Shown here: one piece after another, positions 1 to 36,531 of the stretch | Layout: every line of letters begins with the position of its first letter | Position numbering within the stretch: the stretch's first letter is position 1 | NCBI RefSeq assembly: GCF_003865375.1 | Contig: NZ_RQVS01000016.1 | Location: 1 to 36,531, forward strand | From: Gulosibacter macacae | GTDB taxonomy: Bacteria > Actinomycetota > Actinomycetes > Actinomycetales > Microbacteriaceae | DNA: 36,531 nt | Direction: 5' to 3' | Notes under the pieces: generated by a model | The model's database searches: none | Told to the model about the DNA's origin: nothing | What the model saw: the letters and a program-made list of their open reading frames with translations, nothing else | Made by a program: the position numbers and the translations under genes

Positions 1-17
1 TTTATGGCCGGTAACCC
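1..17. repeat. Left copy of a 17-bp inverted repeat shared by both window ends
   Basis: The first 17 bases, TTTATGGCCGGTAACCC, are the exact reverse complement of positions 36497-36513. The repeat begins at base 1 and may extend beyond the window. Two exact inverted copies at the two extremes suggest a dispersed repeat at which an assembly contig ended. No open reading frame or tRNA overlaps it. Confidence 0.6.
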
Positions 18-39
18 CCAATTGCGGAGCGCGATCAGC

Positions 40-195
40 GGAGGATGCGGGATTCGAACCCCCGCGAAGCACCGGTTCGCGGCCCCCTGGCCCAACGCAG
101 CCATCTCTAGAACTCAGCGGAGGATAGGGGATTCGAATCCCCACGAAGCACCGCTTCGTGGCCCCCGGCCCAACGCCACCATCTCAAGTACTCAG
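40..195 (-). repeat. Two tandem copies of a tRNA-Ser 3'-half unit (about 79 bp each)
   Basis: Copies start at 40 and 119, and the same start motif recurs at 197 as the true 3' end of tRNA-Ser. On the minus strand each unit has a short stretch matching the 3' side of the anticodon arm (GCGTTGGG), a strong hairpin, an intact T arm (GGTTCGAATCC or GATTCGAATCC) and the acceptor 3' strand ending CCTCC. No 5' half is present, so these are not functional tRNAs. The hairpin stems are CCGCGAA/TTCGCGG in copy 1 and CCACGAAGC/GCTTCGTGG in copy 2. One pair differs as G-C versus A-T, a compensatory change that suggests the fold is kept. The units lie directly downstream of tRNA-Ser and could be its transcribed trailer, or scars of integration at the tRNA 3' end. 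Confidence 0.8.
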
Positions 196-280
196 CGGAG
201 GATGCGGGATTCGAACCCGCGAGGGCTTGCACCCAACACGCTTTCCAAGCGTGCGCCATAGGCCACTAGGCGAATCCTCC
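196..280 (-). tRNA. tRNA-Ser(GGA)
   Basis: On the minus strand the gene begins GGAGGATTCG at 280 and its acceptor pairs with ATCCTCC (203-197), with discriminator G at 196. The anticodon loop TTGGAAA gives anticodon GGA, reading UCC/UCU serine codons. A long variable arm (GGG..CCC), typical of serine tRNAs, precedes the T arm GCGGGTTCGAATCCCGC. CCA is not encoded. Two partial 3'-half copies follow immediately downstream. Confidence 0.96.
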
Positions 281-348
281 AGGCACCGCAATTGCTCGCG
301 GCACGAATAGCAAGCATACCGGCATTCAGGCCGGATGCACGCCCCAAG

Positions 349-1146
349 CTATGCGTTGCGACGGCGCACGAAGAACGTGCCGCCAACAAGCACGAGCGCC
401 AGTCCCGCAGCGAGCAGGCCCGATGCATCCTCAGCACCGGTCGCAGCCAGGCTCGGTGCGTTCGGCTTTGACGCACTCGGCGTCGGCTCGTCCGGGCTTA
501 CTGAAGTCGTGTCGAGACTGCCGGCCGGCGTCGAACTGCGGGGTGATTCGGGCGTCGACGGTACGCGGCCCGGCTCAGCGGGCACGATGCCGGGAGCCTC
601 GGGCGCCACGACCGGCGGAGTGACGACCTCGCTCGGTGACGGTTCGATGATGGGCGTGCCGGGCGTTGTCGTGTCGATCGGATCGCCGTCGCCAGTGCCA
701 TCCTCGGTGCCGTCGCCAGAGCCGTCGCCAGTGCCCGTGCCGTCGCCAGTGCCAGTGCCCTCAGTCGGGTCCGTCACCGGGCTACCCGTGCCATCCGTCG
801 GCGGATCACCGGGTACGGGATTACCGACGATCGGCTCACCGGTATCGGGCAGATCATCCGCGGGCTGCGTCGGGTTGACCGGCTCGAGCGTCGTACCGGT
901 ACCACCGACTCCGCGAGTGGAGTCCCCGGTCGCGAGCCCCGTTCCGGGCGCGGGCGCGACGGGCGGCTGCTCGACAGCCGGCCCAGCGGGCTGCTCGACG
1001 GGCTGCTCGACCGGCGCCGGGTCGGTGACCGGCGCATCCGCGCCAACTTCGGTCGCAAACGAAGGAACTGCGGTTGCAAACACGAGCGCCCCGGAACCAG
1101 CGAGCGCGACGAGCGCTCCGGCACCGCGTTTGATGCTTCCGCGCAT
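349..1146 (-). CDS. Sortase-anchored low-complexity surface protein (LAATG)
   Basis: Predicted cell-wall protein of 265 residues. The ATG at 1146 is chosen because GAGGGG lies about 7 bases upstream; a TTG 18 bases further up has none. An N-terminal signal peptide (basic MRGSIKR, hydrophobic stretch, cleavage near SFATEV) is followed by a Pro/Thr/Gly/Asp-rich region with GTGTGDGT-type tandem repeats. The C-terminal sorting signal is LAATG (about residues 233-237), a hydrophobic helix and RRRNA. LAXTG signals are typical substrates of actinobacterial class E sortases. A canonical LPDTG also occurs internally near residue 99. There is no recognisable globular domain, so it is likely a stalk or spacer. 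No sortase gene is in the window. Confidence 0.85.
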   Translation of the reverse strand: MRGSIKRGAGALVALAGSGALVFATAVPSFATEVGADAPVTDPAPVEQPVEQPAGPAVEQPPVAPAPGTGLATGDSTRGVGGTGTTLEPVNPTQPADDLPDTGEPIVGNPVPGDPPTDGTGSPVTDPTEGTGTGDGTGTGDGSGDGTEDGTGDGDPIDTTTPGTPIIEPSPSEVVTPPVVAPEAPGIVPAEPGRVPSTPESPRSSTPAGSLDTTSVSPDEPTPSASKPNAPSLAATGAEDASGLLAAGLALVLVGGTFFVRRRNA

Positions 1147-1294
1147 CCTGGCCCCCTCAGGCAAATCAAGCTGTGATTACGTGCGAAACTACGTCTCCGA
1201 AGCGTATCGCTTTGGCTACGATTTCGAAACGATCTTGAGGATGAGTTCGCCCGAGTTTCACTCGAACGCTCCCCCAACCAACTCGCAGCAGGCC

Positions 1295-1624
1295 CTAGCC
1301 GTGACGAATGATCGTCGTATTTCGTCCGAGTCGCTGCCGCGGGTTCCGCGAATTATCGCCCTGGATGCGTGACCGCTCAGTACCCTTCACCGAGCCCGCC
1401 GGCCGGTCGAAGCCCTGCACCTCAGCGATATCGCTCGAGGTCTTGCGCTCATATTCGAAGCGCTTATCGGTGTTGCGATAGCGCAGGTAGATGAGCGTGT
1501 AGAAACCGATGCCGGCGGCCGGTCCCATGGCAAGCAGAAACAGAATGCCGTCGGAGTTGCTGCTGCTTGCCGCGAGCACGCTGGTCGCCTGCGTCGCCAT
1601 TTCACTGACCATGAGAGCAAACAT
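1295..1624 (-). CDS. Small single-pass membrane protein, third gene of the SPFH/zinc-ribbon operon
   Basis: This 109-residue protein has one clear hydrophobic segment (about residues 26-48, GILFLLAMGP...LIYLRY) followed by a charged cytoplasmic-type tail (RNTDKRFEYERKTSSDI). Its start lies 9 bases after the stop of the zinc-ribbon gene, with a strong AGGAGG ribosome binding site, so it is almost certainly co-transcribed and co-translated with it. I do not recognise a named family. By position it could be the small membrane partner of the SPFH module. The last 30 residues are basic and low in conservation cues. Confidence 0.75.
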   Translation of the reverse strand: MFALMVSEMATQATSVLAASSSNSDGILFLLAMGPAAGIGFYTLIYLRYRNTDKRFEYERKTSSDIAEVQGFDRPAGSVKGTERSRIQGDNSRNPRQRLGRNTTIIRHG

Positions 1625-1633
1625 GTCGACCTC

Positions 1634-3058
1634 CTATGAAATCGCGAGCCAGGCGAGCGTGCCGCCGATGATGGTGCCGACGATGCCGATCACGGTCGAG
1701 ATGCCAATGAGTCGGCCCTGCCGCACCGGCACGCTGCCCATGGTGGTGCCCGTGCGACCGTTCACGGCCACATAGTGGGTGAGTCCGGCTCCCGAACCCT
1801 TCGTTTGGTAGTAGCTGTAGAGCCACACCGGAACGTAGAGCGAGACCCAGCGTGTGCCCTGTAATTGCAGCGTCTCGGTCTCCCAGCGCACTCCGCGGTT
1901 GTATTGCGTCGTGAGCTCGTTTGCCCGGTTGCGGCCGATTGAAAGCACTCGCTCGCTCGCATCCCCACCCATGTGGTCAACTTCGCGGTCGCGACGCTCT
2001 GAGGTGTAGCCACGCAGGTAGTTCGCGTTGTAGGCGACCGCCTCTTTCACATCGAACGGCAAGATCGCGTTGATGATGTTGTTCGTGTTCTTGCTCGTGT
2101 CTTGATCGGCTCGTGCGCCCGACGATTCGATCATGATGTCGTCGACGTGCAGATCGAACGCGCGCCCGAGGTGGAAGACATCGGCGTCGTAGAGCTGCAC
2201 CTGGCGGTCGCCGCGCTTGACCATGTACGAGCGCCGCAAGATTTCGCCGTGGCCCTCATAGGTGACATGCGCATTCGCATCGATGGTGACGAACGGCAGG
2301 TAGACGCCGACGACCTCGGTCGGTGCGAACTCTTTCACGAAGGTGGGATGCGCAAAAAAGCGCCGCTTCTTCACGAACTCATCGATGCTCGCGATGGCCT
2401 GCTCGCGCGGCACCTTGAACGGCAAGAGGCCATCGGGCACCGCACCGTTCGGGATCTGCGTGTTCACCGAGAGCGTCTGTCGGCACCAGTGGCATCGCGA
2501 TTGCAGCGCTTCAGCGGTGTTCACGATCACTTCAGAACCGCAAGCCTGGCATTTGAGCGTGAGCACATCCTTGGTTGATTCTTGGATGTTGCCCGCGCCC
2601 GACGCGATGGTCGTACCGCGCAATTGCGAGATATCGGTGTCGAGTCCGAACTGCTGTTCGAGCGAAGCTTCGTTCCACTCGTGGCGACAGAAGTGACAGA
2701 CGAGCATCCCGCTGCCGACGCGTAGCGACACTTCCGTCGAACCGCATCGCGGACACTTGTTCAGGCCATCGCTGCGACCCGACGAGGTGTCGATGATGTT
2801 GATATCGGGGCCAGACTGGCCCGGAAATTGCCCGGGCGCCTGCTGCTGCGGCGTGCTTCCGGGGGCCGGCGGCGGCGCCTGGGGAATTGTGTACGAATCC
2901 CCAGGCACGGCCGGTGGCTGATAGTCGGGCGGCGTGCCCTGACCGGTCGCCTGATCCACCCAGTCCTGCGCACTCTTCGGCAGATTGGAGCGGAACTGAC
3001 GATAGGCCTCCGAGTCCTGCCAATCGCCGAGGCCGAACGGCAGCTTGCCGTTACTCAT
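1634..3058 (-). CDS. Double zinc-ribbon (TFIIB-type) membrane-anchored protein, YdjG-like
   Basis: Starting at ATG 3058, preceded by AAAGGAG (the in-frame GTG at 3064 would overlap that site), the protein has 474 residues. After a Pro/Gln-rich N-terminus there are two CxxC pairs forming a first ribbon (C102-C105, C121-C124) and a second (C170-C173, C189-C192). A long mixed alpha/beta region follows, then one C-terminal transmembrane helix (about 450-473). This layout resembles Bacillus subtilis YdjG-type proteins encoded beside the SPFH protein YdjI and the PspA homologue YdjF. Here it follows the SPFH gene by 33 bases. The zinc ribbons probably mediate protein contacts and not DNA binding, because the protein is membrane-anchored. 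The operon contains no PspA gene. Confidence 0.8.
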   Translation of the reverse strand: MSNGKLPFGLGDWQDSEAYRQFRSNLPKSAQDWVDQATGQGTPPDYQPPAVPGDSYTIPQAPPPAPGSTPQQQAPGQFPGQSGPDINIIDTSSGRSDGLNKCPRCGSTEVSLRVGSGMLVCHFCRHEWNEASLEQQFGLDTDISQLRGTTIASGAGNIQESTKDVLTLKCQACGSEVIVNTAEALQSRCHWCRQTLSVNTQIPNGAVPDGLLPFKVPREQAIASIDEFVKKRRFFAHPTFVKEFAPTEVVGVYLPFVTIDANAHVTYEGHGEILRRSYMVKRGDRQVQLYDADVFHLGRAFDLHVDDIMIESSGARADQDTSKNTNNIINAILPFDVKEAVAYNANYLRGYTSERRDREVDHMGGDASERVLSIGRNRANELTTQYNRGVRWETETLQLQGTRWVSLYVPVWLYSYYQTKGSGAGLTHYVAVNGRTGTTMGSVPVRQGRLIGISTVIGIVGTIIGGTLAWLAIS

Positions 3059-3091
3059 CGGCACTCCTTTCGTGGCAGCAACACGGATGCA

Positions 3092-4354
3092 TTACTCGAG
3101 GCCGAGTGCGCGGCGCTTGGCGGCCTCGTAGTCGTCTTCGGTAATGAGGCCCTGGTCGAGCATCTCCTTGAACTTCGCAAGCTGCGCCACCGGGTCGGCG
3201 GGTGCCGGAGCGGCAGGCTGCGCCTGCTGCGGCGGCATACCCTGCTGGGGCGCGCCCTGCTGCTGCCACTGCTGCGGAGGCTGCTGCTGACCCTGCTGGA
3301 ACGGGTTTTGGTAGGGCGCCTGCTGGCCGCTCTGCTGGAAGTTGACCGCGGCGCCGGCCGCGTTCATCCCCATACCCATCATGGCGATATCGGCACCGCC
3401 ACCGTTCTGACCGGCAGCTTCGAAGCCACGCGCCATCGACTGCTGCAGGAAGGACTGCCCGCGGCTACCCGAGAGCGCATCGGCCTTCTGGGCGTCGGCG
3501 AGAAGTGCGCGGGTGGTCTCGTCGTATTCGATCGATTGGATGGCCACCGACTGAATGATCAGACCGCGCTGCGAGGCCCACTGATAGCCCTGCTCGACCG
3601 CTGCCGAGAGCGATTGCGCAAAGCCGAGTGAGTCACCCTGGATGCGGGCCATGCGGTTGCCCTTGTTCGGGTCGTTCGTGTAGTTCGAGAATGCCGGGGC
3701 GAGCGACGACACCACCTCGTTGAAGAGCTGGGTTGCGGCGTCGTTGTCGAAGTCGCTGAAGTCGAAGACGCGAGCGTCGGCGCTGAGGTAGGTGAGCGGC
3801 ACGAACTGCTTCGCGAACAGGATGGGGTCAATGATGCGCAGCGTGTAGGTACCGCGGGTGATCGCACCGACCTGGGCGCCGAGGTAGGCGTCATCCCAGT
3901 AGATTTCGGACTGCGTGCCGAAGCGGTTGTTCGGGATTTCCTTGAGGTTGACGTAGAACGCCAGCTGCTGCGAGCCGGGGCGGCCACCGTACTTGAAGCG
4001 CTCCCACGACTGCGTGATCGTCGAGGCGACGAAGCCGCCACCGGTGAAGATCGACTGCGAGTTAACGTCATCGGCGCTGTAGGTGTAGCCACCGGGCTGT
4101 GCGATGAAGCCGGTGATCTGGCCATCTTGCACGGTGAGGAGGCCATAGCCCTCGGGCACGACGATCTTCGAACCGTTCGTGATGATGTTTTCGCTGCCGC
4201 GCACGTTCGAGCCGCGGCCACGGTTCTGACCGCTCTGCACCGCGGGGAAGATTGCCGCGGTGGGCGCGAGTCCTGCCGGTGGTTCGAGGAAGTCGACCCA
4301 CTGGTCGGCGAACATGCCGCCGATTGCGCCTGCGAATGCCTGGATGAAGCCCAT
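3092..4354 (-). CDS. SPFH-domain protein with C-terminal SHOCT motif, YdjI-like
   Basis: This 420-residue protein starts at ATG 4354 with GGAAGGG upstream. It begins MGFIQAFAGAIGG and carries an SPFH/band-7-like domain through about residue 300 (virion-core/YdjI subfamily), including IVVPEGYGLLTVQDGQI and an SVAIQSIEYDE segment. A Gln/Pro-rich linker (about 340-385) joins it to a 34-residue SHOCT-type module (DPVAQLAKFKEMLDQGLITEDDYEAAKRRALGL). SPFH proteins form membrane-associated oligomeric scaffolds, and SHOCT motifs often act in oligomerisation. It is the first gene of a three-gene operon with a zinc-ribbon membrane protein and a small membrane protein, which suggests a membrane-stress or membrane-microdomain complex. 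The family call is firm; the process is inferred. Confidence 0.85.
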   Translation of the reverse strand: MGFIQAFAGAIGGMFADQWVDFLEPPAGLAPTAAIFPAVQSGQNRGRGSNVRGSENIITNGSKIVVPEGYGLLTVQDGQITGFIAQPGGYTYSADDVNSQSIFTGGGFVASTITQSWERFKYGGRPGSQQLAFYVNLKEIPNNRFGTQSEIYWDDAYLGAQVGAITRGTYTLRIIDPILFAKQFVPLTYLSADARVFDFSDFDNDAATQLFNEVVSSLAPAFSNYTNDPNKGNRMARIQGDSLGFAQSLSAAVEQGYQWASQRGLIIQSVAIQSIEYDETTRALLADAQKADALSGSRGQSFLQQSMARGFEAAGQNGGGADIAMMGMGMNAAGAAVNFQQSGQQAPYQNPFQQGQQQPPQQWQQQGAPQQGMPPQQAQPAAPAPADPVAQLAKFKEMLDQGLITEDDYEAAKRRALGLE

Positions 4355-4464
4355 GACTGCCCTTCCGTAGTGCGCGATCCTGCATCGCGCGGGAGTAGAT
4401 CGACTACGTCGCTTTCATCCTAGGGATGCGAAGCCTCTGGTTTGCCGTGTGGCCGGGAGAATAG

Positions 4465-4499
4465 TTCGCGGGTCGGATGCAGTGCATCCGACCCGCGAA
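4465..4499 (-). terminator. Perfect 17-bp stem hairpin after the LAETG gene
   Basis: TTCGCGGGTCGGATGCA and its exact complement are separated by one base, so the real loop is a few bases wide. It lies just downstream of the surface-protein stop at 4516 on the minus strand and before the SPFH gene promoter region. No long T run follows, so it may act as an mRNA 3' stabiliser or a weak terminator. Confidence 0.6.
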
Positions 4500-4515
4500 T
4501 CTAGGAGTTGAGTGA

Positions 4516-5613
4516 CTACGCCTCGAAGCGACGGCGGACGACCATGAGGCCGGCACCGGCTGCCACGAGCACGAGGCCCGCGCCGAGCGCGATCATTGCG
4601 GTCGAGTCGTCGAGACCGGTCTCGGCGAGCTTGTTCGAGTTGTCAGCCGTGGGCGCCTTGCTCGGAGCCGGCGCAGCCGGGGCGGGCGCGTTGTTCGACG
4701 CGGGCACCTCGGTCGGCGGGGTGGTGACCTCACCGACGGTGAAGGCGGTGAGCGCGGTGACGGTCTGGTCACCCTCGACCTGGGTGACGCGCAGCTGGTA
4801 CTCGCCTTCCACACCGAAGTCGGCAGGTGCGCCGTTGAGCGTCATGACGACGCGGCCGGTGGCGACGCCCTCAGCGCCAGCAACCTGGGTGACACCCTCG
4901 GCAGCCGGGATGGTGACCCAACCCTCGCCCGGGATGAACAGCTCAAGAGTGAAAGCCACGTTCGGGAGGAGGCCGGTGGCAGCCCAGTTCACGCCGTCAA
5001 CGGTCTCGGCGAGGGTGTAGCTCGGCTTGTCGGTTGCGATCGCCGGGGCAGCGTCGACAACGGCGTCGTCCTCGGTCGGAGCCTCTTCGACGGGTTCCTC
5101 GGCGGGAACCTCTTCAACCGGCTCTTCCGGAGTCGGCTCCTCAACGGGCTCTTCAACCGGCTCTTCAACCGGGGCTGGTTCTTCAGCGGGGCACTCGCCC
5201 GCGGCACCGAGCTCGACGACCACCTGAGCCGCACTCGGTGAGTCGTCGTTGTCATCAACCTCGTAGAGGTTGAAGGTAAGCGGGTACGGGGTGGTGGCAG
5301 CGGAAAGGTCATAGGCGATATCGAACGTTGCCTTGTACGTGCCCTCTGCATCGGTAGTGAGACCCTCACCAAAACCGAAACCGGCCGCATCGCCACCGCC
5401 ATAGGTGACGCCGAAGGTGTATCCGGTATTGGGCTTGAGCCCAGTTACCGTGAAGCTCACCGTGCCCGAGTCAACGCAATACGCGTCGTCTGCGGTGCCG
5501 ACGGCGGTGGCAAGAGCGGCGGGTGCGGCGACGAGGCCGACACCGGCAAGCGTGCCAAAGGAAAGAGCGGACGCGGTCAGCACGGCGGCTGCGCGGCGGC
5601 GGAAGGTAGTCAT
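4516..5613 (-). CDS. Sortase-anchored surface protein (LAETG) with acidic Pro-Glu linker
   Basis: This 365-residue exported protein has a signal peptide at residues 1-36 (MTTFRRRAAAVLTASALS... ALATA). A beta-rich N-terminal domain (about 37-140) includes a Cys46/Cys141 pair that could form a disulfide. A Pro-Glu repeat (about 143-182, EEPVEE units) links it to a second beta-sandwich-like domain (about 193-295), followed by an Ala/Pro linker, LAETG at 329-333, a hydrophobic helix and RRRFEA. It is probably cross-linked to peptidoglycan by a class E-type sortase. Function is unknown; the two domains look like immunoglobulin-like modules. A separate hairpin follows the stop, so it is likely monocistronic. 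Confidence 0.88.
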   Translation of the reverse strand: MTTFRRRAAAVLTASALSFGTLAGVGLVAAPAALATAVGTADDAYCVDSGTVSFTVTGLKPNTGYTFGVTYGGGDAAGFGFGEGLTTDAEGTYKATFDIAYDLSAATTPYPLTFNLYEVDDNDDSPSAAQVVVELGAAGECPAEEPAPVEEPVEEPVEEPTPEEPVEEVPAEEPVEEAPTEDDAVVDAAPAIATDKPSYTLAETVDGVNWAATGLLPNVAFTLELFIPGEGWVTIPAAEGVTQVAGAEGVATGRVVMTLNGAPADFGVEGEYQLRVTQVEGDQTVTALTAFTVGEVTTPPTEVPASNNAPAPAAPAPSKAPTADNSNKLAETGLDDSTAMIALGAGLVLVAAGAGLMVVRRRFEA

Positions 5614-5669
5614 GTAGGTAATCCCCTATTAATGTAAGCGATTCACATAAGCAATTGAAGCTCCCCGCC

Positions 5670-5698
5670 AATATACGTTCAATCTGGACGTTCCCCAA
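5670..5698 (-). promoter_or_regulatory. Possible promoter of the LAETG surface-protein gene
   Basis: On the minus strand TTGGGG (5698-5693) and TATATT (5675-5670) are 17 bp apart, in an unusually AT-rich stretch 57 bp upstream of the start codon. The -10 box is good and the -35 box only partial. Confidence 0.35.
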
Positions 5699-5779
5699 GA
5701 GATTTCCAACAGTCTCATCACAAGTCATACCCGAGTTGCAGACGCACGTTTCCGGCAGTTGCATGCATCCGGAAAATGC

Positions 5780-5815
5780 AGAAACGGGCCGGAACCGCAG
5801 TTCCGACCCGTTTCT
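5780..5815 (-). terminator. Rho-independent-type terminator after rplL
   Basis: AGAAACGGG and CCCGTTTCT flank an inner GGAAC/GTTCC stem, giving a long hairpin 36 bp beyond the rplL stop. The A-rich and T-rich ends of the stem make it usable in both directions. Confidence 0.75.
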
Positions 5816-5850
5816 AAGTGCGATGCGAACGTCGCCTCAGTAGTGAACTA

Positions 5851-6240
5851 CTACTTGAGGGTGACGGTGGCGCCAGCGGCCTCGAGGGCCTCCTTCGCCT
5901 TGTCCGCGGTCTCCTTGTTGACGCCCTCAAGGACAGCCTTGGGTGCACCGTCAACGAGCGCCTTGGCCTCGCCGAGGCCGAGCGACGTGAGGCCACGGAC
6001 CTCCTTGATGACCTGGATCTTCTTGTCGCCAGCAGCCTCGAGGATGACGTCGAATTCCGACTGCTCCTCAGCGGCCTCAGCGGCGCCACCAGCAGCCGGG
6101 GCACCGGCAGCAGCAACGGCGACCGGGGCAGCAGCGGTGACCTCGAAGGTCTCCTCGAAGAGCTTCACGAAGTCGCTGAGCTCGATGAGGGTGAGTTCCT
6201 TGAACTGCTCGATGAGCTCTTCAGCGGTGAGCTTTGCCAT
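5851..6240 (-). CDS. rplL: 50S ribosomal protein L7/L12
   Basis: This 129-residue protein forms dimers on the L10 stalk base and recruits translation GTPases. The N-terminal dimerisation helix ([21 protein letters not shown]), an Ala/Gly-rich hinge (about 35-58) and the conserved C-terminal domain (EKSEFDV-like [23 protein letters not shown], then [14 protein letters not shown]) are all complete. It lies 45 bp after rplJ and shares its transcript. A terminator follows; rpoB and rpoC, often next in bacteria, are not here, and a surface-protein gene comes next instead. Confidence 0.99.
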
Positions 6241-6285
6241 GTTGTTTCTCCTTAGATGATTTTCTGCCGCGGGGTCCGGGACGGA

Positions 6286-6801
6286 CTAGTTCGCGGACTC
6301 CTGCTTCTCGCGCAGCGCGTCGACGGTACGAACCGCCTTCGACGCAGGCGCGGTGAACATGTATGCGGCACCGAACAGCGAGGCCTTGAACGCGCCGGCA
6401 AGCTTGCCGAGGAGCGTTTCGCGGGACTCGAGGTCGGCGAGCTTGTTGACCTCTTCCGGGGTGAGCGGCTTGCCATCGAAGTAGCCGCCCGTGATCACCA
6501 GGAGAGGGTTGTCCTTGGCAAAGGCACGCAGCGCCTTGGCCGAGTCGACCACCTCGCCGGTCACGAACGCGATAGCGGTCGGACCAACGAACTTGTCGTC
6601 AAGACCTTCGATTCCGGCCTGGTTAGCCGCAATCTTGGCGAGGGTGTTCTTTGCCACGGCGTAGGTAGCATTCTCACCGAGCGAACGGCGCAGCTCCTTG
6701 AGCTGTGCCACGGTGAGACCGCGGTACTCAGTCAGCACGATCGCGTTCGAGCCACGGAACTGCTCCGCGAGCTCGGCGATGGTTGCTTCCTTGGTCGCCA
6801 T
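6286..6801 (-). CDS. rplJ: 50S ribosomal protein L10
   Basis: This 171-residue protein anchors L7/L12 dimers to 23S rRNA. It has the N-terminal rRNA-binding part ([39 protein letters not shown]) and the C-terminal helix that binds L7/L12 (ALREKQES). The ATG at 6801 has GAGGAG 6-10 bases upstream. The leader of about 230 bases contains an intrinsic terminator at 6916-6887, consistent with attenuation. L10 commonly represses its own operon by binding the leader, but I cannot show the binding site here. Confidence 0.99.
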
Positions 6802-6886
6802 GGGTCTCCTCTCAATTCATTCGCACGCCCGCCACAGGTGTGTCGCGCGCACCGCTGGCACTGCCCCGATGGGCACCGTTGCCACG

Positions 6887-6916
6887 AAAAAACGCTCCGG
6901 CAGATGGCCGGAGCGT
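6887..6916 (-). terminator. Intrinsic terminator inside the rplJ leader (candidate attenuator)
   Basis: On the minus strand ACGCTCCGGC and GCCGGAGCGT form a 10-bp stem with a 5-base loop, followed directly by six T residues. No minus-strand gene lies between this hairpin and the divergent plus-strand nnrE start at 7084, so it would terminate transcripts that begin at the rplJ promoter. This is the arrangement of a ribosomal-protein attenuator. A second small hairpin (GCGTTT/AAACGC, 6986-7003) lies between promoter and terminator. Confidence 0.8.
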
Positions 6917-7037
6917 GGGCGCGCGTGAACGCACTAAACTCAAGTCACCTGCGCGGGCCGTGCTACGTGGCACCTTCGTACGGGATGCGTTTCGAAAAAC
7001 GCACACTCCGAACACCAGCGGTCTAAGGCTGTTGGCT

Positions 7038-7067
7038 AGCTTATGCCGAATCGGCCCCGCGGCGCAA
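7038..7067 (-). promoter_or_regulatory. Likely promoter of rplJ-rplL
   Basis: On the minus strand TTGCGC (7067-7062) and TAAGCT (7043-7038) are separated by 18 bp. Transcription would start near 7031 and give a leader of about 230 bases. The promoter sits in the divergent gap with nnrE. Confidence 0.5.
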
Positions 7068-7083
7068 GTGCCAAACTGGACTC

Positions 7084-7797
7084 ATGCGCACCGCCTACAC
7101 CGCCGCCCAGATTCGCGCCGCCGAAGCGCCGCTCCTCGCGCGCGGCGTGCCGCTCATGGTGCGCGCCTCCCAATCGCTCGCCGAGCACGTTGTGAGTCTC
7201 CTCCCAGTGCCCGCTGCGGCACGCATCCTGGTGCTCGCGGGTGCTGGTGACAATGGCGGCGACGCGCTCTTTGCCGCCGCTTCGATCGCCGACGCCGGGG
7301 CAACAGTTGCGATCGTGCCAGCGATGGGCAGGATGCACGAGGCTGCGCTCGCCGCCGCGCTCGCCTCGGGCGCCAAGGTCGTCGAGTTGCCTGAGGGTGA
7401 CGTCACCGAGGCGATCGCCGCATGCGTTCACGATTGCGAGGTCATCGTTGACGGCGTGCTCGGCATTGGTGCGGGCGGTGCTGCCGCTGGTGGGTCCCCC
7501 GCGTTGCGCGGCCGGGCCCGCGAGGTGATCGTTGCCGCCAAGCTCGCAATAGCCTCGACACCGCACCCTCGCCCGCTCGTCGTTGCCGTTGATACTCCCA
7601 GCGGCATCGACCCCGATAGCGGCGAAGTCGCCGAGCCGGATGCCGTGCTCAAGGCCGATCTCACCGTCACCTTCATCGGCATCAAGGCAGGTCTCGTGAC
7701 CGAGCCCGGCGCAAGCTTCGCGGGCAAAGTCTGGCTCGAACCGATCGGGGCGAGCCACGCCCTCCTCGGCGTAACGCCAGCGGTGACCCTGAATTAG
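7084..7797 (+). CDS. nnrE: NAD(P)H-hydrate epimerase (YjeF N-terminal domain)
   Basis: This 237-residue stand-alone YjeF_N protein interconverts R- and S-forms of damaged NAD(P)H hydrates so that the ADP/ATP-dependent dehydratase can repair them. The nucleotide-binding motif GAGDNGGDALFAA (about residues 52-65) and the catalytic-site motif AVDTPSGIDPDSG (about 175-188) are intact. The C-terminal dehydratase domain found in fused actinobacterial versions is absent and not next door. CAAACT lies 6 bp before the ATG, a possible leaderless -10 box. The gene converges on the YqaJ-type nuclease gene with a 4-bp overlap of stop codons. Confidence 0.92.
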   Translation: MRTAYTAAQIRAAEAPLLARGVPLMVRASQSLAEHVVSLLPVPAAARILVLAGAGDNGGDALFAAASIADAGATVAIVPAMGRMHEAALAAALASGAKVVELPEGDVTEAIAACVHDCEVIVDGVLGIGAGGAAAGGSPALRGRAREVIVAAKLAIASTPHPRPLVVAVDTPSGIDPDSGEVAEPDAVLKADLTVTFIGIKAGLVTEPGASFAGKVWLEPIGASHALLGVTPAVTLN

Positions 7798-8633
7798 CGC
7801 ACCCCAGCCCGCAGCGAATCCACGCGCTCAAGCACCTCGTCGGCAAACTTCACGAGCTTCGCGATCTCGGCGTCGTCACGTTCGATCCAGACCGATTGCG
7901 GCTGTGCATCCTGCACCACGAAATCATCGTGCCGTTCCCACACAAACAGCGTGCGCTCGGCGCCCACGACGTATTGCTGCCACCACACCTGACGCAGGTA
8001 ATTGCGCGGAATGCGCTTCCACGGCTTGTTCGTCGTCTTGATCTCGGCGAGCACGACCTCGCTCCCCCACTCAGCCAGGCCATCTGGAGTAGCGAGGTGG
8101 CGCTCGTGTTCGGCCGCGCGAATGAGTAGCCCGCAGGAATGGATGCCGTGCTCCTCCTGCAACCACTGGGCAATCACCGGCTCGCGGCGACGACCGAACT
8201 CGGTAAAGGCATTGCCCTGAAAGCTCGAACCCATCAGTTTGTCGTTCGCGACCCCGCGCACCGAAGCGGGCGTCGCGAGTCGAGCCGCATCGGTCGCGGT
8301 AATGCCGTTACGACGCATCTGCAGCCACTGCGCCTCGTCATCGGCCGAGCAGAGGATGCGCTGCGCCACCGGGCCTTTCGGTCGCGGATTGCGCAACTCG
8401 TCAATGAGCCCAGCTCGCCACACGGTGCCGAGATCGACCTCGGCCCGCATCGCGGGTCGCGTTTCGCGCGCGACAAACGGCTCCGAGACTCGCTCGAACG
8501 CGGCCGCCGCGGCCCGATCGACCGCGGCAAGGTCAAGCGCGCCGGTGAGGGCGAGCGCGAGCGGGCGGAAATCGTCGGCCGTCACCGAGCGGAGCGACTG
8601 CCCCGACGCATCAGTCGGACGAAAAAACACCAT
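7794..8633 (-). CDS. YqaJ-type exonuclease family protein
   Basis: This 279-residue protein belongs to the YqaJ/lambda-exonuclease PD-(D/E)XK group. Visible motifs are the R107-R108 helix with GITATDAA (110-117), GRRREP (147-152), ATPDGLA with D184, and AEIKTT with E197 and K199, then RQVWWQQY (214-221). These match the D...ExK catalytic core and the trailing Gln motif. The N-terminal 95 residues are not recognised. In phages such nucleases pair with a RecT-type annealing protein; no such gene is nearby, so a housekeeping or acquired role is possible. No ribosome binding site is obvious at the ATG. Confidence 0.85.
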   Translation of the reverse strand: MVFFRPTDASGQSLRSVTADDFRPLALALTGALDLAAVDRAAAAAFERVSEPFVARETRPAMRAEVDLGTVWRAGLIDELRNPRPKGPVAQRILCSADDEAQWLQMRRNGITATDAARLATPASVRGVANDKLMGSSFQGNAFTEFGRRREPVIAQWLQEEHGIHSCGLLIRAAEHERHLATPDGLAEWGSEVVLAEIKTTNKPWKRIPRNYLRQVWWQQYVVGAERTLFVWERHDDFVVQDAQPQSVWIERDDAEIAKLVKFADEVLERVDSLRAGVR

Positions 8634-8701
8634 CCAGGTATTGTGCCAGCGACCACCGACATGTGGCCGCTGGCCCGCCGCGACCGGGCCAGGAACTTCA
8701 G

Positions 8702-9736
8702 CTACGCCGAGGGTGTCTCGAAGAACTTCGTCGGCTCGGAAAGCTCGCGCTCAGGGTCGGGCCGTTCGAGCACCGCAACCGGCGGATTCTCCATCGACTC
8801 GATGATCGTCGTCGGCACTTCCACGGCCATCGCGCCGTAGGTCACGGCGTTGCGCAGACCCGTCTGAATCGCGAGCTTCGGTAGCGTGCCAAAGTCGGCG
8901 CGGCCGCCCTTGCCGCCGCGGCCCTGAATCGAGTGCCCGACGAATCCCGCGAGCGATGCGTCCCCGGCGCCAGTCGTGTTGACCACCTCGCGTGCCTTCG
9001 CGAGTCCCCACCAGGCGTCGTCCTTGGTGATCGCGAGCGCACCGTCGCCACCCATCGACACGAGTGCCACCTCGAGGCCCGACTCGGCAATGACCTGGCG
9101 GCCAGCCTCGAGCACATCGCCAACCGTGTGCATGTGGCGGCGCACGAGCGTGGCGATCTCATCCGCGTTCGGCTTGATGAGATCAACGAGACCCGAGCGC
9201 GTCCAGTACTCGAGCGACGAACCGGAGGAATCGAAAGCAATGCGGGTACCCAGGCGGCGGGCCTCGGTGAACAGGCGCGTGAAGTCGACCTTCTCGTCGT
9301 TTTCGGGATGCTTCGGCACCGACCCCGACACGACGAGCCAATCAGCGTGCAGCGACTGGATCTCACCAATCGTCATATCAACAACGGCTTCCCAATCGCG
9401 CTGCGGAATCGGCACGGCCTTCTGGTTGACGTTGGTGGTGCGGCCACTCTTCTCGAGCACCTGCGTGTTCACGCGCATCCGGCCGGGAATTGGCAGGATG
9501 CGCAGAATCTGCGGGTAGGGCGTGCGGAACAGCAGGTGCTCGTCTTCACGACCGATCGGCAGCACCGCCGAGGTCGAGACTCCGGCAACGCGCAGCGTGC
9601 GCGACACGTTGATGCCCTTGCCCGAGAGGAACTCTTGAATCTCAGTGGCGCGGTTCACCTTGCCAGCGTCGAAGCTATCGACGAAGTAAGTGCGGTCAAT
9701 AACCGGAGCGGGGGTGAGCGAAACAACGGCCGACAT
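8702..9736 (-). CDS. PfkB-family sugar kinase, 1-phosphofructokinase-like
   Basis: This 344-residue kinase probably phosphorylates fructose 1-phosphate or a related sugar phosphate. The start at ATG 9736 is chosen for GGAAGGAG 6 bases upstream; an in-frame ATG at 9790 lies inside the upstream hairpin. Features are the N-terminal TPAPVIDRTYFVD and GKGINVSRTL segments typical of FruK/LacC-type enzymes, and the C-terminal signature VVNTTGAGDASLAGFVG with the catalytic Asp of GAGD. Partner genes of a fructose system (fruA, fruR) are absent. The substrate is therefore uncertain; an extra C-terminal tail after about residue 300 is not recognised. Confidence 0.85.
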   Translation of the reverse strand: MSAVVSLTPAPVIDRTYFVDSFDAGKVNRATEIQEFLSGKGINVSRTLRVAGVSTSAVLPIGREDEHLLFRTPYPQILRILPIPGRMRVNTQVLEKSGRTTNVNQKAVPIPQRDWEAVVDMTIGEIQSLHADWLVVSGSVPKHPENDEKVDFTRLFTEARRLGTRIAFDSSGSSLEYWTRSGLVDLIKPNADEIATLVRRHMHTVGDVLEAGRQVIAESGLEVALVSMGGDGALAITKDDAWWGLAKAREVVNTTGAGDASLAGFVGHSIQGRGGKGGRADFGTLPKLAIQTGLRNAVTYGAMAVEVPTTIIESMENPPVAVLERPDPERELSEPTKFFETPSA

Positions 9737-9766
9737 GAGACTCCTTCCAGAGAACAAGGGAAAGGC

Positions 9767-9806
9767 TAACGGTCGCGTATGAACGCTCATTCATACGCGA
9801 CCGTTA
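9767..9806 (-). terminator. 17-bp perfect stem terminator after the large surface protein
   Basis: TAACGGTCGCGTATGAA (9767-9783) and its exact reverse complement (9790-9806) are separated by a 6-base loop. It starts 19 bp past the stop of the large surface-protein gene. Downstream bases include CCTTTCCCTT, a weak pyrimidine tract. Confidence 0.7.
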
Positions 9807-9824
9807 ACCAGGATTCAGTTGCGA

Positions 9825-12800
9825 CTACGGCTGGTGCCGCCGCCGTGCGATTAGCACGCCTCCGAGTGCAACCAGCACGAGACCACCCATAAGCACTGCC
9901 GTGTGGTCGCCGGCACCCGTTACTGCGAGCGGCGCGGCATTTGGCGCGGTCGGCGCCGGAATCGCTCCGGTCGCAACCGGGGTCTCGACCGGGTTGCTCA
10001 CCGGAGGTTCGGTTTCCTGCGGCGGCACCGGTAGCGTCAGCGCGATGTCCACACTCGTCTCGGCCGATACGGTCTGGCCGCCGGGTGTGAGGCCGCTGAC
10101 CGAGGCTGTGTTGGTAACCAGCTTGGCGGCGATGTCATCCGCGGTGAGCTTGATGACCACCTTGCCCGTGGCAGATTCACCGACGAGCAGCGTGCCAGCC
10201 TCGCCGGGCCAGGTCCAGTCAATCGTCGCGTCGCCGATGGCGGCGTCGGTCACCGTCACCTCGCTCAGCGCTACGGCACCCGTGTTCTGCACCGTGATGG
10301 TCCAGACAACCTCACCGTCAACCGCTGCCGGGCTCGGCGCCACACCAGTCTTGGTGATTGACACCCCGACCTGGAGCAACGTCACGGTGACGGTCGACGT
10401 CACGCGCATCGTTCCCTCGCCAAGGGCGTAGATCACCGGGGTGAGCGTGGTGGTCGAGGTGACCGCAGCATCCGGGCTGAACACGATCTTGCCGTCGACG
10501 ACGGTGTACGTGCCTTCACCGGCGATCGTGAGCGAGGTCACATAGACCGGATTAGCCGGATCAGTGTTGTCAACGAGCACCAGGTTGGCAGTTGCCGGGT
10601 CAATTGGGTTGCCGTCACCATCACGGTCGTTTGCGAGCACGTCGATGGTGAGGTCGCCGCCACCGATCTCGCCGGTCGCCGTGTCGGGGTTCGCCGAATT
10701 GGGCAGGATGAGGTCAACATCGGCGTTGGCTGCCGCAGTGACATCCTGACCCTTGGGCGTGGTCGCACTTGCGCTCGCTGAGTTCGACACGAGCTTCGCT
10801 TCGATGTCTTCGGCGGTGAGCTTCGTGGTGACCTTGCCTGTGGCCGATTCGCCGACAAGCAGCGTGCCCTCGGCACCGGGCCAAATCCACTCAATCGTCG
10901 CGTCACCAATGGCAGGGTCGTCAATCGCGACGTTCGTGAGGTCGACATCGCCGTCATTGCTGACAATGAGCGTCCACTCGACGTCGTTACCAACAACCGC
11001 CGGCTCTGCGGTCACGCCCGTCTTGGTCAGCGCGATTCCGACCTTGAGCAACGTCACTTGCAGTGTCGACTCCGCCCGCGCAATTCCAGTGCCAATGGCA
11101 TACGGGACCGGCGTGAGCGTCGTGGTCGAGCTGACCGCTGCATCCGGAGTGAATTCAATCTTGCCGTCGACCACGGTGTAGGTACCCTCGCCCGCAATGG
11201 TCAGCGTGTTCGTGTAGACGGGATTGGCCGGGTCACTGTCGTCAACGAGCGCAAGGTTGGCGGTCGCCGGGTCAATCGCGGCACCCGTGCCGTCAACATC
11301 ATTGGCGAGCACGTCAATGGTGATTGGCGAGATACCAATCTCCTCAGTCACCGAGTCGGGATTCGCGATCGGCGCCCGCGGCGGGCACACTTCGAGCCAG
11401 TCGCCATTGCCCGCTTCGTTCCAGGCCGAGATGCGGAAGCAATAGTCGAGCGTGGCGTCGAGGCCCGTTATCGTGCGATTCAGTGCCGTCGATGCGCTCG
11501 GCTTCGCGGCGATCGACCACGTGGCGCCACCGTCTGAGCTCTGCTCCACCAGGTAGTCCTTGATCGGCAGGCCACCGAGGCCGTTCTCAAGCGCGGCCTG
11601 GGCAGCGGTGTCGATGTTCCAGTTGAGTTCAACGGTCGTGCCATCCGACGAGCGCACGCCGGTGGCTTCACTCACCGGCACCGGAGTCTGCCCGAGGATG
11701 ACCACCTTCGCCGCAGCCGTACCTTCGCGCACCGTGAAGTACATGCGGCCACCCTCATCAAAGGTGAGGCCGCGCGCCAACGACAGATCGGGGAAGAAGT
11801 AGTTGTTTGGGTTGTTCGTCGCGCTCACGGGAGCGTCACCCTGGCGCCAGAGGCGCAGTTGGGTGCCATCGGGAGCCCACTCGATGACGCTTCCGGTCTG
11901 CGTCCAGCCGAAGACATTGCCGGTTCCAGGATGCACGGCCACGGCCATGACCGTGCTGCGGTTCTGAAGCGACGGGCTGCGGTAGACCGTCTTGACGGTC
12001 GTGCCGGTCGAGTCGCGTCGTTCAATGATGGTGGTCGCGCCCGGGCTACCGAACGCCGCCTGATTGGTGTTGTAGCCGATGATGAGATCGCCGTTGTTGG
12101 GATCGACCGTGACGGCGTAGGGGTCGCGGTAGCCAGGGTCGCCGACAAACGCTGAGCCAGCCGGGAGATCGAGCTTGATGACACGAACGACGTCACCAAT
12201 CGGGGTGTACTCGACGAGTCGGTCACTGGTCTGGCTCGTGACGATGATGTTGCCGTCGAGGGTGGTGGCCGCGCCCACCGGATAAAACATGACGCCCGGG
12301 TTCTCCCGCTGAGCCCAGGTGCCGGTCCACCCGGTCTGGTCAGTGAGCGCGCCGCTCGCGTCGAACACCTTGACCGTGCCGGGCGCGCCACCCCATGGCG
12401 CTACGCCCTCGCTGTTCACAACGAACGCCTGGCCATCGGCGGTGAACGCAATACCGCGCGGACCGTTCGTGATGTTCGGAGTGGTTGTGCTCGAGAATGG
12501 CGCCGAGATCGACGTGCGGTCGGCAATGTTCTGCCAGTTGGCACCGATACCAGCGTTCGCACCTGCCGACGCGGCGCCGAAGTTGCCATCGACGAGGTAT
12601 TGGCCAAGCGTCCAGTCTGTTGAGAGCTGGTCGTACTTGAACACCCGCGGGTTGCCCAGCTGGCAGGGGCTTGCGTTAGGCCAGCACCCGAGTGTGCCCC
12701 AGCCCGCCTTGCCCGAATCGCTCACCCAGAGGGAGCCGTCGGTCGGACTGAACTCCAGGTCGTAATTGAAGACAGAGCCACTGGTTGACGACCAGGTCTG

Positions 12801-12995
12801 CACGTTTCCGACAACGCCCCAGTGCCCGCTCCCTTCGGCCTTGCCGGAAACGCGAACAACACTCGTCTTCGTGCCGGTGTCACCGGTGACTGCCTGAGCC
12901 GACGGGGCACCGCCAGACAATGTCAGTGCGCTGCCAATGAGCGCCGCGGCGAGCACTGTTGCTCCCACCTGACGCAACCTCGTTGTCATCAACAT
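9825..12995 (-). CDS. Large sortase-anchored surface protein: beta-propeller, FN3, two long repeats, LAVTG
   Basis: This 1056-residue protein has a signal peptide (about 1-36, ending SAQAV) and a beta-propeller-like region (about 50-432) with NHL/SMP-type strands such as GIAFTADGQAFVVNSEG and AVTVDPNNGDLIIGYN. A fibronectin type III-like domain (about 437-538) follows. Two tandem repeats of 224 residues (544-767 and 768-991) each contain a CshA-type fibril segment (DVLANDxDGxG...IDPATANLxLVD) and a DUF11-type beta-sandwich (TKTGVxxxPAxV...). A Pro linker leads to LAVTG (1023-1027), a helix and RRRHQP. This is the architecture of a long fibrous adhesin carrying a ligand-binding head. Ligand unknown. 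The ATG at 12995 is used; a second in-frame ATG lies 6 bases further in. Confidence 0.88.
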   Translation of the reverse strand: MLMTTRLRQVGATVLAAALIGSALTLSGGAPSAQAVTGDTGTKTSVVRVSGKAEGSGHWGVVGNVQTWSSTSGSVFNYDLEFSPTDGSLWVSDSGKAGWGTLGCWPNASPCQLGNPRVFKYDQLSTDWTLGQYLVDGNFGAASAGANAGIGANWQNIADRTSISAPFSSTTTPNITNGPRGIAFTADGQAFVVNSEGVAPWGGAPGTVKVFDASGALTDQTGWTGTWAQRENPGVMFYPVGAATTLDGNIIVTSQTSDRLVEYTPIGDVVRVIKLDLPAGSAFVGDPGYRDPYAVTVDPNNGDLIIGYNTNQAAFGSPGATTIIERRDSTGTTVKTVYRSPSLQNRSTVMAVAVHPGTGNVFGWTQTGSVIEWAPDGTQLRLWRQGDAPVSATNNPNNYFFPDLSLARGLTFDEGGRMYFTVREGTAAAKVVILGQTPVPVSEATGVRSSDGTTVELNWNIDTAAQAALENGLGGLPIKDYLVEQSSDGGATWSIAAKPSASTALNRTITGLDATLDYCFRISAWNEAGNGDWLEVCPPRAPIANPDSVTEEIGISPITIDVLANDVDGTGAAIDPATANLALVDDSDPANPVYTNTLTIAGEGTYTVVDGKIEFTPDAAVSSTTTLTPVPYAIGTGIARAESTLQVTLLKVGIALTKTGVTAEPAVVGNDVEWTLIVSNDGDVDLTNVAIDDPAIGDATIEWIWPGAEGTLLVGESATGKVTTKLTAEDIEAKLVSNSASASATTPKGQDVTAAANADVDLILPNSANPDTATGEIGGGDLTIDVLANDRDGDGNPIDPATANLVLVDNTDPANPVYVTSLTIAGEGTYTVVDGKIVFSPDAAVTSTTTLTPVIYALGEGTMRVTSTVTVTLLQVGVSITKTGVAPSPAAVDGEVVWTITVQNTGAVALSEVTVTDAAIGDATIDWTWPGEAGTLLVGESATGKVVIKLTADDIAAKLVTNTASVSGLTPGGQTVSAETSVDIALTLPVPPQETEPPVSNPVETPVATGAIPAPTAPNAAPLAVTGAGDHTAVLMGGLVLVALGGVLIARRRHQP
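10023..11366 (-). repeat. Tandem 672-bp coding repeats in the large surface-protein gene
   Basis: The segments 11366-10695 and 10694-10023 encode two adjacent 224-residue modules with the same order of motifs (ANPDxxTxEIG, IDVLANDxDG, GEGTYTVVDGKI, TKTGV, GTLLVGESATGKV). Protein identity appears high by eye. Such repeats can expand or contract by recombination and vary fibre length. Confidence 0.85.
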
Positions 12996-13177
12996 ATTCG
13001 GACTGTCCCTTCGACCCGCAAGAGCAACGACTGTTTATAAGTACGTCATTCATTCTCAGGGGACACTCAGCATCATGGAAGGGTGGAAGTTTGAGTTAAG
13101 TGCAAGATTCTCTGCAATAGGCCAGGTCAGACGGTGAATTAGCGGTGCATCCAGGCGCACCTGTCAGGCTGAACGTC

Positions 13178-14191
13178 ATGAGCGAAACGACCACGGCCAC
13201 CGATCTCGACGCCCTGCAACCCGCCGGCGACCACACGCGCGCCCTCGTCGCCACCGGCGTCGGCGGCACTGAAGTGCTCGACGTCACCGACATGCCGCTG
13301 CCTCCTGTTGCGAATAGCGACCTACTCGTGCGGGTGTTCGCCTCGGGAGTGAACCCCATCGAGGTGAAGACTCGACGTGGACAGGGGATGTCGGCGTTGG
13401 TCACGCATCCGTTCGTGCTCGGTGGTGAGTTCGCGGGTGTGGTCGTACGGGCACCGTATGAGCTCTGCGAGTTTCAGCCGGGCGACGAAGTGTGGGGGAT
13501 GCTGCTCTCGCCGCACTATCAGGGATCGCAAGCTGATTTCGTCTCTGTGCCGCTGCAGTCGATTGCCCGGAAGCCCAAGTCGCTGTCAATGATCGAGGCT
13601 GGCGCCGTGCCGCTTGCGGCCCTCACCGCCTGGTGGGCCGTGGTCGAGGTGGGGCGCGTGCACACGGGTCAGCGCGTGCTCATCCACGCTGGTGCTGGCG
13701 GGGTGGGCCACTTCGCGGTGCAGCTCGCGCACTTCTACGGCGCTGAGGTGGTGACCACCGCATCCGAGCGCAATCACGAGTGGCTGCGCTCACTCGGGGC
13801 CGACCAGGTCGTCGACTATCGCAACGAGCGTTTCGAAGAGGTCATTGAGCCCGTGGATGTGGTCATCGACCTTATCGGCAACGTCGCCGACGACACCGGC
13901 TCGCGTTCACTCAAGGTGTTGCTCGATGGCGGACTCGTGATCAATGTGCCGACGGGCTCCTGGCCGACGATGCATGATGAGGTCGCCGCCGCCGACCGCG
14001 ATCTCAAGGCGACTGGCCTCAAGCTCTCGCCCGAAGGCCGCATCCTCACGACACTTGCGCAACTCTTCGACCAGGGTGACCTGCAGGTGCACGTGGATGC
14101 GGTGTACCCGCTTGCCGAGGCCGCCGCCGCCCACGAGCGGGTCGAGTCAGGCCATACCCGCGGCAAGGTCGTGCTCGACCTGCGGGTTTAG
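13178..14191 (+). CDS. Zinc-independent MDR-family NADP-dependent oxidoreductase (quinone reductase-like)
   Basis: This 337-residue medium-chain dehydrogenase/reductase has the GroES-like N-terminus (LLVRVFASGVNPIEVKTRRGQG, then GGEFAGVV) and a Rossmann motif HAGAGGVGHFAVQLA followed by ATGAEVVTTAS-like residues. The structural zinc cysteines of alcohol dehydrogenases are missing, which fits quinone oxidoreductases or enoyl reductases. The ATG at 13178 is preferred over an upstream GTG at 13145: CAGGCT lies 7 bp before it, a possible leaderless -10 box. The substrate cannot be inferred; it stands alone, divergent from the large surface-protein gene. Confidence 0.85.
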   Translation: MSETTTATDLDALQPAGDHTRALVATGVGGTEVLDVTDMPLPPVANSDLLVRVFASGVNPIEVKTRRGQGMSALVTHPFVLGGEFAGVVVRAPYELCEFQPGDEVWGMLLSPHYQGSQADFVSVPLQSIARKPKSLSMIEAGAVPLAALTAWWAVVEVGRVHTGQRVLIHAGAGGVGHFAVQLAHFYGAEVVTTASERNHEWLRSLGADQVVDYRNERFEEVIEPVDVVIDLIGNVADDTGSRSLKVLLDGGLVINVPTGSWPTMHDEVAAADRDLKATGLKLSPEGRILTTLAQLFDQGDLQVHVDAVYPLAEAAAAHERVESGHTRGKVVLDLRV

Positions 14192-14225
14192 CTCGCTTGC
14201 GCGACTAGATCACTAGTGTTCAGAA

Positions 14226-14254
14226 GTGACTGGACTGCATCCAATCGATAGGGT
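14226..14254 (+). promoter_or_regulatory. Possible promoter of the LpqH-like lipoprotein gene
   Basis: GTGACT (14226-14231) and TAGGGT (14249-14254) are 17 bp apart, 51 bp before the start codon. The -35 box differs from TTGACT by one base. Confidence 0.45.
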
Positions 14255-14305
14255 GGTGCGAGGCAGTGTACATCTACGCTGCCCAAACTGAGATAGGGAT
14301 TTCGC

Positions 14306-14872
14306 ATGAAGCTCACTACCCCCCGACTGATTTCTGCTCTTGCAATTGCGCTGCTTAGCGCGAGTGCGCTGACCGCCTGCTCGGGCGGCAACGACGCTAC
14401 CCCCGCCGACACCGCGCCGGCTCAAGCTGACACCGCGTCGACTGAGGCAGCCAACACCGGTGCCGAAGAGTCGGCCGAGACCGAAGAGTCGACCGGCGGT
14501 GCGAACACGTCGGTTGGCGGCGAGTGGAGCGCCACCCTCGACGGCATCAAGGTCGAAATCGAGAACGCCACCGTTGCTTGCACTGAGCTGGACGGCAAGG
14601 TCAACATCGCTATCGCAGCCCCCGACACCACCACGGACACTGCGATCGCTGCCATCATCAAGCTCGGCGACCCGTTGACCGTTGAGGGCGCGACAATTAT
14701 CCAGACCGACGGCACCACCGTTGCATTCGCCCCGGAGTCAGGCATGGGTTCGGCCAACGCCACCGTCGACGGCAACACCTACACTGTCTCGGGTGAGGCG
14801 ATGGCTGCCGACATGAGCAATCCGACCTCGGTTGAAACCAAGACGTTCGAAATCGTTGCCACCTGCAACTAG
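14306..14872 (+). CDS. LpqH-like (19-kDa antigen family) lipoprotein
   Basis: This 188-residue secreted lipoprotein has a lipobox LTAC with Cys25 after the hydrophobic segment LISALAIALLSASA. A Thr/Glu/Ala-rich spacer (about 28-72) leads to a beta-rich domain with two cysteines (TVACTELD, and the final ATCN) that could form a disulfide. The ending YTVSGEAMAADMS...TKTFEIVATCN matches the C-terminal pattern of the mycobacterial LpqH family. It is likely a surface-exposed antigen; the molecular role is not known. A strong bidirectional terminator separates it from the convergent rplA. Confidence 0.75.
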   Translation: MKLTTPRLISALAIALLSASALTACSGGNDATPADTAPAQADTASTEAANTGAEESAETEESTGGANTSVGGEWSATLDGIKVEIENATVACTELDGKVNIAIAAPDTTTDTAIAAIIKLGDPLTVEGATIIQTDGTTVAFAPESGMGSANATVDGNTYTVSGEAMAADMSNPTSVETKTFEIVATCN

Positions 14873-14912
14873 TTCGTAGCGTCGCGCTCAATATTGCGCG
14901 CAACTACGAGCG

Positions 14913-14956
14913 AAAACACTGAGTGGGAGTCCCTGGGGACTCCCACTCAGTGTTTT
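14913..14956. terminator. Bidirectional terminator between the lipoprotein gene and rplA
   Basis: AAAACACTGAGTGGGAGTCC and its perfect complement flank a loop of a few bases. The A run on one side and T run on the other let it stop transcription from both convergent genes. Confidence 0.92.
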
Positions 14957-14985
14957 GGCTCACAGATGTGAGCAGAAACTAGCTT

Positions 14986-15678
14986 CTAGCTGAGCGCCGA
15001 CACGTCGAGCGGAATCGACGGGCCGAAGGTGGTCGAAACGACAGCCTTCTGCACGTAGCGGCCCTTGGCCGATGCGGGCTTGAGGCGAACGACCTCGCTC
15101 ACCGCGGCGCGGAGGTTCTCTTCGAGCTTCTCAGCCGGGAACGACGCCTTGCCGACGATGAAGTGCACGTTGGCGTGCTTGTCGACGCGGAACTCGATCT
15201 TGCCGCCCTTGATGTCGGTCACGGCCTTGGCCGCATCCGGGGTCACGGTGCCGGTCTTCGGGTTCGGCATGAGGCCGCGGGGACCGAGCACCTTACCGAG
15301 GCGACCGACCTTACCCATCATGTCGGGGGTGGCGACGGCCGAGTCGAAGTCGGTCCAGCCGCCAGCGACCTTGTTGATGAGTTCGTCGGTGCCGACCTCG
15401 TCGGCGCCAGCGGCGAGCGCAGCCTCAGCGGCCGGGCCCTGCGCGAACACGATGACGCGCGCGGTCTTACCGGTGCCGTTGGGCAGGTTAACGGTGCCGC
15501 GCACCATCTGGTCCGCCTTACGGGGGTCAACGCCGAGGCGCATTGCGACCTCAACGGTGCTGTCAAACTTGGTCGAAGCGGTCTCCTTCGCAAGCTCTGC
15601 AGCCTGCGCGAGGTCGTAGACCTTGCCCTCTTCGATCTTCTCTGCCGCGGCGCGGTACGCCTTGGACTTCTGTGCCAT
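14986..15678 (-). CDS. rplA: 50S ribosomal protein L1
   Basis: This 230-residue protein forms the ribosomal L1 stalk that binds 23S rRNA near the exit site and usually represses its own mRNA. The sequence is complete: N-terminal [20 protein letters not shown], the family signature around [24 protein letters not shown], and the closing [18 protein letters not shown] lies upstream of the ATG. It follows rplK by 116 bp and ends the secE-nusG-rplK-rplA run before a bidirectional terminator. Confidence 0.99.
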
Positions 15679-15794
15679 GTTTTGCTCCTAACAAGAGTGT
15701 GCGGTGTGCGAGCCAGGCGGGCTCTCCCGCGATGCAAGTGGTGCGCCGGCTGCAGAGTTCGCGGCCCTGCAGTCGAGCCGACGCGAGTGGTCGG

Positions 15795-16229
15795 CTAGTT
15801 GCCGGTGACCTCGATGCCCATGGAGCGGGCGGTACCGGCGATGATGAGCGCACCGGCCTCGATGTCGTTCGCGTTGAGGTCGTTCTTCTTGGTCTCAGCG
15901 ATCTCGCGGCACTGGTCCATGGTCATCTTGCCGACCTTGTTGGTGTGCGGGACGCCCGAGCCCTTCTTGACGCCGGCAGCCTTCTTGATGAGCTCCGCGG
16001 CGGGCGGGGTCTTGAGGACGAACGTGAACGAGCGGTCCTCGTAGACGGTGATCTCGACCGGAATCACGTTGCCGCGCTGCGACTCCGTGGCGGCGTTGTA
16101 CGCCTTGCAGAATTCCATGATGTTGACGCCGTGCTGACCGAGCGCCGGACCAACCGGCGGGGCGGGGTTAGCGGCGCCGGCCTGGATCTGCAGCTTGATC
16201 AGACCCGTGACCTTCTTCTTCGGTGCCAT
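15795..16229 (-). CDS. rplK: 50S ribosomal protein L11
   Basis: This 144-residue protein binds the GTPase-associated centre of 23S rRNA. Hallmarks are the Pro-rich N-terminal domain ([32 protein letters not shown]) and the C-terminal rRNA-binding domain ([36 protein letters not shown]). The 139-bp gap upstream (16230-16368) may hold its own promoter and an L1-responsive leader; TAGAAT occurs there on the minus strand, but no convincing -35 box. Confidence 0.99.
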
Positions 16230-16368
16230 GTGTTTTCCCTTTCATGCGAGTGGATGCTGCGAGGCATCCCTCTCCCGCGCCGTCGGCATCTCCGACGTGC
16301 GGTGCTTTACTGCATCCCACGTTGCAGGATGCAAACCTGCTAATTCTAGCGAACTCAGCCGTTTGAGG

Positions 16369-17277
16369 CTAGAGCTTCGTGACCTGGTTGAACGCGAGTT
16401 CGACCGGGGTCTCGCGACCGAAAAGCGACACCAGCACGGTGAGCTTGCCGGCGGCGGTGTTGATCTCGGTGATCGTGCCGTTGAGGCCCTCGAACGAGCC
16501 TTCCTTGATCGTGATCGTCTCGCCGATTTCGAAGTCGACCTCGGTGACGGGCTGCGCGGTCGCGCCGCCCTTGACCTTGGCGCCGGGCTTCGTTGCGGTG
16601 TCGGTGACCTCGACGAGGCTCTTGAGCATGTCGAAGGCTTCGTTGAAGCGCAGCGGCGTCGGGTTGTGGGCGTTGCCCACAAAGCCGGTGACGCCCGGGG
16701 TGTGACGCACGACCGACCAGGTGTCCTCGGTGAGGTTCATGCGCACGAGCACGTAGCCCGGGATGCGCACGCGGGTCACCATCTTGCGCTGACCCTTCTT
16801 GATCTCGACAACGTCTTCCATCGGCACCTGGATCTCATAGATGTCGTCTTCCACATCCATGGTCTGGGCGCGCTGGCCGAGGTTCTCGCGCACCTTGCGC
16901 TCGAAGCCCGCGTAGGTGTGAATCACGTACCACTTGCCGGGGCGACGACGGAGGTCCTTCTTGAACTCCTCGTAGGGGTCGACCTCGTCTTCGGCCTCGT
17001 CCTGCGTGGCGGCGGCACTGGCGGCAGCCTCTTCGTCGGTGTCAATGTCGAGCACGTCGTTGACGATGGCGTCGACCTCGGGGTCGTCGAGTTCGCTCGT
17101 GAGCTCGGCCTCGTCGCTCTCGTCGTCATACTCGGCGTCGGCAACGTCGATCGCGTCGACGGCGGCCTGCGCGTCGAGTTCGACGCGGTCGCCTTCCTGC
17201 GCCTCGTGCACCTCGGAATCCTGCTCTTCGGCTGCGGCGTAGAGCTTGTTCGGGTCGGAGAGGTTCTGGTCAGCCAC
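16369..17277 (-). CDS. nusG: Transcription antitermination factor NusG with long acidic N-terminus
   Basis: This 302-residue protein couples RNA polymerase to Rho or to the ribosome. The NGN domain spans about 114-225 (KWYVIHTYAGFERKVRENL, RIPGYVLVRM, RHTPGVTGFVG) and the KOW domain about 248-302 (FEIGETITIKEGSFEGLNGTI). The first 110 residues are an Asp/Glu/Ala-rich extension absent from Escherichia coli NusG but common in actinobacteria. The start is GTG at 17277 with AGAAG upstream. It lies 78 bp after secE in the classical secE-nusG pair. Confidence 0.98.
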   Translation of the reverse strand: MADQNLSDPNKLYAAAEEQDSEVHEAQEGDRVELDAQAAVDAIDVADAEYDDESDEAELTSELDDPEVDAIVNDVLDIDTDEEAAASAAATQDEAEDEVDPYEEFKKDLRRRPGKWYVIHTYAGFERKVRENLGQRAQTMDVEDDIYEIQVPMEDVVEIKKGQRKMVTRVRIPGYVLVRMNLTEDTWSVVRHTPGVTGFVGNAHNPTPLRFNEAFDMLKSLVEVTDTATKPGAKVKGGATAQPVTEVDFEIGETITIKEGSFEGLNGTITEINTAAGKLTVLVSLFGRETPVELAFNQVTKL

Positions 17278-17355
17278 GGTAATTCTTCTCGTTTCGATGG
17301 TCTGGATGCGTCGGGGCCTGGCCTCGCGGACGCAGATGTTTCGGGATGCGCCGGG

Positions 17356-17871
17356 CTACGGCGTTGTCGGCACGGGCTCGATCGGTGCCGGACCTGCGGG
17401 GAAGAGCTCGGTGCCGTTGCCGAACACCCAGCTCGACACGAAGCCGAAGATGAAGTCGAGGCCGGTGACGATGAGCATCATCACGACGAGGAAGCCGAGC
17501 ACGACGGCAACGTAGCGCCACAGTTCCTTGCGGGTGGGGGTGACGACCTTCTTCAGTTCGACGCCGACCTCGCGAAGGAACTTGGCGATGCCCGCGGGCT
17601 CGCTCTTAGCGTCCTTCTTGGCCGGAGTCTTGGCGACCGTCTTCTTCTCGGCGGTTTTCGCCTCTGCCGACTTCTTCTCGGGCGACTTCACGGCAGCCTT
17701 CTTGTCGCGGGCGGGCTTTGCCGCCGCGGCTTCGCTCGCGACTGTCTCGTCCGCATCCTCGGCGTCGGCGTCTGCCTCAGCTTCGAGATCCGCGTCGCTT
17801 GCGTCGACGTCGTCGCCGATCGGCTCGGTGAGGTCGTCGTCCCGCTCGTCGTTCGACGTGCCAGTCGCCAC
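17356..17871 (-). CDS. secE: Preprotein translocase subunit SecE with long N-terminal extension
   Basis: This 171-residue subunit stabilises SecY in the export channel. The conserved SecE region is at about 94-155 (IAKFLREVGVELKKVVTPTRKELWRY, then one transmembrane helix). Before it come an acidic segment (about 10-45) and a Lys/Ala-rich segment (about 52-90). The start is GTG at 17871 with GAAGGG upstream. tRNA-Trp precedes it, the usual actinobacterial arrangement. Confidence 0.97.
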   Translation of the reverse strand: MATGTSNDERDDDLTEPIGDDVDASDADLEAEADADAEDADETVASEAAAAKPARDKKAAVKSPEKKSAEAKTAEKKTVAKTPAKKDAKSEPAGIAKFLREVGVELKKVVTPTRKELWRYVAVVLGFLVVMMLIVTGLDFIFGFVSSWVFGNGTELFPAGPAPIEPVPTTP

Positions 17872-18048
17872 GCGTTGTCCCTTCGAAGATGGATGCGGTC
17901 ACCCAAAGTTTTTGGGCACGCCACATGATGCCGTTCGGCAACCTGGACAGCTTACGCCAAGTGGATGCGCCGCGTCCATTGCGGGGGAATTGGCCGCTGG
18001 AAAGCAACCCGGCCGGGCTCCCTCGTGAGGATCCCGGCCAGGTAAGTG

Positions 18049-18121
<73 letters not shown>

Positions 18122-18186
18122 AAATTGCCTCTCGGCAACTTCAGCAGTTTAGAGCATCCGCAGGGTTGTTCGCCACCTGCCTCACG

Positions 18187-18233
18187 CTTCGAGGGCCTCA
18201 GCGCACCAACTTCACGCACTGGGGCCCTCGAAG
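18187..18233. repeat. Inverted repeat in the divergent gap between tRNA-Trp and aspC
   Basis: CTTCGAGGGCC (18187-18197) and GGCCCTCGAAG (18223-18233) are perfect 11-bp arms around a 25-base loop. A direct repeat TTCACGCACT occurs inside the loop (18211) and again near 18257. The location between divergent transcripts suits an operator or a terminator, but no regulator is evident. Confidence 0.5.
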
Positions 18234-18303
18234 TAGGCATCCGCACACCTTGCCTTTCACGCACTGTGCACCCACATAGATGAATCGCGTTCACCTTCCC
18301 CAC

Positions 18304-18309
18304 TAGGCT
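18304..18309 (+). promoter_or_regulatory. -10 box giving a leaderless aspC mRNA
   Basis: TAGGCT is followed by 7 bases and then the aspC ATG at 18317, the spacing expected if transcription starts at the A of ATG. No ribosome binding site is present upstream of that ATG. Confidence 0.5.
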
Positions 18310-18316
18310 GGCAGGC

Positions 18317-19519
18317 ATGACCGATTCACGTCTTTCTCCGCGCATCGCCGCCATTGCGCCGTCCGCGACTCTCAAGGTCGATGGCAAGGCGAAGGCTCTC
18401 AAGGCCGAGGGCCGCCCCGTCATCTCCTACGCCGCTGGTGAGCCCGACTTCGCCACGCCTGAGCACGTCGTCGAGGCCGCACTTGCGGCCGTGCGCGACC
18501 CAAAGAACCACAAGTACACCGCCAACCCGGGCCTGCCCGAACTGCGCGATGCGATCGCTGCGAAGACCCGCCGCGACTCGGGCCTCGATGTGCCCGCGAG
18601 CCGCATCCTCGTCACCAACGGTGGCAAGCAGTCGGTCTTCCAGGCGATCCTCACCGTCGTCGGTGACGGCGACGAGGTGTTGCTGCCGACTCCCGCCTGG
18701 ACCACCTACCCCGAGGTGATCAAGCTCGCCGGTGGCACCACCGTTGAGGTCTTCGCCGGCGCCGACCAGGACTACAAGGTCACGCCCGAGCAGCTCGAAG
18801 CCGCCTACACCCCGAAGACGAAGGCGATGATGTTCGTCTCGCCGTCGAACCCGACCGGCGCCGTCTACACCCCCGAAGAGACCAAGGCGATCGGCGAATG
18901 GGCCGACGCCAAGGGCATCTGGGTCATCGCCGACGAGATCTACCAGAACCTCACCTACGGCGGCGTCAAGGCAACCTCGATCGTCGAAGCCGTGCCCACG
19001 CTCGACAACAAGTGCATCCTCGTCAACGGTGTCGCGAAGTCGTTCGCGATGACCGGCTGGCGCGTGGGCTGGATGGTCGGCCCCGCCGACGTCATCGCCG
19101 GCGCCGCCAACCTGCAATCGCACCTCACGAGCAATGTGAACAACATCGCCCAGCGTGCCGCCCTCGCCGCTCTCACCGGCCCGATGGAACCGATCGAAGA
19201 GTTCCGCCTCGCCTTCGACCGTCGCCGCAAGCTCATGGTGGAAGAGCTCAGCAAGGTGCCCGGCTTCAAGCTGCCGACCCCCGAGGGCGCCTTCTACGTC
19301 TACGCCGATGTCTCCGCGCTTCTCGGCAAGGAATACGACGGCCGCGTCATCAACACCTCGCTCGAACTCGCCGACTACATCCTCGACAAGGCTGAGGTCG
19401 CCGTCGTTCCGGGTGAAGCGTTCGGCCCCTCGGGCTATGTGCGCCTGAGCTACGCGCTCGGCGACGACCAGCTCCTCGAAGGTGTGCTGCGCCTCCAGCA
19501 GCTGTTCGCTGAGGCCTAA
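18317..19519 (+). CDS. aspC: Pyridoxal-phosphate aminotransferase, aspartate aminotransferase type (class I)
   Basis: This 400-residue enzyme transfers the amino group of aspartate (and possibly prephenate) to 2-oxoglutarate. Visible features are [23 protein letters not shown], the aspartate-type NPTG motif ([10 protein letters not shown]), [12 protein letters not shown], the PLP lysine K241 in [16 protein letters not shown], and the C-terminal Arg in GYVRLSYAL. It matches the class I family length. In many actinobacteria this gene lies next to tRNA-Trp-secE-nusG and murB, as here. A terminator separates it from the convergent membrane-protein gene. Confidence 0.95.
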
Positions 19520-19539
19520 GCCTTCGCATCCACGAATTT

Positions 19540-19566
19540 GCCCCGCGTCAGCATCTGACGCGGGGC
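19540..19566. terminator. Terminator between aspC and the convergent membrane-protein gene
   Basis: GCCCCGCGTCAG and CTGACGCGGGGC form a perfect 12-bp stem with a CAT loop. Short AT-rich flanks on both sides make it usable by both convergent units. Confidence 0.8.
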
Positions 19567-19584
19567 ATATTCGTTTCGGCACCG

Positions 19585-20349
19585 CTACGGCACCGTGAAC
19601 GTGACCTTGTAGAGGAGCTCCATTACCTCTGGGTCGTTGTCGAGCCCCTTCGAGGTCCACAGCACAATGTGGATGCGCGTGCCCGAATGCGGCATGAGCC
19701 GCTCGATGAGCAGAATCTCGCCGCCTTCGCAGTGCGTACCGCGCTGACCGAGCAATTCGAGCTGCGTGCCATCGCTGCCGGTGAGCACGTAGATTCCGAC
19801 ACCGCCCGAAAGCTGTACCGAGCTACGGCACTCGTCATCGATGCGGTGTAGCTGCGATTGCGAGAGCGATTGGTCTGATTGCGGCGAGGTGAACAGGTCG
19901 GTCTGCCACACCTCGATCTGCGCCGAATAGTCCTTGCGGTTCGCACTGAACTGGTCGGGACGGTTCGAGATGTCGAAGGTGTACCAGTCCCCCACATCCG
20001 GCGGCACGATCGTGAGGCCCTGCGTGAACTGCGCGTTCTGCGTGATTGGCACATAGCTGCCCGGCGTCACCGGCTCGGGCGAGGTCGTCGGTGCGGGCGT
20101 GCGGGTATCGCCGGGGCTCGTGGGCCCGGATGCGCTCTCGCTCGGCCGGTCAAGCGCCTGCGGTTGCGAGGCGGGTCCCCAAATCACTGAGATGGCGACA
20201 ATGAGCGCGAGTGCTGTGGCGCTCGCGATGATGGATGCGATGAGGAGCCCGAGCGGCATGCGCCGCCGCGTGAGTGGTGCGACTTCTGGAGCCGACGCCT
20301 TCTTATTGCGCGGAGGCGGCGGCGTGAATTCGTAGTCGCGCGGGCTCAT
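19585..20349 (-). CDS. Single-pass membrane protein with extracytoplasmic domain, unknown function
   Basis: This 254-residue protein has a cytoplasmic Pro-rich N-terminus (residues 1-30), a transmembrane helix (about 32-57, PLGLLIASIIASATALALIVAISVI), a Ser/Thr/Pro linker (about 60-98) and a folded outer domain with two cysteines (DECRSS and THCEGG) that may pair. I do not recognise the domain. It begins 2 bp after the murB stop, so it is probably translationally coupled to murB, and it may act in the envelope. Confidence 0.75.
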   Translation of the reverse strand: MSPRDYEFTPPPPRNKKASAPEVAPLTRRRMPLGLLIASIIASATALALIVAISVIWGPASQPQALDRPSESASGPTSPGDTRTPAPTTSPEPVTPGSYVPITQNAQFTQGLTIVPPDVGDWYTFDISNRPDQFSANRKDYSAQIEVWQTDLFTSPQSDQSLSQSQLHRIDDECRSSVQLSGGVGIYVLTGSDGTQLELLGQRGTHCEGGEILLIERLMPHSGTRIHIVLWTSKGLDNDPEVMELLYKVTFTVP

Positions 20350-20351
20350 CG

Positions 20352-21398
20352 CTACAACTCGAGCCCGATGAGGTTGGCTTCGGGACGCAAGACGACCCCG
20401 AATTCCTGCATTACCCGCATCACCACGAAGCGCGCGAGTTCGGCGATTTCGGTGGCCGATGCATCCTGGTGATTCGTGATCGCGAGCGTGTGCTTCGACG
20501 AAATCGCGGCCCCCGAGCCCGGCAACGAGAAACCCTTGTGCACCCCGGCGTGGTCGATGAGCCAGGCGGCCGAGAGCTTGACGAGCTCGTTGCCCGCTTC
20601 ATCCTCGCCCGCGGCGAACCGTGGCGCGTCGGCCGGTAAATCGCGCGCGAACTCGTGGCGCACGATCGGATTCATGAAGAACGAGCCGGTCGAATAGGTG
20701 TCGGTGTCGTCGGGGTTGAGCACCATGCCCTTTGAGGCACGCAGCGCGAGCACCGCATCCCGTTGCGCCGTGACGTCGACGCGCTCGCCGAGTTCGACGC
20801 CAAGAGCCTTTGCGAGCTGCGCGTACTTGACCGGCGCGCCCTCGCCCTGCGGCACCGGGGTGAGGCGCAGCTCGACGCGGAGTACGAGACCGCGGTGTTC
20901 GCCTCGCTTGAGGCTTGAGGTGCGGTAGCCGAGGCCGAGTTCTTCGGCGCTGAGCCGGGACACCTCGCCGGTTTCGGCATCGAGCAGTTCGATGCGTTCG
21001 AGCACATCGGCGATTTCTTGCCCGTAGGCGCCGATGTTCTGCACCGGTGCTGCGCCGACCGATCCGGGGATGCCTGCGAGCGCCTCGATGCCCGACAGCC
21101 CCTCGTTCACCGTTTGGTTGACGAGCGCCGCCCACTGCTCGCCCGCTTCGGCACGAATGAGGATGCTGTCGCCGTCTTTTTCGCGCTCGATGCCGCGAGT
21201 GCGAATCGCGAGCACGGTGCCCGGGAAGCCCTCATCGGCAACGACGGTGTTCGAACCGCCAGCGATGATGAGGTGTGGCGCCTCACTGCTCGTGATCTCG
21301 AGGTAGGCGTCGATGAGTTCTTCGCGCGTTTCGGGCGCAATGAGGTTCGCCTCGGCCTGCGAGACGCGGGTGGTGGTGAGCTCGGCGAAGGTGGTCAT
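20352..21398 (-). CDS. murB: UDP-N-acetylmuramate dehydrogenase
   Basis: This 348-residue FAD enzyme reduces UDP-GlcNAc-enolpyruvate to UDP-MurNAc in peptidoglycan synthesis. Motifs: FAD-binding IIAGGSNTVVAD, EALAGIPGSVGAAPVQNIGAYGQE, the YRTSSLK segment, the proton-donor Ser in STGSFFMNPI, and the C-terminal catalytic Glu in RPEANLIG. The start overlaps the stop of the MaoC-type gene (ATGA, 21395-21398), and the next gene follows by 2 bp, so four genes form one tightly packed operon. Confidence 0.97.
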   Translation of the reverse strand: MTTFAELTTTRVSQAEANLIAPETREELIDAYLEITSSEAPHLIIAGGSNTVVADEGFPGTVLAIRTRGIEREKDGDSILIRAEAGEQWAALVNQTVNEGLSGIEALAGIPGSVGAAPVQNIGAYGQEIADVLERIELLDAETGEVSRLSAEELGLGYRTSSLKRGEHRGLVLRVELRLTPVPQGEGAPVKYAQLAKALGVELGERVDVTAQRDAVLALRASKGMVLNPDDTDTYSTGSFFMNPIVRHEFARDLPADAPRFAAGEDEAGNELVKLSAAWLIDHAGVHKGFSLPGSGAAISSKHTLAITNHQDASATEIAELARFVVMRVMQEFGVVLRPEANLIGLEL

Positions 21399-21823
21399 GC
21401 GGTGAACCGGGCGCGCACCTGAGCCTTGCCGAGAACGGCCTTGCCGTCGTAGATCACCGCGAGGTCGATGCGGCCAATGCCGTCGTCACCGGCGGGTTCG
21501 CCGACGGTTGCCGTGACCGTGACTTCAGCAGCTTCGTTCGGGGCAACGACGACCGGCCGGGTGAAGCGCACCTGGTAGTCGACAACGCGGCCCGGATCAC
21601 CGAGCGCATCGACAACCGGCTGGATTGCGGCGCCCATAGTGAGCATGCCGTGGGCGAGCACACCCGGCAGGCCAACTTCGGCGGCAATGTCGTCGCGGTA
21701 GTGGATCGGATTGAAGTCGCCGGATGCACCGGCGTAACGCACGAGCGTGTCGCGCGTGAAGTGCAGGGTGCGTTCGGCGACGAGGTCGCCCTTGGCTGCA
21801 TTGCTGAGGTCGATCGCGCTCAT
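21395..21823 (-). CDS. MaoC-type (R)-3-hydroxyacyl dehydratase, HadB-like
   Basis: This 142-residue hot-dog-fold protein carries the hydratase motif YAGASGDFNPIHYRDDIA, with the Asp/His catalytic pair, and LAHGMLTMG. It resembles HadB, the catalytic subunit of the mycobacterial FAS-II dehydratase. The upstream gene is the HadA-like partner with a 4-bp ATGA overlap, and murB follows with the same kind of overlap. Function in a cell without mycolic acids is inferred to be fatty-acid chain elongation. Confidence 0.9.
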   Translation of the reverse strand: MSAIDLSNAAKGDLVAERTLHFTRDTLVRYAGASGDFNPIHYRDDIAAEVGLPGVLAHGMLTMGAAIQPVVDALGDPGRVVDYQVRFTRPVVVAPNEAAEVTVTATVGEPAGDDGIGRIDLAVIYDGKAVLGKAQVRARFTA

Positions 21824-22278
21824 GAGTCTGCTCCCTGCGGTGCGCCGACAACGAGGGTCGCGGTGCCGGTCACGACGGTGTTGCCCGCTGCATCCGTGAA
21901 GGTGGTCGCGGCGGTGATCATGCTGTTCGCGCCGAGTGCGCGCACGCCGGTGATCTCGAGCTCGGCGGTGAGCTCATCCCCGGCGACAATCTGGCGCTCG
22001 AAGCTGAAGCGCTCGTCACCGTGCACGATCTGCTTGAGCTCGAAGTCGACGAGCTCGTCTTGCAGCATGAGCTGCATGGCGCGGTCTTGGAGCACAGCGC
22101 CGTAGGTCGCGGGGGCGACGATGTCTAGGTAGCCAGCTGCTTGGGCGGCGGCGACATCAAAGTGGATGGGGTTGGTGGCGAGCACCGTGCGCGCGAAGTC
22201 GCGCACATGCTCGCGGCCAACGAGGTAGGGCTCGGGTAGCCGGAAGCGGCGCCCAGCAAGTTCTGGATTCACGGTCAC
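21820..22278 (-). CDS. MaoC-like FAS1-type dehydratase domain protein, HadA-like
   Basis: This 152-residue protein of the UPF0336/HadA group contains the substrate-side motif YLVGREHVRDFARTVLATNPIHFD and a hot-dog core (VAPATYGAVLQDRAMQLML, HGDERFSFERQIVAGDEL). It lacks the catalytic D/H pair carried by its partner downstream. The start is GTG at 22278, and TAAGCT lies 7 bp upstream, so the mRNA is likely leaderless. It heads the hadA-hadB-murB operon. Confidence 0.9.
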   Translation of the reverse strand: MTVNPELAGRRFRLPEPYLVGREHVRDFARTVLATNPIHFDVAAAQAAGYLDIVAPATYGAVLQDRAMQLMLQDELVDFELKQIVHGDERFSFERQIVAGDELTAELEITGVRALGANSMITAATTFTDAAGNTVVTGTATLVVGAPQGADS

Positions 22279-22285
22279 AGTGGCC

Positions 22286-22291
22286 AGCTTA
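22286..22291 (-). promoter_or_regulatory. -10 box of the hadA-hadB-murB operon, leaderless
   Basis: On the minus strand TAAGCT is followed by 7 bases and the GTG start at 22278. There is no ribosome binding site, so the transcript probably begins at the start codon. Confidence 0.55.
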
Positions 22292-22373
22292 GTGAGTGGC
22301 GCTGAGCCGGGCGTCAGCGAGTGGGCTGATGCGGGGGTTGACGTCGCGCCGAGCAGTGATGCGCGGCGAAGCT

Positions 22374-22468
22374 TGAGCCTTCGTGACGAACCTGACCCTT
22401 GTTGCGAGCCTTCCGGCCAAACCTGACCCTTCTACGGGTCGGGTTTGGCGGGAAGGGTCAGGTATGCC
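22374..22468. repeat. Palindromic repeat, copy A (95 bp), left of the AbiEi-nuclease gene
   Basis: Copy A contains two direct units near GACRAACCTGACCCTT (22385-22400 and 22415-22431), each preceded by GAGCCTT, then two inverted versions. The inner part folds into a stem of about 21 bp, with one mismatch and one G-U pair, around a 6-base loop. Copy B at 23585-23679 has the same length and about 80% identity (19 differences by hand count). The copy lies between divergent genes, where a terminator would not be expected. Confidence 0.9.
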
Positions 22469-22568
22469 ACCACGCTTCTCGACTATGCACAGCTCACCGA
22501 GTCGAGGTCTATCCACAGACCCACCGATATCTTGGCTCCGCAATACCGGGATGCAGTGAACTGTGCGC

Positions 22569-23558
22569 ATGCGAATGCTCTACGCGGCACACGAATCCCG
22601 AGATCAGGTCAGCGCCAAACGACTGCGCTCGCGTGCGCAACGCGGCGAAATCATGCAGGTGTATCGCGGCGTCTACCTCGATCCCGAAGGAACCAACCCT
22701 GACTCGCTCACTTCAGACCTCAAGCACGTGATCCGACTTGCCGCACTCTCCCACACGCTCTCGACCTCGGTCGTCAGTGGCGTAAGCGCGGCTCTGCTCC
22801 ACGGACTCCCCGTTCCCTGGAAGCACTGTCGAGTGCCAGTGACGGTTACCCGCGCTTCAGGCGGCACAGGTTCTCGCTGGTTAAGGGTGCGCGATGGGGA
22901 GTTAAGCGAGGACGAAATCGTCACGGTTCACGGCATCCGCGCAACGTCGCTGCATCGCACGTTGCGGGACTTGCACGAGGTTCTCGGCCCGGATGATCTC
23001 CTCGCCGCGGCCGACATGGCGCTCCATCTGGGCGTCGACCTCTCGGAAATCCCCTCAGGCTCACGACATGCCCAAGGGATGCGGCGGCTTCGAGAGCACG
23101 CATCCCTCCTAAGCGAAAGTCCCACCGAGTCGCGAAGCCGTTCGATCTTGTTGCGCTTCGGTGTTCCCGCACCCACTCCACAACTTGAGGTGCTTGACGA
23201 TCGAGGCAACCTGCTGGGACGCGGAGACCTCGGCTGGCCGGCGTTTGCAACGATCGGAGAGTATGACGGGCGCAGCAAGTACGGTGAACTGCTCGCCCCA
23301 GGGGTTACTGCCACTGACGCGATCTTTGCCGAGAAAGATCGCGAAACTGACATCCGAAATCAGGGTTGGCAGTTCGCGCGCTGGGGTTCAGAGTTGCTCA
23401 AAGATCCGATCCGGTTGGTCGACACGGTCAACAGGGCGCTCGAGATTGGCAAAAGCCTGCCACCCCTGCGCGGAAGCTATCGACAGGGCACACCACGTCG
23501 CCGGGTGGCACCCGATTTTTCACCGCTATTCGCGCAGGTGAGGTCGCTCGCCGCCTGA
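22569..23558 (+). CDS. AbiEi-like N-terminus fused to a PD-(D/E)XK-type nuclease domain
   Basis: This 329-residue protein (ATG 22569; a GTG two codons earlier is possible) has an N-terminal winged-helix-like part with the pattern SAKRLRSRAQRGEIMQVYRGVYLDP, typical of AbiEi-family antitoxin-domain proteins. The middle region includes TVHGIRATSLHRTLRDL. The C-terminal part resembles actinobacterial restriction-like folds: E187 in TESRSR, D220 in GRGDLGWP, E231-Y-D-G and K237. No AbiEii-type nucleotidyltransferase toxin is adjacent, so it is not a canonical type IV pair. Two 95-bp palindromic repeats flank it on both sides, suggesting transfer or rearrangement as a unit. Its role (defence, toxin or genome maintenance) is unknown. 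Confidence 0.8.
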   Translation: MRMLYAAHESRDQVSAKRLRSRAQRGEIMQVYRGVYLDPEGTNPDSLTSDLKHVIRLAALSHTLSTSVVSGVSAALLHGLPVPWKHCRVPVTVTRASGGTGSRWLRVRDGELSEDEIVTVHGIRATSLHRTLRDLHEVLGPDDLLAAADMALHLGVDLSEIPSGSRHAQGMRRLREHASLLSESPTESRSRSILLRFGVPAPTPQLEVLDDRGNLLGRGDLGWPAFATIGEYDGRSKYGELLAPGVTATDAIFAEKDRETDIRNQGWQFARWGSELLKDPIRLVDTVNRALEIGKSLPPLRGSYRQGTPRRRVAPDFSPLFAQVRSLAA

Positions 23559-23584
23559 ATCGATGCGTTGATACGGCGCATCCC

Positions 23585-23679
23585 TGAGCCCTTGTGACAA
23601 ACCTGACCCTTGATACGAGCCTTCATGACAAACCCGACCCATGCATGGGTCGGGTTTGTCATGAAGGGTCCGGTTTGTC
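23585..23679. repeat. Palindromic repeat, copy B (95 bp), right of the AbiEi-nuclease gene
   Basis: Copy B has the same unit order and direction as copy A. Its core, 23620-23667, is a perfect 48-bp palindrome centred between 23643 and 23644. Outer units GACAAACCTGACCCTT (23596-23611) and AAGGGTCCGGTTTGTC (23664-23679) lie on either side. Several stem pairs differ from copy A on both strands together (C-G to A-T), which suggests the fold is maintained. Confidence 0.92.
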
Positions 23680-23700
23680 GCGAACTCGGCCGCGAGCGGG

Positions 23701-24606
23701 CTAACCCGCGCGGCGCGAGCGGCGCAGCGCGAGCTCGTCGATCGTCGAGTCGTTGAGCGCGGCGTGGTCGCGGCGGGTAGCCGTCTCGCGCAGGCCAAAG
23801 ATCTTGCGCTGCGAGAGCTCGAGCGTGTCGAGGTCGATCCGCGTGATGGTGTCATCGGGGATGCGCGTCCACCCCGCAAGATCGATGCCCGTCGATGAGA
23901 ACACGGTAGTGCCATCGTTCATCTGCAGCATGGCCAGCTTGTAATAGTTCTCGTTGTGGTCGATCGGCAACTCGGCCGGGTCAATGCCATACGACCTAAA
24001 CGTCGCGTCGTGCACGCGCGCCGTCGAGTTCGCGTGCACCACGATCAGCTCGCGATCAGTGAGCACCACCGCGTTGAGGCTCGCCTCGGGAAAGGCACCG
24101 CGCAGAATCTGCAGCGTCCGCACCACACCATCGCCGACCGTGCCGTCAACCTCACGCACCGTCTGGCGCAGCAGCGCAAAGTAGAGCTCCGAGTCGGTCG
24201 TACCCTCGATCTCGTCGTACGCATCCGGGTGCAGCAAATCAGCGAAGCGCTCGACCGGAATAATGGACCCGTTGTGCGCAAACGCAATACCGTCAGCAAC
24301 GAAGGGATGCGTGTTCACCTTCGTGCGCTTGTGCTGGTCAGTCGCAAGCCGCAGGTGCACGAGGCGCGCGAGCGAAGCACCCTCACGCAGCGCCGAAGTG
24401 AGCAGCGGATCGTGCTGACCCGGAGTCGAAATGCGCAGCGATTCCACCTCGGGGTTCGACTCACCGGGACCAGCGGCAAGCCACGCGGTGCCCCAGCCAT
24501 CATTGTGGACCGTGGTCATCTGCTGGAAGGCCTCGGCGTTTTCTGCGCCGATCACCTCCGAGACAGTGGTCTCTCGAGGTGCGGCGTAGGCGAACAAACG
24601 GCACAT
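23701..24606 (-). CDS. Class II glutamine amidotransferase family protein (YafJ-like)
   Basis: This 301-residue Ntn-type amidotransferase uses Cys2, exposed after Met removal, as nucleophile: MCRLFAYAAPRE. Other family features are TTVHNDGWGTAW, the LVHLRLAT and HNGSIIPVERF motifs, and GTTDSELYFALL. The start at 24606 is fixed by GAGGAGGAA upstream and by the need for Cys2. No partner synthase domain is fused, so the acceptor substrate is unknown; YafJ and EgtC are family members. Its stop lies just past repeat copy B and faces the AbiEi gene. Confidence 0.9.
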   Translation of the reverse strand: MCRLFAYAAPRETTVSEVIGAENAEAFQQMTTVHNDGWGTAWLAAGPGESNPEVESLRISTPGQHDPLLTSALREGASLARLVHLRLATDQHKRTKVNTHPFVADGIAFAHNGSIIPVERFADLLHPDAYDEIEGTTDSELYFALLRQTVREVDGTVGDGVVRTLQILRGAFPEASLNAVVLTDRELIVVHANSTARVHDATFRSYGIDPAELPIDHNENYYKLAMLQMNDGTTVFSSTGIDLAGWTRIPDDTITRIDLDTLELSQRKIFGLRETATRRDHAALNDSTIDELALRRSRRAG

Positions 24607-24790
24607 AGCGGTGTTCCTCCTCGCTGCGTGGATGCACGCCCACTTCAGGCGCGCGACATTCCGTCCATCCTCCCACTGTGCCCGCATCCGCGCACGGGTG
24701 GGCGACTTCCGCAGTCATATTCCGCCGCCAGCGCACACCACAACACCGACAGGATGCACTGTCAACTACAAGTGCGACCATAGAGAGGCC

Positions 24791-24973
24791 ATGACCACGT
24801 TGCAGAACTTCCTCATCCACCTCGGTGCTCAAGGCACCGCAGAAACCCCAGCGCCCGCATCCGGTGCCGCCGCGTCGGACCCGGCGCTCTGGTGGGTGGG
24901 CGGCATCATCGTTGCCGTCGCGTTCACGGCCATCGTGGTGCGCACCCTTCGACGGAATCGACTTCGCAAATGA
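24791..24973 (+). CDS. Small single-pass membrane protein (60 aa)
   Basis: The ATG at 24791 is preceded by AGAGAGG. The protein has an Ala/Pro/Ser-rich first half (HLGAQGTAETPAPASGAAAS), a transmembrane helix (about 34-51, LWWVGGIIVAVAFTAIVV) and a basic tail RTLRRNRLRK. Its stop codon overlaps the start of the HAD gene (ATGA at 24970-24973), so translation is probably coupled. I recognise no family. Possible membrane partner or anchor for the phosphatase. Confidence 0.65.
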   Translation: MTTLQNFLIHLGAQGTAETPAPASGAAASDPALWWVGGIIVAVAFTAIVVRTLRRNRLRK

Positions 24974-25632
24974 CCGAACTCATTGTTACCGGCATCCTGC
25001 TCGATATGGACGGCACGCTCGTCAACTCGAACGCGCTCGTCGAGGAGATTTGGACCGAGTTCGCCGACGCGCACGGCCTCGACGCCGCCCACATCCTCGA
25101 CATTTCGCACGGCCGCCCGACCATCGAGACGCTCCGCGAGCTCCTCCCCGACACTGACGATGCCGAGCGCTGGCGCATCCGCAATGAACTCGAGGGTCAA
25201 GGACTCGTGCGCACCGACGGCGTCGTCGAGATTCCCGGCGCTGGCGATTTCATCCAGCGCGTCCGCGCCGCCGGCCTGCCGCACGCCCTCGTCACCTCCG
25301 CCCCGCACGATCTCGCCGAGATTCGCTTTGGGGCCGCGAACGTCGCGATTCCGGATGCACGCATCACGGTCGAGCGCGTGACCAACGGCAAGCCGCATCC
25401 CGAGCCGTTCTTGCTGGGTGCAGACCTCCTCGGCATGTCGCCAGCGACACTCGCCGGCTTCGAGGATTCTGCCGCAGGCCTGCAATCGGTGCGCGACTCG
25501 GGCGCGTACGCCGTGGTCGTCGGCGACTTCGACGGCCCTGAAGCCGAGGGCCTCCCCCGCATCACCGATTGGCGCGACGTCGAGATCGAACCGCGCAAGA
25601 GCGGCGAATTACTCCTGCGCATCCCGGCTTAA
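24970..25632 (+). CDS. HAD-superfamily phosphatase (subfamily IA), sugar-phosphatase-like
   Basis: This 220-residue cytoplasmic hydrolase has motif I LLDMDGTLVNS with nucleophile Asp12 and acid/base Asp14, motif II ALVTSAP, motif III Lys in TNGKPHPEPF and motif IV GFEDSAAGLQSV. The cap domain lies between (about 18-85). This set is typical of phosphosugar phosphatases of the beta-phosphoglucomutase/GPP-like type, but the substrate cannot be read from the sequence. Start ATG 24970 overlaps the stop of the small membrane protein. Confidence 0.9.
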   Translation: MTELIVTGILLDMDGTLVNSNALVEEIWTEFADAHGLDAAHILDISHGRPTIETLRELLPDTDDAERWRIRNELEGQGLVRTDGVVEIPGAGDFIQRVRAAGLPHALVTSAPHDLAEIRFGAANVAIPDARITVERVTNGKPHPEPFLLGADLLGMSPATLAGFEDSAAGLQSVRDSGAYAVVVGDFDGPEAEGLPRITDWRDVEIEPRKSGELLLRIPA

Positions 25633-25670
25633 TTCGCCGCGGCACCAGCGCAGGCCAGGCAGGTCGCGCG

Positions 25671-25676
25671 TAGGGT
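25671..25676 (+). promoter_or_regulatory. -10 box giving a leaderless PAP2 mRNA
   Basis: TAGGGT is followed by 6 bases and the ATG at 25683. No other plausible ribosome binding site is present. Confidence 0.45.
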
Positions 25677-25682
25677 GACGGG

Positions 25683-26492
25683 ATGCATTCGGAACCACGC
25701 GCTGAAGAATCACGTCGCGCTGAAGCCGTCGCTGATGCGCTTGCCGACCCGAAGTCGCGCGATCACCCGGGCTGGGTGGCGCGGGTGCTCGGGCCGGTCG
25801 CGAGGTGGCTCGGCCCCTGGGCGACGCTCACGGCCACGCTCGCGGTGGGCCTGCTTATCGTCGCCGCCGCGCTGAGTTCGTTCGATGAGGTTTGGGAGTG
25901 GTCGCGCGATGCGACGCGAACCCAACAGCTCGATATTCCGGTGCACGAGTGGGCGATCGCCTCCCGCGATGGCTGGCTTACCGGCATCCTGACTGTGATC
26001 ACGGAGCTCGCAGGCAAGATCGGTATGCCGATCTTCGCCGCCGCGCTCGCGACGCTGCTCTGCGTCACTGCGCGCAGTTGGCGACCGCTGCTACTTGTCG
26101 CCATCGCGGCGGGAGGTTCGCTCCTGCTCACAACGACGCTCAAGACGGCCGCGGGTCGCGATCGGCCGCCGCAATCGGATGCGCTGCCACCCTTTGAATC
26201 GTCGCCCTCGTTTCCGAGTGGGCACACCCTCAATGCCGCGGTGATTCTGCTCATCGTTGCGTACTGCTGCTTCCTGCAGATCGACCAACTTGCCTGGCGC
26301 ATCGTTGCCTATGCGGGATGCTTCGTGTTCGTCCTCGCCGTGGCGTGGAGTCGCATTTATCTCGGCCACCACTGGCTCACCGATGTCGTTGGCGCCATGG
26401 CCCTCGGAGCCGCCTGGGCGGGCGTGGTGATTCTCGGTCATCAAACGTTTTCGACGGTGCGCGAGTACCGGAAGAAGCGGGCTGCGCACTAG
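25683..26492 (+). CDS. PAP2-family membrane phosphatase
   Basis: This 269-residue protein has about six transmembrane helices after a charged N-terminus. The three phosphatase motifs are complete: K154...R161-P162 (KTAAGRDRPP), PSGH (178-181) and SR-x5-H-x3-D (S223, R224, H230, D234 in SRIYLGHHWLTD). Family members dephosphorylate lipid phosphates such as undecaprenyl pyrophosphate or phosphatidic acid on the outer membrane face. A role in recycling the undecaprenyl carrier fits the envelope-rich neighbourhood but is not proven. Confidence 0.9.
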   Translation: MHSEPRAEESRRAEAVADALADPKSRDHPGWVARVLGPVARWLGPWATLTATLAVGLLIVAAALSSFDEVWEWSRDATRTQQLDIPVHEWAIASRDGWLTGILTVITELAGKIGMPIFAAALATLLCVTARSWRPLLLVAIAAGGSLLLTTTLKTAAGRDRPPQSDALPPFESSPSFPSGHTLNAAVILLIVAYCCFLQIDQLAWRIVAYAGCFVFVLAVAWSRIYLGHHWLTDVVGAMALGAAWAGVVILGHQTFSTVREYRKKRAAH

Positions 26493-26530
26493 CTCCGGCC
26501 ACTTCCTCGCCCGATGTCGGAGGGTCTGCG

Positions 26531-26536
26531 TATGGT
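26531..26536 (+). promoter_or_regulatory. -10 box giving a leaderless GH20 mRNA
   Basis: TATGGT is followed by 6 bases and the ATG at 26543. A GGAGGG sequence lies 20 bases upstream, too far to serve as a ribosome binding site for that ATG. Confidence 0.45.
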
Positions 26537-26542
26537 GTCGGT

Positions 26543-28321
26543 ATGCGAGCCCGGATGCTCCCCCGACTCCGCCCCGCCACCCTGGCGGTGATTGTGGTGC
26601 TTGCCTGTGGGCTGGCGTTGTTCGGGGTGTCTCCGGCCACGGCAAGCACCTCGGCGACGCTTCCTCCGGCGCCCCTCGACATCGCAACATTGCCGCAGCC
26701 GACGCTCGCCGCACCCAGTCAGTCGAGCTGGGCGCCCGACGCGAGCACCCGCATCCTGGTGCCCGCTGATGCCGATGCTGACGTCGTGTCCGAGGCACGG
26801 CGGCTCGCAGCGCAACTCGTCGAACTCGGCGTGATGCCGGTGGCGCCCGAAGTGCTCGGCTACTCGGATGCGACCGATGCGACCGCGCGCGATCTCAGGA
26901 TCACCATCGCCCCGGGGGACCCGACCCTCGAGATCGGTGCCGGCGCAGTGCTACACGCACCCGATGCCCCCGGACACTTCCGCCTTACGCGCGTCATGCT
27001 GCAACAGCTCGTCGCTGCGGGCGCGTGGCCCGAAGGCACGTTCACCTATGCGACCGGGTCGCCTGTGCTGGCCGTGCACCTCGATGTGGCCCGCAAGTAC
27101 TACCCGGTCGAGACCATCAAGCAGCTTCTGCGTGACATGAGTTGGGTCGGGCTGAACGAGCTCGAGTTCCACTTCTCAGAGTTCGAGGGATTCGCGATCG
27201 AATCAACGACGCATCCAGAGATCGAGTCGGCGACGGTCTACACGCAAGCTGAGGTGCGCGAACTCATTGAATTCGCGGCCGAGCTGTACATTCGCATCAC
27301 CCCCTCGCTCGGCATGCCGGGGCACCTCGAGCATGTGCTCGACGTGCATCCCGAGTTCCGCTTGCTCGATAGCGGTGGGGGCGAGGTGTTCGGTGCGCTC
27401 GACATTACGAACACCGCGGCGGTCGAGTTCGTGCACGACCTCATCGGCGAGTACGCCGCGCTCTTTGAACCGGGGAAGTGGAACATCGGCGCCGACGAGT
27501 TCGTTGATTTTGGCGACTCGAGCGAAGTCGCGACGCTCGACGCCTGGGCCGCCTCGCAATTCGGCAGCGGCGCGACGGCCTACGACGCGCAGACCCAGTT
27601 CGTGAACGACATCGCGGCACTCCTTGGCAACTACGGCTATTCCGCCCGCGTGTGGAGCGATGGGATGCTCCGAGCTGCGTTCGTGACGCTCGACCCCGAC
27701 ATCGAGGTGGCGTATTGGACGCAACGTCCCGCAGGCTCGGTGCCCGCAGCGACCTTCCTCGACCAGGGATACTCCCTGCTCAACGTCAACGACGAGTACC
27801 TCTACTTCGTGCTCGGCGAGCGCGTGGGCTATGCCTACCCCACCGGCGAACGCATCCTCGACAGCTGGCATGCGGGAGTGTTCCCCGCGAACTCGACGAT
27901 GCCCTACGAGTTCGCTGGCGATCACGCTCAAGTGCGCGGTGGCATGTTCGCGATCTGGAGCGATATTCCCGAGGCGCTCAGTGCCGATGAGGTCGTGGCC
28001 GCCGTGCGCACACCTATTGCTGCGTTCGCTGAGAAGCTCGCAAACCCAGATTCGCCATTGATCTGGGATGCCTTCGCGCAGCGGCTCGAGAGCATCGGCC
28101 CGGCACCCGTGCTCGCCGCACCAGCACCCACACCGCTCCCTGTAACACCCACGCCCACGCCCACACCCGCCCCACTGCCCCCGGGCTCGGCTGCGCCGCC
28201 AAGCGTGGTCGATTCGACCACCCCACCAGCACTCGTCGCAGGCATCATCATTGGCGCGCTCGCGCTCATCGGACTCGTCGCGGCCATCGGCCTGCGCCGC
28301 TCTAGGAGGACCACACCATGA
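26543..28321 (+). CDS. Membrane-anchored GH20 beta-N-acetylhexosaminidase
   Basis: This 592-residue secreted enzyme has a signal peptide (about 1-35) and an N-terminal GH20b-type domain (about 65-170). The GH20 barrel follows from about 172: HLDVARKYYPVETIKQLLRDMSWVGLNELEFHFS, then GMPGHLEHVL. The catalytic Asp-Glu pair is D318-E319 in NIGADEF, and substrate-assisted hydrolysis is expected. After the barrel come a Pro/Thr linker (about 521-555), a C-terminal transmembrane helix (562-584) and RRSRRTTP. It probably releases GlcNAc from chitin-like or cell-wall glycans at the cell surface. Its TGA overlaps the ATG of the aspartate dehydrogenase gene. Confidence 0.88.
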   Translation: MRARMLPRLRPATLAVIVVLACGLALFGVSPATASTSATLPPAPLDIATLPQPTLAAPSQSSWAPDASTRILVPADADADVVSEARRLAAQLVELGVMPVAPEVLGYSDATDATARDLRITIAPGDPTLEIGAGAVLHAPDAPGHFRLTRVMLQQLVAAGAWPEGTFTYATGSPVLAVHLDVARKYYPVETIKQLLRDMSWVGLNELEFHFSEFEGFAIESTTHPEIESATVYTQAEVRELIEFAAELYIRITPSLGMPGHLEHVLDVHPEFRLLDSGGGEVFGALDITNTAAVEFVHDLIGEYAALFEPGKWNIGADEFVDFGDSSEVATLDAWAASQFGSGATAYDAQTQFVNDIAALLGNYGYSARVWSDGMLRAAFVTLDPDIEVAYWTQRPAGSVPAATFLDQGYSLLNVNDEYLYFVLGERVGYAYPTGERILDSWHAGVFPANSTMPYEFAGDHAQVRGGMFAIWSDIPEALSADEVVAAVRTPIAAFAEKLANPDSPLIWDAFAQRLESIGPAPVLAAPAPTPLPVTPTPTPTPAPLPPGSAAPPSVVDSTTPPALVAGIIIGALALIGLVAAIGLRRSRRTTP

Positions 28322-29157
28322 CTCGCATCGCCCTCATTGGCCACGGCACCATTGGCCGCTCGCTTGTCGAGCACCTCGCGCCCGAGATCGAAGCGGGCAA
28401 GGTTGACATCGTCGGTGCCCTTGCGCGTCGCCCAGAAGAACACGAGGCGAGTTACCCCGTGCTCGGCACCGATCACGCCGCCGAACTCTTTGCCGAGGCC
28501 GACCTCGTCGTCGAATGTGCCGGAGTGCGGGCAACTCGCGAGCTCCTGCCCGAACTCGGCAAAGTGCGCGCGCTCCTCCTCGCGAGCATCGGCATCCTCG
28601 CCGAAGCCGAGGGGCGCGAGACGCTACTGCGCATCCCCGACCTCGTCATCACGAACGGCGCGATCGGCGGCTTCGATGTGCTCGCCGCAGCCGCCGAATC
28701 TGGTGGGCTCGATGAGGTGCAAATTCGCACCCGCAAACTCGCCAAAGCCATTGTGCAACCGTGGATGAGCGACGACGAGAAGGCCCGCATCATCGCGCTT
28801 GCGCCCGGCGACGAACCGATCACCGTGTTCTCGGGCGGCCCGGCGCGCGCCATCGAGCTCTTCCCGGCCAACGTGAATATCGCCGTCGCGCTGTCGTGGG
28901 CGACGCGCGGCGAATCACCGACTGCACCACCAGAAGCGCAGGCCGAGGCACTCGTGCGGTCGCTGGGGCGCGTGCGCGTCGAACTCCTCGCCGACCCGGA
29001 CGCAACCCAGTCACGCCACGACATCACAGCAAGCGGCACGGCGGGCAACTTCGAATTCGTCATTCAAAGCAACCCGAGCCCGGTGAACCCGCGCACGAGC
29101 GGGCTCACGTCAATGTCGGTCGCGCACGATGTGCGCTCGTGGCTGGCCCGTCGTTAG
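28318..29157 (+). CDS. Aspartate dehydrogenase family protein (NadX-like)
   Basis: This 279-residue NAD(P)-dependent enzyme converts L-aspartate to iminoaspartate (and oxaloacetate). It has the Rossmann N-terminus RIALIGHGTIGRSL, VVECAGVRAT, GAIGGFDVLAAAAE, and the C-terminal family motifs FPANVNIAVALSWA, RHDITASGTAGNFEF and NPSPVNPRTSGLTSMS. Iminoaspartate can feed NAD synthesis, but nadA/nadC are not near. ATGA overlap with the GH20 gene suggests co-translation despite no evident metabolic link. It converges on the PLP decarboxylase gene with only 9 bp between stops. Confidence 0.92.
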   Translation: MTRIALIGHGTIGRSLVEHLAPEIEAGKVDIVGALARRPEEHEASYPVLGTDHAAELFAEADLVVECAGVRATRELLPELGKVRALLLASIGILAEAEGRETLLRIPDLVITNGAIGGFDVLAAAAESGGLDEVQIRTRKLAKAIVQPWMSDDEKARIIALAPGDEPITVFSGGPARAIELFPANVNIAVALSWATRGESPTAPPEAQAEALVRSLGRVRVELLADPDATQSRHDITASGTAGNFEFVIQSNPSPVNPRTSGLTSMSVAHDVRSWLARR

Positions 29158-29166
29158 CGCTCGGCG

Positions 29167-30687
29167 TTAGTGATCCTCGCGAGCCACCACGAGCATGTGC
29201 TCGACCGCCGGGTCCGCCGCACCACGCACATAGCCACCGGGGGCCGTGGCCGCCGCCTGCAGAAACTCGACGACGCGCTGAGTGATCTCTTCACCGGGCA
29301 GCACGTTCGGAATCCCGGGCGGGTAGGCAGCAAGCGACGCCGCCGACACGCGGCCAATCGCCTCAGCAACTGGCACGAGCTCAGTCTCAGCAAAGAATGC
29401 ATCGCGGGGCAGCATCCGCATCTCGCCGGCCTTCGGCAGCGGCGGCAACTCGACGGCAGCAGTGCGGTCCTGCTCAGGTAGCGTCAGCGCATCCAAGGCG
29501 CGCAGCAGCGGCCGCAGGTCGGGGCTCTTCCCGAAGCCAACGACGAGCACGATCGTCGACGCGGTCGCCATCTCGACGAGAATGTCGAACTCGCGCGCGA
29601 GGCGGTTGCGCACCGTGTGGCCGTCGAGGCCGGTCGAGCGAATGTCCATTGGGATGCGGAAGGGATCGGTCGCGACGATGTCCTCAAACTCGCCAAAGCC
29701 ATCGGAAACGACCGGGAACCGGCCATCGAGGCGGGTCATCTCGCGGGCGCGCTCGGCGTTACGAATCGACTCCTCGTAGAAGCCTGCACCCGAAGAGAGG
29801 TCGCGGCGCGCTAGGTCAAGCGAGGCGAGCAGGAGGCTCGATTCGCTTGTCGATGCGGTCGTGCCAAATGCGCGGTCGATGAGCGGCTCGAGCACATCGG
29901 CGTACGGGCCGTCACCGAGGTGCAGCATGGCCGATTGCGTGAGCGAGCTCGTGAGCTTGTGCGTCGACATGATCGCAATGTCGGCACCCTGACGTAGCGG
30001 TGACTCGGGCAGCTCCGGGTGGAAGCCAAAGTGAGCGCCCCAGGCCGCGTCAACGATGAGCGCGGCGCCGTGGGCGTGCACGACCTCAGCGATTGCGGGC
30101 ACATCGGCGACGGCACCAAAGTAGCTCGGCGTGACGATGTAAACGGCGACAGGCTTGCCCGGGTGCTCGGCAAAGGCGCGCTCGACCGACTCGGGGGTGA
30201 CACCGTGGGCGATCCCGAGGTCGGTGTCGACCGTCGGGCGCACGAAGCCGGGGCGCAGGCCCGCGAGGATGATGCCGTCAACGAAGCTCGAGTGAGCGCT
30301 GCGCTGCATGAGCACATCACGACCGAGGCCACGAACTGCGAGCGCGGCGGTGCGGTTGCCCTGCGTCGAGCCGTTCGTGAGGAACCAGGTGCGACGCGCG
30401 CCCCAGGCCTCAGCGGCAAGTCGCATGGCTTCGGCGCGGGGAGATTCTTCGCCCACATCAATACCGTCAACAAGCGGCGGCACGTCGAGCTGCAGCGCGC
30501 GGCTGCCAAAGAACTCTGCGAGGCTCGCTCCGGCACCACCAGCGTTTGCGCCGTGACCCGGCACATAGAACGCGAGCGGGTTGCGCGACGCATGCTCGTT
30601 GACCGCTTGGGCGTACGGAGCGCCGGCAGTTACGGAAGCAGAGTCGAAGTGCAGCCCGTTGGTTGGCGCGTCAAAGGCGAGAGTCAT
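29167..30687 (-). CDS. Orn/Lys/Arg decarboxylase-family PLP enzyme
   Basis: This 506-residue enzyme has a fold type I PLP domain of the basic amino-acid decarboxylase family: AFYVPGHGAN (40-49), FLTNGSTQGNRTA (102-114), DAAWGAHFGFHPELP (213-227) and the Schiff-base lysine K244 in IMSTHKLTSSLTQS, then the C-terminal family domain ending PPGIPNVLPGEEI. It would decarboxylate lysine, ornithine or arginine to a diamine, but the substrate is not resolved. The CheY-like wing domain of large inducible decarboxylases is missing. TACCTT lies 6 bp before the ATG, so the mRNA is probably leaderless. It is divergent from a LysR gene that likely controls it. Confidence 0.92.
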   Translation of the reverse strand: MTLAFDAPTNGLHFDSASVTAGAPYAQAVNEHASRNPLAFYVPGHGANAGGAGASLAEFFGSRALQLDVPPLVDGIDVGEESPRAEAMRLAAEAWGARRTWFLTNGSTQGNRTAALAVRGLGRDVLMQRSAHSSFVDGIILAGLRPGFVRPTVDTDLGIAHGVTPESVERAFAEHPGKPVAVYIVTPSYFGAVADVPAIAEVVHAHGAALIVDAAWGAHFGFHPELPESPLRQGADIAIMSTHKLTSSLTQSAMLHLGDGPYADVLEPLIDRAFGTTASTSESSLLLASLDLARRDLSSGAGFYEESIRNAERAREMTRLDGRFPVVSDGFGEFEDIVATDPFRIPMDIRSTGLDGHTVRNRLAREFDILVEMATASTIVLVVGFGKSPDLRPLLRALDALTLPEQDRTAAVELPPLPKAGEMRMLPRDAFFAETELVPVAEAIGRVSAASLAAYPPGIPNVLPGEEITQRVVEFLQAAATAPGGYVRGAADPAVEHMLVVAREDH

Positions 30688-30693
30688 GGAGCA

Positions 30694-30699
30694 AAGGTA
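30694..30699 (-). promoter_or_regulatory. -10 box of the PLP decarboxylase gene, leaderless
   Basis: On the minus strand TACCTT is followed by 6 bases and the ATG at 30687. The palindrome at 30706-30719 covers the spacer region upstream of it, a position where a bound regulator would control initiation. Confidence 0.5.
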
Positions 30700-30705
30700 T
30701 TGCTT

Positions 30706-30719
30706 CTGCTTGCAAGCAG
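30706..30719. promoter_or_regulatory. Palindrome CTGCTTGCAAGCAG, candidate operator 1
   Basis: A perfect 14-bp palindrome lies just upstream of the decarboxylase -10 box in the 86-bp divergent gap with lysR. It is a candidate site for the adjacent LysR regulator; binding is inferred. Confidence 0.55.
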
Positions 30720-30739
30720 GAATGGCAACTTCTCGAGAT

Positions 30740-30762
30740 GCCTTCATAGTCACTATGAAGGC
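30740..30762. promoter_or_regulatory. Inverted repeat GCCTTCATAG-N3-CTATGAAGGC, candidate operator 2
   Basis: Two perfect 10-bp arms separated by TCA end 11 bp before the lysR start. An operator this close to the regulator gene suits autoregulation as well as control of the divergent decarboxylase. Confidence 0.7.
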
Positions 30763-30773
30763 ACAATAGACGC

Positions 30774-31685
30774 ATGAATCCCGACCTCGCTGCCCTCGAC
30801 CTCCGCGGACTACGCGCCTTCGTTGCCGTCGCCGAGCACGGTTCGGTTTCGACCGCCGCCACCGCACTCGGCTGGAGTCATCCCACCGTCGACCACCATC
30901 TGCGTGGCCTTGAGCGGCTCATCAGCGCGCCATTGCTCGAACGCAGCCCGCGCGGCACGCAGCCGACCGAGCTCGGCGAACTGTTGCTGCCACGCATCCG
31001 CCAGGTGCTTGCGCTCGCCCAAGAGACCGTGAGCGCCGCACACGAGTGGGTGCGGCATCGCCGCCAACGCGTGCGCATCGGCGCGTACCCAACCGCCGGC
31101 ACCGTGCTCATCCCGCCGCTGCTCGAACGCTTCGCCGGCAGCGATATCGACCTTGCGGTCACGCTCGACGAAACCGGCGCGCTCGTCGAACAGCTCGATG
31201 GCGGGATGCTCGATCTCGCCGTGATCTTCACCGCCGGTCCCGACGATGACACGCTGCCGCGCACGCGCGAGCGCTTCCTACTCAACTCCGAGCCGATGCG
31301 TCTGCTCGTGCCACACACCCACCCGGTGCACGAAGCCACCGCACTGCGTGCCTGCGCCGATGATCGCTGGGCGTTCGGCGCTGGTGACCGCGACCCGGTC
31401 GACGCCTCGGTGCTGCGCCGCTGTCATGACGAGGGCTTCGAACCGGTAATTGGGATGCGGTCTGACGACTACCCGGCGACGATCGACATGATTGCCGCGG
31501 GGCTGTTCGTCGCGGTAGTGCCCGAGTCGGTGGCGCAGCGAGCGGACGCGGGGCGCGACGGTCGGGTGCGTGCCGTGCCCATCGCGGGGGCGCCGCTGCG
31601 TCGCGACACTGTGCTTGCGGTCGAACGGGCGGATGCGGTGGTCAACGAAGTCGCGGCGGCCCTTCGCGAGATCGCGGCGGCCTAG
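30774..31685 (+). CDS. LysR-family transcriptional regulator
   Basis: This 303-residue protein has an N-terminal winged HTH (about 10-68, DLRGLRAFVAVAEHGSVSTAATALGWSHPTVDHHLRGLERLI) and a LysR substrate-binding domain (about 95-290, RVRIGAYPTAGTVLIPPLL..., GMLDLAVIF, AAGLFVAVVPE). Its neighbour across an 86-bp gap with two palindromes is the PLP decarboxylase. LysR regulators usually act on divergent targets in response to a pathway metabolite; an amino acid or amine is a reasonable guess. Confidence 0.93.
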   Translation: MNPDLAALDLRGLRAFVAVAEHGSVSTAATALGWSHPTVDHHLRGLERLISAPLLERSPRGTQPTELGELLLPRIRQVLALAQETVSAAHEWVRHRRQRVRIGAYPTAGTVLIPPLLERFAGSDIDLAVTLDETGALVEQLDGGMLDLAVIFTAGPDDDTLPRTRERFLLNSEPMRLLVPHTHPVHEATALRACADDRWAFGAGDRDPVDASVLRRCHDEGFEPVIGMRSDDYPATIDMIAAGLFVAVVPESVAQRADAGRDGRVRAVPIAGAPLRRDTVLAVERADAVVNEVAAALREIAAA

Positions 31686-31710
31686 CACGCCGGCACACCA
31701 GCCGGAAACG

Positions 31711-31750
31711 CACCGGTGCCCTCGAAGCGGCTACTTCGAGGGCACCGGTG
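31711..31750. terminator. Strong hairpin between lysR and the DUF2853 gene
   Basis: CACCGGTGCCCTCGAAG and its exact complement enclose a 6-base loop, giving a 17-bp perfect stem between two convergent genes. T runs are short on both sides, so it may be bidirectional. Confidence 0.85.
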
Positions 31751-31762
31751 GTTTGGCTGAGA

Positions 31763-32080
31763 TCAGGCGAAGACGTCGAGCTTCTTGTAGTGCTTGGCGA
31801 GGAGGTAGTAGACCACGAGGCGGTCCTTGCGGCGATCGCCCTTGAGCTGCTCGCCCACCTTGGCGATGGCTGCGTCGATCTCCTCGTTCGAGTCGGTGAC
31901 GCCGAGCTTCTTCTTCACGAAGTTGTTTCGCACGCGCTCAACTTCAGCCGCATCGGTGAACGAGACAAGTGCGGAGTCGGGCTTGCTGAGCACGAGGCGG
32001 TAGGTCTTGAGCATGCTCGCGATAACCGCGTCATCTGCTTTCGCGTCGTACTTCTTGATGTTTGCAGCGTGGTCAACCAT
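31763..32080 (-). CDS. DUF2853 family protein
   Basis: This 105-residue protein begins MVDHAANIKKYDAKADDAVIASMLKTYRLVL and continues SKPDSALVSFTDAAEVERVRNNFVKKKLG, the characteristic DUF2853 pattern. The start at 32080 has AAGGAGA 7 bases upstream and gives the family's usual length. It is small, charged, all-helical and cytoplasmic, and its function is not known. It lies downstream of a methyltransferase gene but with 124 bp between, so it probably has its own promoter. Confidence 0.88.
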   Translation of the reverse strand: MVDHAANIKKYDAKADDAVIASMLKTYRLVLSKPDSALVSFTDAAEVERVRNNFVKKKLGVTDSNEEIDAAIAKVGEQLKGDRRKDRLVVYYLLAKHYKKLDVFA

Positions 32081-32127
32081 GACGCGTCTCCTTAGCGCAT
32101 CGGGCACCTCGTGTGCCACTTACCGCC

Positions 32128-32133
32128 AGATTA
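32128..32133 (-). promoter_or_regulatory. Possible -10 box of the DUF2853 gene
   Basis: On the minus strand TAATCT lies about 48 bp upstream of the start. TTGGAG is 15 bp further upstream, closer than ideal for a -35 box. Confidence 0.35.
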
Positions 32134-32204
32134 GAACCGTGAGGTGACCTCCAACGAGCCCCGGGACAAGGTCTCAGCGAACCCACAACAACATGCGTGC
32201 ATCC

Positions 32205-33422
32205 CTAGCCGTAGAGCCGCTCGCTGGCGATGCGTGCGCCCTCGGTGAGGGCCTCGAGCTTCGCCCATGCAATGTCGGGGTGGATGCGCCCGCCAAGACC
32301 ACAGTCGGTCGACGCAATGACCCGATCGGGGCCGACAACCGAGGCAAACTTCTCAATGCGCTCGGCCACGAGTTCGGGATGCTCGACCACATTGGTCGCG
32401 TGCGAGACGAGTCCTGGCACGATGAACTTGCCTTCGGGAAGCTCATGTTCGCGCCAGATCGACCACTCGTGCTCGTGTCGCGCGTTGGCCGCCTCAAACG
32501 AGTACGACCCGGCGGTGATGGTGAGCATCTGCTCGATCAAGTGGCGGAACTCGATGTCGGTCGTGTGCGGACCGTGCCATGATCCCCAGCAGAGGTGGAA
32601 GCGCACCTGGTCTTCGGGCAGGCCCTCGAGCGCGTGGTTGAGCGCGTCAATGCGCACCTGGATGAACGCCTGGTAGTCCTCGACGCTCGGCTCGGGCACC
32701 ACCTGGTCCCACGACTCAGCGATTGAGGGGTCATCAATCTGCACGATGAAGCCGGCGTCGACGATCGCGCGGTATTCCTCCTTGAGCGCTTCGGCCGCAG
32801 CCCAGACAACCTCTTCGTCGCTCGCGTAGAACTCGTTCGGCACGCGTGCGGCCGAACCAGGCGAGAGCGCCGCGACAAATCCCTGGCCGCCGCCGGTGGC
32901 GTCGATTGCTGCCCGCAGGCCCTGCACGTCTGCATCCACGGCCTGCTGACCGATGTAGCTGAGCGGGCCGGTAATCGACGGCTGGATGCTCGGGGCACGC
33001 TTTGCGAGCACGCCCTGGTCGGGGTCTTGGTAGGCGTCGAGGAACTTCGCGCGGTCGCGGCGGTGCGCGAAGCTCGCGAGCCGCACCCTGCCGGGCTCGG
33101 AGGTGATGACCTCTTCGTCGGCGGCGTTCTTCCATCGATCGGCGCTACCGGGGGTGAGGCCGCCGAGGCGCGTGAAGGAGTAGTTCCACCAACCGCCGTA
33201 GTCGACGCGCTGGGTCATGAGGTGGCCATATTCGCCGTCGTTGACGATGTCGATGCCGATCTCGCGCTGTCGACGCACGACGTCGACGACCTCTTCGTGC
33301 AGGATGCCCGTGAACGTGTCGAAGTCGATCTCACCGGCGTGGTTGGCGCGGTTGGCTTCGAGGAGCCGGTCAGTGCGGGGCAGAGAGCCGACGTGCGTGG
33401 TGCGGATGCGCGAATTGGTCAT
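32205..33422 (-). CDS. MetE C-terminal-domain-like (cobalamin-independent) methyltransferase
   Basis: This 405-residue barrel protein is related to the C-terminal half of methionine synthase MetE and to epoxyalkane:CoM transferase-like proteins. It has TTHVGSLPR, an NDGEYGH motif, the zinc-ligand region FHLCWGSWHGPH (H276, C278), a central Glu310 in YSFEAAN, and STDCGLGG (C373). The full MetE N-terminal half is missing, so it is not a standard methionine synthase. Methyl or alkyl transfer to or from a thiol is likely; the thiol is unknown. TACGCT lies 6 bp before the ATG at 33422. Confidence 0.88.
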   Translation of the reverse strand: MTNSRIRTTHVGSLPRTDRLLEANRANHAGEIDFDTFTGILHEEVVDVVRRQREIGIDIVNDGEYGHLMTQRVDYGGWWNYSFTRLGGLTPGSADRWKNAADEEVITSEPGRVRLASFAHRRDRAKFLDAYQDPDQGVLAKRAPSIQPSITGPLSYIGQQAVDADVQGLRAAIDATGGGQGFVAALSPGSAARVPNEFYASDEEVVWAAAEALKEEYRAIVDAGFIVQIDDPSIAESWDQVVPEPSVEDYQAFIQVRIDALNHALEGLPEDQVRFHLCWGSWHGPHTTDIEFRHLIEQMLTITAGSYSFEAANARHEHEWSIWREHELPEGKFIVPGLVSHATNVVEHPELVAERIEKFASVVGPDRVIASTDCGLGGRIHPDIAWAKLEALTEGARIASERLYG

Positions 33423-33428
33423 GGCCAG

Positions 33429-33434
33429 AGCGTA
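33429..33434 (-). promoter_or_regulatory. -10 box giving a leaderless mRNA for the MetE-like gene
   Basis: On the minus strand TACGCT is followed by CTGGCC and the ATG at 33422, with no ribosome binding site. Confidence 0.5.
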
Positions 33435-33518
33435 CCGAGTGGATGCATCCGCATACTTCGCCGCCGTCATGTTCTGCAATACGCGAGTGCGCACCGAGGT
33501 TTCGATGAGCAACGCAGA

Positions 33519-33546
33519 ACGCTCCGACCCGCAGGGGCCGGAGCGT
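33519..33546 (-). terminator. Terminator after tRNA-Met
   Basis: ACGCTCCG and CGGAGCGT are complementary arms around a GC-rich loop, 10 bp past the encoded CCA of tRNA-Met. A short T-rich tract follows on the minus strand. Confidence 0.65.
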
Positions 33547-33555
33547 ATCCGAGTC

Positions 33556-33632
33556 TGGTAGCAGAGGCGGGGCTTGAACCCGCGACCTCACGATTATGAG
33601 TCGTGCGCTCTCACCAACTGAGCTACTCTGCC
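33556..33632 (-). tRNA. tRNA-Met(CAU), elongator type
   Basis: On the minus strand GGCAGAG at 33632 pairs with CTCTGCT. The anticodon stem-loop ACGACTCATAATCGT shows CAU. Acceptor position 1 pairs G-U with position 72, unlike the C-A mismatch of initiator tRNA, so this is elongator-type by that criterion. TAGCCA-type end: the 3' CCA is encoded (33558-33556). It forms a pair with tRNA-Thr 28 bp upstream. Confidence 0.93.
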
Positions 33633-33660
33633 GGATTTCAACTGCTGGTGAAGCAGCTGA

Positions 33661-33735
33661 TGGAGCCCCGAGTCAGGATTGAACTGACGACCCCTTCCTT
33701 ACCATGGAAGTGCTCTGCCACTGAGCTATCGGGGC
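33661..33735 (-). tRNA. tRNA-Thr(GGU)
   Basis: On the minus strand GCCCCGATAGCTCAGTGG begins at 33735. The anticodon arm CTTCC-ATGGTAA-GGAAG shows GGU, reading ACC/ACU. The T arm is CAGTTCAATCCTG, the acceptor closes with TCGGGGC and the CCA end is encoded (33663-33661). It is upstream of tRNA-Met in what looks like one transcript. Confidence 0.96.
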
Positions 33736-33771
33736 GTGATTCGCACGATGTCTCGCGCTAGGCACCAGAGA

Positions 33772-33802
33772 ATGCTACCACTAAGGAGCACTCCTTGCGC
33801 AA
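33772..33802 (-). promoter_or_regulatory. Possible promoter of tRNA-Thr and tRNA-Met
   Basis: On the minus strand TTGCGC (33802-33797) and TAGCAT (33777-33772) are 19 bp apart, about 37 bp before tRNA-Thr. The spacing is slightly long. A small hairpin AAGGA/TCCTT lies in the spacer. Confidence 0.35.
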
Positions 33803-33807
33803 CTCGG

Positions 33808-35268
33808 CTACTGGCCGAACGTGCTTTCGATGAGCGCGTGGCTGTCAGCCACACCCATCTTCATGGCGTCATTGGTGAGCGGAACGTTGACCAACGACGT
33901 CGGCAGTGCCGTGTCAACGCCGGCCACGTTGAACTTCTGGAGGAAGTACAGCGGGTCCACAGCCTTGCCTTCGAGCTGAATCTCTAAGTGCAGGTGCGGG
34001 CCGGTCGACAGGCCAGTGTTGCCCACCTTGCCGAGCTCGTCCCCGACCGACACGGTCTGTCCGGCCGCGACGGTCACCGAACCCGACTGCAGGTGTGCGT
34101 ACACCGAGGTCACGGTGACACCGTTGATCACGTGCTGCACCTGGACAACTACGCCGTAGCTTGAGTTGCCAACGGTGTCGACGCTCAGCACGACGCCATC
34201 CGCGATGGAGCCAACGGGCGTACCTTCACCAGGGGTGAAGTCGACGCCGCCGTGCATGCCCGAAGCTCCCCAGGTCGGCGAGACGCGCGGACCAAAGGTG
34301 TCGGTGATCTGCACACCCATGGGGAACGGCCACTGCACGTTCGCGGTGATGTTGTTCGTGAACGCAGTTGCGTCGGGAAGCTTCACGCCGGTCGCGAGGT
34401 TCGCAGCGGCAGCGGTGCCGATCGCAGTGACCGCGGTGGCCTCGCCATCGCGGTTCGCGACGGTAGCCGAAGTGTCGTTCACAGCAACGCTGAGGTGCTG
34501 CACCGTCGTCGCCTCGGGAAGCTGCTCAGCCTCGGCCTCAGCCTGCTGCGAGCCCATCACGCCGATGGCGGTGGCCGAGCCAGCGCCAAGCACGACGGTG
34601 CCTGCGAGGAAACTCATCGCGAGCATCGAGCCACCGAAACGGCTAGCCGAGGCGTTGCGACGGTTCGAAAGCATGATGCGACGACCACGCGTGGCGCTCG
34701 TTTCGCGGCCCTGGCGAGCGAATGCGGCGGCAACTTCAAGCTCAGGCTCGTCGATCGGAGCGGTCGGCACGTCGCCGAACGCGGCGACGCGTGCGGCGCG
34801 CACCTCATCAAGCGAGATGACCGGAGCAAGCGATGCAGTCGGGGCCGCGGGCGCAACGGACTCAACCGGGGCAGTCACCACGGGAGCCGGAGCGACCGGG
34901 GCGACCGGAGCCTCGACCGGCGCCGCAGTTTCGGCGAACAGCTGCGGCATCTTCGCGGCAACCTGGGCGGTTGCAGCGGCGGATGCGGCTTCGAGCTTCT
35001 CGAGGGCGACAGTCGCAGCAGCGCGCTCGGCTTCGCGACGCTCACGGCGCGAGAGGAATACGGGGGCTTCGTCGGTAACGACAGCGGCAGCGGCGGCTTC
35101 TGCGGCAGCAACCTTGGCAGCCTTCGCGGCGGCAAGCTTGTCGGCTTCTGCCTTTGCAGCAGCTTCTGCTGCGAGCTTGGCAGCGAGTGCCTCGCGCTCA
35201 GCCTGACGCTCAAGCTCACGGAGCTCGCGACGCGTCAGCGGCTGCTGCACATTGGACTCAATCGCCAT
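33808..35268 (-). CDS. M23-family metallopeptidase with long cytoplasmic coiled-coil N-terminus
   Basis: This 486-residue protein has a charged Ala/Glu/Lys-rich N-terminus (about 1-110) likely to form a coiled coil, a Pro/Val/Ala linker (about 115-150), a basic stretch, one transmembrane helix (about 213-240) and an outer LytM/M23 domain (about 315-445). Zinc and catalytic residues are present: H339 and D343 (MHGGVDF), H392 (YAHLQ), H425 and H427 (GPHLHLE). It would cleave peptidoglycan cross-bridges or act on cell separation. Start ATG 35268 with GAAGGG upstream. Confidence 0.92.
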   Translation of the reverse strand: MAIESNVQQPLTRRELRELERQAEREALAAKLAAEAAAKAEADKLAAAKAAKVAAAEAAAAAVVTDEAPVFLSRRERREAERAAATVALEKLEAASAAATAQVAAKMPQLFAETAAPVEAPVAPVAPAPVVTAPVESVAPAAPTASLAPVISLDEVRAARVAAFGDVPTAPIDEPELEVAAAFARQGRETSATRGRRIMLSNRRNASASRFGGSMLAMSFLAGTVVLGAGSATAIGVMGSQQAEAEAEQLPEATTVQHLSVAVNDTSATVANRDGEATAVTAIGTAAAANLATGVKLPDATAFTNNITANVQWPFPMGVQITDTFGPRVSPTWGASGMHGGVDFTPGEGTPVGSIADGVVLSVDTVGNSSYGVVVQVQHVINGVTVTSVYAHLQSGSVTVAAGQTVSVGDELGKVGNTGLSTGPHLHLEIQLEGKAVDPLYFLQKFNVAGVDTALPTSLVNVPLTNDAMKMGVADSHALIESTFGQ

Positions 35269-35302
35269 TCGTAAAAGACCCTTCGTAACTTCCGACTTGT
35301 CG

Positions 35303-35332
35303 AGTGTAACGAGAAGGTCACGGTTTTGACAA
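35303..35332 (-). promoter_or_regulatory. Promoter of the M23 peptidase gene
   Basis: On the minus strand TTGTCA (35332-35327) and TACACT (35308-35303) are 18 bp apart, starting just after the stop of the upstream gene. GTAACC, GTGACC, GTTACA and GTTACG occur nearby, which is reminiscent of GT(A/T)AC repeats bound by MtrA-type regulators of cell-wall hydrolases, but this is speculative. Confidence 0.6.
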
Positions 35333-35339
35333 GGATTGG

Positions 35340-36209
35340 TTACGAAGTTCGCGTTTCCCCTGATGGGAGCAGCGCGTCCGGCGTGTTCTCCGCGAGCAAT
35401 TTCTGCAGATCGCCAGTGATCCGCGGATGCCCAGCGACGAGTCTACCCCGCCCCTCAGGTGTTTCCAATTCGTGACCAAAGACCTGCGCACCGGCTTCGC
35501 GAGCGATCAACGCGCCCGCGGCCCAGTCCCACGGCTTCAGACCAATTTCGAAGTACGCATCCACGCGACCGCAAGCAACTGCGCAGAGATCAAGGGATGC
35601 AGCTCCCATCCGTCGCAGGTCACGAACAGTTCCCGAAATGCCCGCCCAGATCGACGCCTGCAGTGCGCGCGTGTCCTCTTCATAGGCATACCCAGTCGCG
35701 ACGAGCGTCTGCGTAATATCCGCCGACCCCGCACCAACAGTGATTGGAGCGTCGTTGCGCCAGGCACCGGCTCCGCGACGAGCCGAGTAGGTTTCGCGCA
35801 GGTCGGGCGCGGCAACAACACCAGCGATGGTCTCGAAGGCGGCCGGCTCGGCAGCCGGGTCACCCTCGACCACCGCAATCGACACGGCATAGTTCGGTAC
35901 GCCATAGAGGTAGTTGACTGTGCCATCGATCGGGTCAACAACCCAAGTGAGCCCCGAGGCGCTCGCTGAGGGATCGCTCTCTTCACCGAAGAATCCATCT
36001 TCCGGGCGCAACTCAGCCAAGCGCGCGCGGAGGAATGCCTCGCATTCCCGATCGGCCGCGGTCACCACATCCACGATCGACGACTTCGTTGCCGCGACCT
36101 CGACGCCTTCGCGGCGCCGGCGTGAGACCAGCTCCCCCGCCTGCGCGGCGAGAGTCCTGGCGAGTTCGAGGAGTTCGGCGTCATGGGGCCGCTGTTGCGA
36201 GTCAGTCAC
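35340..36209 (-). CDS. hisN: Inositol-monophosphatase-family enzyme, HisN-like
   Basis: This 289-residue Mg-dependent phosphatase has GFFGEES (metal ligand E76), WVVDPIDGTVNYLYG (D92, I94, D95) and WDWAAGALIAREAGA (D228). The family covers inositol monophosphatase and actinobacterial histidinol-phosphatase (HisN); the symbol is the likelier guess but not certain. The GTG start at 36209 is supported by TATCGT 7 bp upstream, suggesting a leaderless mRNA; upstream in-frame starts would extend into tRNA-Tyr's promoter region. No his genes are near. Confidence 0.82.
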   Translation of the reverse strand: MTDSQQRPHDAELLELARTLAAQAGELVSRRRREGVEVAATKSSIVDVVTAADRECEAFLRARLAELRPEDGFFGEESDPSASASGLTWVVDPIDGTVNYLYGVPNYAVSIAVVEGDPAAEPAAFETIAGVVAAPDLRETYSARRGAGAWRNDAPITVGAGSADITQTLVATGYAYEEDTRALQASIWAGISGTVRDLRRMGAASLDLCAVACGRVDAYFEIGLKPWDWAAGALIAREAGAQVFGHELETPEGRGRLVAGHPRITGDLQKLLAENTPDALLPSGETRTS

Positions 36210-36216
36210 AGCCCGG

Positions 36217-36222
36217 ACGATA
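36217..36222 (-). promoter_or_regulatory. -10 box of the HisN-like gene, leaderless
   Basis: On the minus strand TATCGT is followed by 7 bases and the GTG at 36209, without a ribosome binding site. Confidence 0.5.
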
Positions 36223-36311
36223 TCAGCGGCACAAAACAACGACCGGATGCATCCACAGCCCTTGACCTGGTGTACTCTTGATCGGTGCGCCACGCGCTGG
36301 TGCACGGCTGC

Positions 36312-36396
36312 GGCGAGTTACCCAAGCGGCCAAAGGGAGCTGACTGTAAATCAGCCTGCATTGCATTCGGGGGTTCGAATCCCTCACTCGCCACCA
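36312..36396 (+). tRNA. tRNA-Tyr(GUA)
   Basis: GGCGAGT at 36312 pairs with ACTCGCC. The anticodon stem-loop CTGACTGTAAATCAG shows GUA. A long variable arm (CCTGCATTGCATTCGG), typical of tyrosine tRNAs, and the T arm GGGGTTCGAATCCCT follow. The CCA end is encoded (36394-36396). Confidence 0.97.
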
Positions 36397-36402
36397 GACA
36401 AG

Positions 36403-36436
36403 ACCCCGGTCAGATGAATCATCTGCCGGGGTTTTT
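36403..36436 (+). terminator. Rho-independent terminator after tRNA-Tyr
   Basis: ACCCCGG-T-CAGATG and CATCTG-CCGGGGT form a 13-bp stem with one bulged T and an AAT loop, followed by a run of T residues. It begins 6 bp beyond the CCA end. Confidence 0.95.
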
Positions 36437-36496
36437 CGCATCCCCACCACCTCACAGACTGCACCGTCTCTCAGCGAGCCACACTTTCGGGTTTCC

Positions 36497-36513
36497 GGGT
36501 TACCGGCCATAAA
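36497..36513. repeat. Right copy of a 17-bp inverted repeat shared by both window ends
   Basis: GGGTTACCGGCCATAAA is the exact reverse complement of positions 1-17. It lies 18 bp from the window end, beyond the tRNA-Tyr terminator, in a stretch (36437-36531) where I see no gene. Confidence 0.6.
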
Positions 36514-36531
36514 TAGTGGATGGATTCGGGC

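Follow-up and report, generated by a model that had tools for sequence, protein, structure and literature searches.

Why should a single gene in Gulosibacter macacae stand between two copies of one long palindrome? The question arises within a stretch of 36,531 nt (the window), where two 95-bp repeats in direct orientation, copies A and B of a family that we call R1, bracket one gene encoding an AbiEi-type domain joined to a Vsr-like nuclease domain (Table 1). A preliminary description of this DNA offered two readings, either a small mobile cassette or a protein that recognizes its own flanking repeats, and we have followed both through the locus, the genome, the congeners, and the wider gene family. 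The answer that we think probable is a repeat-associated nuclease system, in which the palindromes would be copied in trans by the AbiEi-type/Vsr-like nuclease while its gene is passed on mostly vertically.

Table 1. Features of the nuclease locus (positions in the window)
Feature	Position	Strand	Remark
Left neighbor, MaoC-like dehydratase	21820..22278	-	adjoins the right neighbor directly in 5/10 congeners
Upstream palindromic repeat, copy A of family R1	22374..22468	+	between divergent starts of the MaoC-like and nuclease genes, 94 bp before start
AbiEi-type/Vsr-like nuclease fusion gene	22563..23558	+	331 aa, predicted GTG start
Part coding for AbiEi-type N-terminal region	22563..23036	+	residues 1 to about 158
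Part coding for nuclease domain	23106..23462	+	residues about 182-300
Conserved nuclease-domain residues			E189, D222, E233, D235, K239, R260, E261, R273, W274
Downstream palindromic repeat, copy B of family R1	23585..23679	+	between convergent genes, 26 bp after stop
Right neighbor, class-II glutamine amidotransferase (GATase)	23701..24687	-	

Results

The R1 repeats and their dispersal

The two copies are equal in length and 80% identical over a 95-nt alignment (81% over 93 nt), in agreement with the preliminary description, and its further claim that copy B contains a perfect 48-bp palindrome is borne out by reading the central part of the sequence; the arms of this copy adjoin one another and are complementary at 26 of the 27 nt in each. 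When folded as DNA, each copy forms a long nested hairpin (z -5.9 for A and -11.4 for B, with 0 of 200 shuffles equally good), and the four versions of a unit that had been described, two direct and two inverted, are visible in this fold, with the 3' tail pairing with the outer unit and the inner unit forming the central hairpin. The differences between copies had been called partly compensatory in the stems, and over 16 genomic copies there are two-sided changes in 12 of 31 pairs, a number matched by 19 of 500 shuffles, with a covariation score that 0 of 500 shuffles reach, the pairing structure used in this comparison being derived from the same 16 copies. As a known RNA the hairpin was rejected, the only matches being sub-threshold ones to miRNA precursors.

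The repeats had been thought to occur nowhere else, which holds for the window, where we found no further copy, and does not hold for the genome, where BLAST together with a covariance model of 16 copies reveals 17 of full length (E below 1e-11), so that the dispersal expected of a mobile or recognized repeat is there. Most of the other 24 rows of the genome search are reverse-strand hits on these copies, incomplete copies, or members of the L102 family (see below). Relative to called genes, 10 of the 17 copies lie in convergent, 2 in divergent, and 4 in tandem intergenic positions, and one (L019) lies within a called ORF. Copy A is more similar to another copy, C36b (84% identity), than to copy B (80%), and since A and B are thus not mutual nearest copies, the pair is not a fresh composite element. 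Beyond this genome the searches found little R1: copy A as query has no match in 59 other genomes at E 1e-4, the model has none in 10 congeners at E 0.01 among the candidates scored, and among 398 genomes of the same family, the own genome included, two others match at 35-52 bits, few candidates having been scored.

A second R1 pair, also in direct orientation, brackets an MBL-fold gene at L013:3388-4448, with the copies 966 bp apart; by a rough reckoning, two such close pairs among 17 copies look unlikely.

The nuclease gene and its product

The N-terminal half of the protein is matched clearly by PADLOC AbiEi models (3.3e-13) and, in a comparison using the predicted structure, by the AbiEi structure 6y8q, whereas the Pfam AbiEi_4 match is weak, at 15.8 bits against a cut-off of 25. 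In this half it resembles the AbiE type IV toxin-antitoxin systems, from which the locus differs in having no adjacent toxin gene, in the nuclease domain that follows, and in the repeats on both sides. The preliminary description had recognized both domains and the missing partner, and these results uphold it: neither the MaoC-like gene nor the GATase gene, the immediate neighbors, is an AbiEii nucleotidyltransferase toxin gene or a methylase gene.

For the nuclease part, the best match among solved structures, judged from the predicted structure, is the homing endonuclease I-Bth0305I, and the catalytic domain is predicted to have a Vsr/I-Bth0305I-like nuclease fold. Profile searching of solved structures gave one chance-like match, and NCBIfam held no family common to more than one of 43 members. 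In an alignment of these 43 proteins (the window protein and 42 of the 80 family loci sampled below, 38 of them bracketed and 4 others), E189, D222, E233, D235, R260, and E261 are invariant and K239 is present in at least 90%, which points to a catalytic role for this charged core. The conserved set of Vsr/I-Bth0305I-type enzymes is EDxHD; here the conserved set is E..D..ExDGxxK instead, and the domain is fused to an AbiEi-type domain.

Four family genes were found in the G. macacae genome at E 1. One paralogue, L101:4348-5331 (G000 C12), has an in-frame TAG inside the region matched to the window protein and may therefore be truncated or decaying; it is nonetheless bracketed on both sides by a clean 68-bp palindrome.

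The site in congeners

The MaoC-like gene is present in 10 of 10 genomes of the same genus, and in five of these (G003, G005, G006, G007, and G009) the nuclease gene is absent and the MaoC-like gene lies directly beside the amidotransferase gene, with a gap of about 60-150 bp that is close to the 95 + 21 bp left outside the repeats in the window. Empty sites carrying one repeat copy had been predicted for a cassette; the gene-free sites exist, but no R1 was detected in them at E 0.01. Two of them, in G009 (L086:4088-4179) and G007 (L087:3664-3755), hold in its stead a common 92-bp palindrome of another sequence, 93% identical between the two, which has no match elsewhere in the 25 relative loci compared and may be a solo element belonging to a different family. 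In G004 the site is taken up by about 2.7 kb of other sequence, and no amidotransferase gene turned up in the stretch read from G001, G008, or G010.

In G002 the same site carries a nuclease gene whose product is 50% identical, flanked not by R1 but by other repeats with CTCCAC...GTGGAG arms. Because this homologue has different flanking repeats, the test was moved from the repeat to the gene family. By eye, the G002 homologue (L084:3150-5230) has an array of short CTCCACCCCGCCGAGGTGGAG-type repeats on both sides, not single copies.

Bracketing across the gene family

A scan of 84,980 species genomes yielded 257 relatives; we retained the best 80, and 77 of these loci had enough flank for the test, a blastn comparison of the 400-bp 5' flank with the 3' flank at a threshold of at least 40 bits. 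Control and context genes were called with a GC-position heuristic, with start codons as predicted. A repeat common to both flanks was found for 38 of the 77 family genes against 2 of 765 neighboring genes (Fisher p 8e-42, a statistic that ignores relatedness and takes in phylogenetically non-independent counts). Restricting the comparison to genes with both gaps of 60 bp or more gives 37 of 61 against 1 of 289, and wider flanks (800 bp, 45 bits) give 36 of 76 against 4 of 713, with no additional bracketed gene. Among the 39 misses, three (L133, L150, and L172) have copies at both ends that are recognized with the repeat of a close homologue, the downstream copies of L133 and L172 extending into the end of the called gene; the other 36 of the 77 genes have no detectable bracketing even when homologues' repeats are used.

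The bracketed members belong to 27 of 44 protein clusters (60% identity, single linkage) and to Gulosibacter, Rhodococcus/Prescottella, Hoyosella, Nocardia, Skermania, Antrihabitans, Tomitella, Pseudonocardia, Nakamurella, Blastococcus, Microlunatus, Propionicimonas, Actinomyces, Cellulomonas, and other genera. Bracketing thus recurs over the Actinomycetota, and the repeats are specific to the gene. In the G. macacae genome itself all four family genes are bracketed, by four different repeats, and in a set of 208 of its genes only six reach 50 bits, namely the four family genes, a neighbor of the L102 gene, and the MBL-fold gene. The enrichment beside the gene family that had been predicted is therefore seen for flanking repeats as such and not for R1, which does not stand beside the other three family genes since each has a different repeat; a cassette with ends specific to the gene family is rejected as worded. 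One actinomycete metagenome-assembled genome (PROP2, JAIUOS01 contigs) likewise has three bracketed nuclease genes, L181, L126, and L138, with three different repeats.

In the 38 bracketed loci the median distance is about 106.5 bp from the upstream copy to the extended start and 12.5 bp from the stop to the downstream copy, and the pair is in direct orientation in 29. The upstream copies fold at a z of -3 or below in 24 of 38 (40 shuffles each), and the remainder fold less well; the median fold energy per nucleotide is -0.33 kcal/mol for the repeats (n 35, of the 38, owing to length limits) and -0.18 kcal/mol for 70-mers upstream of control genes (n 200). A 9-mer with at least four occurrences on the two strands, one mismatch allowed, is present in only 15 of 42 repeats, a property that random palindromes sometimes equal, and a fourfold motif as a universal rule was rejected on this count.

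Other repeat families

Dispersal through the genome was seen in all four families searched (R1, L102, L184, and L181). The L102 family occupies 30 places in the G. macacae genome (52 rows on two strands), of which 15 are tandem, 9 convergent, and 6 divergent, with none of the 30 inside a called gene when up to 30 bp of overlap is allowed. A general preference for convergent sites was rejected: R1 has 10 of 17 copies there, but the L102 family has 9 of 30, against a background of 12 among the 65 intergenic gaps of those stretches. The elements are intergenic whole units with defined ends and terminal inverted repeats, and no target-site duplication was seen by eye around the 30 copies. Their motif, CTAATACG, is present as two direct and two inverted versions, and in 26 of 30 elements all four motif copies have the same base at its variable position; agreement amounts to 166 of 180 against a shuffle mean of 95, which 0 of 5000 shuffles reach. 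The copies at the locus of the L102 gene are all three of the A type.

At L102:5716-7956 (C35:155715-157955) the nuclease gene and the gene after it are surrounded by a row of three L102 repeats. By eye, the strings GGATGCG/CGCATCC and CTTCGAG..CCTCAGC recur just outside many R1 and L102-family copies in this genome (G000), and they could be a target preference or another genomic repeat.

In Blastococcus, where 40 of 81 candidates were scored, the L184 family occupies no fewer than 8 places in its genome, with one weaker match in each of two of five other genomes, all of them homologue carriers, among the candidates scored. For the L181 family, scoring of 40 out of 53 candidates puts the count in its own genome at 40 places or more; there are 15 in the genome of L186, whose homologous protein is 66% identical, and no match in four genomes carrying other homologues.

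Co-diversification and inheritance

Similarity of repeats was found in 9 of 861 locus pairs, for which the mean protein score is 374 bits, a value that 0 of 10000 permutations reach. The proteins are at least 65% identical in seven of these nine pairs and 49% and 43% identical in the other two; by contrast, L117 and L151 have 69% identical proteins and repeats without similarity, and the closest protein pair, L168 and L174, showed no repeat likeness in the all-pairs test but did so in the search with homologues' repeats. Repeats are thus alike mainly between close homologues, which are themselves mostly syntenic, and since these are close homologues in close species, the co-diversification is partly common descent, to which the concerted motifs may also be partly due.

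Among the listed pairs with at least 70% protein identity, flanking DNA is shared on one side or more by 30 of 31 and on both sides by 28 of 31, and where both genes of such a pair are bracketed, six of seven have common flanks on both sides. Many homologue pairs at 55-70% identity occupy different loci. Searched against 50,697 phage records at E 1e-10, the Rhodococcus homologue L117 has no match; against 72,556 plasmid records at E 1e-15 it has three. The family nuclease gene is, in the manner of a RAYT gene, chromosomal and mostly vertically inherited. Recent mobility of a small cassette, as first suggested for this locus, is accordingly not indicated, given the greater likeness of copy A to C36b than to copy B and the mostly syntenic homologues at or above 70% identity; a gene that stays in place while its repeats disperse is a better fit than a cassette that hops.

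Discussion

The repeats specific to each gene, their dispersal alongside the cognate gene, the concerted change of the motif, and the conserved nuclease core lead us to infer that the protein recognizes the motif and drives the dispersal, and of the two original readings it is the protein recognizing its own flanking repeats that fits best. Most likely the nuclease gene is stable and the palindromes are non-autonomous elements, in an arrangement like that of RAYT and REPIN with an unrelated enzyme. The AbiEi part would bind the motif in the palindrome, the nuclease would cut or nick the hairpin once it is extruded, or else its edge, and the palindrome would then be copied to other places through repair or strand transfer; solo copies would be elements dispersed in trans, with the gene itself inherited mostly vertically, as RAYT genes are. 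Several observations count against this explanation, namely the 36 of 77 genes with no detectable bracketing, the R1 pair around the MBL-fold gene, the weak hairpins of some repeats, the fourfold motif in only 15 of 42 repeats, the locus pairs in which likeness of repeat and of protein do not go together, the R1 copy inside an ORF, and the lack of any target-site duplication visible by eye in the 30 L102-family copies.

A rival reading makes the elements ordinary MITEs moved by unrelated transposases, with the nuclease gene a passenger caught between two of them. They are indeed short, non-coding, and mostly intergenic, with MITE-like terminal inverted repeats, and an R1 pair surrounds the MBL-fold gene as well. 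They differ from MITEs in bracketing a nuclease gene, one family per gene, with no parent transposon seen in a search for Y1_Tnp; a Y1 transposase, the only transposase family searched, was not found in the genome. A passenger origin would call for a separate event and a separate transposase for each family, and across many genera the repeats differ from gene to gene, with 763 of 765 other genes unbracketed, so that we consider this explanation quite unlikely. A regulatory role is somewhat easier to entertain, though still unlikely: the AbiEi part would regulate its own gene from the upstream palindrome as operator, the downstream palindrome would serve as a terminator, the dispersed copies would be a regulon or chromosome-organizing sites, and the nuclease part would be incidental. 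The short distance of the downstream copies from the stop (median 12.5 bp) and the 10 of 17 R1 copies between convergent called genes speak for this, and according to PMC7319586 the AbiEi of Streptococcus agalactiae autoregulates through inverted repeats. Yet a regulator has no need of a copy of the same sequence after the stop, nor of dispersal as whole units, defined ends, or concerted change in every motif copy; convergent intergenic sites are poor places for operators, and the nuclease core is conserved.

That the whole cassette is mobile, the nuclease cutting a solo palindrome and the gene being copied in by repair from the flanking palindromes, has become very doubtful to us, even with I-Bth0305I as the top structural match, gene-free sites in 5 of 10 congeners, and pairs at 55-70% identity often in different loci. 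Such self-homing sits poorly with the flanking DNA that 30 of 31 pairs at or above 70% identity have in common on at least one side, with the presence of one gene per repeat family against 17 (R1) and 30 (L102) repeat copies in the own genome, and with empty sites that have no detectable R1 copy at E 0.01. Relatives of AbiEi and Vsr are found in defense and repair contexts, and PADLOC labels the N terminus AbiEi, from which one might suppose that the nuclease attacks incoming DNA while the genomic palindromes titrate it or mark self DNA; this would leave the bracketing unexplained, the immediate neighbors are neither methylase nor toxin genes, and we regard such a function as extremely improbable.

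The preferred explanation, a stable nuclease gene whose palindromes are copied in trans, has its nearest parallel in the RAYT/REPIN systems, where a single gene is likewise flanked by palindromes that are scattered through its genome. The RAYT enzymes belong to the HUH tyrosine transposases and their REPs are GTAG-tagged and 20-40 bp long, whereas the enzyme here combines an AbiEi-type domain with a Vsr-like nuclease and the repeats are mostly 45-180 bp and not so tagged. The working may be RAYT/REPIN-like, yet the defining enzyme is missing, since Y1_Tnp has no match in the own genome (it is found in 5 of 14 control genomes), and a REPtron proper was therefore rejected. PMC3733652 gives the name REPtrons to such gene-repeat units, PMC8266576 describes the RAYT enzyme and its repeats as co-evolved, and PMC8049555 describes the RAYT gene as not known on plasmids and mostly vertical.

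The recurrence of this arrangement, with different repeats, in many other actinobacteria suggests an enzyme-plus-repeat system of a kind that has so far escaped notice. In the open-access PMC literature we found no description of AbiEi or DUF559 proteins linked to flanking palindromes. We would put at about an even chance the broader proposition that this is a second, independently evolved bacterial population of an enzyme with its intragenomic repeats, in which actinobacterial AbiEi-Vsr-type nucleases recognize a motif in the palindromes that flank them and copy these around the chromosome, in convergence with RAYT/REPIN and with no HUH transposase. If it is true, palindromic repeats of high-GC genomes would gain an origin from a second such system, in the Actinomycetota and with an unrelated enzyme, and the many naturally diverged pairs of enzyme and site would allow the joint change of a nuclease and its site to be followed. 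It would also account for some of the single genes that carry no annotation beyond AbiEi-family antitoxin or hypothetical protein, names of the kind that stand under the three plasmid records matching L117.
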